This document shows positions 1-64,000 of a stretch of 64,000 nt of DNA, piece by piece (position 1 is the stretch's first letter; every line of letters begins with the position of its first letter). The notes under the pieces were generated by a model, which did not search any database, was not told where the DNA came from, and saw only the letters and a list, made by a program, of their open reading frames with translations. Position numbers and translations under genes: made by a program. The stretch comes from Brachionus manjavacas. Its lineage: Eukaryota; Rotifera; Eurotatoria; Ploima; Brachionidae. The DNA lies in NCBI GenBank assembly GCA_019054805.1, contig JAHQIY010000012.1, positions 124,001 to 188,000 of the forward strand, read 5' to 3'.

Positions 1-992
1 AGTCTAAGTTGTTCTTTTTTAATGCACATAATTAATCTTAGTTAAATTTACTCTTAATCTTTATTCGAATAAATCATTAAAATTAACAGTAAAATGACAA
101 CGTTTTAACACTTAAATGTAAAAAATAAAATATTCTCCACCTATTTTTTCTTCGGTTCATTAAGTCTTGTTCAGTAGTCTTCTCTAGGTACAAAAAAGAG
201 AGTGATGATCTAAACTTAAAAATTTATGGAAACAGAGTAATGAACCAAAAAGAAATCAAGTTTCTTGGTATTAAATTTGATTCTAAGTTAAACTTTAATA
301 TACTACTAGACGAAATTAAAAAACGCTGCAACTAAAGGCTAAATGTCATTAAGATATTGTCAAATAAAAAATGGGGTCTCACTCAAAACACACTAGGAAA
401 TTTATATAAATCTTTAGTCGGATCTATTTTAGACTATTCTTTTCCTTGCTTGAATTCATTTTCAGAAAATAATATCAAAAAACTACAAGCAATTCAGAAT
501 ACAGCAGTCAGATGATCCTTAAGTTAAAATATGATACTCCCTCCAACATCGTGCATCATGAAGCTTTTAATAAACTAAAATTACTAACAGTCTCAAATCG
601 GCTTTTCGAGTTGAGTGAGAGATATGTTGGGACAGGACTCAGTCATTCTATTCCATTGGTTGTAATACTGGTGGAGGAATACAAAGAAGGTTTCGAATCG
701 AGATATATTGAATGTCCAACTCCATTCTGTAATTGCTACCTTACTATTTCCTCCTTTTTTCCTGAAACCTGAACTATGTAAACATTTGCCACATGTGACA
801 ATCTATGTCTTCTAAACTTTCATTTTTTTTTAGCTTATTTACTTTATTTTGATTTTGATTTTTTAATTTATTCTGAAGGAGCCCTAGCTCGGTACAGAAA
901 ACAAATAATATAAAATAAAATAAAGATTTTTTTTGATTATTGTCATTTTATAGTAAATTAATTATATCGTTGTAATTTTATCGTGAACCTCC
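1..992. mobile_element. Right part of a TIR DNA element, interrupted by a LINE
   Basis: Bases 1-163 and about 921-992 match, in order, the right-hand part of the complete element at 27949-29420 (there 29205-29420). The shared stretch includes AACACTTAAATGTAAAAAAT and CTTCGGTTCATTAA, and the end near 981-992 is a decayed form of the terminal CCGTGAGCCC. The intact copy runs straight from TTCATTAA into AGATTTTTT. Here a LINE fragment sits exactly between those two words. The left part lies outside the window. Confidence 0.7.
164..920 (+). mobile_element. 5'-truncated Jockey-like LINE (family J1), 3' end
   Basis: Decayed 3' part of a non-LTR retrotransposon. Plus-strand frames give the segment after the RT palm (KEIKFLGIKFDSKLNF near 250-300, then LDYSFPCLNSFSENNIKKLQ near 430-490). 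The frame shifts near 512 and continues to about 772 (LKYDTPSNIVHHEAFNK). Copies at 15.9-16.8 kb (+), 33.6-34.3 kb (-) and 49.5-50.3 kb (+) are recognisably the same family. The copy ends with CTGAAGGAGC-CCTA-GCTCGGTACAG (871-897), a small hairpin, then an A-rich tail. The left border is a clean truncation typical of target-primed reverse transcription. Confidence 0.85.
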
Positions 993-995
993 AAA

Positions 996-2270
996 ATGCT
1001 TAAAAAAAGTCTTTTATTATCATAAAAGATGTAACTTAAATATTAATTTTTCTTGAGTTGAATTTTTTTTGCATTTTTTTTCTTAATTAGTTGAATCTAT
1101 ATCAAAATAATTTTTTTTTAGATTTGTTTCATTTTTCTTTAATTAGCTATTTTTATATCACATTACTTATGATATACTAAATTAATTAAGAATAAAATTT
1201 ATTAGTTGCCAAAGGAAAAAAAAAAGTGTTGATTTTATATAATTAAGTGGATTATTAAATAAATTTGTGGTAAATTTTGCTCGTTTTGTGGTGGAAAAAT
1301 ATATTAGTTATTTTATTTTTATCTTTTTTAAACCTAATTTTAAAATAATTCATTTAATTTAAACAAAATGAATGAATTAATCTTTTATCAATCAAATTAG
1401 AGTGTTCAAAAGAAACAAATACCGAGGTCACACTACTTGTCTTGGATAGAAGTGACCAATTTTTTATTCTTAGAAAAACATTTTTATAAAATTATATTTA
1501 TCATTTTCAAAAAAATTAAACCAAAACAAAATTTTTTTCGAACAAGCGTTCACTTCCTTTGAGAATAAATTAATTTTGTCTGCCCTAATTGACCAAACAT
1601 GTATCCAGTCTTGCTAATAAGTTTTCAAATAAAAAAATTCTCTTTTATTAATCTTTAAAAATCTTCATTTAAATTTTAGACACAATATCCTATTAATCTT
1701 GATTAACTATTCAAAATGAACTCAAACCCTTTTTTATTCAAAATTTTAGAACAGAAACGATGTCTTTGGTAAAATAAAAATGGTCATTTAAATAAAGGCT
1801 AAAGCTATTTTTTAAATTTAAACTTATTAATATATCTGCTTGAATATACTTGGGCTTAATTTTTGATAAATTCATCTTATCTGCTTTGAACTTAATACTC
1901 TTCGCATAAATCCCAATTAAGACGAACAGTCTTAAATTTTAGTTCACTACATAAGTAAAATGCCATTATTTACCCAAAGAGAAATCTAACTGAATTAGCA
2001 AACATTAATATTTTGCATTCAAGTCAATTACGCAATAGATAGCAATTTATTCGCAGATCTAAAATGGAATTGATATCAAAAAAATAAATTGAAATTATTT
2101 TTATTCAAGTAAACGAATTTAAAAAAAAATAATTTTTGGTTCTGGAAAAGGAAAAGGCGATTTAAAAAGAAAACAATCATGAATATTTAGGTGCCTGGAA
2201 ACGCTGAGTGGTAACGCTTGTGAATGGTTACCAATTAAAGTTCGATTGAAATAAAATGCTTTAATCAAGT
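996..2270. other. Gene-free A+T-rich stretch
   Basis: I see no coding region, RNA gene or clear repeat boundary here. It is low-complexity A+T-rich DNA with homopolymer runs, stops in all frames and no transposon protein remnant I could recognise. Confidence 0.6.
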
Positions 2271-2276
2271 TCTGAC

Positions 2277-2852
2277 AGATACAGCTAGAGGCTTTGTGTT
2301 ATACAATCGCTAGGATTAGATAACATATTATGTATTTAAATCGCTACAAAATGAGTGTACTAAGCGTTGTTTGTGTGTGGACGTCTACAAATTGTGTTTA
2401 CAAAGTGATTTAGGAAAGTAAGAGGTAAATCTTTGGCTAAATAGAACAAAAAAAGCTTCAAGTATTTGATAGGGTTTATGTTTGTTTTGATTAATTTAAA
2501 TATCAACTTGATCTAATTTTAGAATTTATTCTTAAATGGATAAATCAGTGGCGGCAAAGCATGTGTTTCGCTTCCAGCTTTTGCCGCTCTTTGCAAGTTA
2601 TCTTTTTCTGGCTTGGAAAATTTTTCCGTCCAGAATCAAACTCGGCCTTTGTTTATTCATCATTTTTATCCATTTGGAATTTTTTGGAATTTTTTTTTAT
2701 CCATGATTAAATCTCCCAAAATATAAAAAAAATAAACGTAGCCAAAAATGCTTTTATAAAAGATTTCTAAGCATTGTTATGTTCTTCAAATTGTACTCAA
2801 AGAATTGAAGGCAAATTTAAATTCAAGTTTTAGTAGTTCAAAATTTTAGTCT
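2277..2852. repeat. Dispersed repeat D1, copy 1
   Basis: Shares several hundred bases with 6733-7179, from GATACAGCTAGAG to a shared AAAATTTTAGTCT. The best-conserved part is a relatively G+C-rich block containing GTGGCGGCAAAGCATG and TTTGCCGCTCTTTGCAAG, whose GCGGCAAA and TTTGCCGC words can pair as a hairpin. This copy has about 100 extra bases (near 2343-2440) that copy 2 lacks. No coding potential was seen. A non-autonomous element of unknown class is the likeliest reading. Confidence 0.65.
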
Positions 2853-3154
2853 CTTATTTAATTTTAAAACTTTATAAAATAATCAATTTTTTTTTAAATT
2901 GTTATTTTAATTTAGAGAAATTCTAGTCAAACCATTACTAAAAATTTTTAGCGTGATTAGCTATTCATTTACAATTACTAATATCTAAGAAAATTTTGGA
3001 TTCACTTTTATCAATTTTGACTTCATCAATTAATACAACTGGTGAAAACGGAGCTTACAAAAAGGTTGATCTTACTGTGGAAACTTTTCTTTAATAAGAG
3101 ATTTAATAAGGGATTTTTTGGTTGCGTCCTAAATTGAAACACTTAAAATAAAAC

Positions 3155-3519
3155 CAGACTTGTTTTTAAGTCACAGTTTTAAGTCTACTTAAATTTTTTT
3201 TTTTTTTTAACTGCTAGTATATCGCGAACTAGAAATATCATTGTTGGTGCTGTAGAAAATCTGGTTGTAATCGTTTAATTTGAAAACGATGAAATACTTT
3301 TTATTTCGATTAAATAAAACCAAAAATTTGGTGAATTTATCAACACTATTAAAAATAAAATGAATAAAAGAGTTAAAAAAATTTTTTTTTCTATTTATTT
3401 TGTATTTGTTTGGAAAAAGCATATAAAAAAATCGATCAGCAACAAATGTCACATTTAAAAAAAAAATTTAAGTCATTGACTTGACTTGACTTAAGACTTG
3501 TGACTTAAAAACAAGTCTG
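3155..3519. mobile_element. Palindromic MITE, AAGTC family, copy 1
   Basis: Begins CAGACTTGTTTTTAAGTCAC and ends with the reverse complement. The ends carry repeated AAGTC/GACTT words (TTGACTTGACTTGACTT at the right). Related copies lie at 52787-53150 and 57349-57580. It encodes no protein. The long T run near 3190 and A run near 3455 sit symmetrically inside the arms. Confidence 0.75.
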
Positions 3520-3593
3520 AATAAAACTCCAGAATTTCAACATCCTAAAACGAACTTAAAACAAATGAGTCCTGGATTTAAAACAGTTTTAAA

Positions 3594-4173
3594 TACAGTG
3601 CTGCTATGATACGATGTTTTTACGTAAATTTACGTAAAATTAAGATTGTAAAATTATGTAATTTACGAAATTTAACGAAAAATTATGTAAAGTTTTTACT
3701 AATTGAAGGTTAATAAATTGGTAATTGAAAAAAATATAGACTGGTTAAATAATAAATAGTTTTTAATTCAAAAAATTTTAGAAAATACAATTTTTCCTTT
3801 TTATTTCAATTTTTTACAATTATTTACCAAATTTTACTTAAATTTACTTTTAAAAAGTTGCTTTTTTACGTAAAATTATGAAAATTTTCGTATTTTTTAT
3901 TTCTTATAAATTACTACGAATTTTCAATGATCAGATTTTAAAAAAAATTACCATTTATAACGCAAAAACGGTCATTTTTTGGCACTTTTAAGCTTAAATT
4001 TACATAATTTACGATTACGATGTTTTTACGTAATTTTACGTTAAGTTACGTTAATTTTCGTAAATTTACTTAATTTTACAATCAGAATTTTACGTAAATT
4101 TTCATAAAATTTCCTATTTTTACGTAAATTTACGTAAAATTACGTAAAAACATCGTTTCGTATCAGCACTGTA
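3594..4173. mobile_element. Tc1/mariner-type MITE with TACAGTGCTG ends
   Basis: About 580 bp bounded by TACAGTGCTG at the left and CAGCACTGTA at the right, each followed inward by ATACGATGTTTTTACG-type sequence, so the inverted repeats exceed 30 bp. The TA at each end fits the TA target duplication of Tc1/mariner elements. Internally, palindromic TTTACGTAAA words recur about every 10-20 bases in both halves. No transposase is present, so it is non-autonomous. The same TACGTAAAATTACG motif marks related remnants near 9040, 9480, 19400, 32420 and 33130. Confidence 0.8.
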
Positions 4174-4317
4174 TGTGATTTCTAAATTCTTATACTCTAA
4201 AATTTCAGTTCAAAAATTAATCAATAATTATGATAAAAATAAAAGTTTTTTCCAAAAAAGAATCCAGTAAAATTAATTAAATTGTTAGAAAAATAATTAA
4301 ATAAATTAACGAATTAA

Positions 4318-4641
4318 CCGTTCTTTGACTATTGTCTATCATTATCAATATATTCTACAAAAAGATCAATTCAAAAATTAGCTAATTCTTATTTCCATTG
4401 TGTTCAAAGATTATTAAATATTCGCCCAAATATTCATGGCAATGATGACTTTAACACTTTAAATATCGAGTTGAATAAATTTAACATCGACGGCTCTCAG
4501 CATAGAATTATCAAACTTCTTGCTCATTTTGTACATAAAATTGTAAATTTAAAAACATCGCCTGTTGACTTAGGTGAAGTTTTAATCAGCAACTGCTCGA
4601 AAAATATTGATTATAATCTAAGAAATTCAAATAACCATTAA
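4318..4641 (+). pseudogene. LINE reverse transcriptase C-terminal fragment
   Basis: An open frame of about 107 codons with no start codon. It has the familiar end-of-RT pattern of LINE proteins: FDYCLSLSIY, then IQKLANSYFHCVQRLLNI, then HRIIKLLAHFVHKI and finally IDYNLRNSNN before the stop. This matches the thumb/C-terminal region in which LINEs usually read YFDYC..LW, Q..Q......L and YNLR. It is 5' truncated. A second, more decayed copy of this kind lies at 10640-10960. Nothing suggests host function. Confidence 0.75.
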
Positions 4642-5329
4642 TATTTTTATTCTTAGTTCATCAATAAATTACTTATCGATGATCTCCAGTTAGATTTTTC
4701 TTATTTAAACGAAGAATAAACAATAACATTAATTTAATTTTTAAGATAGGTGAAGCATAGCTTTATATATGCAAGTAACGAGGCGTTAACTTTTTTTTAA
4801 ATTTATTATTAAGATTATTATTTTTCTAGTAAGTTGAGTTAACTCTCATTTACAGTCTTTACTAAATATTTGTTCAGATTTTGGGTCAAAATGGAGACTC
4901 AATTTTAACCCCCTTAAATTCGACCCTTAACTCTTCAACAAGACATATTGTCTGTCTAAGCTTACCAATGGGCTAGATAGCTCAACACTAAAAGTGAAAA
5001 CTTTAAAATGCTTTAACACTTCCCAGAGCAACCTTATACGAGCCATGTAAGGTTTGTACATGCTGTCACATGTCAAATACTCTTAAGATCTTGAAAATTA
5101 AAAAATAGTAAGGAATATTTTCTTTTATTTTTATTCTTAAATTTTTCATTTTTCTATTTCGATTTCTTATTTTTGTAAACTTTAATTTTTACTTCTCCAC
5201 ACAAATTATCAAAAAAATTGTCTTTAACAAAGAGAAAAAATTATTTCATTAATTCATTGTGTATAAAACAAATTTGTTCTTTTTCTTTGATTCCTTTTTC
5301 CTCTTCCAGTCTTGGTTGAAGCATTTGAT
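4642..5329. other. LINE 3' flank and uncharacterised A+T-rich DNA
   Basis: The first 150 bases are probably the untranslated tail of the LINE fragment ending at 4641. The remainder shows no gene or recognisable repeat. Confidence 0.4.
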
Positions 5330-5567
5330 GGCAGGGACAATTTTTGGATTTTTTCCAATGGCATGGGTTGAATCAAAAAAGCAGTTAACTTTTTAAGGTG
5401 GGATAAAGCAACAAAAGTAAGTAACAGCTTTTGAAATTGTTTGTCCTTGAGATTTGTGGATAATGGAGAGGCTGGTAGAAGTTAGAAGTTAAATAGGGAG
5501 AAGTTGTCAAGGGTCTCCAGTGAGTATGACTGAAATACCACCAAAAGGTTTATCCTTACCGGTGGCC
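5330..5567 (-). pseudogene. PIF1/Helitron-type helicase remnant
   Basis: Minus-strand translation gives KPFGGISVILTGDP (about 5517-5560), matching the Walker B/motif II region of PIF1-family helicases, which usually reads PFGG..V.L.GD..QL.P. About 60 bases further on, LSIIHKSQGQT (about 5430-5470) matches the motif V region (.IHKSQG.T). The spacing is far too short and there are in-frame stops, so the helicase core has suffered a large internal deletion. PIF1-like helicases of this type are usually carried by Helitrons. A decayed cellular PIF1 is possible but less likely in this transposon-rich setting. Confidence 0.6.
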
Positions 5568-6732
5568 TGTTTAAGGCGTTTATCGATTGTTTAATTAGCT
5601 CGTCACCTCGTCACTCGCAAATAAAATTTTGTTAAATTTTTTCTAATTTTGATATTAATTTCAAAAATCTAATTTTTTATTAGTTTTATAAATTTTTATG
5701 TGATTTTTTTTTTTAATAAATGGGCTCAATCATCCCTTTATGGGTTTTGACCTTAGGTCTCTTTAATTGAATTGGAAAAAAAAAGTTCTAAAAATAATCA
5801 ATAATTATTATAAAAATAAAAATTTATTCCAAAAAAGATTCGAGTAAAATTAATTAAATTGTTAGAAAAATAATAAAATAAATAAACGAATTAAACTAAA
5901 TTGTATAAAAATTGATTAAGTGTAGTATTGCTTTCCTTTTGATCATTTATTAAATTTGAATATCGAAGCTCTTTATTTACAGCCTTTGATTTTCTTAGTC
6001 TCATCCATTTGACTCTATTATCTTTCATAAAAATTACCTGTTTCAATTTGGAATACATAAAATTAGAACTACTTGTTTAAAGTGAAATTTAGAATGTTTA
6101 AAGTTGAAGTGTACTAATTTAGAACTTAAATTTTAGTCTTAAAAAATGAACAAATATTTTTTGTTGAAAAATAGGAATGTTGAATTTTGGAATCCTGGAT
6201 TTAGATGTTTTAATTTTAACAGTTTATTTTTGGACGGAATAATTTTACTAGTTTTGAATAGTAAGGAATTAGGTTGCTCGATTCTCACTAGAAGACATTT
6301 TTTTTCTAGTCTTCTAATACTTGAGTTTTAATCAAAATTATAAGCTAAATTTGATTTTCATTTATCCTTTAAATCTTCATTTCTTCTTTTAGCCTTTAAA
6401 TTAAAATTTTACTTTATCAGAATATACCAAATCTAAAATCAAAAAAAAAATTTGGATCACTTGTGGCAAAATCCGATTTTTAGGAGAATTTTACAAAAAA
6501 AATTAAAATTTAATCTCTTTAATACTAGAAACACAATGAAAATCAAAACAATACAAAAATGGACCTTTTCTTTGACCAATTACTTGTGAAACCCATTTCA
6601 CTTCTTTCATTATTTATTCTTTTTTTTAAATATGTTCATCTTCTAAATAATTAAATAAAAAAAATATGTAAAAATTTTCAGACTCAACTGAAGGATCAAA
6701 AAGAGTAATTTAACTCGTTTGCTAAACAAGGC
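5568..6732. other. Gene-free A+T-rich stretch
   Basis: The 61-codon frame at 6146-6331 has no recognisable domain and is probably chance. No RNA gene or transposon end was identified. Confidence 0.5.
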
Positions 6733-7179
6733 TGATACAGCTAGAGCCTTTGTGTTATACAATGGAACGGATTAGATAACATTTTTGCATTTAAATCGCT
6801 CAAAATAAAAACATATTTTCAAGTATTTGTTGGGTTTTTTGTTTGTTTTGATTAATTTAAATATCAACTTGATCTAATTTTATAATTTATTCTTAAATGG
6901 ATAAATCAGTGGCGGCAAAGCATGAGTTTCGCTTCTTGCTTTTACCGCTCTTTGCAAGTTATCGTTTTCTGGTTAGGAAAATATATCCGTCCAGAATCAA
7001 ACTCTGGCTTTTGTTTATTCATCATTTTTATCCATTTTAAATTTTTTTCTCTCAAAATATTAAAAAAATAAACGTAGCCAAAAATGCTTCTATAAAAGTT
7101 TTTCAAGTATAGTTATGTTTTTCAAAAAGAATTAAAAGCAAATTTAAATTCAAATTTTAGGAGTTGAAAATTTTAGTCT
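6733..7179. repeat. Dispersed repeat D1, copy 2
   Basis: Second copy of the repeat at 2277-2852, same orientation, with the same GTGGCGGCAAAGCATGAGTT core and the GCGGCAAA/TTACCGC inverted words. It lacks the roughly 100-base internal segment of copy 1. The borders are inferred only from where the two copies stop matching. Confidence 0.65.
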
Positions 7180-8345
7180 TGTGGGTTATGTCCAAATTGA
7201 AATGGCAATGCTGAATTTAAAATAGCATTAAATAACTTTAACATTATTTAATTTCAAAATTTATTCTAAATTTAAATCAATTAATGGTGATTAAAATATC
7301 TTAGTTAAAATTTATAAATTATAAAACATAAATTAAAAAATAAAATATTTTTATCAATTTTATTAACAAAATTTTTTTAGGAAAATAATGAATTTGAAAA
7401 TTAAAAAAAACGTATTTTTTAACTCAGTCTTTTTTGGCACTCTTTTTATTTTATCATGTAGATTTGATGTAAAAATAAGAAAGCTAAAAAGACAATTAGA
7501 GGAGGACGCTGGTCAGTTTGGAATGGTAATTAACCTCACTTACAGCTCGTGCTAAGTAGTTTTGATAATAAAAAAAGTGAACAAAATTTTGAAAATGTTA
7601 CAATTCAAACAGATGAAAATTAATTTTTTTTTTATTGAATCACTTGAGAAATAAAAAGTTATATCTTCTAAATGGTTTAAACTATTAAAGTGAATTGATA
7701 CTTCTTAGAATATGTTTCAAAGAAAATAACCACCTTTTCTAACAGTGGTTTCTAATCTTAATATTTAAATAAAGTGCTTTTATAATTGTTCAATGAGATA
7801 ATTAAGTTAATTTTGTTTTTTTTTAATCATATTTTTATTTGTACCTAAATCGTATTTTTTACACTATTTTTTTAAATTTTTTTTATTTTTCTCTAAATTT
7901 TACTATTCTGCCTATGAGGCTTGATTAAAAAAAAAATAATAATAATTTTTTAATCCATTTTTATAAAGAACATAATAAACATTAGTTTTTTACAAATTTA
8001 AAATAAACTTGAAAAATATTCAAATTTATTCATTCAAGATTTTCTTACAAGAAAAGTTGTTTGGTAGGTAAGAACCAAAATAAAAGTTAGAACCAAATTG
8101 AAAAAAATAGAAATATTGTATTTTGCAATTAAAAAATCTTTAATAATATATTTTATCAAATTAACGCTCATTTTTGCTTCTTTTTAATAAATTATAACAC
8201 ATACACTTAAAAATAATGATCGTTTTATTAATTAAATACAAATCATCTACACTGCAATTATTACCCAGTCTAAAATCTTCAACCTATTTCCGTCCTTTTC
8301 ACATGTCACCTCTTACATTTTATTATTTATCAATTTTTAATTGTC
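7180..8345. other. Gene-free A+T-rich stretch
   Basis: No coding region or RNA gene was seen. The last part (about 8216-8345) may be the body of a LINE whose 3' hairpin lies at 8349-8405. Confidence 0.4.
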
Positions 8346-8348
8346 TTT

Positions 8349-8405
8349 TTATTATTATTATTATTATTTATTTCATTAAACGTCTTGAAGGCGATGTAAA
8401 GTTAT
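8349..8405 (-). repeat. LINE 3' tail hairpin, family T2, copy 1
   Basis: Read on the minus strand: TTTACATCGCC-TTCA-AGACG followed by TTTAATGAAATAAATAAT. The stem-loop plus an (AAAT)/(AAT)n tail recurs at 36782-36833 and 55083-55150 with different loop and stem bases. That is the expected look of the 3' end of a LINE family or of a SINE that borrows it. Confidence 0.55.
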
Positions 8406-8551
8406 AAAAAAATTTTTTAATAATTATTATATATTAATTAATAATTAATAATAATTAATTATAAAAACAATTATGTTTTAACTTATTTTAATTTTTCTTA
8501 TATTTTTTCTTTACATTTTTATTTTATTTTGTCTTAATTTTTATTTTTTAA

Positions 8552-8582
8552 TCTGAAGAAGCTTTAGCTCGGCACAGATAAA
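8552..8582 (+). repeat. LINE 3' tail hairpin, family T1
   Basis: CTGAAGAAGC-TTTA-GCTCGGCACAG followed by AAACAAATAAATAAATAA. It is the same 3' terminal hairpin and A-rich tail that ends the J1 LINEs at 871 and 50211. The body upstream is too decayed to recognise. Confidence 0.7.
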
Positions 8583-8644
8583 ACAAATAAATAAATAATA
8601 AACATTCGCTCCGTATTCCAGCAAAAATTGTAAGAATTTTTCAC

Positions 8645-8715
8645 CCTCAGTGGGTTTTGAATCCTCCATCCTCTGCTTGCTTGACTAACTCGCAAAACAT
8701 TCGGCTATACGGGCT
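8645..8715 (-). other. Degenerate tRNA-like sequence
   Basis: On the minus strand the stretch begins GCCCGTATAGCCGAATG, resembling a tRNA acceptor and A box (TAGCnnAGTGG), and has GGATTCAAAACCC at about the B-box position (GGTTCRANTCC). The acceptor and anticodon stems do not close properly. It is therefore a tRNA pseudogene or the tRNA-derived head of a SINE, not a usable tRNA gene. Confidence 0.3.
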
Positions 8716-9039
8716 ATAAAGGACATAGATGCTTCCTACATTATTATGGATCCATTACCGCATTGGAATAGTAAAGAGCTAACATTAAAAAAAAATAACA
8801 ATTTTTAAGAAAACTTTTAAAAGTTTTAATTTTTGTCTTATTTTTTGTTAAAAGAAATTATTTAAAAAAAATTTTGTACAATTCTTTCTTTAGCTTAAAA
8901 GACATTAAATCTTGAACACTTTATAATATACACAACTCCGATTGATTCACAATCTAATGGTTCATAATCAAATTAACATCAAAATGATGGACCTCTAATT
9001 GATTTAAAAAAAACAATCAATAATTTAAATTTTAAAGAA

Positions 9040-9532
9040 AATTACGTAAATTTACATTTATTTATCTAAAATTACTTAAAACCAAAAAAGTTTGAATAAA
9101 TTAAATCTTTAAGTAAAGTTTTCAATTTTTTTCATTTTTGCTTTTGAAAAGATTCAAAAATTAGCATTTTAAAAATTTACGTAAAAAGTAAATTACGGAA
9201 GTTCCGTAAAATACCATATTTGGAAAATTTATTAAATATGATCATACATATTTTTTTCTCATGTCTTACTAATGATTTGACCACTTTTCATCTTTAGCTA
9301 TTACAACAGGAATACGAATATATAACTTTTTCAAGGGGTTAATATATCTCTAACATTTTTCGGGATTTTCCCAAGTCTTTTCAAATTCCCGGACAGAAGC
9401 AATAGCATCGTCATCATTTAAAATCTCCTTTTTTTCTAATACAATTTTTAAGATCGTTCCAAACCATTTAAATCAGATTTACTTAATTTTACGTAAAATT
9501 TGGTAAAATTCATGTAGCGAACCACCACTGTA
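9040..9532 (-). pseudogene. Tc1/mariner transposase C-terminal remnant
   Basis: Minus-strand reading, with one or two frame changes, gives VWNDLKNCIRKK, then AIASVREFEKTWENPEKC and YIRIPVVIAKDEKWSNH, resembling the end of a Tc1-type transposase. TACGTAAA-rich DNA flanks it on both sides (near 9040-9060 and 9480-9500). The sequence ends near CACTGTA (9527-9533), matching the terminal word of the MITE at 3594-4173. The catalytic core is missing. Confidence 0.5.
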
Positions 9533-9959
9533 AGAAATTCAAATTTTTAACTTTTATATTCATTCATTCAAACTAAAATAAATTTATTTATCCAACCTTT
9601 TTCAAAGATTACATGTGCAAACATTTAGTCGGTCTTGCAAATAGATTGAAATAAGGCAAACCATCACCAGCAGCAAAAGATGTACCGATTGGTGAAAAAC
9701 GCAAGGAGGAAGATCAAATAATAATTAATAATTCAATTAATAAAAGATTTATTAATTGATTAAAATTCCTTTTTATTTATTTGACTGTTTGTTTTATTTA
9801 AACAATAATATATTTCATTACAAATTAATAGATTTTACTTTTAATATTTAAATTTTACCTAACATCATTTGTTAAATGCTTATTAAAATAAAAAGTACTG
9901 ATCTAATTTAAAAAAAAAAAATAATAAAATTAAAATAATTTACTTATCATTATATAATA

Positions 9960-10505
9960 CAGTATTGCTGTGTTACATGGATCTCAGGTAAAATTACGAT
10001 CTCAAGTAATTTTACTTCATTTTATGAAATTTAACGCTAAAAATGTTATTTTACGGTATTTTACATCAAAATTCGTTAAACATAAAAGGGCTTACATTTT
10101 TTAATAAAAATTCCTAAAAAAATAAACTGAATTTTTTCTAATACTAAAATTACATTTTTTTTATTTTATTCTCTTTAAAAGATTTGTAAAATTTTTACAT
10201 TTTGATGTCGTCATTATTTTCTGGAAATTGCTTTAACTTTTTCATTTTCGTTTCTCGGTGATCTGGTTAGGATAATTTTTTCATTTCATTCCAGAAAATT
10301 TCAATTGGGTTTAGGTCAGTAGAATTATGAGGAGATTTAATCTCTAAAAAATTTAAATTGATAATTAAGTGATTTAAAAATTAATAATTACTAATCCAGT
10401 TGATGTCGTTTTTATCCAGAAAATCTCTACAAAGATGTGAAGGATGCTTCGGGTCTTTGGTCTTTGTCTTGATGCAACTTGATGGTCAGGTCATATTCAG
10501 CAGCG
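9960..10505 (-). pseudogene. Tc1/mariner element remnant with DDE motif
   Basis: Starts near TACAGTATTGC (about 9959), close to the terminal word of the other Tc1-like elements here. On the minus strand, about 10505-10400 translates to KDPKHPSHLCRDFLDKNDIN, matching the second-aspartate block of Tc1 transposases (usually QDNDPKHTS). About 10330-10260 gives DLNPIEIFWNEMKK, the third-catalytic block (SPDLNPIE.W). An internal stretch between the blocks is missing and several stops interrupt the frame, so it is inactive. Confidence 0.65.
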
Positions 10506-10639
10506 GCAAAATGAAGCAAATACTCCGCCAAGATTTTTATATTAAATTATTTTTTTATGTTTTTATAACCATATTTTACAACAACACAGAAACTATTTAA
10601 TCAATTTTATTTTGCCTTGTTTAAACTGTTTAAATTTGA

Positions 10640-10960
10640 CTTTTCAAATTCTGAACATAACGATATAAATAACTTTCTTGAGAAATATGGATTATTTGGT
10701 TTCCTACACAGGTTTTTATCTTGACTCCTAAACTTTGGTTTTAAAATATTTAAACTGAAAAATGGTCCTATTTTATTAAAAGAAAGTTTAAAAGAAAATG
10801 AAATAAGAAACCTTAAATACAATTTAAGGAAAAAAAATAATTTAATTGAACCAGAAACAAAAACAAAATTTGGAGAGCTAACTTTTTAGGATTTTTTTCC
10901 AAAATTAATTAATAATTTTGTAATTGATCGTCTATGTTTGTCTTTCAATCAATTCAAAAC
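10640..10960 (+). pseudogene. LINE reverse transcriptase C-terminal remnant
   Basis: One plus-strand frame, broken by a TGA and a TAG, reads KYGLFGFLHRF, NFGFKIFKLKNGPILLKESL, LKYNLRKKNNLIEPETKTKF and GELTF-FFPKLINN. The YNLR and FFPKLIN words are typical of the last part of LINE proteins and parallel the fragment at 4318-4641. Confidence 0.6.
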
Positions 10961-11623
10961 ATCGATTTACAATAATATAAATATTATTTTTCTTAAATCA
11001 ATTAAAATTTTTGATAAATTTAAATTGGTTTACAAAAACTTTTACAAATCAATTAATTAAATTAATTAAACTTTTCTATTTTTTTAATAATCTTTTTTAT
11101 ATAAAACATTTTGATATATTGTATTTTTAATGAATTATTTATTTTAATTGAAATAAATGAAGAGTTAATCAGTCTATTCAATAGATAAGGGCACTAGCCT
11201 GTTGATTAATCTTGAAACTTAAAAAACTTTTTTTTAACTTTATATACTGATCAAAATATTTATTATACTAATCGTATTCAAATTAAATATATTGATATTT
11301 TAGATTTTTTAAAGCCAATAAATAAATACATATCGAGATTTTTATGACACTTTGATAATCCGAAATTATGTTGATCAACTCTCCAGAACCAAATTACTGT
11401 CAAAAAAAGAGGGAATCATTTTATGGGAATTCAGACAAAATATAGAACAAGAATATTTTCAATGTAATTTCTTATGGATATAACGAAGTTCGGATATTAC
11501 GAATCACTTTTTAACAAATATTAGTGAATTTCTCTTGGTTTATAACGTAGTTAGGAAAAAAAATATTTTTGGTTTCTTTGTTTTTGTTTGATTTTAAAGA
11601 ATAAGTACTAATTTATTAATTAG

Positions 11624-11851
11624 TCAAGTGATGACGAATCAAATAACGAATCTTCAAATGTTATCGAATCATTTCAGGACGAAAATATATCAAATCAACA
11701 AGCTTTAAAATTAATTGATCAATTAAGAAAACACCTTTCAAAATCTACACACAATTTTGAATCGTCTATTGAAAATTTGGAAAGCATTGAAACCGAAATT
11801 TTAGGCTTAATGGTCAAACAAAAAACAATATTGGATTATTTTAAAAAATAA
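11624..11851 (+). pseudogene. pogo/Tigger transposase C-terminal remnant
   Basis: Open frame of 75 codons, preceded directly by a stop. It is acidic at first (SSDDESNNESSNVIESFQ), then reads ALKLIDQLRKHLSK and ends KQKTILDYFKK. Pogo/Tigger transposases end this way: a helix AL..ID.LR.Y, then an Iet.i...KQ.tIt.FFk tail. About 170 bases downstream, near 12024, is a likely element end: reading inward on the minus strand, TACAGTGAAGTACGGTTATA followed by ACGAAG, with TATAACGAA repeated at about 11950 and 11476. Confidence 0.65.
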
Positions 11852-12025
11852 TTTTTTTGATTTCTGATTTATGAATTATGATTTATTGTACTAGATTTTG
11901 CTTTTTAAATTAATAAAAACTTTAAAAATAACATTATTTTCTCGTATTTGGATATAACGAAATTCGTTTATTACGTACTGCTTTTGGATTCCCCCAGTGA
12001 CTTCGTTATAACCGTACTTCACTGT

Positions 12026-12344
12026 ATTTCCTTTAAGATTCTTACGAAAATTATTTATTAAATATATTTATTATTTTTTATTATTTTTTATTATTTTTTC
12101 TTGTGTTAAAAATAACACAAGAAAAAATAGAGATTTCTTAAAAAATCTTAATTTAATTTTTAATGTAATCTTAGATATTGAATTTTTTAGTTCAATATCC
12201 AAAGACAATTTAACTAGCTTTGAAAAATTAAAAATATAAGCACTTGGTGTTTGTACAATATTTGATCAATACTTAACATTGATTTATTCAAATGTTTAAA
12301 TAAATAAATAAATAAATATAAAGAAAAAAGAAATTTATACAACA
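12026..12344. other. 3' flank of CCDC24; short palindrome
   Basis: Tandem TTATTATTTTT words precede an 11-bp-stem palindrome, TTCTTGTGTTA then TAACACAAGAA (about 12090-12124). It lies downstream of the minus-strand CCDC24 stop. No gene was seen. Confidence 0.5.
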
Positions 12345-13469
12345 CTAATCTCTAGACTCAAGAACCATTTGCCTAAATTTCTGCACAGAGCTTGCTTTGT
12401 TTGCGGTGTTAATGGACGAGGATGACGATGAATTTAAATCAATGGAGGACGAATTGCTTTTGATCAGATCAAGCTTCAATTTGGACACATTTGGTGCGGT
12501 GTTAACAATGCTGGGCTTCAACACGGCGCTACGATGCTTGCTCTGAGACCTCACACTAGCAACACTGGCGACGCTCCTGGCCGAGCCTGCACTGCTCGGC
12601 GGACTAGCCCGATTGTTCATCACAGGAGAATTGATGGATCTGTTGGACTTGGTCGCCGACACGCTACTCGGCAATTTGCTAATTTTAACCAAATTTTTAC
12701 AACTTAACAAATCACTCTCTAACTTGTTCCTCTCATCTTTTAGCTCATAAATAGTCGGCTCTCTGATCACCTCACTAGACATTGTTCTGTACTCCTTTTC
12801 CTTGTCCAAACAATCCATCAAAAAGTCTATGTCCTTTTTGAGCTGGTCTATTTCGGCCTGGAACATGGCACGAATTTTCTCGGCCACCAAGTCTATGTCA
12901 ATAAAGTTTATTTTCTCTTGCTCGATGGCCTCGGCCTGTTCGTTTAGCGCGCTCGTCCTGGGTCTCATTAGCATTGGTGTCTCGAGGCCGTGTCTGCTTC
13001 GGCTAGTGCGAGGCCTCTCCACCGCGCCTGAACTCACGTCCACAATTTTGTCCGATTTAACGTTCAGCACATAATTGATCACATTTAAATTGTGATTTTG
13101 TAAAATTTGCGAATTGAATTTTTGGGTGTCCATTTTGTACTGGTCGCGCAGTTGTTTGATGAAAAGTTCGATTTCGCGCTTCAGTGTGCTTCTCACGTTG
13201 GCAGGTTCGAGCAGTTTTTTGTGCGAATTGGAGCGAATGTTGAGCAAATTTTGCTCGGTCTCGTGTCGGTAGTCGCGCCATATTTCCAGCAAATTGCCTA
13301 TTTCGGCATGCAGCTCGAGCGACTCTTCGACCAGGTCATCGCCAATTTTTAGTCTGATTGCATCGAGTTCGGCAAGATTGGCCAACGATTGAACATGCTG
13401 CCAGAGACTTGGCGGTGGATCGTAGGCCAGTGAGTCCACCGCGTCCATCATATTCGGTGAATCATTCAT
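12345..13469 (-). CDS. CCDC24: Coiled-coil domain-containing protein 24 homolog
   Basis: Intronless frame of 374 codons starting at a good ATG (13467-13469). The match to vertebrate CCDC24 is in three ordered blocks: an N-terminal PPSLWQHV (about residues 19-26) with a following LELHAEIGNLL helix; IDLVAEKIRAMFQAEIDQLK plus a DFLMDCLDKE helix (about 195-230), corresponding to vertebrate NIDQVARHLRGLLEEE; and EPTIYELKDERNKLESDLL (about 240-258). The protein is otherwise coiled-coil with a Ser/Asn-rich, probably disordered C-terminal third (about 270-360). The molecular role is not well established; the family is found mainly in animals with cilia. The gene is markedly richer in G+C than its surroundings, as are the other real genes here. 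Confidence 0.85.
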   Translation of the reverse strand: MNDSPNMMDAVDSLAYDPPPSLWQHVQSLANLAELDAIRLKIGDDLVEESLELHAEIGNLLEIWRDYRHETEQNLLNIRSNSHKKLLEPANVRSTLKREIELFIKQLRDQYKMDTQKFNSQILQNHNLNVINYVLNVKSDKIVDVSSGAVERPRTSRSRHGLETPMLMRPRTSALNEQAEAIEQEKINFIDIDLVAEKIRAMFQAEIDQLKKDIDFLMDCLDKEKEYRTMSSEVIREPTIYELKDERNKLESDLLSCKNLVKISKLPSSVSATKSNRSINSPVMNNRASPPSSAGSARSVASVASVRSQSKHRSAVLKPSIVNTAPNVSKLKLDLIKSNSSSIDLNSSSSSSINTANKASSVQKFRQMVLESRD

Positions 13470-13652
13470 TTCTTTTGAATAAATTTTTGAGTTTCATAAA
13501 AAAATTTCTTTTTATTTTTTTTAGAAATTCAAGTCGCTATGGATACAAAAAGATGTCGGCTTGGAACAACTAAAAAAGTTAATGAAAAAAGGCTAGGCTA
13601 AAAACTTTGCTAAAGATTATTTATATGAGAAATTTTTGCCTCAAAAAATCAG

Positions 13653-13776
13653 TAAACTCATGCAGTTCATCAAAACGAATAAATCTTTCGCCTTTTACTA
13701 AAGATTTCCGTGGTGGACTGCATCATGTGAGTGAATTCGCATTTGTTGAGCCTGACTCAAGTTGGGTTATAATCAA
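13653..13776 (+). ncRNA. U5: U5 spliceosomal snRNA
   Basis: Bases 13680-13715 contain the near-invariant loop I segment, TAAATCTTTCGCCTTTTACT followed by AAAGATTTCCGTGG, identical to the human U5 sequence as I know it. Flanking arms GCAGTTC and GGACTGC (about 13662-13668 and 13715-13721), and outer ACTCA and GAGT, close the long U5 stem-loop I. Downstream, CATTTGTTGAG (about 13740-13750) sits where the Sm-protein site belongs. AGCCTGAC-TCAA-GTTGGGTT (about 13749-13768) forms the 3' stem-loop. All parts are in canonical order and the length fits. U5 positions exon ends in the spliceosome. It sits in the gap between CCDC24 and URB1, on the opposite strand to both. Confidence 0.93.
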
Positions 13777-14015
13777 AACTTAAAAAGAAAAAATCTTCTC
13801 TTCTCACTTAAACCATATAAAAAGTTTCATTTTCATGAAATTAGAAATTTTTTTATCAATTTTAATCTTAATTGTGAACGCGCTGAGCCAAAAGGCATCA
13901 TCTTATCGGGTCAAGAAGCGAATCTATTTTAAATCACGATATGCGATACATGATTACCATCACCCTCCTATTTTACCGGGCTTGGGACCGACTGTGGCAT
14001 AGTTATGATGGACAA

Positions 14016-14152
14016 GAAGACTGTGGGACGTTCGTCAGTGAACAAAACCACTCAACCGAGCACTAGCTGCGATCTCGACTTTGCTCACGACTAGCCTGGA
14101 ACCACAAACCAAGCATTGTTCCCGCTTCGGAGAACACTTAACTAAGTCTTCC
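14016..14152 (-). ncRNA. Structured RNA of unknown class, copy 1
   Basis: Homologous to 42942-43080 over about 140 bases in inverted orientation. Read on the minus strand, a closing stem GAAGACT/AGTCTTC (14152-14146 with 14022-14016) encloses three hairpins. These are TGTTCTC...GGGAACA, GCTTGG...CCAGGC, and a long arm GTGAGCAAAG...TTTTGTTCAC with inner TCGAG/CTCGG. Differences from copy 2 keep the pairing, including one A-U to G-C change in the first hairpin, and wobble pairs are allowed only on this strand. It lies 72 bases past the URB1 stop, on the same strand. It does not match the U1, U2, U4, U6, 7SL, 7SK, RNase P or MRP sequences I can recall. A SINE is the main alternative. Confidence 0.6.
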
Positions 14153-14195
14153 ATTTTAAAAATTCTAATTAAAAATCATTTAATTTTTGCAATTA

Positions 14196-14201
14196 TTTAT
14201 T
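14196..14201 (-). terminator. Poly(A) signal of URB1
   Basis: AATAAA on the minus strand, about 23 bases after the URB1 stop codon. It would make the 3' UTR very short and place the structured RNA just downstream of the cleavage site. Confidence 0.5.
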
Positions 14202-14223
14202 AATAAAACAACTTTAGTAATTT

Positions 14224-15182
14224 TTAAATTTTTGCCTTTTTATTTTTTACATTTTGAGAACAAGTCTCATTTGTGCGCTTGCGTGACACAACAAAGCTAA
14301 CAATATCGCTGTAATTTTCCAGCTCACCATTTTGAACTTTTCTCTCGCTTGTTTCAATTATTTCACTTAAACTGAGCTGCTCTCTCCCGTGTCCAATTTC
14401 ATATTTGCTAATCTCGTGCATTACACAATCACTCGATTTAAAAAACTCCTCCAGCATAACCCTCTGCTGTTCATTTTCACTGTTCTCCCACTCGAACATC
14501 TCTTCAAATTTACACCCACTAGAGCTCAGTTTAGACTTGATTATTTTGCTCAGCGCTAACATTTGATTCAAAAAGCCCAAGGGCAGTCGCTCATCTGTGC
14601 CACCAGTACTAAGCTGCGTCCACACCAAGTTGTAAATGCTTAGCATTTTAAAAAATAAGAAATTTTTTGTCTCATCAATAACCAGCGAGTTTAGCACACT
14701 ACTGAGCCATATGATAAAAAAATGCTTTTTGACTAGATCAATTAGAGCGTACTTGGACTCGCATGTTTTAACTAGAAGATCTAAAACTAGGCTCTTCAAG
14801 TCATTGTCGCTCATTTTAGACTCGTAAATAGACAAGAGCTGCCTGTATATAAATCTTTTCTGATAAAGGCGATATTCTAGCGAGCTGCGCATGCCACTCA
14901 CTAGAATATTCATGATCCATTTTCGCTCTTCTCTGAACTCGAGCGATGAGCTGTTGAAAAATTTGTAAAACTCAGGCACATTGGCCAGATCAAGGACTGG
15001 CTTGAGCAAATAGAATGAAACAAGAGGTTTGTAGAGTTTGTGTCCAGGCTCGACTATGATCGATACAGTCTCGGCAAGAAAAACACTTATCACACTGGAC
15101 AAACGCTGATTTTCTTTGTCTAATGAATTGCGAAGTAAATCTATCAAGTAGAGGATTATGTTCTTGCAGTAAACTCGACTGT
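14224..15182 (-). CDS. URB1: URB1 (nucleolar pre-ribosomal-associated protein 1), exon 4
   Basis: Last coding exon, 319 codons plus two bases. It carries the conserved C-terminal region: RLSSVISVFLAETVSII, then LANVPEFYKFFNSSSLEFRE, RKWIMNILVSGMR, YRLYQKRFIYRQLLSIYESK and ALIDLVKKHFFIIWLSSVL. These align in order with vertebrate URB1, where the block reads NKVPGFYQFFYSSDFE, KWVFGVLRQGIRD and SLLTWIL. Human and yeast Urb1/Npa1 act in the nucleolus in early 60S pre-ribosome assembly and 25S/28S rRNA remodelling. The acceptor is CTAG/AC at 15183. The tail ends in a basic NVKNKKAKI, a plausible nuclear signal. Confidence 0.9.
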
Positions 15183-15242
15183 CTAGAATTAGGAAATTTT
15201 AATTTTAGTTTAATTTTTTTGTTCTCAAGGGTTTAGTCTCAC

Positions 15243-15377
15243 TTTCTAAGTGCGATACAAAACGGTACAGTGAACCGTAGGCTAGCATTCTGAGCTTAGC
15301 GCAATGACTGCTCAAGCTAGAGAACAAGTATGCCAAACAATTCGATTGAATTAATTGGAGAACATCGACAACGTTAG
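15243..15377 (-). CDS. URB1: URB1, exon 3
   Basis: Small exon of 135 bases without its own ATG, found from splice signals. It translates to NVVDVLQLIQSNCLAYLFSS, then LSSHCAKLRMLAYGSLYRF and VSHLE, resembling the vertebrate URB1 stretch with CLAL...LCS.....R.AA...L.RF..HL. Donor GTGAGA starts at 15242 and the acceptor TTTAG ends at 15378. Codons split one base plus two at the upstream junction (G/CT gives Ala) and again at the downstream one (A/AC gives Asn), and both read through exactly. The intron to exon 4 is only 60 bases (15183-15242). Confidence 0.88.
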
Positions 15378-15815
15378 CTAAAGGAACAAAATTTAGAATG
15401 TTAATTTTTTTTTCAAAAAGAATAGATAAAGGATTTTTATTTAATAAAAGGTAAATTAATTAAAGAAAGAATGGATATATCAAATAAAAGATTCCTTTAT
15501 GTCTGATGGTTTTGTTATGTTAGGAAATGTTCTTGGTCATTTTTTGAAGTCCTTAAACATTTGTAATATTTGTTATTTTTCTTGTGAAAAAAAAAAATTT
15601 TTGTGGCAATTGTAAAAATTTTCTTTCACTTGAAATGCGTTATATAGGTCTTGTGTTCCGTTTAAGAAAATGTTGGCTTGCAAAAATTGTTGTAATTAAT
15701 TTAATCTTGCATTTTTATAAATTCTTCTTTTCCTGAACTCTCAAATACTTATGCATGTGTCAGCTGCCACTCTTTAATTTTAAATTTTTTTTTACATTTT
15801 TCATTTTAATTTTTT

Positions 15816-15860
15816 AGTCTGAAGAAGCTTTAAGATCGTCACCAAAAAAAATAAATAATT
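15816..15860 (+). repeat. LINE 3' tail hairpin, family T1
   Basis: GTCTGAAGAAGCTTTAAGATCG followed by an A-rich tail. It is a decayed copy of the T1 terminal hairpin, with AAGCTTTAAGATC in place of the usual GAGCnnnnGCTC. Confidence 0.55.
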
Positions 15861-15889
15861 AACATGAATTAATCATCTCCAAAATATAT

Positions 15890-16845
15890 TAGATATTTTA
15901 CTTGGCAAACTGGATAAGATCCTATCTAAACTCTAGGACATTTAAGGTAAATGTGAATGACCACTTGACAGATGAATACCAAATAACTGCAGTTGTCCCT
16001 CAAGCCTCAGTAATTAGTACTCTTCTATTAAGTGAATACATCAATGACATCCCCAAAAGAAACAAAACAAATAATGAAAACTCTCTGCTTTTCGCAGATG
16101 ATCTAGTTACATTCTTCATTTATAACAAAAAAGGGGAACCTAGAAAATAAGATTAATAAATACACCAGCGAACTGGAACAATGGCTTATTAAATGGAAAA
16201 TGAAGATATCAGTTGAAAAGTCATGTTCAGTAGTCTTGTCTAGGTACAAAAAAGAGAGTGATAATCTAAACTTTAAAATTTATGGAAACAGAATAATGAG
16301 CCAAAAAGAAATCAAGTTTCTTGGTATTAAATTTGATTCTAAGTTAAACTTTAATATACTGGTAGACGAAATTAAAGAACGCTGCAATAAAAGGCCAAAT
16401 ATTATTAAGATATTGTCAAACAAAAAATGGGGTCTCAATCTTATTATTTATTTATTTGTTTATCTGTACCGAGCTAATGCTCCTTCAGAATAAAAAAAAA
16501 AAAAAAAAAAAAAATGAAATAAAATAAAGTTAAATAAGGTAAAATAGAATAAAAAAAAAAGAAAAAAAAAAAAAGGTTAAATAAGTCAAAAGAAAATTAA
16601 GAACGATATGCTTAAATAACTAGAACGATAATCTAAACACACTAGGAAATTTATATAAATCTTTAGTCGGATCAATTTTAGACTATTCTTTTCCTTGCTT
16701 GAATTCATTTTCAGAAAATAATATCAAAAAACTACAAGCAATTCAGAATACAGCAGTCAGATCTATCCTTAAGTTAAAATATGATACTCCCTCCAACATG
16801 GTTCAACATGCGGCTTTTAAGAATGTCAGGGAGAGAAACTATCAA
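15890..16845 (+). mobile_element. Jockey-like LINE (J1), RT palm to 3' region
   Basis: The most informative J1 copy. At 15902-16150 it reads NWIRSYLNSRTFKVNVND, VVPQASVISTLLLSEYINDI and SLLFADDLVTFF, i.e. the RT Q-G-S-V-I-S-P-L-L and F-A-D-D motifs. The expected GVPQGSVISPLL has become VVPQASVISTLL, so the copy is already mutated. After a frameshift near 16140 comes IKWKMKISVEKSCSVVLSRY, then KEIKFLGIKFDSKLNF (about 16300-16350). After the inserted tail at 16437-16627 it continues with LGNLYKSLVGSILDYSFPCL (about 16640-16700) to about 16830. No endonuclease is present, so it is 5' truncated. Confidence 0.85.
16437..16627 (-). mobile_element. LINE tail (T1) inserted inside the J1 copy
   Basis: Read on the minus strand: a T-rich/A-rich segment, then CTGAAGGAGCATTAGCTCGG (about 16488-16464), then an A-rich tail. 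The J1 copy at 164-920 is uninterrupted at this point (GGTCTCACTCAAAACACAC), so this is a later insertion of about 190 bases. It is flanked by AATCT at both sides, a plausible short target duplication. Confidence 0.65.
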
Positions 16846-17515
16846 TTAATTTAGAGAATTGTCAATTAGTTTTTTTGTCATTTACATTTTCGTCAATACT
16901 TGCTAGTAAATTATATTAAATATTTGTAACTTAAAAAAAATAATTGTGAATTAAATTTAATTTTTGTCAATTAAAGCTATTAATAAAGATTTTGTCATTT
17001 AAAAATATATTTGCTAATAAAAAATAATAAATGACATTAATTATGTAATAAATGCCTTCCTATTTTGAGACTACATGGATAAGTTCTTCGGTGAATGGTT
17101 GGTTTGATGATCCATCGTGGTTTAAGCATTACATGTTCAAGCACATCATAGGAATTGCATATCGAGAAAGTTAACTCACAGGATTTCCAAAAGAAGCCTT
17201 TAAAAAAAGACTTGGTCAAGTTGCGAGCATTGGCCGACCACGTAATATGTCAAAAGCGTTGCAAAAATAAAAAGCTAAAACCTTTCCATTTTAAAAACCT
17301 TTTTTATATTTTCTTTCATTTTACATTGACAAAATTTTTAAATTGACAGCAATAAAAAATAATTGACAAAAAATTTATTTAAATGACGTTTATTTTTTCA
17401 TATTGACTCTAGTATAACTGACAAATTATTGACTCTACTTTTAATAGACAAATATTTCTTTTTTAATTGACATTTATTCATATTAATTGACAAAATATCA
17501 TTTTGTCTTTAAGAA
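16845..17515. mobile_element. Element with many subterminal TTGACA repeats
   Basis: Both ends carry clusters of TTGTCAATT/AATTGACAAA-type words: TGTCA-type at the left (16860-17035) and TTGACA-type at the right (17327-17500), so the clusters are inverted to each other. Between them, plus-strand frames read MPSYFETTWISSSVNGWFDD then, after a frameshift near 17168, FQKKPLKKDLVKLRALADH. This vaguely recalls the C-terminal part of MULE transposases. It splits J1 sequence, with a J1 scrap resuming at about 17510. The class assignment is tentative. Confidence 0.45.
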
Positions 17516-17580
17516 TAAGAGTGATAATCTTAATTTAAAATTTATGGAAAAAGAATAGTGAACCAAAAAGTGAATATAAT
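17510..17580 (+). mobile_element. J1 LINE scrap
   Basis: AGAGTGATAATCTTAATTTA, then ATTTATGGAAAAAGAATAGT, match the J1 sequence at 16255-16310. It is too short to define a copy. Confidence 0.6.
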
Positions 17581-18092
17581 CGTTTAAATACATCTTGTTA
17601 ATAATTCTCCTATTCTAATTAGATTTTTGAAAATTAAAAATAAATTCTATTCAAAAATATTCCAATGCTTAAAAATAAAAATTCTCAATCTGTTATAATC
17701 AATAGAAATTATATTTTGCTATTAAGTGTATATAAAAAAACCTCTTTTATAAGCCTTTTTTTTTAACTAATAACTTAATTGAAAAAAAAAAAAATATTTA
17801 AAATTGTTTATAGGTTCGTTAATCCAGTTTTTGATTTGATCTATTAATATAATGGAAAACATAAAAATTAAAGTCTAATATTTGAATAAAATACCATATC
17901 AAATTTTTGAATTTTAAATTTGTCCTAAGCTTTTATTGAATTGAAAAAATTCAAAGATCTAGATCTTAAAATTTGACCAGCCATTTTTCAAAATTTCAAA
18001 AAAGAAAAAATCGTATTTCCTGCATGTTTTGATCAATGAGAACATAAGTAAATTTCTATTTTAAAATAATTATCTAAAAACAAAAATCTTAC

Positions 18093-19140
18093 CATAGTCA
18101 AGAAGATCATACAAATTTGCCAGCATATAAACAGGATCATAAACACTGGAATCAAAACTTTCGCATTTTTCCTCCAATTTTCTTTTGATCGGAAAATTGC
18201 GCATTGAATTAGTGATGATTGTTTCCTCTATTTTTAATGTTATAAAATCGCTAATTTTGGCTTGTTTTTGTTCCAAATCATTAGACTTGCTCAGTTTGGA
18301 CACTCGACTAAACAACAAACAGTTCAACTCGGGATCCAATTGCTTTAATTTGGAATAAATTTCCAAGTCCTTTTGTGCCAAAGTATGCTTATACTCGTCA
18401 GTCAGTTCATTTATATTTGAAGGCAGAGATAAGTTTTCGTTTGAGGCCATAGGCTGAATTTTTTTTGTGACCAAATTTGTCAATTTTTCATCATTGATCA
18501 ATTTGAGCTGCAGATCAAATAGCTTTGATTCAAAACAACGACCATCAGACAACAAATCAGTCACTTCATCACTCAAAAGCTCGTCCTTTGACTTGATGGC
18601 CAAGAAAATGAGCCTAAAAGCGTCCATAAAATTTTTCAAATCTCCATCAAACTTTCCAATCTTGTCCAAGTATCTAATTCCCACCCAATCTATTAAATTA
18701 CTTTTGTTTTTTAGCAAAAATTTAATAAAAACTTTGAAAAATTTTTTATTTATTTTTGTTTCCATTTTGTTCAGGTCATATTTGTGGATGATTTTTTGCA
18801 AGACCGCATCAAACTGTGACTTGGTCAAGTCTAACTCAAGAATGAAAGATTCGTATTCGTTCGAGCTCAAGAACTCGCTTACATACGGCTCTATAATGGT
18901 AGCTCTATCCAAAATGGTCGACTGGACAGATTTTGTAACAAACTGACTTATTGTTTCGTTCTCAAAAGATCCTTTTATCATGGTTCTACTTTTGAGGATG
19001 GTGGTCATGATATAATTTAGCTTGGACACTTGATTCTTGGTTAGAGATGAATCTTTGCTCAGTTCATTCACTGTCTGAACATTGTGCTCCAAGTTGGTCA
19101 TTATTACGTCAAAATCTGCCTCACTGTCAAAACCATCAGC
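18093..19140 (-). CDS. URB1: URB1, exon 2
   Basis: Exon of 1,048 bases (349 codons plus one base) covering the middle of the protein, ending YMLANLYDLLDY. It is mostly helical, without an obvious short motif, as expected of the HEAT/armadillo-like body of URB1. The acceptor is TTTTTTTGAAG/GCTGAT (19141) and the donor CTATG/GTAAGA (18093-18092). There is no ATG at its start and the frame is already open at the acceptor, which fits an internal exon. Assignment to URB1 rests on the perfect phase joins to exons 1 and 3 more than on residue similarity. Confidence 0.82.
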
Positions 19141-21318
19141 CTTCAAAAAAATAACTATAGCATTTCACAGACTCAATCGAGACTTTAATATTTATTTTTT
19201 AAATAATAAAAAATAGAATCAAGTTAATTGAGTTAAGGTATTTTTTTGTTGACTGGTCACCTAATGTGTGATCAGTAGAATTTTTTTTTTAAGGTCAAAA
19301 AAAATTAAGTTTTTGGTCGGAAAAATGTAAAAATTGACTGTTCTTCCAAAATTTGGAAATAATTTTATTTTAAAGCTCAATATTATTTACCATTTCATAC
19401 TTAATTTTACGTAAAATTACACAATTTTTGACAAAATTAAGGAAAATTTCGACTTATCTAGCGTTTGTGACGATGCTGAAGCTCAGCTAACCACCTCAAT
19501 TGAACCCGATCAAGACCCAGGCCTTTTCAAAGCTTTCAAAAAAGTTATCATTTGGACAGAAATGAATGATGGTCAGGAAACTGCAAGAGGTTGAATCGTC
19601 AGAAAAAATATTTAAACCCTTTTTTAATTTTCTTTTCATTTCATTTTAACTTATTTAACTTTACTCTGATTTTTTATTTAATATTTTATTCGGAAGAAGG
19701 CTCCGTAAAGGAAAAAAAAGAATTGTTCTGATTTCCAGCATAATAAAATTGAAGGTATCGCTAGTATTCTTACTAATCTATTAGGTGAAGGAGCAAACAT
19801 GTATTTAATTTATTTAGATGCTATACGAAAAATTAGATAAAGAAGGAATCAAAAAAGATTAAAATCAACACACCACAATTTTGATTAGAATTTTAAGGAA
19901 TAAAAAAAAAATTAAATAATTCAAATTTATTAAAAAAAATACTATTCATCTAAAATTTGAAAAAAAATTTAAGTTAAATTAATTCTAATTTAAATGGCGT
20001 TATTCTGAAAAAATAAATATACATTGATTTAGATAATAATGAAAAAAGTTAAGAATTTATAATTATTTTTTAAAGCATTTGAAATGATTTTTTTAAGAAA
20101 ATTTTTAAAAAATTTCGGAAAATTTTCTAAATTTTGTTGAAAAGAAACTTTTTTCAAAATAAAATCTCTGGTCGAATTTTTACAGATAAATTGCATTTTG
20201 ATTTAGATATGATATAATCAGAAAGCCGGCAAAGAATTTATCTTTCTTTTCAAATTTTAAATGCAAATGCAAAACAGCCTCTTTCTGTCCGAGCAGAATT
20301 GGAAACTATTTGAGGAAGTGAATGAGCCAAGAGCGACTAAAAGACATCTCAATTTTATGCATAGAATCAGAGAAGATCTTTTAAAAGTAAAAATTGAAGA
20401 CTAAAATTTTTAAAAAATATTTAAATCCATTTTAAACTAATAAGTAATTAGTGAATTGTATATTTTTTTTATAAAATAATTGTTAGAATTTTTGTACCCT
20501 TTAAAACCATTGTTTTGGTGAAATATAAACAGACATCTTTAGTTTGATCACAGAATTTATCATTCTAATGGAGTAGTTTTTGAAACTGTAAATGATTATT
20601 TTACTGGCATACAAAATACCATATTTGTTGACATGCTATGGCGAAATATCAAAAAATTTTTGTTTAAAATAAATAAATAATTTTCTATTACATTTAATTT
20701 AACACACCCGCTCCCCATATCCCACCCTATGGTGACCATTATCTATTCCTTTTTTAGGTATTTTCAATTTTCAATCCAAAATAAAATTTTTAAATACCTT
20801 CCAAATTTTTTTCTTCTTTAATAATTAACTTCTTTAAGAAAGATTTTTTTTGCTGGCGCTTAAAAAACCACAAAAATTTCAATGCTTCGGAAAAACAAGA
20901 ATTTCCTTTTGACCTTTGTTTGTCCAAAAAGTGTTTTCATTTTTTTTTGAAAACTACTTGAAAGAATTGTTAACAACATACTTTATTCATTTGATAAGAA
21001 AAATAAAATATTAGCAAGAGAACAATTTGGTTCCATATTTTGAATTTATAGTATCAAGTCAGTAAATTGACTTAAATTTATTTTTTCAAAAACTGTTTGA
21101 TCCTTAAAGTTTTCTAAAACAAAAATTCTAAAATTTCTATAATTGCTTTTTTTATTTGAATTTATGATGATTTAGAACATTTAGGCTTTCTCTATTTTAA
21201 AAGCTTTTTGAAATCGGAAAAAAATCAAAGCCAAGTCAAATGACTTTAAAAAAAAATCACAAAAAATTCCCAACACTTAGGAAAGTTTTTTTAATTTAAA
21301 AGAAAAAAAATAGCTTAC
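19141..21318 (-). other. URB1 intron 1 (2.2 kb)
   Basis: Bounded by GTAAGC (21318 downward) and GAAG (19141) on the minus strand, phase 0. On the plus strand it holds a 55-codon frame at about 19439-19603 (FDLSSVCDDAEAQ, TTSIEPDQDPGLF) of unknown origin, a possible LINE tail at 19690-19715, a 46-codon frame near 20268 and an ISXO2/Merlin-like transposase remnant at 20543-20680. None looks like an extra URB1 exon. Confidence 0.75.
20543..20680 (+). pseudogene. ISXO2/Merlin-like transposase remnant
   Basis: Short open frame reading DHRIYHSNGVVFETVNDYF, then TGIQNTIFVDMLWRNIKKFL. The order H..(V/Y)(N/H)HS..F......G.(H/Q)TN.IE..W...K is the final catalytic block of ISXO2/IS1595-type DDE transposases, called Merlin in animals. 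The usual catalytic Glu (TIE..W) appears as Asp (FVDMLW). Only about 45 residues survive, so confidence is limited. Confidence 0.4.
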
Positions 21319-23370
21319 CTTGTCAAGCACTTGTTTGAGCAAGTAGATCAACAACCGGCTTCTGATTGACAAATTGAACAGCTTAACATTTAAATCTACA
21401 GTATCTAGGTCCAAAAGCTCGCGTAAGTGACTCATAAAAGCCTGTGAACAACTTTTTATCTTGACTTTTTCCTCTCCAATCTGCACTTTCTTGCCTACCA
21501 TCTCCTGGATACCTCTGACTCTATCGGCATGCACATCCAAGTCCAAATTTGCATCCAACAAGCCTGAATAAAACACCAAATCGCTGTTTGGGTCAACCAG
21601 CGCCAAAAACTGGTCCAGTCCTACCTCATTTCGTTGGTCCAACAAGACAATGCTTCTTTTTCTCTGACACAAAAGTGTCTCCAAAAACCCATTGACCTCA
21701 GCAGTCGCACCACTCTTTCTCAAGCACAAATACATCAAGTCAGCATCGAACTTGACCATCTCGCTAGAGCTGAGCACTAGCTGGAAAAAATCGACCAACT
21801 GGGCCAACAAATCCGATCTTGGTATCAGCTGGTTCAGGTTGCGTATCAGCACAGGCCTCAGTCTATCACTCACCATCTCAAAATTATTCCTATACTTGAT
21901 CTCAGTGACACACTGCACAAACTCAAGGTAGCTAGCGGCTTCGGCAGGCTCAAATTTGACCGACAAGTCCATCTCTATTTGCTCCAGGTCCATTAAATTC
22001 AAGCTTTGCTGAAATATGCGGATATAGGCTGTGATCAAGTGGAAATTCTTGGACAGCTGATCAAACCTGGGCAAATATTTGCTCAGCAGTTCCAAATTAA
22101 GCTTGGTCTCAAAGCAGTCGCATTTTTCCACTATGATCCTCATGCTGTCGCTCCACTCTTTTTCACTCTCGACCAGAGCCTTCCATTCTTTGACACAATT
22201 GAGACTGGCCGTCAACAAGTCCAGTTTTTGTTCGCTGAGATCTTTTTGAAAATTGACCCCTAGCGGGATCGAAGTGGCCACAATTAGTTCGAGCAGAAAA
22301 TTTTCATCTTCATTGCCCTGCAAAAATCGCTGAAATGACCTCACATGCTTGGACTGTTGGTGGAAAAAAAGTGTGAGAAAATTGATGAAAAGCAGATTGT
22401 CCGAAGCCAGTTGTTTTAGCTTGACCTTGATGAATTTTTGGGTTAGGTCGGGACACAGTCTGAGAGTGGCCGCGAACAGCTCTGGCACATTGGCGATTTG
22501 GTAGACCTTGTTGAAGTCGAGCGCAATTAGCTGGTTGAAAATTAAGTGGTTTAGATTTTTGTCTGATTTTAGACCCAAGCTTTTGTCAAAGAAAGAAATG
22601 CCGAACTTGGTCGATGTGAACAGGCACTTGAAAAACTGGGCGACCATTTGTGCCACTTGGTGCCCCTCGTCCTCCTGGCCTTCATACTCGAACAATTTTG
22701 ATATTTTACTCAAGATGTGGTCCGAAAAGAGCCGGATTTTGTCTGTCTTGGAAAAGTGCTGGTTGCGGACCACACCGTACAGCAGTTGACTGAACAAAAA
22801 GTCCAAGCTGGACTTGAGATCGGAGCCCAAGTGTGCAAAGATGCAGTTGATCAGGGTCAGTGGTGATTTAGAGTCGGATTTGAGGAGAATTTTTTTTATT
22901 AGAATTAAATTGTCATGAGAGTTGAAAGGTGGCTGCACGTACTTGAGATAGGTCAGGATGAATTCAAGACTCATTTCGCGCAGGTCCGATTTTTTGATGA
23001 GCAGAAATTTTTCCAGCCAATTTTTGGTCTCGTTGAAGTAGTTGAACTCGGAGCTGATTTGTTTGGCAAGATCGAAAGAGTGCTGGACACACAGGGTGAG
23101 CAGGCGGACACAAGTCTCCTGAATGGGGATGATGCTCGGGCTGCACTTGGACTGCAGGTGTTTTTTTATCACTGAGAAGTTGTTTGTGATCAGCGATGTA
23201 GTGATGGAGTGAAGTTTGTTCTTGAGGTCATTGCGGTCGATTAGTTCGAATTTTTGCTCGTTGTTCTGGTTTAGTTTGGTCATGAGGGATGAAAGTTTGT
23301 TTTCTAGAGATGAAAGCTGGTCGACAATGGAATCGTTGTCCACCAGTTCGATACCATCTTCGTTGGACAT
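21319..23370 (-). CDS. URB1: URB1, exon 1 (N-terminal half)
   Basis: First coding exon, 684 codons, ATG at 23368-23370 (MSNEDGIELVDND). It corresponds to the Npa1/URB1 N-terminal helical region. DLREMSLEFILTYLKYVQPP and KTDKIRLFSDHIL are consistent with the family, and PELFAATLRLCPDL recurs in the same relative place. With exons 2-4 the protein is 1,397 residues, clearly shorter than the human (about 2,270) and yeast (about 1,760) proteins, so linkers or the most variable middle part are reduced. Donor GACAAG/GTAAGC (21319-21318), phase 0. Strongly G+C-richer than the flanks, typical of real exons here. Confidence 0.87.
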
Positions 23371-23585
23371 TTTTTATTATTAATAAAAAGAATTTTTAAT
23401 TTTCAGAATTTATTTTTATTTTTTTTTGGTTCATTTTTTGAACGCACGTGCAAATTTTTGAAGATTTTTTTTCAAGCTCTTTCAAAATTAGATTGACTTT
23501 TCTGTCAGATTTTTTTGTTAGCCAAGATAGAATTCAGCATACTTTGGCAAATTATTTTGGTCTTTTGAACTAAATTTGAGCGTAA

Positions 23586-24233
23586 TTAGGCGTAAGATAA
23601 CTACCTGGAACGGCAGAATTTCGTTTGCCCTTGATTCTGACTGATGGATTCCCGATACTATTTTTTGACTCATTTTAATTTAAAAATAAAAAAATAATCA
23701 ACATAAAAATTAAGAGATCAAAAAATTTTTAGTTTTTTCTGTAAATTTAAATATTAAAAAATCTAGATAATTTTTATTTGTTTTTTTTAATTAACTCAAA
23801 TAATAATAATTTGGGATAACCAAAGTTGTTTATCATTAGTGTTGGTTACGGTCAAGACTAACTTGTCCAATACAGGGACAAGAGAATACCGGCGGCCAAA
23901 AATACGGTTAACTTTTTATATACCTTTAATATTTTTATACAAAAAAATTTCTCTAAAAAAATATTATAAAAAATAAAAAAAATGTTTTTTAATTTTTTAT
24001 AATTTTAAAATGTAATTTTTTTTTAATTTAAAAGATTTTTCAAAAAATCTTTGAATTTAGGTTACCAAGCGCCAAAAGTTGGCCATATTTTTTAAAGCCG
24101 TTTTTTTTTGCGGTCCAAAACTTAGACCGCCTGGCAGATCGATGATATGACCGCTTGTACCACTTTTTATCATATGTGATGGTCAAGGCCAAATGATCTT
24201 TTGCAGTTCCAGGTAGTTATTGTTACGGCCTAA
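23586..24233. mobile_element. MITE with long TIRs and TAA flanks
   Basis: The left end TTAGGCGTAAG-ATAACTACCTGG and the reverse complement of the right end TTAGGCCGTAACAATAACTA then CCTGG continue matching for about 45 bases (to GCCCTTGA/GGCCTTGA). TAA stands immediately outside each end, which would fit the 3-bp TWA duplication of PIF/Harbinger elements. The inside has no transposase. It holds inverted words such as GGTTACGGTCAAG and GCGGTCCAAAAC. It lies about 215 bases upstream of the URB1 start codon. Confidence 0.65.
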
Positions 24234-24429
24234 TAAGTATCAAAGTACATACTTTATCTAAAAAAAATTAATTTGAATTTAAATAATTATTTTTTTAGGA
24301 TAACAACCTTCAAGTCAAGTCATGACTTTAACTTTAAAAAAGAAATCTAAAATCATTATTTGATTTTTATTAGTGGCGGTCAAGTTTGGATCAAAAAAAT
24401 AAAAGCAAAGCAATATATTTTAAAAATTA

Positions 24430-27122
24430 AAAAATATTTTGGTATAAGTGATACCAGAAGTGAACAAGTGTGGCACAACATCAAAGTCAATGACGAGTCG
24501 ATCATAGTTGGATGCATCTAAAGGCCCCCCTTCGCCGACTGTGAAATCAACTCAGAAATTAACAGGTCCATTGGCTATGCGAGTCATCTTTGCGGTGTGA
24601 TTAGTGGCTGGTGATTTCAACTTTCCAGACATCAGCTGGAGTCAAGACGGCGGTTTCTGCACTAACAAAAGTCGCCCCTCCAGCCTTGAATTCTTGAACT
24701 TTCTAGGCAAGAATTTCGTCACTCAGCACGTCCTAGAGCCTACGTTCAAGAGTAACATTCTTGACCTCGTCATCACGAACGATCCCTCCAGGGTATTTAG
24801 AGTTTCCCACGGACCCCCTCTTGTCTCCACGGAAAAAGACTGTCTTCACGCAACGCTATCATGGTGCTACGTACTGCGCTCTCAGCCTCTCGCTCACACT
24901 GACTCGGCATCCGCCCAATTCCCTCTCTAGGTAGCTACAAACTTTTCAGCGAACGTATCCAAGACAGTGCCAAGCTCTTGGAGAATGATGTCAACACTGC
25001 ATACAACCAACTAGTCAAGTCTTACTGCGAAGCCTCTTCTATCGCACTCCCAACTCGACTTCACCATGCCCGTTTGCGTCATAGTCCGAAGTGGTTCAAT
25101 GCCAACATCAAGAAACTAACCAAGAGCAAATGTAAGCTTCATTGCCAAATTCGTTCGGCCCCCCACAACCTAGAGCTCAGAGCTTCATATGCCTTGGCGT
25201 GCAAACGAGTCAAGTCCGCGGTCAGACATTCAATTTGTAAGTTCGAAGCTTCGATTGTCCGGGTCTGTAAGCGTCAGCCCAAACTGCTTTTTAATTTTGA
25301 TATCAACAGCCAGAAGCAATGCAAGGAAACTATCAAAGGCTTGGTGGACAGAGAAGGTGTCTTCCATACAGACGGTGGTACGATAGCTCATCTCCTTAAC
25401 GTCCAGTTCGGAAGCCTCAACCACAGGGAATCGCCAGGAATGGACCACATACATCCCTTCGTCGTCAAGAGCTGTGCCGTTGCTTTCTCTGAGGCCTTGA
25501 GTGTGATTTTCAGCCGTTCCTTCATCAGCAGCAGGATACTGGACGCCTGGAGACTAGCCCAGGTAAGCCCCATTTTTAAGAAAGGCAGCAGAAGTTCGCC
25601 AGGCAACTAAAGACCGATCTCCTTGACCTCAGTGCCATGCAAGTTAATGGAGCGCATTGTACGTGACGTCATGATGGAGCATCTCTACAGCAACAATGCC
25701 ATAGCCCCTGATCAGCATGGGTTCGTACTGAGAAAATCCGTTGTTACTTATCTTTTAGAAACTGTCGATCGCATAAATGACGGACTAGACAAAGGCCTGC
25801 ATGTGCTCGTTGTATTCCTCGACTTCGCTAAGGCCTTCGATAGAGTCTGTCACTCTTCCCATAAGACCAAAATGATCGCTTGCGGCTTTTGCGACAGTCA
25901 ACTGTCAACTGGGTCAGTGATTTCTTATCCAAACGGCAGCAACGAGTGGTAATCGGGCAACATAAAGCGGAATGGATCGACGTATCAAGCGGCGTCCTGG
26001 GTCCGTTACTGTTCGTAATTTACATTAACGACATGCCTTCAGTTGTCAACCACATTGCTAAGCTATTCGCGGATGACAGCAAACTAATCTCACGTCACTG
26101 CAGCAGGACCTCGATGCACTTATGGAATGGTCTAACACGTGGCGCATGCTCTTTCACGTCGACAAGTGCAAGATAATGGAGTTAAGCAGGTCTGGTAAGA
26201 GGTAATATAAATTAACCAACACGGAGTTATTCATGGGCGAGTCCCACGTACCACACATTCTCAAATCTGTAGAATATGAAAAGGACCTCGGAGTCACTTT
26301 CGACCGTAATTTAAAGTTCTCTAGTCACATCAAGATTCAGGCCAACAAAGCTAACCGTATTCTTTGGCAGCTGAAAAGAACGTTAAGGTTCTGGACCATC
26401 GACACCTGCAAGACCCTCTACTGCGCATATGTGATCACCATCCAGTAAGTGAGACATCAGAGCATTAGAGACCGTTTAGAGAAGAGCTACCAAGCTGGTG
26501 TCAAGAATCAGAAACTGGAGCTATGAAGACCATCTCAATGCATTTGGTCTGACGCCACTTCATGAACGCAGAATTAGAGGGGATCTGATCCAGCTATTCA
26601 AGTTCAACAATGGCTTCAACGAAGTGTCCTGGGTGAATCCTCTGGTGCAATGTAGTTCTCTCACACAGACTGGTCCAGCAAGGGGAATCAGAGGACATAG
26701 AGAAGACTCTCCGGTCAGCCGTCAACTAAATGTATGGAGAGGGCCAACTTTTTTACGAACAGAGTTGCTAACCATTGGAATGCCCTTCCAGCAGAAGTTA
26801 CCGACTCTCAATCCAACAACCAGTTCAAGAATAAGTACGCCTTCAAGTCTAGAATATGATTTCACTAACGCGCACTAGTTCCTTCCACCTTTTTTTATCC
26901 TATACTTCTTCTATTTTAATATTTCATTGTAATTCTATTTAAATTGTAATTTTATTTGATTTGTAATGGTAACTGTAATCTTTTATTATGTAATTCTATT
27001 TCTGATTCTTGCATATTTTTCCTTTGTAAGATTCTTGTACATAATACTTACTTAATTCCACGCAATACTTTTTTTGATTAAATTAAACAATGACTCGTAC
27101 TGAACTAAAAAAAAAAAAAAAA
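24430..27122 (+). mobile_element. CR1-like LINE, nearly full ORF2, frameshifted
   Basis: Longest retroelement here, G+C-richer than its flanks. Fragments in order: endonuclease (VGCI-RPPFADCEI near 24510; AGDFNFPDISW at 24607-24640; LEPTFKSNILDLVITNDP near 24730-24780); then RT with SPGMDHIHPFVVKS, RLAQVSPIFKKGSRSSPGN and RPISLTSVPCKLMERIV (25430-25660); FLDFAKAFDRVCH (about 25820); SGVLGPLLFVIYINDMP and KLFADDSKLIS (25990-26090); YEKDLGVTFDRNLKFSSHI; and a C-terminal block RIRNWSYEDHLNAFGLTPLH, RRIRGDLIQLFKFNNG (26500-26620). Stops and frameshifts separate at least six segments. The 3' UTR ends in a poly(A) run (about 27107-27122). The 5' end is not defined. Confidence 0.88.
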
Positions 27123-27162
27123 ATTGAATTTGTCTGTTATTTTCCATCTTTTCCGCGCAATA

Positions 27163-27255
27163 ACGGCTACCATAGATGTTCTCCTAGTAGGTCATCTCCG
27201 CAAGCTTGCTTGCTGTAGCTTATTCTTATTATTATTATTATTATTTTATTTTGAT
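27163..27255 (-). repeat. LINE or SINE 3' tail with (ATA)n end
   Basis: On the minus strand: CTACGGAG-type sequence, GCTACAGCAAGC-AAGCTTGC, then (AATAAT)n. A similar block (AAGCTACAGCAAGACTAGC then TTGCGGAG) lies at 48267-48305 in the other orientation beside (ATT)n. It looks like another tail family ending in a trinucleotide repeat. Confidence 0.45.
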
Positions 27256-27324
27256 AGTTTTGAAAATTTTATAAAGCCCAAACAGTTTCAAATAATGAGC
27301 CAAAATAGGAAAGAATAAATTATT

Positions 27325-27590
27325 TGCAGTGTGTCAATTTTCCCTAAAACCTGACGGTTCTTTTTTAAATAGTTTCTTATTTTCTAGTAGATTAAATAAA
27401 CGTTCTTTCATTATCCTCTCGAGAATTTTTCGCAGGCAGTTAGACAAATTAACTGCTTTATAATTATTCGGGTCAGAAGCAGATTTTTTTTTTACGATCA
27501 TAGTGATATGTGCAGATTTCCACTGAGTTGGAAATTTCCCTAGTTCAAGACTTTTATTTAAAAAATCCAAAATTTGTTTTAAATATAGTG
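27325..27590 (-). pseudogene. LINE reverse transcriptase fragment (fingers)
   Basis: A 78-codon minus-strand frame reads LELGKFPTQWKSAHITMIVK then KKSASDPNNYKAVNLSNCLR and KILERIMKERLFNLLE. This is the P..WK.A.I..I.KK......NYR.(I/V).L......K..E......L block at the N-terminal side of LINE RTs. It is isolated from any palm motif, so it is a truncated piece. Confidence 0.75.
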
Positions 27591-27948
27591 AAATTTAGAT
27601 TTTTGAGCATTAGGTTATGTACCAGAGCTGGCAAAATCCTTTGCTTTTTTTAGTAATTGATCTTTCCCATATTTTCTCTTAGCTCCCATAAAATGTTGCT
27701 CTTTTTGAAACTTATTTATCTCTGAAGTGCTGTTTAACATAATCTCACAATATCCAGATGTTATCAACCGATTTCATAATTGATGACATCTGGATATTGT
27801 GAAAATTCATGGAAAATTCACAAGTCAACATTTGCATTAAATCCTTTACTTTATACAGTATTTTAATAGTTCACAGATAAAATAACAACGCACTTTGAAT
27901 AGCCGAAAAATTTATTTTACAAAAAAGTGGGAAAAAAATTAAAAAAAA

Positions 27949-29420
27949 GGGCTCACGGTAAAATGACAACGCTAAAATTAATTAACTGTAAAATTAATTT
28001 ATGATTTGGATTTTTTTTTTCTTAATTGTTTTTTTTAAATTTGAAATGGCTCTGAGTAATAAAACTCCTTCTGCCATTAGAAAAGTAAAAAATTGAATTT
28101 TTAAATGAATAAAGTATACAAAAAAAATTTCTGAGAAATAAAGAACAAAAAAGAATGAATTAGTAAATTACTGGAAAACGATAACAAGTTTTTTTTTAAT
28201 TTTAGTGTAAGATTGAAAATCAGAGAGATAATCCCTTATCATTTAACCATTCACTGAAAAATTTCCATATATTACATAGTGTTTTTTTTTTCTTACAAGA
28301 TCTTGGGCTATTAACAAAAGCACTGACATAGTCTTTGATTATTTCAACAGTAAGTGTATTTTTTAAAATAACACTATTTTTGAGACATTTTATAAATAGT
28401 TTATTTAAACGAACTTCAATGTTATCTAGCTTTATGTCATCTAGGAAATTTATCAGGAGATCCGATGGCGTATCTTGAGGAAAATTATAACTGTACTTAA
28501 TTTAAATATTTTGGAGAACTTGTAGCCTAGAGTGGTTGGTCTTTGAGACTAGAATAGGAATGAAGAAACTTTAATCAATAATAGAGCCAATTAATGATTT
28601 ATATATATTAACCAAAGTATTGTGGTTAAGCTTCCGAGACTTATGTGCCAGAATTTTTAAGACGTTATTACGATGAATTCATCTTGATCTATTAAAGCCC
28701 ACATGCGAGCCGAAGGTTTTCATCGAAAGTGTTGCCTAGAAACAAAGGCTTTTTTTCATACGGTATATTTTTTCCAAAAAGTTTTAAAGTAAGAGATTGG
28801 TTATTACCAGGATTTCCGGAGAATGGAATGACTACACTTTTCAGGGGCCATTTTCATCCACCATTTTACAAGCCAAGCTTCAATTTTTGGCAAGCTATGA
28901 CAATTTTACCACACTTTTTAAATATAAAGTAGGAAACAAGATCATCGGCAAAAAGAAGAGAGTAGCTTTTATTTTTTGAGTTCAATTTTGGAATGTCATT
29001 TATAAATATGATTTAGATTTTTATTAGCCAAAAAATTTATATTTTGTTTTTTGGTTTTTTTGGTTTGGAAAAATTGTTTTTTTTAATTTTTGATAAAAGT
29101 GTTCTTCATAAAAAGCATAAGACCACCTTTATTCGAGGGAACAAATTCAATTTTTAAGCTCATTTTTTAAAATTATAAGTTTTGGTTTCTTAAGGTTCCA
29201 AAATGGAATAATAATTAATCTTAATTAAATTTACTCTTAATCATTTTTCGGATTAATTATTAAAATAAAGAGTAAAATTACAGCGTTTTAACACTTAAAT
29301 GTAAAAAATAAAAAAACATTCTCTTCTTATTTTTTTCTTCGGTTCATTAAAGATTTTTTTTTTTGATTATTGTCATTTTACAGTAAATTAATTATAGCGT
29401 TGTCATTTTACCGTGAGCCC
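27949..29420. mobile_element. Complete TIR element, 1.47 kb, with a nested LINE
   Basis: Both ends carry GGGCTCACGGTAAAATGACA followed by ACGCT, exactly inverted for 25 bases and similar for another 20-25 (TAATTAA..ACTGTAAAAT). The right-hand interior also has a related GTAAAATTACAGCGTTTTAA word. A second, interrupted copy of the right part lies at 1-992. The middle is occupied by a minus-strand LINE fragment, so the original element was probably a shorter non-autonomous one. No transposase was seen and no unambiguous target duplication stands out in the A-rich flanks. Confidence 0.75.
28210..28985 (-). mobile_element. Jockey-like LINE fragment with FADD motif, nested
   Basis: Minus-strand frames, shifted several times, give SYSLLFADDLVSYFIF (about 28980-28925), the RT active-site block, then KPLFLGNTFDENL (about 28750-28710), NVLKILAHKSRKLNHNTL, VNIYKSLIGSIID (about 28640-28580) and QDTPSDLLINFLDDIKLDN near 28450. 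It resembles J1 (SLLFADDLVTFF, NLYKSLVGSILD) but is clearly diverged. It lies inside the TIR element, so it inserted after that element. Confidence 0.75.
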
Positions 29421-29429
29421 ATTTTAATC

Positions 29430-30115
29430 GCGTATAATATATTAAAGAAACAAAAATATTATTTTCTAGAACAAAAATACTGATGTTAGTGTCAATTATT
29501 TTTTGTTTAGTACAATTAAATTAAATAATGTCAAATATGATTGAGTTAGTAACTATTTTATTTCTTTGGTAGCTAATTTGATCTTATTGAAACAAATATA
29601 TATCTAAAAAAAACTTTTTATTTCAATAATTTATTTTAGACCTTCCAAAGCTGATTCCGACAAGATGAGTTTATTGGTGTTATACCTAAAGGAAATTATT
29701 GAGCTATACAATATTTACTATTCAAAAAATGTCTTTTTTTGAAGAAATCCCAAACAACTTAAGCCAAGATGAGTCCATTGAACCAGAACAAGTGAAAAAA
29801 ACTAGGGGAAAGTTTACCTTCCTTTCTTTAGTTTTCGTAACTTAGAATCAGCTCAAGGACATCTAGCTATGACTTTTGCCGATAACGATTGGACCTATAA
29901 ACTGGCAACAGAGAATATGCCGTGCGATGTTATTATAATGAAACTCAAAATGTAAATGATTTGGGTATCAGCGTATATGAACAATCAGATTCGGACGATC
30001 CGCCTGTACAAGAGCCAATATCAAAAAAAATTCGTCTTGAAGAGACCCTAATCGTTATTTCACAGCCCTAAGTTAAAAATAAACGCTGTAGACCAGTTGG
30101 ATCAAACAAACAAAA
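29430..30115 (+). pseudogene. Zinc-finger/MULE-like transposon remnant, copy 1
   Basis: Bases 29430-29890 are nearly repeated at 48493-48950. A start MSFFEEIPNNLSQDESIEPE (about 29728) leads to KKTRGKF and, after a frame change, FRNLESAQGHLAMTFADNDW then CDVI. The last part reads EQSDSDDPPVQEPISKKIRL and KNKRCRPVGSNKQKK. The order (basic KK.RGK, F..F.N.E.A...L, W, then a C-terminal AT-hook-like R.RP.GS.(K/N)K) is shared with 45753-46190 and the 48.5-kb copy. It resembles the N-terminal FLYWCH/WRKY-like zinc-finger region carried by some MULE transposons. Confidence 0.5.
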
Positions 30116-30511
30116 AAAATTTAAAAAATTGAATATTAATTTTGTCTATGTTTAATTATTTTTGTTCTAATTTGATATAAATTGTATTACTTTTTTTATT
30201 TATGTACCTTTTTTATTTAAATAGAAATAAAAAAATTCATTTGTTCCTTAGTACAGTAATTTTGTTTTTTATTCCAATATTAATAACATAATTAATAATA
30301 TCATGCCCATTTTTGATTCTACGATCTTACTTTTTTTTGTTGTCGGCTAAGTAAAGTATTTTAAAAATATTCTTTTTATTAAAATTACAGATTTAAAAGA
30401 AGAAAAAAAATATAAATTAAAAACGGTCTTAATTAAATAAGAATAATTATTGAACGGAATGAAGACCAAATTTTACAATTAAAATAGGAGAAAAAAATTA
30501 AAAATAAATCT
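30116..30511. other. 3' flank of PDZD8
   Basis: Low-complexity A+T-rich DNA. I see no clear AATAAA on the minus strand close to the PDZD8 stop, so the 3' end of its mRNA is not fixed. No other feature was seen. Confidence 0.5.
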
Positions 30512-32122
30512 CTAAAATAATTGTAAACTTTCTACATTATTTTCTACGCTTGAATTGCTAAGCTCAGAGCTGGACACACTAACACTGGGCTCAGTGGCCG
30601 GCTCGGGCAACTCCTGATCCTTCACGCCTAAACTCTCCAGACCCATTTTGCACTGCATCAGCAAAAACATAACACACTTTATTTGCTCATTTAAATGATT
30701 TATCTGCGAGCGAACAGCATTTTCTTGCTGGGTGACCGGCTTTTTGTCTTCGATGAGCCTCTGCGCCTGTATGGACTCGAGCTCGGCCTCCAGGTCCGTC
30801 TTCAGTTTGCTCATCATGTCAATGGTATTCTGGTACTTGGCTATCTGCTCCTCGTACTTGGTCTTTCTGTCCGCATCTTCCAGATCGTCGAAGAGCTCGG
30901 TGCCGAACAGCTTGTCGTCGCTGGCCGGGTCCATGTCCTTGAACTCTTCCTCCAGATTTTCGTCCAGCATTTTGTCCGCCTTATCTTTTTCGGTCAGCTT
31001 GCCGTCTCGCTTTTTCTTTATGTAGCCGAGCAGATTTGATGTCGACTTGGACTTTGTCTCAGCGGTGTCACTTTTGGTCACGTTTCGCTGCCTGAGACCG
31101 TTCAAAAACGATGTTACTTTGGCGCGCGCGTTCGACACGAGCAGGCCGTCGGACATAGTGGTGGTGACGGATATTTCGGACGGCGACCTTGACCGCTTGT
31201 TTTGCTTAGCTTTGCCCTGCGCGCCCTCCGACTCGCTTAGAATGACAAACGAGTCGTCATGGGTCCACTCGCCTTGCTCCTCGTCAACTTCTTGTGGGTC
31301 CAAATTTGGGTTTTGAGCAAAAAATCGTTGACAAATGGTCTTATTGATGGCGTTGTCATAGCACTTTTGGTGAATTATAAAGCCACAGTAGGCGCATTTG
31401 TACGCACTTTTGAACCAGATTTTTTTCTTGCAAATTTCACAATTGACTATTTGGTTAAATTGAATGGCCATGAATTTATGCACCGAGCCGTCATCCAGCT
31501 CACTGCTTGTGTCCGCTGGACTGGCCGCATCGCCTCCCATGTCCCCAAATTGCTTGCTAGACTTGTCCTGGCTGAACGAGGCCGCCGCCTTGTTACTTAT
31601 TTCCTTGGCTATTTTGGACGCTATGTCCTTTTTGTTTATGTCAGACTGGCAGATGAGATGCTGAAAGTTGATGGTCAAATTGCCGAGAGCGACATTGGAG
31701 TCGAAGCCAAAGTGGTCGCTGATCACGTGAGACCTTGTGATGCGGGAGACTGCAGAGGCGCGAAATTCTTCAATGGGCCTAAAGTAGAATGTTGACTGTG
31801 ACTCGCCTTTGGTGGTCGACCAGCAGTCAATGGCCAGTTCGTTGAGTGCCACCGTTACATAGCCGATGGGCAGTGGCTTTTTGCGATTCGACTTCTGAAC
31901 GTACTGTTCACTCCAAAGCAGCACGTTCAGGTATTTTGTTTGTTCGTTCAGCTCAAATTCGTACATGTCGTCTATTTGGACTGGGCTCCGGCTCTTGGTC
32001 ATGGAGAATAGATTTTCTTTGTCGAGTTTGAGATCGCGGCTCTTTTGGAATCGGCAGGGGTCCTGCTCTTGATCAAGGTCTGTTAGCAGACCCACAAGGT
32101 CCAGGGTAGCAGCTGGCTCGTT
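30512..32122 (-). CDS. PDZD8: PDZD8, exon 3 (C2-like, C1 and coiled-coil)
   Basis: Last exon, 536 codons plus stop, running in from an acceptor TTTCAG/AACGAG (32123). It matches the C-terminal half of vertebrate PDZD8: a C2-like region with KYLNVLLWSEQYV and PIGYVTVALNELAIDCW (about residues 615-655), then a C1 zinc-binding domain (about 770-819) with H-x12-C-x2-C-x11-C-x2-C-x4-H-x2-C in HKFMAIQFNQIVNCEICKKK and CAYCGFIIHQKC. Next is a Ser/Asp-rich linker and a coiled-coil (about 955-1050; KYQNTIDMMSKLKTDLEAEL, FLLMQCKMGLESL) aligning with the vertebrate tail. PDZD8 sits in the ER membrane at contacts with mitochondria and late endosomes and transfers lipids. The C1 and coiled-coil regions bind partner organelles, including Rab7 in mammals. 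Confidence 0.94.
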   Translation of the reverse strand, partial: NEPAATLDLVGLLTDLDQEQDPCRFQKSRDLKLDKENLFSMTKSRSPVQIDDMYEFELNEQTKYLNVLLWSEQYVQKSNRKKPLPIGYVTVALNELAIDCWSTTKGESQSTFYFRPIEEFRASAVSRITRSHVISDHFGFDSNVALGNLTINFQHLICQSDINKKDIASKIAKEISNKAAASFSQDKSSKQFGDMGGDAASPADTSSELDDGSVHKFMAIQFNQIVNCEICKKKIWFKSAYKCAYCGFIIHQKCYDNAINKTICQRFFAQNPNLDPQEVDEEQGEWTHDDSFVILSESEGAQGKAKQNKRSRSPSEISVTTTMSDGLLVSNARAKVTSFLNGLRQRNVTKSDTAETKSKSTSNLLGYIKKKRDGKLTEKDKADKMLDENLEEEFKDMDPASDDKLFGTELFDDLEDADRKTKYEEQIAKYQNTIDMMSKLKTDLEAELESIQAQRLIEDKKPVTQQENAVRSQINHLNEQIKCVMFLLMQCKMGLESLGVKDQELPEPATEPSVSVSSSELSNSSVENNVESLQLF

Positions 32123-32302
32123 CTGAAAAAAAGCTATTCAAAAGTTTGTTCATGCTAGAGAAATTAGAAAATTTATTTTTGTTTAGAGTCAGATGTATCA
32201 GAGGGAAATTTTGAAATAAAAATAGAGTTCCCGTTTCATTGTAAACGGTATCTTGGTATTCATGAATTTAGCCATTTTGTGCTGAATCTGTAATTAGTAA
32301 AA

Positions 32303-33093
32303 CCAAAAAAAGCCGGATTTAAAATTTTAGAGGAAAAAGTGGAAAATAAATAAAAATTTGAATTTTATAAAACAATTTTTGAAAAAAAAACTCTACACTT
32401 TATTACATTTTTTTACACCTTTTTACGTAAAATTACACAATGTGATGAAATAATATGTCATTTTTTGTCATTTTTTCTATATTAATGTAAATAGTAGTAA
32501 AGTACCTTTTTTTTGGTTGCTAAAAGATGATTTAAAAAATAAAAACAACAATTTTTGAAATTAAAATTGATTCGAAAAGTGAAACAAAAAACAATTGTAA
32601 ATAAGAAATTAAAAAAATACAATCTTATTTTTTTTACCTTTTTTTTTATAAAGATTCTAATCTCAAATTTATGAGGTTGACCAGCCTCCATCATTTTTTA
32701 TTTCAATCTTAATAATAAAAAAACACAAACACTAATAAGATCTATGTTTAGGGTCATTATCCTGGTGCAGAACAAAGTTATAATTGAATTTAACTGCACA
32801 TAAGGCTAGTAGATGATCAGATAATATTTCGTTATACATTTTGTCATTTTTAATTGCAAAAATTGTTTTTTTATTTTTTAAATCATCTTTTGGCAACCAA
32901 AAAAAAGGTACTTTACTACTATTTACATTAATATAGAAAAAATGACAAAAAATGACATATTATCACATCAAATTGTGTAATTTTACGTAAAAAGATGTAG
33001 AAAAATGTAATTCAAAAATTGTTTTATAAAATTCAAATATTTTTATTTATTTTCCACTTTTTCCTCTATAATTTTAAATCCGGCTTTTATTGG
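32303..33093 (-). mobile_element. Fold-back Tc1-type element with transposase scrap
   Basis: Two arms of about 245 bases (32303-32558 and 32850-33093) are near-perfect reverse complements; both contain CCGGATTTAAAATTTTAGAG-like and AGTAGTAAAGTACCTTTTTT-like words. The roughly 290-base centre translates on the minus strand (about 32860-32735) to KMYNEILSDHLLALCAVKF and NYNFVLHQDNDPKHRS, the second-aspartate block of Tc1 transposases (.F.QDNDPKH.S). The arms also carry TTACGTAAAATTACAC words like the Tc1 MITE at 3594. It looks like an internally deleted Tc1 element with long inverted repeats. Confidence 0.75.
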
Positions 33094-33604
33094 TCGTAAG
33101 CGTTTTCGGCCAAACTAACTTAAACTGGTGTAATCTTACGTAAAATTACGTAAGATTATGTTATCGTAAATTTTCTTGCATACAAGTAATGATGTAATAT
33201 TATGTAAGCTTACATTTTCTGATGTAAAACTACCTAAAATAACGTAATCTTACCCATTAAACAGTTAAACTTTAAACACTGTAGTTATAAAACAAAGTTA
33301 ATTAAATTTGGGGTATTATTAATCGATCTCTTATATTACTTAAACGATCACTTAATAAAATATATTATTTTATTTTTTCTATTTATAATATTATTTATTC
33401 GATTAATTAGATTAATTAACTGTCTCTATAACTGTATAAAAGTTGTTTCATTGCCCAATCCAGCTCAAATGTCTTTTTGTGATAATTCTTATGAAATAAA
33501 CTTTATTTTGAAAGTTTTGTTTTAAATAAATCTAAATTTTTAAAAGAAAATTAAAAAAATTTAAATGAGCTACATTTCTAAGATAATTTAAAAATATAAA
33601 TAGT

Positions 33605-34290
33605 TTATTTATTTGTTTTCTCTGCCGAGCTAGATCTCTTTCAGAATGATTTATAAAATAAAAAAATAAAGCTGTATAAAATAAGTTCATTTAAAAATAA
33701 AAAAAAAGACATCTATTGAAATAGAACCTCCTCAGAATAAGTTATTTAAAAAAATAATAAAAATAAATTTTAAATTTTAAAGTAAAATAAGCTAAAATAA
33801 AATGTAAAGAAAGTTAAAAAGACTTATATTGAAAAAGGTTGTTACATGTGACACATGTTTACTTGGTTGGGGCTTAAGGTAACAATTACACAATGGAGTT
33901 GGTTATTCAATATATCTTTATTCAAAACCTATTTTGTATTCCTCCATCAGTCTTACAACCGATGAAATAGAATTACTCAGTCCTGTCCCAACATATCTCT
34001 CACTCAACTCAAAAAGCCGATTCGAGACTGTTAGAAATTTAAACTTATTAAAAGATTCATGATACACGATGTTGAAGGGAGTATCATATTTTAACTTAAG
34101 GATAGATCTTACTGCTGTATTCTGAATTGCTTGTAGTTTTTAGATATTATTTTCTGAAAATGAATTCAAGCAAGGAAACAAATGATTTGTTTTGTTTCTT
34201 TTGGGGATGTCATTAATATATTCACTAAATAAAAGAGGAACTTCGAGGAACACCTGCAGTTATTTGGTATTTAACTAGAAAAGATGCTAA
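33605..34290 (-). mobile_element. J1 LINE copy in PDZD8 intron, sense to the gene
   Basis: The reverse complement matches J1: the 3' hairpin CTGAAAGAGATCTAGCTCGG near 33644-33622, the 3' UTR word ACATGTGTCACATGTAACAA near 33860, and coding remnants equivalent to ILDYSFPCLNSFSENN and KLKYDTPSN (33900-34180). A deletion joins the 3' coding region directly to a scrap equivalent to EYINDIPKRNK (about 34190-34230), so part of the RT is missing. Confidence 0.8.
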
Positions 34291-34786
34291 TTCTAATGCA
34301 ATTAATTTTTTTTAATATTGAAAATTTTATATCTAATTTTAGCTTAATCAAACAACCATCTATTACCGATTTAAAGAAAAAATATGAACAGCTGGTTTAG
34401 TCACCATTATTTACATCATCGTTATTTATTCTTCACTATTAATGAGAAAAACAAAAGGACACATGAAAAAAAAACCCAAAAAGTTGATCATTCTTGCGTA
34501 AACTCATATTTTTCTGCAGTAAAAATGGTTAAAATACGTAAAATTTTGATAAAAAATTAAGAAAAAGCAAAAGAAATCTTTTTCCTACTAATAATAATCT
34601 ATGATATTTTATGTTTTTATTTTATAGGAAATTTCATGACTATGATCAAAAAAATGGTTAAAATTTTAGAATAAAATTTTTTTAAGAAATTAAAGAATTT
34701 TACTAAATCACCACATTGAAATTTTAAAATTCAATTTTTCCCCATCTAACTATTTCATTTTGACCCCTGACTATCAGTGTACTTAC

Positions 34787-35755
34787 CATGGCACATTCGG
34801 ACACATTGCAATAAAAATCGACCAAACCACTGGCCGATGTGTTGACACTAAAATTTTCATTCACCATTTTCTGGTCATTTTCGCTGGCTTCTTCATCCAT
34901 GACCGAGCTGAGTCTCGTAGGAAAATTGGACATTTTAACAATAGGCTTCTTGGACACAATAATGGGCCGCTGTACCACAAATTTGATGGGCTGAAAGCCC
35001 GACTTTTGGATGAGCTTGTTTAATGACTTAATAGAAGTGCACCTCACTTGATTTATCGAATAAAGTATATCGAATTTTTTGATTGCTTTTATTTTGCAGG
35101 CCAGCGAGTCCGGGCTTATTTTCTGAATGCAAATCTCTGTTTTGTTAATGAAAAAAACTTCCATAAAGTTGATGCCAATCAGTTGATTTGCGTTTGTTTT
35201 CTGTATCTCGAATTCGATAAACGGCCAATGCTCGCGACTAGTCCTCTTCTCCATCAGCTGCTCCATCGAATAGCTGTCAATGCTAGTGGTCAAGGAGATG
35301 GAGCTTTGTTCTTTTTCGGCCGGCATGGTGCTCAGCAGATTGAGATGAAGGCTCGAGGCCGTTTTTTGAATGAGCTGAGCGTCTACCTTTGGACTTTGAG
35401 CCTGGTTTAGCGAGTACAAGGCCTCGGGCAGGCGATCACACGCTTTCAAGCTGATCTGCAGTTTGCCCACACTGGACAAATCGACGCCGAGCTTTTCACA
35501 CAAGCTTGTGTAATCGACACACTCGCCAAACTTGGCCGCACTGCACTTTTTTTTGTCCAAAAACTCGGCCAGATCTGCCTTGTACAATTTTTGATTGTAC
35601 AGTATTTCAAAGAAGGGCTTGAAGCGGATCTTGTAGTTTGGCAGTGTATGCTTGCGTCTAATCGATCTGCGTATTTGATTGACCAGCAGAGAAGTCAATT
35701 TGGGCATGGAACGTCCGTCGAACTGGGACGAGCCTTCCATTTCAACAATCGGCTC
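34787..35755 (-). CDS. PDZD8: PDZD8, exon 2 (end of SMP, linker, PDZ)
   Basis: Internal exon of 323 codons, phase 0 at both ends (acceptor TTTTAG/GAGCCG at 35756; donor GCCATG/GTAAGT at 34787-34786). It opens with EPIVEMEGSSQFDGRSMPKL and RRKHTLPNYKIRFKPFF, almost residue for residue the vertebrate PDZD8 segment (RSQFEGRPMPQL; KRKHTLPNYKIRFKPFF) that closes the SMP lipid-transfer domain. After a C2-like linker, a PDZ domain follows at about residues 412-497 of the joined protein (LIGINFMEVF, SPDSLACKIKAIKKFDIL, SLNKLIQKSG). The usual GLGF carboxylate loop appears as IGINF. The vertebrate protein has VGLTL here, so an atypical loop is a family trait. Confidence 0.94.
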
Positions 35756-36372
35756 CTAAAACATTTATTTTTTAAAATAAAATATCTTTATTTTTATTAA
35801 GGTTGAGATAAACAGTGCTTGTATGATCTGCATAAATATGCAGAGTTGGTCAAAAGTCAAAGTCAAGTCTGGACTTTTTTTAAAATTTTTGTTTCAAATA
35901 AAATTTAGTTCTCGAATTTCAATGTTTTCAAATTACATTTTATCTTTGGTAATTTTCTGTAATTTGGTGTTAATATAGAACGATGAGGTCTAATGCTATA
36001 GCCTGAAAATAATTAAGTTGACTTATACTTTTAACGATTCAAACTTTAAAGTTTGACTTTTGACCAACTCTGTAAATATGCGTATTCTATAAAAAATTTT
36101 AGAATCGAAAAATGGTTTTTTTTTCTTACTTGAAAAAAATGAATTTGCATTTTTACCTAAATTTAATCAAAAAAACACAAATTTTGCATACCCCCACACT
36201 TAAAATATTAAATGAGTGTACTTTTTTACATTTTTTACAAGTTGAAAATTTGATTTAGACAACTTAAAAAAATTCAAAAATTTCTTAAATTAAAAATACA
36301 AATTTGATCTTTATAATTAATTATACGTTTTCTATAAAAGAATTTTTTTGGCTCACCAATAATATCTAATAA

Positions 36373-36605
36373 AATGAGTAATCCAAATGGTTTTAAAAGA
36401 AAAATTCAAAAAACTTCAATTGAAGATAAATATAATGCAATACTTGTAATAGAAAATAAAAAAAGAATAAGACACAAATCGCTTGGGTTTAGTGTTAGAA
36501 GTAGGAATTGGAACAGTAATTGGTTGGTGTAAGGAACAACGAAAAGATATGTTTGAAGGATACATGTCAAGATCGAGCAAAAAATCGAGTCATGAACCAT
36601 AACAA
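36373..36605 (+). pseudogene. pogo/Tigger transposase, first DNA-binding HTH remnant
   Basis: ATG at 36373 gives NGFKRKIQKTSIEDKYNAIL then VIENKKRIRHKSL and, after a frameshift, VLEVGIGTVIGWCKEQRKDM and SRSSKKSS. This is the CENP-B/pogo N-terminal helix-turn-helix, typically KRK.ls...K..ii..ie.g.......a..f.v..sTV..i.K.r..i. Only the first domain is present. Confidence 0.6.
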
Positions 36606-36609
36606 CACA

Positions 36610-36785
36610 AATGGATTGAGTGCTTGGTCACGCACTAAGAATGGAAAGCAAAGAAGAACCAGCTAGAATATTTGCACTATACGAGCCAGAAATACGGCAT
36701 GATCAAGCAAGGAGAGGCGCCAAGAAGCTCATATAATAAGGGCCCTAGGGATGGATAGAAGCAGGGCCCTTAACTCCTTACCTGT
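36610..36785 (+). mobile_element. RTE-like LINE C-terminus and 3' UTR
   Basis: About 36625-36740 reads VLGHALRMESKEEPARIF then ALYEPEIRHDQARRGAKKLI and a stop, the terminal LGH..RM.........G.R..GR.(K/R)(K/R) segment common in RTE-type LINE proteins. Directly after the stop is a hairpin, AAGGGCCCT ... AGGGCCCTT (about 36739-36771), then (TATT)n. Confidence 0.55.
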
Positions 36786-36835
36786 ATTTATTTATTTATT
36801 TCAATGAACGCCTTAAAGGCGATGTAAATAAAAAG
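36782..36835 (-). repeat. LINE 3' tail hairpin, family T2, copy 2
   Basis: Minus-strand TTTACATCGCC-TTTA-AGGCG then TTCATTGAAATAAATAAATA. Here the stem is fully paired (CGCC/GGCG), whereas copy 1 has AGACG and copy 3 CGC-TAGTA-GGCG. Confidence 0.55.
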
Positions 36836-38087
36836 TAAGGTGCCCCAAGTCATAAACACTAGTTTTGGATTTAAAATTTTTAGCTTTTCCAAAAATTTGA
36901 AATCTAATGTAATTTTGTGCGTAGAACTCGAATCTGAAATCATTTTTTTCATATGTCATCTTATTTTTGCTGAATTGCATGAAATAAAAATACAAATTTA
37001 GTGCATAAGTTTGAACTGATTTTTTTCGAAAAATTAAACTGACTTGGAAACTTAATTTTTTTTTCTTCAGATAGTAGAGGAAATGTACTTTCTAATCTTG
37101 TGTATTTTTTTCACCCATTCAATAAAAATCCCTAACAATTTAAACGCAAAGTTTTGAAAAAATTCGATGATTTAGCATTTTTGGCGTTTTATTTCTCCCG
37201 TAAAATTATTTCAAAATAGATAATTTTTTTTTATTTAAGAGAACTAAGTCTCCTCTATAGAAATAGATGGGGGTTTGTTGATATCTTGTCTTAAAAGCAT
37301 TCTATTTAGATTTAAAATCAGTAAAATATTAAAAACAAATGACCAAGATTTCAACAAGTTCTTAGACTTAATTTTAGAGGCCATAAATGAATATAAAAAT
37401 ATAGATTTGAATATTAAGCTATGGAATAGATTCTGGAGAGCTTTGGAAATGTATCAAAGTGGTGCAAGCTATCAAAATGTCTTAGAAAAGCTATTTGGAG
37501 CAAAATCGAGTAGTTAAGTTATTTCTCATAAAAAAAGCAAAGATTTTAATACATAAATATATTCAGAACAATAAATTTCCTATATGAATCTATCTAAAAA
37601 CTTTATATTTATTACATAGGTATCTTTAAATGCTTGTATTTTACTAAATAGACAATATTATCCAAAAAGCCCACCTATTCCTATTTCTTAATAAATTAGC
37701 TTTAATTTAAGCCCAAAATCATCCTACTTGAAAAAAGTCTTATATACGAAATAAAATTTAAAGGCATATTTTAAAAAAAAACATTTTTTTCTAAAAATCG
37801 CCAAAAAAAAAGGGAAAATAAACTAATGGATGATAAAAAACGACTAATCCGAGTAAATTTAGGGTAAATTTTCATAAAAAAAAAAAAAAAGTAGATTTCT
37901 ATATGCTTCACATTTTATGAAACAAAACGTTTTTTTGAACCCCCCCTGAAACTCGGGTATAAGATATAAGAACCCAACTTTTTCACTCATAAAATCGAAT
38001 TCTGAGTCATAATTAACCTAATAAAAGTTTTTGGGGTGAATTTTTGATAATCCTAGCTAACTAGTGTTTATGACTTGGGGCACCTTA
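36836..38087. mobile_element. DNA element with perfect 28-bp TIRs
   Basis: Left end TAAGGTGCCCCAAGTCATAA then ACACTAGTT and right end AACTAGTG then TTTATGACTTGGGGCACCTTA are exact inverted repeats. TA at each outer end would fit a TA target duplication as in the Tc1/mariner/pogo superfamily. It sits in the A-rich tail of a T2 repeat. The interior has an 80-codon plus-strand frame (37275-37517) and otherwise no recognisable protein. The perfect TIRs suggest recent activity, presumably driven by a transposase encoded elsewhere. Confidence 0.8.
37275..37517 (+). CDS. Hypothetical protein inside the 1.25-kb TIR element
   Basis: Eighty codons, ATG start, stop TAA at 37515-37517. The product is helical and mildly charged (KTNDQDFNKFLDLILEAINE; LWNRFWRALEMYQSGASYQ; KLFGAKSSS). 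The spaced Trp/Phe residues and low stop density in such A+T-rich DNA suggest it is or was coding. I recognise no family. It could be a relic of the transposase or an accessory protein. Confidence 0.35.
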   Translation: MLISCLKSILFRFKISKILKTNDQDFNKFLDLILEAINEYKNIDLNIKLWNRFWRALEMYQSGASYQNVLEKLFGAKSSS

Positions 38088-38299
38088 AAAAGAAAGAAAA
38101 AAATAAAGTTTTATAAATAAAGCAAAGTTTTAGTGTTTTCCAAAAAAAAAAATTGTAAAAAAAATTTAATATAAATGTTAATGTTTTTTAATTTCAATAA
38201 TTATTTTTCATTTTGTTCTCTCTTTTATATTCAATTTTTTTTTCTCCCAACTATGTGAGAAAATCCACTATCAGATCGACCCAGGAGAAATCCAAAATA

Positions 38300-38430
38300 A
38301 AATCGAGTATTACTATTCGAATAATATGAAAAATGTTCAAACCCAGAAAAGCGTAAACGAGTGAACGTAGCTAAATTGATTAGATAGAAGAAGCATTGTA
38401 TGAATAGAACAAGGAAGCAAAATCTCATAT
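38300..38430 (+). pseudogene. pogo/Tigger second HTH remnant
   Basis: Plus-strand reading EKRKRVNVAKLIR then, with one shift, EEALYEWNKEAKSH. The usual second HTH of pogo/CENP-B proteins has KR.R......(d/i)E.aLy.W......+. It may belong to the same original element as 36373-36605, now split by the TIR element and LINE tails. Confidence 0.45.
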
Positions 38431-39259
38431 AATATAATTAATGGGCTTATTTTGTTCAAAAAGCAAAGCTAATCTTATGGGTTTTCCTGAGTTTCAAGCT
38501 AAAAATGGTTAGTAAGATCAAAAAACGAAATGAAGTGTGATAAAATAAGAAGAATGGTCAAGCAGCACTTAAATGAATTGTTAAAAAAATTACCAAAAAT
38601 TATAAAGTCATATGATCCGAATGATTTTTTTTTTTAATTTCTTATTACGGTTAAGCCGAAACATTTTGTGACTGCCCTTCGACTTCGAATTAACCGGATT
38701 TACCTGCAGTTTCTCCTGAAATTTAAAAAATTTACCTAAATTTTTTAAAAAGATTTTTTTTTTGGTTCAAATCAAATTAATTTTAGTTAAGAAAATTTCT
38801 TACAAAAAAAAATGAATTCACCTCAGTCTCAGCTTCTTTAAAGATATTGGACTCAAATTCACTGAAAATTCAATAAGAAAAATTGAAAGTCAAATTTTTT
38901 CGCTAAAAATTAAACAAGAAAATCAGAAATTAATTTATCTAGCAAATCATTATCATTTAGAAGGCTGGAATATTTTTCAAAAATTCGATCTCTTAAGAAA
39001 TCTCAAGATATTTTTCTTGAGATTTTTATTTTATGGATTATAATTAATTGGTATTTACATTAATTATTTGGGTGTAAAAATAAATATTTTTGGGTATTTA
39101 TTTTTTGTCAAAATTATTGCAAAAGAAAAAAAAACTGGGTACATTAAAATTGCTGTTGCGTATTATAAAATAATTTTTGAGAAGCATAAAAATTATTGTT
39201 GGGTTTAAAAAAAATTGGAAAACCCTTGCCAAACTAGCTTGTAAGTTACATTAGCATGA

Positions 39260-39525
39260 AAAAGAGTCGGCATCGAATTATTATTTATTATTTTTATCAT
39301 TATTAAATAATCTGCATCGCGTAGCTGGTAGCTAGCTATAGCAGATATTTTTGTCTCCCGGGTCGGGTTCTTGTTTTTTACTTGTCGTACTCGAGCTTGA
39401 ATCGCTCGAAAGTTCTCGCGTTCTTGACCAGGTCAGGTAGTTCATTCTAAGATGGTATGGCTCTGTTGCTCTGAAAAAGTTATTTCTAGGTAGACAGTTT
39501 CTTACAAATCGTTTTTAAAACTTTT
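39260..39525 (-). mobile_element. CR1-like LINE C-terminus with (TAA)n tail
   Basis: On the minus strand, 39520-39385 reads NNFFRATEPYH then, in another frame, NELPDLVKNARTFERFKLEY DK stop. This is the typical WN.LP..vv.a.s...FK..LD/YDK ending of CR1/Jockey LINEs. After the stop come CCCGACCCGGGAG and TAGCTAGCTACCAGCTACGC inverted words, then AATAATAATAA. The gene part is 5' truncated. Confidence 0.65.
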
Positions 39526-39944
39526 ATTTAAATAATAAACCACTAAGATAAATTAATACTCTAAATGAATTTTATACACTTTTTTTTTTTTTTTAGACCT
39601 CAAATAAACATTTAAATACTTGATTATTTTAATTAACACTCATTCAATATTTAAAACACTCAAATTATTTATCTAATATCCAAATTGACTTTTAGCTAAA
39701 TACCCAATTATATTAACAAATACCCATTTAAATACTAGCCTTATTTTTTTATCACATAAATAACTTAGTTATTATTCTAAAAGATACAAAAATTTAAATT
39801 CAAAAATAGTTTTTTTCTCTTTTTTAAATTTTATTATATTTTATTTTACTTTATTAATTTTTTGATTTTTTTTTGTTTAATCTAAACGAGATTGAGCACG
39901 TCAGAGATAAACAAATAAATTAAAATGCTGAGCAATATAGATGG

Positions 39945-40000
39945 ATGGCTAAGTGGTAAAGAGATGGAATTTTTTCGGACATCTTTTTTCAGTATTTAAT
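39945..40000 (+). other. Possible tRNA-like A-box stretch
   Basis: GATGGCTAAGTGGTAAAGAG followed by ATGGAATTTTTTCGGACATC resembles the 5' half of a serine/leucine tRNA (A box TGGCTAAGTGG). No B box or closing acceptor stem follows, so this is at most a tRNA relic or SINE head. Confidence 0.2.
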
Positions 40001-42937
40001 CTATTCTCTAAATACAAAAATGTATTTATTTTCTTGCTTTTGTTTACGCTTAACAAATTTTGTTTTAAAAATGTTAAATAGAATTTTTTTAAAAAAAATT
40101 TTCAATAATTGAAATAAAACTGGGTTTCAAATAAATTTAATAAAAAAATATTTTTTCTATAAAAGGTTATAAAATTAGAAAAAATAATATATTTTTAATA
40201 TTAATTTGACTTTAATTTTAAATTGTATGATTCATCATCATATTTTCTTTGACTTTTCACAATATTCTTTATAAACTAATTTAATATGTTTTTATCAAAA
40301 TTTAATTTCAGACTAAATTAAGTTCCCTATGTTATGTTTTTTTTTAAAGATTAAATTTTGAAAAATTTGTCATGTAAATTTTTCGGTAAACTAAAAATTA
40401 TCTAAATTAACTTTTTTGAAATTCAGTTCAAAAGAACAGAATATGCATTGAGAGAAAATTATAGATTAATTTGACTCAAATAAAAATATTTGATAAATAA
40501 AAGTAACTATTAACTTTTTTTTTTTTATTTCTTTTATCTTATTTAACTTTATTACAAAGTGTTGATTAGATCATTGGAAATTGGCATTTTTTAGATATTT
40601 TGAAATTTCATAAAAAAACTTTTAATACACAAAGAAAAAATTTTTAAAACATTTGTTCTGATGTTTAAAAACTTGTTCTGCAAATAAAACAAAGTGAAAC
40701 ATCTTTATTTCACCATCTGCAGAAATCTGCAAAATTGCACACTATTTATAACTATTAAAAAATTAATTGCAAAAAATTTCCTTTTTTCATTTCTTTTTAT
40801 CTTTTATAAAATGATTTTGCGTAAATTTACGTATTATTTTCATCAAAAAAAAAAATTTAACAGAAAAAATTATAAATCTAAATCTATTGAAAAATCTCTA
40901 AATATTTCTAAATGTATCTAAATTATGCTGTGGAAAAGCGCAAATATGCAAAAAGTAAATTAAAAAAATTTATTTTACACAAGGGGTTTGACAACCTCTA
41001 ATAAATACAATTTTTTATTATACTCCTTTTTTGATCTTATTCCCTCAACAATCGCTTTAGTTCGTTTAAAAAATTAAAATATTTCTTTTATTATTTTAAA
41101 AAATTATTATCAAAATTCTTAGAATTTTCAGGAATCGTCTTATTAAAATTATATTTTATAGAATCTTTAATTTTCTTAGATTTTTTGACTAAAATTTTCG
41201 AAAACTATTAATATTTTACCATTAAACACTATAACGTAAGTAGATGAATGGAAAATGAAAATTATAAAAATCTGAATCAAATCGAAGAATTTCACTTCAC
41301 CACTACTTTTGTCACTTTACCGCTTCGCTGCTACTGACTAAGTAAAATTATATTTATTTGATAAAATAAATCATTCGAATTTATTCGAATGACTATTAAA
41401 TATTAAATAAATATTAAATTAACTATTAAATAAATAAATTTTTTTAATAGTTAATTTTGAATTTTTTTAAACAGGCTTCAGTATTTTATTATTTTTTTCA
41501 AAAATATTTTATAAATTAAATTAAAATAAAGAAATAACAATTGATAAATTACTTTTAAATTTATTTTAACTCGATGAGAAAAAATTTATTGAAATATATG
41601 AAAAGCCGATGAAATTTATATTTTTCATCGATGTAACATAATGAATCAATGATAACTCAATAATAATTTTTTTTTTCATTGATGCAACATCAAATTTTAA
41701 TTGACTGGGTATAAACCTTTTCTTTTATTATTAATTAATGTTATTTGTTATTAAATCAGTCAGGAGGTAACTGGTTAGTATTATATCTCAATTTTTTTTT
41801 TCTGAAGCAACTGAAAAAATCGTTTGCTTTTATAATTATTTATTATTTTTTAAAAATTTTTGGTAAATTTTAAAAAATTAAAGCTAAAAAAATTTTCATC
41901 CTCATTTAAATAAATAATACATTTTGTTCCAAAAAATAACATTTTTGTCGCACAAAATTAACAATTTTTTGCAATCGAAATTTGCGTAGAATATATGAAA
42001 AAAAGTTAAAATACAAAAGAGGAATTCAAATAAATAAATAATAAAAGTTAAATAGCATCTGAGAGCCAAAATTTGAAAAGTTTTCAAGTTAAAAAAAGAT
42101 AATTACTAATATTAAAATTATTAATTTAATGCGTCATCAAAATTTGAGTTAAAGTCAAAAAAATAAAAAACGAAATAGTTAAAAAAATAATTATCTAATA
42201 TTTCATTTTCTTAATTTTTGGTGTTGCACCGAATTTATAATGAAAAAATCTTTTTATAAAAATTTTGTGTATTTAACTCAAGTCTTGAAGACGCATTTAA
42301 ATTAAGAATTTCAGAAGTTGATTTTAGTTTAGTTTAATATTATTAAAATATATCTAACATCACATTTTTGTCATTTAAATGCATAAAAATAACATATGTA
42401 GTAATATAATGCCATCAAAAATATTAAATAATTATCAATATATTATAAATATATTTTTTTTTATTTTATCACTAATACAGAAAACAGAATTATTTTTTCA
42501 AAATTTTAATAGAAGATTTTAATTTTTTTAACCTGAAAAATTCATATCAAAAAAAAATTTCAAGTCCAGTATCTTTGTTTAATCATTGGAATAGCAATAT
42601 CATCTTTAGAAGCTTTAGAATCGACCGATGATTCAGAAGATGAATTTACTTCAAAAAGGACAGATCAAACTGAACTAGTTAACCTCAGTTCGTGCCATTA
42701 TGAGGCGATGGATTTTCTAAAAAAGTGTTTTACAATTAATCAAAGATTCTTTTTCAAATTTTTATCAGTTTAAAATAAAATTAAAGATAAGCACTAGTGT
42801 TGTGATAAATTTTAAATGTGCATTTTTTTCTACTTTTAAAAATAAAAATCTTCTATACAAAATTTGAAAAATTGTCTTGGTTTTTTAACCAAAAATTTAC
42901 AATAAAAAATTTTTTGCGATTTGTGCTTGATTCGATA
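40001..42937. other. Uncharacterised intronic DNA of PDZD8
   Basis: A+T-rich DNA with long homopolymers. A short acidic frame near 42600-42720 (SSLEALESTDDSEDEFTSKR) could be transposase debris. Around 40430, TTCAGTTCAAAAGAACAGAA resembles the arm of the palindromic element at 58140. Nothing else was found. Confidence 0.4.
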
Positions 42938-42941
42938 TGAA

Positions 42942-43080
42942 GGAAGACAAAGTTAAGTATTCTCTTAGGGTGAGAATAATGCCTGGTTTGTGGTTCCAGG
43001 CTAGTCGTGAGCAAAGCCGAGATCGCAGCTGGTGCTCGGTTGAGTGGCTTTGTTCACTGACGAACGTCCCACGGTCTTCC
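42942..43080 (+). ncRNA. Structured RNA of unknown class, copy 2
   Basis: Closing stem GGAAGAC/GTCTTCC (42942-42948 with 43074-43080) encloses three hairpins: TATTCTC-TTAGGGT-GAGAATA (42958-42978), GCCTGG...CCAGGC (about 42981-43001) and a long arm GTGAGCAAAGCC...GGCTTTGTTCAC (about 43007-43058) with inner CCGAG/CTCGG. Together they form a four-way junction. Copy 1 at 14016-14152 keeps every helix although bases differ. The element is antisense to PDZD8 and ends 64 bases from its first splice donor. It is G+C-rich compared with the intron. I see no protein-coding frame shared by the copies. Confidence 0.6.
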
Positions 43081-43143
43081 TCAGCTCTCAACTATGCCCA
43101 AACCAGTGCCAAGCCTGGATGAAAAAACTAAAGGGTGACTTAC

Positions 43144-43839
43144 CTCGATAAAAGCGAAGCTCCAGTGCGTGAAAGGCTGGCGAGTGAACTGCAATCTAAT
43201 TTTTCCTTTTATTAGAGCTACTTTTATGTGAACAAAGGCTGACTTGCCAAAAATGAGATCGGCATCGACCGAAATCGAAAAGCCGTTCTTGTATTCAAAG
43301 TCCACAATGACAGAAACCTCGTCTATCAAATTCTTGGTCGAGTCCAGCTTGTAAGACTCTACTTTGACCGAGTTGACCACCGGAAAACTTGTGCCCAAGC
43401 TGAAGTCTCTGGTGCTCAGGCGTTCTATGAACTTGCCAACTGCTTTTGTGGTCAACAGCTCCTCGAAGTCAAGTGATATTCGGCGAATTAGATATCGCCG
43501 AACTGCCTTGGTGTCCTTGAGCTCCTGGAAAAAAAACTGCAATAGCAGGTTGAGCACATTCATGCGGTTCAGGTCCGCGTCTTGTGTGTCCTGGTTTCTG
43601 TCTATCATGCCTATGAATGTCTGGTAAAAAGAAAAAAAGACAAATTTTAGGTTTGGAAAAAATTTTATTAATGCTAGTACATCTTCGAGCTTGAATTCTT
43701 CGTACTGAGGCTGACTGGTGGGAGGCGTGCGGGGAATTTTTTTTATGTAAAACCAGTAGATGGCACCGAGTGCCAAACTGGTGAACACAATGGACTGCAG
43801 GACGTTCCATATTAGCCAGTTGATTAGGTATGCTATCAT
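43144..43839 (-). CDS. PDZD8: PDZD8, exon 1 (membrane anchor and SMP domain)
   Basis: First coding exon, 232 codons, ATG at 43837-43839, donor ATCGAG/GTAAGT (43144-43143). Residues about 8-30 (NWLIWNVLQSIVFTSLALGA) are an N-terminal membrane anchor, as in vertebrate PDZD8, which is an ER membrane protein. The SMP lipid-binding domain follows (about 85-232): LNLLLQFFFQELKDTKAVRR, LDFEELLTTKAVGKFIERLS, DFSLGTSFPVV, FSISVDADLIFGKSAFVHIK and FTRQPFTHWSFAFIE. Each block has a direct vertebrate counterpart (FLFRELRDT; EELLQTKTAGRLLEGLSLRD; FGKSAYLFVKL; FTRVPFTHWFFSFVED). With exons 2 and 3 the protein is about 1,091 residues, near the usual 1,150. Confidence 0.95.
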
Positions 43840-43862
43840 TGTGTGTGTGTGTATGTGTGATG
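43838..43862. repeat. (GT)n microsatellite abutting the PDZD8 start codon
   Basis: TGTGTGTGTGTGTATGTGTG stands directly 5' of the ATG, reading (CA)n in the mRNA 5' UTR. Length variation here would alter the leader just upstream of the initiation codon. Confidence 0.8.
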
Positions 43863-44850
43863 TGTAATGCTACTCTATTCGAATTATTTTCTATTCATTT
43901 GTGAAAATTATTTCTTTTGATTTTAGAAATAAATTATTAGAATTTTATTTTTCTCGACTATGAATTAAAAGCTAAATTTTGTTGAATTTTTATTTTTATT
44001 TCAATAGATGCAAAACAAGATAAGCACAAAAATCAATAGAGAGCTAAATTTTGATGTGTTTGTTTGGCAAAAGTGATTGAGCAGAAATTATTCAGTCATT
44101 CGAGATTAGTCAGAGTTTATGCTTGATTTACATTTAGTCAAATAGGTGGTTGATGGACTGGGATTAAAAATGGCAACTCACACACATTGTGAGACATTAT
44201 CGCAAGCTGTTTCTTAATTTATGATGCATTCCTTATTCTTTACACGTTTGACAAAAGAAAGCCTAAAATTTAATTTCGTAATCGAAATTTTTTATTCAAT
44301 TTAATTATTTTCGCAAGGCTTTGTTTAGTCTTTTGGTTTGATGACAATTCAAATGTTCATTTTTTACTTTTGGCAAAAAATAGGAATTAGAATGACAAGT
44401 TGTCAAAAAAATGTTGAATCTTTAAAAGAGTCTGGCATGACGTTCTAATCTACCACACTACTTAATAAAATATTTTTTTGACTCCAGGAAATTCAAAGTA
44501 TACGTAAATGGCCGGCAGAATGTAAAATAATTTACATTTCAACATTTTCATATTTTTAGATTTTGTGTGCAATATTTCAGAAAATCTTAAAAAACTCACC
44601 CAATTATTTAGAAATCAAAACGGTTTAATTTTTTGTGTTTGAATTACAAAATTTATCCACTGTTGAAAGTGCGATGCTTCAAATATTTTTTTCAGTTTCA
44701 AAAAAAAAAATAATTTTAAGTTAATATTGAAGGCATTTTCATATTTGAAATTAAATTCTTTAGTGAAATAGAATGAGTTTAATTTTTATTTGAAAATTTG
44801 AAAAAAATATTGAAAATTTTTTTTTAATATTTAAAAAATTTATTTATTTT
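43863..44850. other. PDZD8 upstream region
   Basis: Presumed promoter and 5' UTR of PDZD8 (minus strand), but I see no clear TATA box or repeated motif. It is slightly less repetitive than other intergenic DNA here, which may be why it stayed free of recognisable insertions. Confidence 0.35.
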
Positions 44851-44854
44851 TTTT

Positions 44855-45010
44855 TATATCTAACAAGCTAATGCTCCTTGAGTATAAAAATATATGATAA
44901 AATAAATGAAAATAAAGTTATTATTTTATTATTTTATTTGTATATCTGTACCGAGCTAGAGCTCCTTCAGATTAAGAAAAAAAAAAATAAAAAATAAAAA
45001 ATAAAAATAA
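44855..45010 (-). repeat. Two adjacent LINE 3' tails, family T1
   Basis: Minus-strand T1 hairpins at about 44882-44860 (CAAGGAGCATTAGCTTG) and 44970-44946 (CTGAAGGAGCTCTAGCTCGG), each with an A-rich tail. Two insertions of the same family, side by side and in the same orientation. Confidence 0.65.
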
Positions 45011-45752
45011 AGTTAAATAAAATAAAATAAAAATAAAAAGTAAGAAAAAAATCAAGTTAAAATAATATAACTTAAAAAGTAGATAAATATTAAAATTAAA
45101 ATTAGATAAATTTTGATAGAGAGTAACAGAATACATATTTTAATTATTTGATGAATAAAATAAATTATTTATAAAAAGAAAAAAAAAAGAAAACTAACTC
45201 ATTTATATTAAAATTTGGCTTATATTTTCAAAGGTATCTAATTTTTTTTATTGTATCTAATTATTTTTTTTGTATCAAAAAATAATTCAATTTAATATCT
45301 AATTGACAAATATAAAAATCTTTGATTAGCTCATTACTGATGATGAAAATCAAACCAACTTCAGAATACTTTTTTTGACAATTATATCTAATCTTCTGAT
45401 TTCAAAAATTATCTAATTAGCTTAATTGAATGTCTAAATTGAAATAAATATCATTGATATAAAACTATGTTTATAATATATAAAAATATAAAAAAAAAAA
45501 AAAAAAAAAAATATTAATTTTTTATTTTTATTTTTTTGTAAATATTCCGTTTTTTTTTATGTTCTATTTTCTTTTTTTTCGTATTTAATAATTTTATTTT
45601 ATATTTCTTATTTTTGTTTTTTTGAAACATTTTATTTAAGCTTGGCAAAGGAGCGAAAGCTCGAGCCAATATTTATTTATTTAATTAAATAAAGACGTTT
45701 ATCTTACTATGTTTATTAACAAAAAAACTAAACTAAACTAAACAAAAAAATC

Positions 45753-46016
45753 ATGACTGAATCAAGCAGCATTGAATTCGTCCAACCATTGGCAAATAAT
45801 AATGAAGAATCAATGTTGGATGCCAAAGGTTTCGAACAAATAGAGAATAAAAAGAGGGGAAAAAATAGGGTTTATGAACAATTTTGCGTTTTTCTTAATT
45901 TTGAGGCTGCGGATCGTGCTTTATTATCCGTTTTTGATAATCAAAAATGGAGAAAAGGTGATCTAAAGCAAAATAAACGGTTTAATGACTGTCACACACT
46001 TGAAAAGTTGATGTGA
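45753..46016 (+). CDS. Zinc-finger/MULE-like transposon protein, N-terminal part
   Basis: Eighty-seven codons, ATG start (MTESSSIEFVQPLANN). An acidic start leads to KKRGKNRVYEQFCVFLNFEA then LLSVFDNQKWRKG, the same order as the remnants at 29.7 kb (KKTRGK; FRNLESAQGHLAMTFADNDW). FLYWCH-like domains of MULE transposons have a similar W-K position before their Cys/His pairs. The finger itself is lost here, as the frame ends without the C..C....H.H seen at 48.95-49.07 kb. Confidence 0.4.
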   Translation: MTESSSIEFVQPLANNNEESMLDAKGFEQIENKKRGKNRVYEQFCVFLNFEAADRALLSVFDNQKWRKGDLKQNKRFNDCHTLEKLM

Positions 46017-46191
46017 TGGAAGAAATTGAGGCTCAAGAAGCAGAAATGGAAATTCAAGTTGAAAACAATTCAAATGAAAATTCAGCTCAGTCCGAGATTC
46101 CAAAAAAGAAAAAAAGAAGACCAACTGGATCAAAAAACAAGCCGAAATCAATTCAAGATCAACCTCAAAACAAAAGAACAAAAAAAGATTA
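46015..46191 (+). CDS. Small basic protein with AT-hook-like motif, transposon C-terminal part
   Basis: A frame starting ATGGAAGAAATTGAGGCTC reads MEEIEAQEAEMEIQVENN then IPKKKKRRPTGSKNKPKSIQ and stops at TAA. The KKRRPTGSKNKP core resembles an AT-hook (R-P/G-R-P-like) and has a counterpart RCRPVGSNKQKK at the end of the 29.4-kb remnant. It overlaps the preceding stop by a few bases; the two frames were probably once one reading frame. Confidence 0.4.
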
Positions 46192-46355
46192 ATTTTTTTC
46201 TTTTTCTTAATTTTTCTTCCTTTTTGTATTTTTTTTTAATTTTTCTAAATAAAATATCATAAAAAATTTAGATACTTAGATAAAATAATTAGATACTAAA
46301 AAAAATATTTATTCACTATATTTAGATAGCTTATTATTTAGATACAATGAAAAAA

Positions 46356-47999
46356 TAATAGTCTTAAAATTTATAATTAATCATTGAAAAACTGGGTCCA
46401 GTCAGTATAACGCGAAAAATTCTAGTTCTCATGTTTTGTGAACAAATTTCAAATTAAATGAATAAATTGAATAAAGCTATTTAAAAGAATGCCTAATTCT
46501 CGAAACTTATAAAAAAAATAGTTAATATTTCTTATGTTTTTTTTTATTAGAAGGAGCTATAGTAAAACCATTTGCTCTGATCTGGTTGACTTGTTATTAC
46601 TCTTTCAACGATTTCAACTAGCCCAAATGCGCTCTCTACTTAAATCTTTGCCTTTAAACATAAATAATAAAATTTAAAAAAAATTAAAATTAATTTTAAT
46701 TTTCAAACACTTTTACATTTTGCCGACCATTTACGTTTACTTTGAATTTCCTTGAGTCAATAAAAGATTTTATCCGGTGAATTAAATTTTTTTACATTTT
46801 GCAAAATGGTCAAATTAATAAAGAATTTTCATTAACCGCAGGTGTGCCTCAATGCTCGATATTAGTCCTCTATTGCTTAGTTATTTACGATATTCTCAAA
46901 AGAAATAATTATCAAATAATATTAGCTATTAGCAGGTATTAGCTAATATTAGTAACAGTATATTTTATATTTTTTTTAAGAAATAAATTTATGTGTTAAT
47001 ACATATGTTTATACATTTATGTATTTTACTGTAAAAAAATACAAATTTTAAGAATTACAATTATATTTGTATTTCGTTGTTCTTCAGTTAACAAAGGGAC
47101 CCTTTTTGTTTGAAGTTAAATATGACTAAAAGGGTCCAAACTAAAAGAGTTTTGTAATTAATTTTAAAAGAATTTTAGATATAATTAAGGTTATTTTCTA
47201 TTTTTTAAAACATAATAATCGAATATAACTCCTCTTCTTTTACCTTAATTATTACCCAGTTGAAACTGGTCACCAGAACGGAACACCAGCCTATTCTATA
47301 GATTAGGCATGATTTAAAGCAATTTCTAAGAAAAAATTTCACAGTCAAAAAAACATTTGACTTGACTTTTAATTTTTATTTTGAAATTAAAAGGGTTGTA
47401 AAAAAAGAGTAAAAAATAAATATCATTTTATTTAATTTTTATAAAAATTAAACAAAATAATTAATTAAATCACAATTTTTTAATTTAAAATTCTTCCCAC
47501 GGCATTTAGAGCTAAACTTGAACTCAGCTTTTTGAAAAGAGCATTTCATAGTTTCAAACTAACTAGGTTCAATAGAAAGCACTCATACTGGCTTATTTGA
47601 ATATCTAATTAATTTTGGTCTTTTATTAACTTTGCTTTATTTTAAATAGCTTTATATAGTTAAACAATAGCAACTCAACGCCGACCATTCTAGATTTTAA
47701 TTTTAATTGGCATTTTAAATTTAAAAAGTTTCAATATTTATATTTAAAGTTAATTTCAAAGTTCAAATTGTTAATTAATTAATATCAAAATCCTGTAAGT
47801 ATTGGATTTTTAAAATAAAATAAATGTGTTAGAATGATCTGCGATTTTTTAAATAAATGGATTATCAAGTAATAAATAAAAACTTTAGAAATTTTTGAGA
47901 AGTATTTTTGATTAATTGATATTATCTTGATTTCTAATTGACTTATACAATCAACCAAATATTGAACTCCCTTTCGAACTTTTCCAAGAAATCTCAAAA
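46356..47999. other. Gene-free A+T-rich stretch with minor RT scrap
   Basis: Near 46830-46900 the words CGCAGGTGTGCCTCAATGCT then CGATATTAGTCCTCTATTGC recall the LINE RT block GVPQ.S.ISPLL, but only about 20 codons survive. The rest shows nothing I can name. Confidence 0.4.
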
Positions 48000-48490
48000 A
48001 ATGTGGAAAATTTATAATGGAAGGTGATATGAATGCGAAAACTAAAAGTATTTGAGAGAAAATGAGAATGGCCTTATCTTAGAGAAAATTATTAACAAGC
48101 TCAATCAGTAATTAATGACAAAACACCAACATATAATAGATTAAAGACAGAATATTATGAAGTCCTGGATATTTTTTTAAACATCCATCCTCACTCTCAG
48201 ATAGAGTTATTGACTTTAAAGTTCTGTTAGATGATGATATTATTATTATCATTATTATAAAAAAGCTACAGCAAGACTAGCTTGCGGAGGCGGACTACAT
48301 GAGAGGTCGCCTATCACTTTATTAGAAATTTCAGATGCCTTAAAAAAGAAAAAGAACTAGCGGGTTCTGATCGAGATCTACAACCTAATGTTAAAAAAAT
48401 TATCTCTAGAGACTTAATTTAACATGAGTTTGGAACTAGGTCAAGTCCCAAAATCCTGGAAAATAGCAAACATAACTATGATTACTAAGA
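48000..48490 (+). pseudogene. LINE endonuclease and RT fragments
   Basis: Frames between 48010 and 48240 read EGDMNAKTKS, NENGLILEKIINKLNQ and NDKTPTYNRLKTEYYEVLDI, the second half of a LINE AP-endonuclease (GD.NAK...N..G..L......ND..PT......). A different piece at 48430-48490 reads MSLELGQVPKSWKIANITMI TKK, the RT finger block also seen at 27.5 kb. The two are separated by (ATT)n and a tail-like block (48240-48310). Confidence 0.55.
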
Positions 48491-48492
48491 AA

Positions 48493-49105
48493 CGCGTTTA
48501 ATATATTAAAAAAACAAAAAGAATATTTTCTAGAACAAAAATACTGGTGTTAGTGTCAATTATTTATTGTTAGTACAATTAAATTAAATAATGTCAAATA
48601 TGATTGAGTTAGTAACTATTTTATTTTTTTGATAGCTAATTTGATCTAATTTAAACAAATGTATATCTAAAAAAAATTTTTATTTCAATAATTAATTTAA
48701 GACCTTCTAAAGCTGATTACGACAAGATTAGTTTATTGGTGTTATACATAAAGGAAATAATTGAGCTAGACAATATTCACTATTCAAAAAATTTCATTTA
48801 TCGAAAAAATCCCAAACAACTTAAGCCAAGATGAGTCGATTGAACCAGTACAAGTGAAAAAAACTAGGGAAAAAGGAAAATTTTAGCTTCCTTTCTGTAG
48901 TTTTCATAACTTAGAATCAGCTCAAGGACATCTAGCTATGACTTTTGCCTGGCGATGTCATTTGGTATCAATGCACTAAATGTACAATTCGTTTAAAGAT
49001 TTATTGTTTTAACGACTCTATCATTATTGAAATGACAGACGAGGTTCATGATCATTCAAAATGGGAAGAGCAAAAGACGAATTATGTGCACTTGCAGCTG
49101 TAAGT
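48493..49105 (+). pseudogene. Zinc-finger/MULE-like transposon remnant, copy 2
   Basis: Bases 48493-48950 repeat 29430-29890 with small differences. Beyond the shared part this copy keeps GDVIWYQCTKCTIRLKIYCF then EMTDEVHDHSKWEE, i.e. C-x2-C and H-x-H in the spacing of a FLYWCH/WRKY-like zinc finger (W..C..C......H.H). Copy 1 has lost this section. It breaks off near 49105. Confidence 0.5.
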
Positions 49106-49529
49106 TTTTTAGCTATGAGCTTAAAAAAAAAAGAGCTAGGAGACAATTTATTTTTCTGCAAAAATGCTTAGCCTATTCTCTTTCATATCATTAGTGGTCG
49201 GAAGTTCAAGGTCTTATCATTATCCTGGAAACATGTGGTCCGTTAAAAGCAACTCAGGTATTGACTCGTTATTTCTAGTTTTACAAATCAAAAACAAGGT
49301 CTTATGGAGCAACTGATACTTTTGCGTAAAAGTTCATTAAATTCTCTACAAAATGGTCGGCGGTCGGCAGTTTTAAGATAATTCCTAATACCATCCGACC
49401 GCGGTCCGTGTTTTAGTAAAAAACAGGTGGTCCGTGTTTTAGCATAAGCCTTATCAAATGGTAAATGAAAATTTTTATCGAATAGTCATGTTATATGATA
49501 TTTGAGAAAAAAACTAAAATTAAAATCAA
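49106..49529. other. Uncharacterised
   Basis: Contains a short G+C-richer patch (about 49340-49440) with GGTCGGCGGTCGGCAG and CATCCGACCGCGGTCCGTGT repeats of CGGTC. No gene was seen. Confidence 0.35.
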
Positions 49530-50250
49530 TCTTGACCTTAAAATTAATGGTAACAATTTAAAATATGTGGGCAAAGTTTAAATTCTTAGGCATCACATTG
49601 GACTCAAAACTTACCTTTGGTCCAGTGATAGATTAATTAAAAGAGCGCTGTAATTCAATGCTTAGCTTGATAAAATATCTTTCAAATAGTAAATGAGGGC
49701 TAAAACCAAAAACATTCGGTAATCTTTACAAATCTTTGATAGAATCAATCTTGGATTATGCTTTTCCTTGCTTAAATTCATTCTCAGAAACTAAAATAAA
49801 ATAAAATACAAGTTATTCAAAATTCAGCATTTCGGTCTATTTTGAAGCTGAAATATGATACCCCCTCCTTTATTATGCACCAAGAGGCTTTGAATAAGCT
49901 TAAACTACTTACAGTTTTAAATCGACTTTTTGAGTTGAGTGAAAGATATGTCAGGGGCAAGATTAAGTCATTATGTTCCATTGATCGTCAGACTGTTGGA
50001 AGAATAGAAGGAAGGTTTTGAGTCAAGATTTATCGAATATCCAACTCTATTGTTTTATTGCTTTCTAACAATTTTCCTGAACTTTCCAATATTTTAACAT
50101 GTCTTACCTCTAGTTATTTCAACATATGGTTTTTAATTTTCTTTTGACTTATTTATCTTTTTTTAAATTTCACTTATTTTTTATTTTTTTTTATTTAATA
50201 GATTTTTATTCTGAAGGAGCATTAGCTTGGTACAGATTTACAAATAAACA
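49530..50250 (+). mobile_element. Older J1 LINE copy, 3' region
   Basis: Same order as 164-920 with more substitutions: KFLGITLDSKLTFGP (about 49590), NLYKSLIESILDYAFPCLNS (about 49720-49780), LKLKYDTPS (about 49850), the 3' UTR and the T1 hairpin CTGAAGGAGCATTAGCTTGG at 50211-50230 followed by ACAAATAAACAAATAATAAA. The G-T pair in the hairpin (GAGC with GCTT) keeps the stem. Confidence 0.8.
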
Positions 50251-52786
50251 AATAATAAATAGCGAATGCATTAATTAAATAGAAAATTTAATATCAAAAT
50301 TTAAATTTTGGTGAAAAAATTGCACGAGGAAAATGATAGTGAATGGTACAACCTTTAAAATTATTATCACCTTAACTTTCTTTAAAACCATTTTTGGACA
50401 AAAATAAAATTTGAAATAAATTGGTGCTTCAGACTTTCAAATAAAAAAAAATGTTCACTTTTTATTAAATAATATTAGAAATAACAAATATAGCATTCAG
50501 AAAAAATTTAAAAGATTTGCTTTTGATAATTTTATACAAATATTTTATTATTTAAAGAAAAAAAAGAATAAAAAACCCTAAATATTTTTTTTGTTTCTTT
50601 ATTTCTTTTAAATTATAATGAAATAATGAAATTGAGCTTTTAAACATAATAAAATTTTCATTTTGGGATTAAATTGCGTAAAGGTCAAAAACCAAAAATT
50701 CCAAAATGGAAACAGAAGTGATTCTCTCAATTGATCAAAACAGCACACTCAAAAAGAAAAGAATCCTAAAAAATAAAAAAAAACCGAAAATAAAAAAAAT
50801 TTTAGAGCCAAAAAAATAAATTAAGCTTTTAAATAAGGTATTAAAAATTCAAAAACATTTAATTTCGAATGACATGATTAAAGCAATTGAACAACTCAAG
50901 AAAGAAAGAAAAAATTAAGAAACCATAAAATTATTATCTAATTTATTTATTAAATCTCATTAGCTATGCATGAAATACCAGAAAAAATTAATTAAAAATA
51001 ATTTAGAAAAAAAATTCAATTAAATTTTTTTTTCAATTTCTTTGTGAAAAAATGTTCAAACAGCTCTACAATCTTAAAAAACATTATATAAATTTCGCTT
51101 GATAATAAATCAATTAAAAGGAAAATTATTTTTGATAAATGTTTATTGAGAAAAAGAATAATGTCGCTGTTTTGGTAAAAATGAATTTAGATAATTTAAC
51201 AATAAATCCAAGGAAGCCAAATCAAGGATCTTGAGGAGAATTTGGCATGAGCATTAAGCCTAAGTTAAAAATATATTTAATAATTTTTTTTCAATGAAAT
51301 CTGCTAACCAGCTTGAGAAAAAAAGCTCATAAATTTTTAAAAAATAAAAGCATTATTTTATTTAATTCTTTTTTTATCAGTCATCTTTAAAATTAAAAAT
51401 TGCGATAAATTATGATTTTTTTAAATGGGTTTTTAAAATATAAAATAAAATCATTCCCATAAATTGAAAGATTGTTAAATTTAATCAAAAAAAATAAAAA
51501 TATCAAATTTGATTAATATTATGAATTTTTTTATCGTAAAGATTCAGGCTAAAATTAAGCCCAGACGAGTCATAAATTTATTCTAAATTCAAAAAGTTAA
51601 ATTTTTAATTTTGCTATCGCCAAGAATAAGTGGGATTTTAAAAAATTTGTCTCAATCTCAAATAAAAAACTTTATTTAAATTCAAATTGATTTGTTTTAT
51701 AAAAAGTTTACCAATGATTTAATTTTTAAACATCCAAATTGATGGTTAAATTTATAAATTTTTTTATTTTATATATTATCAATTTATAGATAATATTTAT
51801 ATTTTTTTATATAGTTTGTTTATCTTTATATATCAATATTTTTTTTCAAATTTTTAAATTTAAATTAAATTAAACTAGTTTTATTTGACCAAAAAAATTA
51901 ATTTCAAATATTAAAATGCTTGCAAAATTGACTCAAAACTATTTTTTTATTTTAAACATCTCATTTTTGCGATCTTATTTCAAGAATGGATAAATTTTGT
52001 AATTCAAACACCAAAAATCAAAACTAATAGAAATACGTTTAAATTTCTTGTAATTCTCATCAATTTTTCAATTTTTAAAATCATAGTTTTTTTTTTAGTT
52101 TTTTTAGAAATCAAACAAATTTTTATTCAAGTGATAATTTTCATTGACTTGTTATTCATGCAATGAAGATGTATCCCTACATTTAAATTATTTTTAAATT
52201 TTATTTTTTCATAGGGTTGAAGAAAATTACTCTATTTTTTTGTTTGTTTGTTTAAATTTTTAATATAAATACAGCTAATACTTTGCATTATTATTTATCT
52301 AGTTTTTGAAATAAAGTATAATAGAAAAAAATTAGCTTTTTCTTCTTTTACTTTATATCCGAGCGATTGAACTTAATTCTCTCGTTAAACGAAAAGGAAG
52401 ACTGCAAAAGTCACCCAGAGATCTGAAGAAGAACTCGAACCTTTTGATACTTAAATAAGTCTCATAAACAGAAGTAGTTAGTTTTACTGCTTTAAATAGC
52501 TGCCGAATGACTCTATTTGTGACTCGTAACCAGCTGGAAAAGTAAGTTCAATTCGGTTGTGGAACAACAGACTTTAAACATAACCAACTGATTTTTTTTA
52601 GCTCTGACTGCAAAAGTCATTTATACGGGGCTGCATAAGTCTCATAAGGTTTATTAAGGTTTTATCTTACTCATTGTCACTAAAAACCACCCATCATTAC
52701 ATTTTTTAAGTTTTTTAACATTAAATAATTTTCTATTCAATATTTCTTGAATATTTTTTTAAGTATTAGATTTATTTAGTGCTAGT
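50251..52786. other. Long gene-free A+T-rich stretch
   Basis: Extremely A+T-rich, low complexity, stops in all frames. A somewhat less A+T-rich patch at about 52360-52680 (with a repeated CAAAAGTCA...TAAGTCTCATAA motif) has no coding or RNA signature I recognise. Confidence 0.5.
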
Positions 52787-53150
52787 CAGACTTGTTTTTA
52801 AGTCACAGGTCTTAAGTCAAGTCAAGTCAATGACTTAAATTTTTTTTTTTTAGTGAAGTTTAGTCAAATGAACTAATTATCTGATTTTTAAACTGAAAAA
52901 TAAATATGATTTTTTATTTTAATCCAAAAAAATTTTAGTTAATAGTTAAGTTTAGTTAATTTTAAAACTAAGCTTTTTTTGGATTAAAATAAAAAATCAT
53001 TTTTTTTTTGTTTAAAAATCAGAAAATTAGTTGACTTGACTAAACTTCACTAAAAAAAAAATTTTAGGTAATTGACCTGACTTAAAAAAAAAAAAATTTT
53101 AAGTCATTGACTTGACTTGACTTAAAACTTGTGGCTTAAAAACAACTCTG
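52787..53150. mobile_element. Palindromic MITE, AAGTC family, copy 2
   Basis: Starts CAGACTTGTTTTTAAGTCAC and ends with its near-complement. The arms also share TAGTGAAGTTTAGTCAA and GATTTTTTATTTTAATCCAA, so almost the whole element is a palindrome of about 180-base arms. The arms are very similar to each other, indicating a young copy or ongoing correction. Confidence 0.8.
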
Positions 53151-53917
53151 ATCGATTACTTTATTAATTTAATACAATTTAATACCTAAAAGCCACCCTC
53201 TATTACTTCTTTCCGGTCTTAATTTATAATTTTTATGAAACATCCTAGCCTTTTGTTCTTTATTCTAGCATTTTGATTTTTTACAAAACAGTATTAATTT
53301 TAACACTTAGCATTTTTAATTTTTTACCTAACATTTAAATGCATGCCTTGAACAAAATATGTGAAATAATTCACTTTTTACAATTAATTTTCAAGATTGA
53401 GAAAATTTTTTTTTTTAAATTAAACTTGAAAATTGCTAAATTAAAAATAAGAAATAAGATACAAAATTTAAAGTTTATTCATTAAAAATTTGTAATTTAA
53501 TTTGAAATATTTAACTTGAATACCTTGCTGTTATTTTTTTATAGATAACTAGTTAATTAGAAATAATTTTTTTTTAATTTTCATCTTATTATCTATTTTT
53601 AAAAAAATTTGATCAATTTGAACTATTTTTTGTGAAATTTTAGGTACGAGTTTTACTCAAAGGACTATTATAAACCAATTTTTTTTTTTAAAAGCCCTCA
53701 CTGGTGCAGATTGAATAATCGCAATAACAACTGAAATAAATCATTGAGCCAAAAGATTTGAGAATGAAAAAATAATGCGTTTTTAACATTATAATGTAAC
53801 ACTTGAGAGAAATCTTAAATGAATTTTGTTTGATTAATTTAGTCCCATTAGAAACATAGCAGGTAAGTTTGTTTAAAAGAGCTCAAGAAGCTTTTCTATT
53901 TTACTAAGCATATTTAA

Positions 53918-54243
53918 ATGTCTAAAGATTTAAAATATTATAAAAATATAATTTTCGGCTACTATGAGCGACTTAAAAAAGAGATAAATTCTAGTGTACC
54001 CGGTGATGAAAGATCAAAAAAAATTTTACATGAATATTTTGAGCGCATTAAAGCCATTAAAAATTTTAGTTATTCGAATCTAGAACTCGAATCTAAATTG
54101 GATTTGGTTCAGCGCACTGAATATCCAAATTTGCTTTTGTTTGAGAAAAAATTCCTCTTTTTTATCAAATCTCCGCTGAACAGCTTTGGTCAACTTGTTC
54201 AAACAGATAAATTCATCTTTCCAAAATCTAGAAAAATTATTGA
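53918..54243 (+). CDS. Leucine-rich-repeat gene, exon 1
   Basis: ATG in a TTTAAATG context opens a frame of 108 codons plus two bases: KDLKYYKNIIFGYYERLKKE, then KILHEYFERIKAIKNF and DKFIFPKSRKIIE. It is helical and charged, with no signal peptide and no domain I recognise. The donor GA/GTAAAT at 54244 joins in phase to a small exon at 54288. I infer membership in the LRR gene only from consistent splice phases. Confidence 0.55.
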
Positions 54244-54287
54244 GTAAATTTTTCATTTTTTTAAATCCTTTTTATCATTTAATTCAG

Positions 54288-54351
54288 AAAGCATGTAACT
54301 GAATGGACCAAAACGAAAAAAATTACCATCAAAGTAAACAGTCTAGATGCA
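54288..54351 (+). CDS. Leucine-rich-repeat gene, exon 2
   Basis: Short exon between TTTAATTCAG and GTAAGT. With the two bases of exon 1 it reads E-KHVTEWTKTKKITIKVNS-LDA and ends in phase 0. The 44-bp upstream intron (54244-54287) is in the range of the short introns of URB1 (60) and MTIF3 (55). Confidence 0.55.
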
Positions 54352-55082
54352 GTAAGTATTTTTGAATAAGTCCTTTCCAAAAATTAGTGATAAACCAATT
54401 ATTAAATTATTTTTTTTGGATATCTTTAGATTTCTGTTTTTTTTTTAATTAATGATATAATTAGATATATGAAAAAAATAATTTTATTTTTGTGAGACAG
54501 TTTGACAATTAAATGTTTTTTTTATTTTGATTAAATAAAAATTTATCAAATGACTATAATATGAATTTTAGAAAAAAAATTGCTTTATTTTTTTAAATCA
54601 AATTTAATAGAATGACAAGTGAAAATTTGTTTTAAAAAAAATCCATGATAATTTATTTTTTTGTTGCAATTTTATAATCATATTTGATTTAAAAAGGTGA
54701 ATCTTGCAATCACATTTTTTTTTTTTTTTAATGTAAATTTATAAATGAATCAAAAAATAGAAAACAAAAAAAATTAAATTTTATGACTTGTAATTTGAAT
54801 TTAGATTTTTTTAATTTCAAAAACGAAATTAAAATTAATTTAATTTATTACTAAATAATTAATTTAAATATTATAAATTTTAATTATTCAATTCATGGAT
54901 TGACAATGAGATCTAATTATTTATTTAGTTTCTTTCCATTTAGTAATTTTTGTTTTTTGGCATTTATAATTGTTTAGACCCTGCACCTTTATTTTTTGTT
55001 CTTTGGGGCGGCATCTTGAAGTTGATGATAAATTCAAAAATGTAATCTTTAGATATTAAAAATTAATCATAGGATTATTTTA

Positions 55083-55150
55083 ATAATTTTATTTATTTTT
55101 TTATTATTTATAATTTCATAAAACGCCTACTAGCGATGTTTAATTGATGT
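55083..55150 (-). repeat. LINE 3' tail hairpin, family T2, copy 3
   Basis: Minus-strand AACATCGC-TAGTA-GGCGTTT, then ATGAAATTATAAATAATAA. It lies in the long intron of the LRR gene. Confidence 0.5.
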
Positions 55151-55569
55151 TAAGATTAAAAAAATTAGTTAATTCATATAATTACAATTGCATAGAATAT
55201 TATATATATTATATATTAAAAATATTAAGTATTAAATTATTATTATTATATTAATAATTAATAATAATAATAAAAATAATAATATTTTAATAATTTTAAT
55301 GCAGCGAATTTTATGCATCTTTTTAATTATGAAAATTTTGATTAATTAAAATATAAATTTCTAAAAAAATGAAATTTTAAAGTTCAATGTTTAATTTAAT
55401 AATTTTTTAAATAAGGACGGTTCAATGTTTTTTTTGGATAATTTTTGTTTGATTGTATCAATTTATTACTTATTTTAAATTTTAAATGATGATTTTTTTT
55501 GCATAAAGCTACATTAATAAACCAAAAATAAAGATCAAAATTGATTTTTCTTTTCATTTAAAAACATCA

Positions 55570-55614
55570 TATGAGATTGAGATTTTCTTTTATGATTTTA
55601 TTTTCAAGTTTTCA
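55570..55614 (+). CDS. Possible alternative first exon of the LRR gene
   Basis: ATG followed by 14 codons, RLRFSFMILFSSFQ, then GTAAGA: a hydrophobic stretch that could act as a signal peptide. The donor is in phase 0 with the LRR exon starting at 55766 and the intron would be about 150 bases. If real it would give a secreted form of the LRR domain. It may equally be chance in T-rich DNA. Confidence 0.2.
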
Positions 55615-55765
55615 GGTAAGACCCAAAAATTTTAATTTTTATTGTGTTTAAAGTAATTTTAAGCGTTTTTGTAATTTAAAAAAATGTTGAATAATTAATT
55701 TAAAAAAATCTAATTAAATTAAAACTGATTTTCTTATTGTATGTAATCAAATTTAATTTTCAAAG

Positions 55766-56401
55766 GACGAGCTCGAGTCATATTTGTTGGTTAAATATTC
55801 AATTGATTTATGGAATCAATTGACAACTCTGGAACTAAACAGTGAAAATTTTGGACACCTGAACGAACTTCATTTGATGTGTCACCAATTGGCTAGAATT
55901 GAAAACTGTTTTGGCTCTGTTTTAAATTGTGAGAACCTGCAAGAACTTCATTTGCAGTCCAACTGTATCAATAAGCTTGAAACAAACTCTTTCAAGGATC
56001 TGACCAAGCTAAAGAAACTAAATTTGTCAAAGAATAACTTGAAATCGATTTCAAACTGCTTGAATGGGTTGGTAAATTTGCAATATTTGGATTTATCTAT
56101 GAATCAAATAGAAAACTTGGATAAATGGTCTTTTTTTGAATTAAAAAATTTAATTTTTATAAATCTAAGCTTTAATGGTATAAAAATATTGGATCTCAAT
56201 TCTTTAATTGATTGTCAGAATTTACTTGAGTTCAAAGCGGCAAATAATACTATTAGAAAAGTGGTACTAGACGTCTGTGTTGGAAAAATTCTCGTTCTAG
56301 ACCTTAAGTGGAATTATATGGACAATTTAAATCCAGAAATTATTCATTTTATGCCATCACTTAAACGCTTAGATTTATCATTTAATAAAAAATTTATTTA
56401 G
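55766..56401 (+). CDS. Leucine-rich-repeat protein, LRR exon
   Basis: Exon of 211 codons plus stop from acceptor TTCAAAG/GACGAG. It contains at least six LRRs of about 22-24 residues in the pattern LxxLxLxxNxIxxL: LNELHLMCHQLARI, LQELHLQSNCINKL, LKKLNLSKNNLKSI, LQYLDLSMNQIENL, LIFINLSFNGIKIL, LKRLDLSFN. These form a curved binding surface. With exons 1-2 the protein is about 341 residues. It ends abruptly after an LRR without a capping domain or membrane segment. AATAAA-type signals follow near 56438. I cannot name the ortholog; a Rab geranylgeranyl-transferase-like LRR was considered but not supported. Confidence 0.75.
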   Translation, partial: DELESYLLVKYSIDLWNQLTTLELNSENFGHLNELHLMCHQLARIENCFGSVLNCENLQELHLQSNCINKLETNSFKDLTKLKKLNLSKNNLKSISNCLNGLVNLQYLDLSMNQIENLDKWSFFELKNLIFINLSFNGIKILDLNSLIDCQNLLEFKAANNTIRKVVLDVCVGKILVLDLKWNYMDNLNPEIIHFMPSLKRLDLSFNKKFI

Positions 56402-56767
56402 ATTTTAATTTTTTTAATCACTATGGCTTATTAAAATAAAATAAATAATTTATTAATTTTTTTGTTTATTTTTTACTAGCTTGAGTTTTTTAAAGCAATT
56501 TGCCGGCATCTTGAAGTTGATGATCTAAAGAAATTTAAACTATATTAAATTTAAAAGGCCTTGAGAAATAAAACTCTGAAGTTGAGAAGTTATTTCATTT
56601 AACTTTGTTGAAATTTAAAAATTTAATTATTTTATTCTAAATAAATTTAATTTTATAACTAATTCTAAGCAAAAATTAAAAATTTTGGAAATGATACCGA
56701 AAACTCGTGTTCACGACTCTAAAAGTAGAGGCCAAATCCAACCTTTTTTCTTTAAGAGTTAATTACA

Positions 56768-57089
56768 TAGTTTCTATATTACAACAATTAAAATTTAATT
56801 TACAAGAAAATACCCTGAATATGGGATATTTTCTAAAAATAAAGCCCAAATTTAACTTTTACTCTAACAAAAAAATTGTCTTTGCTCTCAAAAAAAAAAT
56901 GAAAATTTTAAAAATTGTAGAGTTAATTAAAAAATAGAAAAAAAGTCAATTTTTTTCATTTTTTTTTGAGAGCAAAGACAATTTTTTTGTTAGAGTAAAA
57001 GTTAAATTTGGGCTTTATTTTTAGAAAATATCCCATATTCAGGGTATTTTCTTGCAAATTAAATTTTAATTATTGTAACATAGAAACTA
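56768..57089. mobile_element. Near-perfect palindrome (arms about 140 bp)
   Basis: Left arm 56768-56905 (starting TAGTTTCTATATTACAACAA) and right arm 56948-57089 are almost exact reverse complements, including AATACCCTGAATATGGGATA and GCTTTATTTTTAGAAAATA. The loop is only about 42 bases. It has no transposase. The 76-codon frame at 56707-56937 is a by-product of this palindrome. A fold-back MITE inserted recently just downstream of the LRR gene is the simplest reading. Confidence 0.8.
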
Positions 57090-57348
57090 GTTAATAAATA
57101 TTTTTGAATATCAAACTTTTAAATTTTTTTTAAATATCGATCGAAAAACTATTAAAACTAATTAATAGCATTGTTGTAATTTTAGAATGAAAAATTTTCT
57201 GAAAATTGCATAAAACCTTGCTATCGGGTTTTGGTGTAAATCGGCTTAGTAAATAAGTTAATAGATATTTTTTTAATTGTTCTGAATATAAATAAAATTT
57301 AACTCAGGTTAATATCAAAATTCTTTACTTTATTTAGTGAGTCTGTAT

Positions 57349-57580
57349 CAGACTTGTTTTTAAGTCACAAGTCCTAAGTCAAGTCAAGTCAATGACTTGA
57401 ATTTTTTTTTTTTTTAGTGAAGTTTAGTCAAATGAACTAATTATCTGATTTTTAAACTGAAATATAAATATGATTTTTTATTTTAATCCAAAAAAATTTT
57501 GAGAAAAAATTTTTAAGACATTGGCTTTGACTTAAATTTTTCTGACTTAGACTTAAAACTGTGACTTAAAAACAAGTTTG
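57349..57580. mobile_element. Palindromic MITE, AAGTC family, copy 3 (shortened)
   Basis: The left arm matches copy 2 closely (CAGACTTGTTTTTAAGTCAC, then TAGTGAAGTTTAGTCAA). The right arm is shortened and more diverged, ending GTGACTTAAAAACAAGTTTG. Confidence 0.75.
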
Positions 57581-58139
57581 GCCTGTATTATATTGATTTC
57601 TAAAATTATACAAAAAATTTTTAAAAAATCAATAAAACAATAAAAAATAATTGAAACTAAAAAAAAATTTTTTTTTCTATCACCTTTATATTCAACTATT
57701 TGTATTTAGAACAATACTCTATTTGCATTGAAATTTGGTCCTATTACAATTAATTGAAAAAAAAAATTCGTATAGAATTATAAATTAAATGAAAGTTATT
57801 GAACTCATCTTTTGGAAAAATTATTTGATTTTTTTGATTTTCAAATAAAAATGTTCATTTGTTTTTGTTATTTATTGTTCCCCAAAAAGTGTACTTTCTT
57901 TTGAACTTTTCAGGATATATAATAGAGACAATTTAATCCAGGAAATGATCTTAATGCAGTTGAAGGACATATTTAGTATAATATCATAGAATATGTGGGA
58001 ACATTATTTATCAAATGAAATACTCAGCTTATACTCAATTTCTTCCATCTCTCAAATTTTGTCATTTTACTAATGTTTTTCAATTTTACCTTTAGCTTTT
58101 TTCAAATTATTTACACAATTTTAGATTGAGTTGACTTGA
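57581..58139. other. Gene-free A+T-rich stretch
   Basis: I see no feature in this stretch. Confidence 0.5.
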
Positions 58140-58511
58140 CTAGCTGGTTTTGTGAAGTTCAGTACAAAAGAACAGAACAAAGTATTAAAAAATTTAATAA
58201 CTTTTTATCTAAAAATTTAAAATTAATTCTTTAAATGCAGCATGGTGCAACATTCAAAGTTGCATCAAATGTAAAAGTCTGCTAATGATATGCAGAATTT
58301 CTGCAAAATGCACCACGCTCGATTATTGAAATTTGATTTCTGCATAACTCTGCAAATTTAGCAGGCTTTGATATTTGATGCAACTTTGAAAGTTGCACTA
58401 TTTTGCATTTACAGAACTAAGTTTAAACCTTTAGAAAAAAAGTTATTCAATTTTTTTACATTTTTTCTGTTCTTTTTTTCATTTTGTACTGAATTTCACA
58501 AAACCGACTAG
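58140..58511. mobile_element. Fold-back element, CTAG(C/T)(T/C)GGTTTTGTGAA ends
   Basis: Outer arms begin CTAGCTGGTTTTGTGAAGTT and match the reverse complement of 58511 downward (CTAGTCGGTTTTGTGAAATT). They continue through AGTACAAAA and AGAACAGAA to an inner pair GTGCAAC.TTCAAAGTTGCA near 58235-58262 and 58362-58388. The arms total about 160-170 bases. The inner words are themselves short palindromes (TGCAACTTTGAAAGTTGCA). A weaker relative lies near 40425-40740. Confidence 0.7.
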
Positions 58512-59280
58512 CTTGAGTTTTTTAAAGCAGTGTTTTGTTAAAGCAAGACTTTAAAATTCTTGTTTTTTGAATTAAGATTTGGAAATCAAACAATTAAATA
58601 ATTCTGCCAAAAGATGAGTTCAATAACTTTCATTTAATGCATAATTCTATATGAACAAAATCTATTTTTAAAGTTTTATTTTTTAGTGCTTAATTTTGAT
58701 TTTTTTTGAATAAATGTATAAAATGTAGTGAATAAATGTAGTGAATAAATTATATTATTATCATATTATTGTTATATTAAATGTTTTTAAAAAAATAAAA
58801 AAAAAATACAGAATTAAAAATTTTCATCAAGTTTTCAATTTTTTCAAAATCATTTAAAAAATCATGAAATTACTTGTAAATAGTATTCATAAATAACTTA
58901 AATTTAAAAAATAAATAAAGTTCTTAGCAGTCTGTTTTGGCTTTCTTTTGCTTATTAAAAGAAATATTCAACTTAAAAAATATTTTAAGATGTTTAAAAT
59001 TTAGTCACCTTAAAAAATTGCATTATCAAGTAAGTTGAGTGTTTATCACTTAAACTCAGACCATACTCAAAAAAAATGCGATGAATTTTCTGAGCATAGT
59101 TGACTAACAGTGTAATAGAATAAGTTTAAAAAAAATTGTACATTTTTTTAAAAATTTGAATCTTTTTTCTTTCATTTAATTTAACTAAGACATAAAATTC
59201 GTCTTATAAAAAAGTAAATTTTCATATGAACCTGCACTAGATGTATAAAAATAGAAAAATATTATTTACATTTTTTAAAA
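58512..59280. other. MTIF3 upstream region
   Basis: Contains a possible TATA-like GTATAAAAATAG about 40 bases before the MTIF3 ATG (near 59239). It is otherwise A+T-rich with no other feature. Confidence 0.4.
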
Positions 59281-59826
59281 ATGTTTAAGTTTCAATATTT
59301 GCGGTTGCTTTCAAATATAGTAGATTTGTCAAGCAAAACAGTATTTAGAAAAAATTTCCTAATTAGCAATTGTTTAAATGTAAAGCCATATTCTATAAAT
59401 TACAAGACTCCAACAAACCGGGCAAAAGTGTTCAAGCCAACAACTGTTGCTGTTACCAACGCCAACAAACACCTCCAGATTGAGCTATCAGGGAATGACG
59501 AAAAACTTATAGGACGAATGAGCATGGAAAGTGCAAAGGAGCTCGCTGACAAATCCGAGCTAAAATTAGTCTTGGTTGACGAAAGCTGTTCACCCCCAAA
59601 ATTCAAGCTCATGACTGGCCATGAGCTGTACAAGGCACAGATAAAAATTAGGGATGAACATAAAAATGATAGTGATACTAATAGAGTGATGAAGGAAAAA
59701 GAAATTGACATGAACTTGGCAATATCTGATCATGATTTGGATATTAAGATAAAAATGGCAAAGAATTTTTTCGAGAAAGGTCATCCGATAAGAATAAAAA
59801 TCATTTCCAAAATTCAAAATAAAAAA
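59281..59826 (+). CDS. MTIF3: Mitochondrial translation initiation factor 3, exon 1
   Basis: ATG at 59281, 182 codons. Residues 1-50 (FKFQYLRLLSNIVDLSSKT; RKNFLISNCLN) are basic and hydroxylated, with almost no acid, as in a mitochondrial presequence. The IF3 N-domain (about 65-130) shows GNDEKLIGRMSMESAKELAD, LKLVLVDESCSPPKFKLM and GHELYKAQIK, the pattern ..G...G.M....A...A....LDLV......PPV.K.MD...Y. The C-domain begins with KEKEIDMNLAISDHDLDIKI and AKNFFEKGHPIRIKI (family: KEI.L...I..HD...K...A..FL..G..V...). IF3 prevents premature joining of mitoribosomal subunits and helps start-codon choice. Donor AAAAAA/GTATTT at 59827, phase 0. Confidence 0.92.
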
Positions 59827-59881
59827 GTATTTTTTTAATTTTTGTTTTTTTCTAGATTTCTAATTTTTTTAATTCTAATAG

Positions 59882-60019
59882 GAAAAAAATATTCCGAAAT
59901 TACAAGAGGAATTTCTGGACAAATTGAAAAAGTTGATTGATTTTGCAAAATTCAAAATTGAAAAAATGAACGAAAATCAAATTTTAATTCAAATAAGTTC
60001 AAAAAATGCGATTGATTAA
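59882..60019 (+). CDS. MTIF3: Mitochondrial translation initiation factor 3, exon 2
   Basis: A 138-base exon (45 codons plus stop) after a 55-base intron (59827-59881, GTATTT...CTAATAG). It supplies the missing end of the IF3 C-domain: EEFLDKLKKLIDFAKFKIEK and NENQILIQIS, matching the family's ..L...I...L.......E......(M)...(L)AP ending. The joined protein is 227 residues, somewhat shorter than human MTIF3 (278), mainly at the ends. Without this exon the C-domain would lack its last helix and strand. Confidence 0.9.
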   Translation, partial: EKNIPKLQEEFLDKLKKLIDFAKFKIEKMNENQILIQISSKNAID

Positions 60020-62239
60020 TTTTTTTAAAGTTAACATGGTAACGATTTTATCACATTTAAATATATCGCTCAAATTCTAATTAAATTACTTTTGATAATT
60101 TGCAAAATTAAATTTTTATTTAAAAAAATTGTTTCAATGATACTAAAATCAATACAATTGCTTGAAAATTCAGAAAAAAAAGATTTTTAATAAATTAAAA
60201 ATTAAAATTTTAATTATTCAATAATCAAGGTACATAGGGTCGAATGAATTAATTTATCATTTTGTATAAAAGAAAAATACGGAAAAGTTTTACACAAATC
60301 CAAGTCTACCTTTGTTGAAAAAAATTTAAAAAGTCAACGTCGACGAGTCTAAAACTAATATTTAACACTTCATTTGATACTTTTTCTAATTTTCTAAAAA
60401 ATAATTAAAAAATATTACATCAATCACAAATCAAGATTATTTAAATAGAAATAAAGAAAGGCTTAATCAATCGTATCTATTTTCATGCAAAAATTCCGAT
60501 TTAAAATTAAAATTCTTAATAAAAATATTGATTTTGGATTAATAATTTATTCTAAGTGTTAAAAGGTGAATCAAACAATGCCTCAATTAATCATATTAGT
60601 TTTGGAAAATTTTTAAGAAACCTAAATTTAAAAATTGATTATTTTGACAAAATGTAAATAAAGGAATTTAAAAAAATAAAATAAATATTTTTAATCCTAA
60701 TTAATCGAAATTTTGAACCTCTAGATAGAAAAAATTGAATGAGATATAATCCCTTATAATTATTGTTAAAAGATAATATTACTTTGGTCTTTTATCTATT
60801 ATGGTGAGATTATCAAACGACAAAGATTAGGCAGCGTACGTATCAGAAGAGGGACATAATTTACAGGAGTATGACATTTTTCTGATTAGAGGAGGATTTA
60901 CCAAGTAAATGCCAAGTAAAGAAATAAAAGTCGTTAGCTTGTGTCAAATTAAATTGCGACTGCTATCATGTTTAAAAGAAAAAAAATTAATTCAAAAAAT
61001 TTTTAAATTCATTAATTAAATTAATGTTTAATGATTTGATTTAAAAAATAAAATTAAGTGATTTTATTAAATTTATCTGAATTTCTACCGTTCCATGCAG
61101 TGATTATCACAATTACATAAAAAAGCCACTAAAATTAAAGTCCAAATACGGACTTAAAAAAAAGGTCTTTATAAAATAATTAAATTTTTTTTCAAAGATC
61201 GAATTGTTTTTTGAAGATTATCTAAAGATTTATTTTTAATAAATTATAAAAAAAAAATTTTTTATTAAATTATAAAATCACGGCCAAAAATCTTATCGTA
61301 TCTTAAGCCCCCCTTTTAAATTTACACAGTAACAACATGGGTTTAAAAGTTATCTGCTTAGTAAAATAATCTAACAACCGCGAGAAACCAACTGGACCGG
61401 TTAGTTCTGACTGAATTAAAAAATTATCATTTTTAATAAAAATACTAAATAATTATAAAACAAACAAAACATTCAGTTTTTATTATTTTACAAATTAAAA
61501 AACAAAAAAGTTCAAGATTATTTAAATAAGGATAGAATTTTAATTTTCAATAAATTCCAAATAGAATAGATCATAGACATAATAAAAAATAAATATTTTT
61601 TTTCTTAATTTTTAGTGTTTCGCCAAATGCATAATTCAAAATAATTGTTTTTTATTTTTTTTTTAAATCAAAAAAAATTTCAGAATTTGACTATGCATTC
61701 ATAATCAAAAATTTTATAGGATGAGTGAGATGTACTTTGGTGCATGGTCTAAAAGCGTGCCTTAACTTGTTGTGAAGCATAGACGAACTTATTTTATTTC
61801 TTGTTTTTTCTTGTTATCTTATTTGTTTTTTCGTTTTGGAAATGATAAATCTAAGCCCAGTTAAAATAAATTTATTTTTAAATTTACAAGTTATTAATGA
61901 TATAGTTCTTTCATGTTCTAAAATAGATCATGATCTCAAGGATTTAAGTTTAGTAAAAATCGAACTAGGATTACAATTTTTTTGTAGTTGCTCGTACATA
62001 AATTTTTAATGTTTTAAACACACTTGCTCAATGCTATTTTTTTTAATGCAGTTGAACAGTGGAGAAGTTTTTGCATATTTACTTAGTGCAAGAGATCTTT
62101 TGATTGATATGTTTTGTTTTGTATTAAAATTTTGAATGTACTTTTTGGAAACAAAAATCAATTCCAGACTATACCTAAAAATTAAACCTAAAGATAAACC
62201 CGATTGTTTTAGGATTCAATCCATTAGGTCGACAACCTA
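60020..62239. other. Gene-free A+T-rich stretch
   Basis: No coding region, RNA gene or defined element was recognised. Two slightly less A+T-rich patches (about 60820-60970 and 61280-61400) have no open frame or hairpin that I could support. Confidence 0.5.
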
Positions 62240-63295
62240 AAGTGTACAACGAATAAAAGCTTTTTTCAACTTTTGAGAACTTTTTCTCAAAAAATTCACT
62301 AATGAAGTCACTTGTTCCAATCGCAAACACTAAGTAGATAAAGTTTTTGGAATTTTAACACCATTCATCTCTATATTAGTGTCTCTTATTGTATCATCAA
62401 AACTCGAATAAATTGACTTGTTCGGATAAAACTCCATTTTCCATTCTTGTGAAAATTTATTTATTTGTGACGTTGTTGAGCTTAAAATAATGTTGTCATC
62501 ACAGTAAGCAATTATGGAGACATTTTTTTGTCCAATCTTCGCTCCGATTCCAAGTTTCAAACAGTCTTCGATCATGTCGTTGATGAAAAAATTAAAAAGG
62601 TATGCAGACAATCTCCTTCGGCGATTTGGTAAATGTCCGACTTATGTGATATGACACGCAGTAATAGAACATTCTAAAATATTCTAATTATTTAAACATG
62701 TTCTCATGGAACATTCAATAATGCTTTTAATTATCCAAGTTAAATAATATGTCATCTGTTTTTATTATTTTATATTATATCATGAATTATTATATTCTAT
62801 TACTTAACTTTTAATGCTGAGTTTCTTAAATATTAACTAAGGCGAATTATTATAAATAATCGCTACATTTTTATTGATTGATATAAAAATAAAAAAATAT
62901 TAGCTCTCCAACCCAGCTCTCCAAAGTTTATCAAAGCTTTGGTTGCGTCAAGACTTGCCAACTTAATCGTAGATCCACTATTCTTATAATAATTTATAGT
63001 CTCGTTGACAATAAAAAATGCTTGTTTTGTGGAACTTTTGTGTTTATATCCAAATTGGCTGTTACTTATGTGTTTATTAAAATCAGTCTTACTAAGAATA
63101 AGACTTTCAAATTATGATTCAAATGAAGTTGAAACTGAGATAGGCCTGAAATCACTACAACTTCTCATTTCACCCTTTTTGGGAATTGGTGTCACTAACG
63201 ATACGTTGAAATTTTCGGGAGTGTATCCATACATTTCAATCACTGCTATCAATTTTCAAATTCAAATTTGGTTCTCAGAATTACAATGAAGTAAA
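62240..63295 (-). mobile_element. LINE reverse transcriptase with YCDD, degenerate
   Basis: Minus strand, 5' to 3': YGYTPENFNVSLVTPIPKKG (about 63225-63170), SDFRPISVSTSF, QFGYKHKSSTKQAFFIVNET, IKLASLDATKAFDKLWRAGL (to about 62915). Then, after about 280 bases of unrelated A+T-rich DNA, SAYLFNFFINDMIEDC (about 62605) and VSIIAYCDDNIILSSTTSQI (about 62515), continuing to about 62330. The order fingers, LDATKAFDK, L..(Y/F)..ND, Y-x-DD is that of a non-LTR RT. The second active-site box is YCDD rather than YADD. Stops and a gap make it inactive. Confidence 0.8.
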
Positions 63296-63504
63296 CCATT
63301 TTTTTTAGAAAAATACGATTTATATGCATTTCAGTATAGAATTTTGTTAGCAGCGTAAAGAACAGTTTAAGTTCATTGCTAACTCATAACTCCGTGTCCT
63401 AACCCTATTTATATTTTAGTCAAGGTTCAGATAAACTATAATTTGGTGACTTGGTGACGGAAAATACTTTGTGAAAAGGCTATAAAAGGAATAGATTTTT
63501 TTTT

Positions 63505-63650
63505 AAAACAAACTTGAACTATGTAAACATGTGCCACATGTAACAATCTATTTCAATATATATCTCCTTAACTTTTTTTATTTTTTGGCTTATTTACTTT
63601 ATTTTGATGTTTTTTATCGCATTTTATTAACTTTAATTTGATTTTTTATT
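63505..63650 (+). mobile_element. J1 LINE 3' UTR scrap
   Basis: AACTATGTAAACATGTGCCA then CATGTAACAATCTAT and GGCTTATTTACTTTATTTTG match the J1 3' UTR at 771-852. It is cut off by the trinucleotide tail of the next LINE. Confidence 0.75.
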
Positions 63651-63654
63651 TTTA

Positions 63655-64000
63655 GTAATAGTAGTAGTAGTAGTAATAAATGGCTGGGCAGCTTCTGCCT
63701 AGTGTTGCACTTTAAAGCCCTGAAACTAATAAATAATAAATAATTATAACCACTTGTCCAATCTTGCTTTAAAAACGTTTAAGCTTCGTGATTCAACTAT
63801 CATCCTTGGTAGCTGATTCCAAGTTTTGGACACTCTATTCATAAAGAAATGATGTCTATTTGAGTTGCTAGTGATCTCTCGCACTATCTTTTGATTGTGG
63901 CTTCTCAAATTCAATGAACTTGACGGTGTGTTGTCAAAGAAGGGCCAATTTATTTGTTCTGCTCCGCGGGACAGCTTAAATTGTTGAATTAAATCACCTC
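63655..64000 (-). mobile_element. CR1-like LINE C-terminus and 3' UTR, runs off the window
   Basis: Minus strand from 64000 to a stop at 63744-63746 is one uninterrupted frame: GDLIQQFKLSRGAEQINW, LRSHNQKIVREITSNSNRHH, FFMNRVSKTWNQLPRMIVES, LNVFKARLDKWL stop. This is the (R)GDLI..FKl..g, R.......FF.NRV...WN.LP..vV.s.s...FK..LD.(W/h) ending of CR1/L2-type LINEs. The 3' UTR has a GGCAG-AAGCT-GCCC hairpin (about 63690-63710) and finishes in (TAC)n, about 63658-63675. The open frame suggests a younger copy than the one at 24.4-27.1 kb. Confidence 0.8.

Follow-up and report, generated by a model that had tools for sequence, protein, structure and literature searches.

A large RAGATH-11 RNA family adjoining twister ribozymes in an apparent animal genome

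Two homologous, G+C-rich blocks lie on opposite strands of the 64,000-nucleotide stretch of DNA analysed here (the window), and the question they raise is what kind of RNA they encode and in what company that RNA occurs. The initial annotation located the blocks correctly, recognised their homology and regarded them as a two-copy structured RNA of unknown class. Comparison of the window with Rfam by cmscan supplied the class, as both blocks matched RF03148 above its gathering score of 79.4 bits; copy 1 gave 100.5 bits at 42959–43077 (+) and copy 2 gave 91.3 bits at 14018–14135 (−). Both are RAGATH-11, a named Rfam family, so that 'unknown class' fails by the Rfam comparison that the initial annotation had itself set as a test, and the families above cut-off in the window were RAGATH-11 twice and U5 snRNA once. 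A search for the RAGATH-11 core pattern with up to three mismatches found just these two matches in the window (0 expected), so the description as two-copy holds there; it fails in the genome (114 Mb, 61 contigs), where 809 cores match GGTTTGTGGTTCCANGCTAGTC with at most two mismatches and the reversed control gives 0. Our main point is that RAGATH-11 is paired with twister ribozymes across a large family, apparently in an animal, and the best reading overall, which we think probably correct on the sequences at hand, is that twisters process a large family of non-coding RNAs in which RAGATH-11 is the structured payload.

Table 1. Features of the window and subfamilies of RAGATH-11 copies in the genome
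Feature	Position	Strand	Evidence or description
RAGATH-11 domain, copy 1	42942–43080	+	cmscan RF03148, fold, covariation
Closing stem, copy 1	42942–42948/43074–43080	+	
Twister, copy 1, decayed	43085–43139	+	RF03160 15.7 bits, E 1.2; alignment with relatives
RAGATH-11 domain, copy 2	14014–14154	−	cmscan RF03148, fold
Twister, copy 2	13957–14011	−	RF03160 50.3 bits, E 3.3e-10, aligned 13959–14009
U5 snRNA gene	13655–13767	+	82.2 bits
NopRA1 ORF	14224–15147	−	Pfam NopRA1 PF16201, E 5e-35
Npa1 ORF	21277–23370	−	Npa1 match
ORF, non-LTR reverse transcriptase fragment by eye	24978–25610	+	no Pfam match at 0.001
252-aa ORF	43081–43839	−	no Pfam match
Subfamily A			twister 1 – linker – RAGATH-11 – twister 2; predicted excised RNA ~403 nt (401–413)
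Subfamily B			order as in A, other linker and other hairpin A, head-to-tail arrays; predicted excised RNA 313–314 nt
Subfamily C			RAGATH-11 and 3′ twister only; window copies, L039–L042, L046

Copy 1 consists of the closing stem, hairpin A, hairpin B with the loop UUUGUGGUU, a long arm and a conserved GAACGUCCCAC strand. RF03148 as printed by Rfam has three arms without a closing stem; the window copies add a stem of ~7 bp, which yields a four-way junction. The closing stem, both hairpins and the long arm are present in both copies, and so are the exchanges on which the initial annotation had relied, namely an A-U pair of hairpin A replaced by G-C and several C-G/U-G exchanges. The z-scores of folding were −6.0 for copy 1 and −2.8 for copy 2, with no shuffle of 200 as stable.

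Covariation was assessed in an alignment (A1) of 11 divergent copies hand-picked from 18 representatives of 47 non-identical copies. Left out were L028, L031, L072 and L073, which have a longer, different hairpin A, and the apparently decayed L076, L077 and L081. A1 was not fitted to the structure, but the structure came from one A1 row, which favours the paired percentage: 89.9% of cells are paired in the 44-pair structure, compared to 35–50% with the partners slid by one to three columns. Both sides have changed in 15 of the 44 pairs, against a shuffled mean of 8.4 (reached in 0 of 500 shuffles). The closing stem has such changes in four of its seven pairs, yet only 76% of its cells are paired. 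Further pair types, one of five measures, were not above the shuffles (371/500). Run by itself on A1, RNAalifold recovered hairpin B together with most of the long arm, and its structure contained neither the closing stem nor hairpin A. The hairpin B loop may also form a GUGG/CCAC pseudoknot with the GAACGUCCCAC strand; the bases of this pseudoknot are invariant in A1. The fold scores and the 11-copy covariation support what had been proposed from the two window copies, a structured RNA read from this strand and under selection on pairing; covariation in further homologues, named beforehand as a condition of that proposal, is present across the 11 divergent genome copies.

Directly 3′ of each window RAGATH-11 and on the same strand, cmscan at a permissive threshold placed a type-P1 twister without the P3 arm, a neighbour that the initial annotation had not noticed. 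The RAGATH name implies nearness to twister or hammerhead ribozymes, and such nearness is found for both window copies and for many dispersed copies. Like RF03160 (Twister-P1), intact twisters of this kind have the UAAC cleavage word, the CGGUCCCAAGCCCGG core, the GGAGGG word, P1 and P2, and they are predicted to cleave themselves at U-A. They differ from it in the P3 arm, which is missing from the RF03160 alignment of the copy 2 twister, and in score: every match is below the gathering score of 67.2 bits (best in the window 50.3; 0 of 62 scored genome matches above), intact copies reaching 35–50 bits. The P1 of the copy 2 twister comprises 6 bp, CCAUCA (14011–14006) with UGAUGG (13962–13957), its core word is exact (13976–13990), and the cut is predicted between 14005 and 14004, ~11 nt past the RAGATH-11 closing stem. 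In the copy 1 twister the core word (43104–43118) carries three mismatches, C replaces the U of the cleavage site, and both the GGUCCC and the GGAGGG word have changed; because these core words are altered, this twister is very probably dead. Counting changes at positions conserved in three relatives (a loose alignment) is a weak guide to such decay, since copy 1 has 8 of 36 in the twister and 9 of 105 in RAGATH-11 while copy 2, with its intact twister core, has a similar 7 of 36 and 10 of 105.

The genome holds 1515 exact twister cores GCCGGTCCCAAGYCC (reversed control 0). From 5232 first-look RAGATH-11 candidates, all 47 that were scored passed the RF03148 cut-off; weaker copies fall below it (L075 60.9, L076 46.9 and L077 41.4 bits), and 14 control genomes gave no RAGATH-11 candidates. 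Neighbours were counted for zero-mismatch cores outside contig C18 against exact twister cores. Among the matches listed, 46 dispersed cores, 27 have twister cores on both sides, 6 only 3′, 2 only 5′ and 11 none, the last group including window copy 1 and also copy 2, whose twister is one base off the exact search word. The copies fall into three subfamilies (Table 1). Units of the subfamily B arrays measure ~540–556 bp on C18 and ~641 bp on C24, the latter with some 327-bp partial units, and in both arrays they keep the order of twisters and RAGATH-11 seen in dispersed copies. The RAGATH-11 core of L028, a B-type copy, is 92–99% identical to subfamily A over ~94 nt; the rest of L028 gave no BLAST alignment with the subfamily-A rows shown. 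Twister core words are kept in most listed copies. In subfamilies A and C, and likewise in B twister 1, P1 is 3–8 bp long; its first pair is mismatched in B twister 2, one L031 twister 1 and L079. Read by eye, P2 pairs CUCU with AGAG in twister 1, and twister 2 has CUAU/AUAG. Three lone copies, L044 (96.0 bits), L045 (95.0) and L063 (84.2), lack a twister match at E 0.001; each has its own closing stem by reading, although the folded L063 stretch did not form one.

Pairwise differences between 13 subfamily-A copies average 0.028 for twister 1, 0.034 for the linker, 0.049 for RAGATH-11 and 0.043 for twister 2, but 0.403 for the 20 columns 5′ of twister 1. Within subfamily A, then, RAGATH-11 is no better conserved than the linker, and its conservation is visible between subfamilies. 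For L055, L056, L057 and the L049/L062 pair, flanks of ~250 nt have hardly any or no similarity among themselves or with those of the other compared copies, the weak exceptions being downstream scores of L024 with L056 and L057 (z 5–7) and of L029 with L062 (z 5.3). Because near-identical cassettes stand in such dissimilar flanks, it seems that a whole twister-bounded cassette can move, beside ordinary duplication; strong homogenisation within old, diverged flanks may alternatively account for the pattern. Part of the copy number is due to ordinary duplication, since other copies have flanks in common: upstream strongly so in 6 of 12 compared copies (L001, L011, L021, L024, L029 and L030), and downstream in L005/L011, L011/L029 and L005/L023. 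At the borders, whose positions are approximate, none of 17 copies had an exact direct repeat longer than those of shuffles (smallest p 0.085), and these 17 gave no convincing target-site duplications. In L056 a 6-base TAAATA repeat abuts both borders, which may be one duplication or chance. No autonomous partner element was found.

In the mechanism that we propose, a longer transcript would carry twister 1, linker, RAGATH-11 and twister 2, and self-cutting by the twisters in vivo would free an RNA of ~403 nt (A) or 314 nt (B, arrays) with RAGATH-11 near its 3′ end. In favour of this mechanism, the P1 of twister 1 averages 4.63 bp compared to 2.47 for shuffled partners (19 distinct strand pairs; 0 of 2000); the P1 of twister 2 speaks against it, being only weakly above shuffles (0.0175). 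The predicted ends, a 5′-OH and a 2′,3′-cyclic phosphate, would be a substrate for RtcB, and an RtcB ligase gene is present in the genome. In subfamily A the freed ends GCCGUCA (5′ of the second cut) and UGGUGGC (3′ of the first twister) pair over 7 bp in every one of the 18 distinct combinations, which count as one observation because both inner strands are identical throughout. This joined-end P1 exceeds the native P1 of either twister (3–6 and 4–5 bp), and shuffling puts the chance of at least 7 bp at 0.002, or 0.012 with two proximal pairs taken as inherited. Since these ends form a 7-bp P1, the subfamily A product is probably ligated into a circle, as in retrozymes. The subfamily B ends showed no in-register pairing (0 of 3 combinations), the P1 of twister 2 beginning with a mismatch, and the whole 403-nt excised RNA folded no better than shuffles (z −1.26). 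Thus, the pairing is suggestive of circle formation that would be specific to one subfamily. Copies would spread as a twister-bounded cassette and by local tandem amplification; insertion of an excised circle alone fails to explain the borders because twister 2 is intact in the genome copies, which also retain some bases 5′ of the first cut. We also infer a protein that recognises RAGATH-11. The window copies belong to the subfamily with a 3′ twister only, one with its twister intact and lying just downstream of a URB1-like gene and the other with its twister dead and RAGATH-11 intact. We propose tentatively, and as something short of probable, that these hundreds of cassettes do in nature what engineered twister circle makers do: two different twisters would excise an RNA whose joined ends rebuild a stronger P1, giving in bulk a RAGATH-11 circle that is mobile, functional or both.

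The processed-RNA reading has to be weighed against other accounts of the same copies. A twister-bearing family of non-LTR retrotransposons or SINEs would need no circle: the twisters would trim the 5′ end of the RNA and mark its 3′ end, and RAGATH-11 would be gripped by a reverse transcriptase, for example of an RTE element. Hundreds of genome copies suit such a family, as does the loss of similarity at the end of twister 2 in many copy pairs together with a 5′ extent that varies (~−288, −311, −403 and −540 from the core), and a passage of PMC7761336 announces, as work in preparation, RTE retrotransposons whose 5′ end carries truncated, active twisters. However, other copy pairs have downstream flanks in common, those of L005/L023 reaching +461, the border repeats stay within the shuffles in the 17 copies despite the 6-base repeat of L056, no 3′ tail repeat was seen by eye, and the ORFs of three 9–10 kb regions are short transposon-like fragments only. 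We regard this account as rather unlikely, although it comes closer than those below. The SINE that the initial annotation had offered as one alternative to a gene fits poorly, and the gene does so too: border repeats do not rise above shuffles in those 17 copies, and many copies adjoin twisters.

Conventional multicopy RNA genes, comparable to those of snRNA or 5S, are in our view improbable. Twisters would then process the ends, arrays would arise by unequal crossing over, concerted evolution would keep the copies alike and mobility would be incidental. Whole units in head-to-tail arrays, a conserved cassette between diverged flanks and flanks common to several copies agree with this, and the twister-less lone copies L044, L045 and L063 keep 84–96 bits and, by reading, their closing stems; against it, near-identical cassettes also stand in unrelated flanks, and the L063 stretch folded without its closing stem. 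A further account confines itself to the window, where RAGATH-11 and twister would form the 3′ end of an upstream gene, the twister removing the poly(A) tail and the fold protecting the new end. Copy 2, which begins ~70 nt past the stop codon of the same-strand NopRA1 (URB1-like) ORF and has an intact twister just 3′, has the expected arrangement, but it is one case, and the twister of copy 1 is very probably dead; we give this account very little credence.

RAGATH motifs have reportedly been described in earlier papers. The name RAGATH-11 does not occur in the open-licence literature that we searched, and we found no published function for it there. The present copies are like the Rfam family in matching the full-length model above cut-off, both in the window and in the 47 genome candidates counted above, and they differ from it in being multicopy in an apparent animal genome and often paired with twisters. 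Statements in parts of PMC11061315 identify RAGATH-18 as the guide RNA of IS607 TnpB and, as of 2024, describe the functions of 33 RAGATH RNAs as still unknown; RAGATH-18 is also treated in a portion of PMC8191799. RAGATH-18 comes from the same naming series and, in the same sections of PMC11061315, is a RAGATH that partners a mobile-element protein, but it is a family separate from RAGATH-11, and we noticed neither a nuclease gene nor a guide segment with the present copies. A genome with hundreds of ribozyme-adjoining RAGATH-11 copies makes the question of RAGATH function directly testable.

The closest known systems are the metazoan retrozymes, described in sections of PMC7229834 as type I hammerhead elements with RtcB circularisation, alongside engineered twister circles. 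As with the non-LTR retrozymes covered in those sections, our units are small repeats with self-cleaving ribozymes and tandem copies, and RtcB circles are only predicted here. They differ from the type I hammerheads in short tandem repeats portrayed in the same part of PMC7229834 in having two distinct twisters per unit and a second conserved structured RNA. cmscan gave no hammerhead match in the window, in 9 loci at the gathering score or in 14 loci at E 0.001, so the hammerhead that defines a retrozyme is missing from them; small tandem and dispersed units are present, their circular RNA being a prediction, and the joined-end P1 fits subfamily A only. An extract of PMC8216279 reports circular RNAs in which one strand carries hairpin ribozymes and the other carries twisters. 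We found no report in the open-licence literature of twister-based circular RNA elements with two ribozymes per unit. If the proposal is right, circular RNA elements made by ribozymes would no longer be confined to hammerheads but would include twister elements, each unit having two ribozymes.

Other origins were considered and rejected. In prokaryote genome contigs the core pattern gave three exact matches, which we took as chance, with no Rfam match at E 0.01 and the remaining structure absent. A viral origin was rejected likewise: one core pattern had 0 matches in viral contigs, a pattern with 14 specified bases had 77, none with the hairpin B word (17 specified bases, fewer than 6 mismatches) within 130 nt upstream, and phage records gave no match at E 1e-5. 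Part of the subfamily-A linker looks like an open frame by eye; we rejected the linker as protein-coding because copies differ by a one-base indel.

Several observations concern the surroundings of the copies. In the window, the NopRA1 and Npa1 ORFs are probably exons of one URB1-like gene, and the U5 snRNA gene lies tail to tail with RAGATH-11 copy 2. An animal source is indicated by the CCDC24, NopRA1 and Npa1 matches together with the U5 gene; the spliced-leader word of bdelloid rotifers is absent, even with three mismatches allowed. The 252-aa minus-strand ORF, which may resemble TEX2, runs with its final codons antisense across the twister of copy 1; the minus-strand GAGGTAAGT lies at the 3′ edge of that twister, so a 5′ splice site may directly adjoin the insert. 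Elsewhere in the genome, L078 (C1:1293800–1294200) is a lone twister with different downstream sequence and with the RAGATH-11 core absent from the 401 bases examined, possibly a third kind of twister element. Finally, the L033 region holds an ORF (9381–9986, −) that by eye resembles a fragment of a retrotransposon integrase, and three RAGATH-11 cassettes occur there in both orientations within 10 kb.
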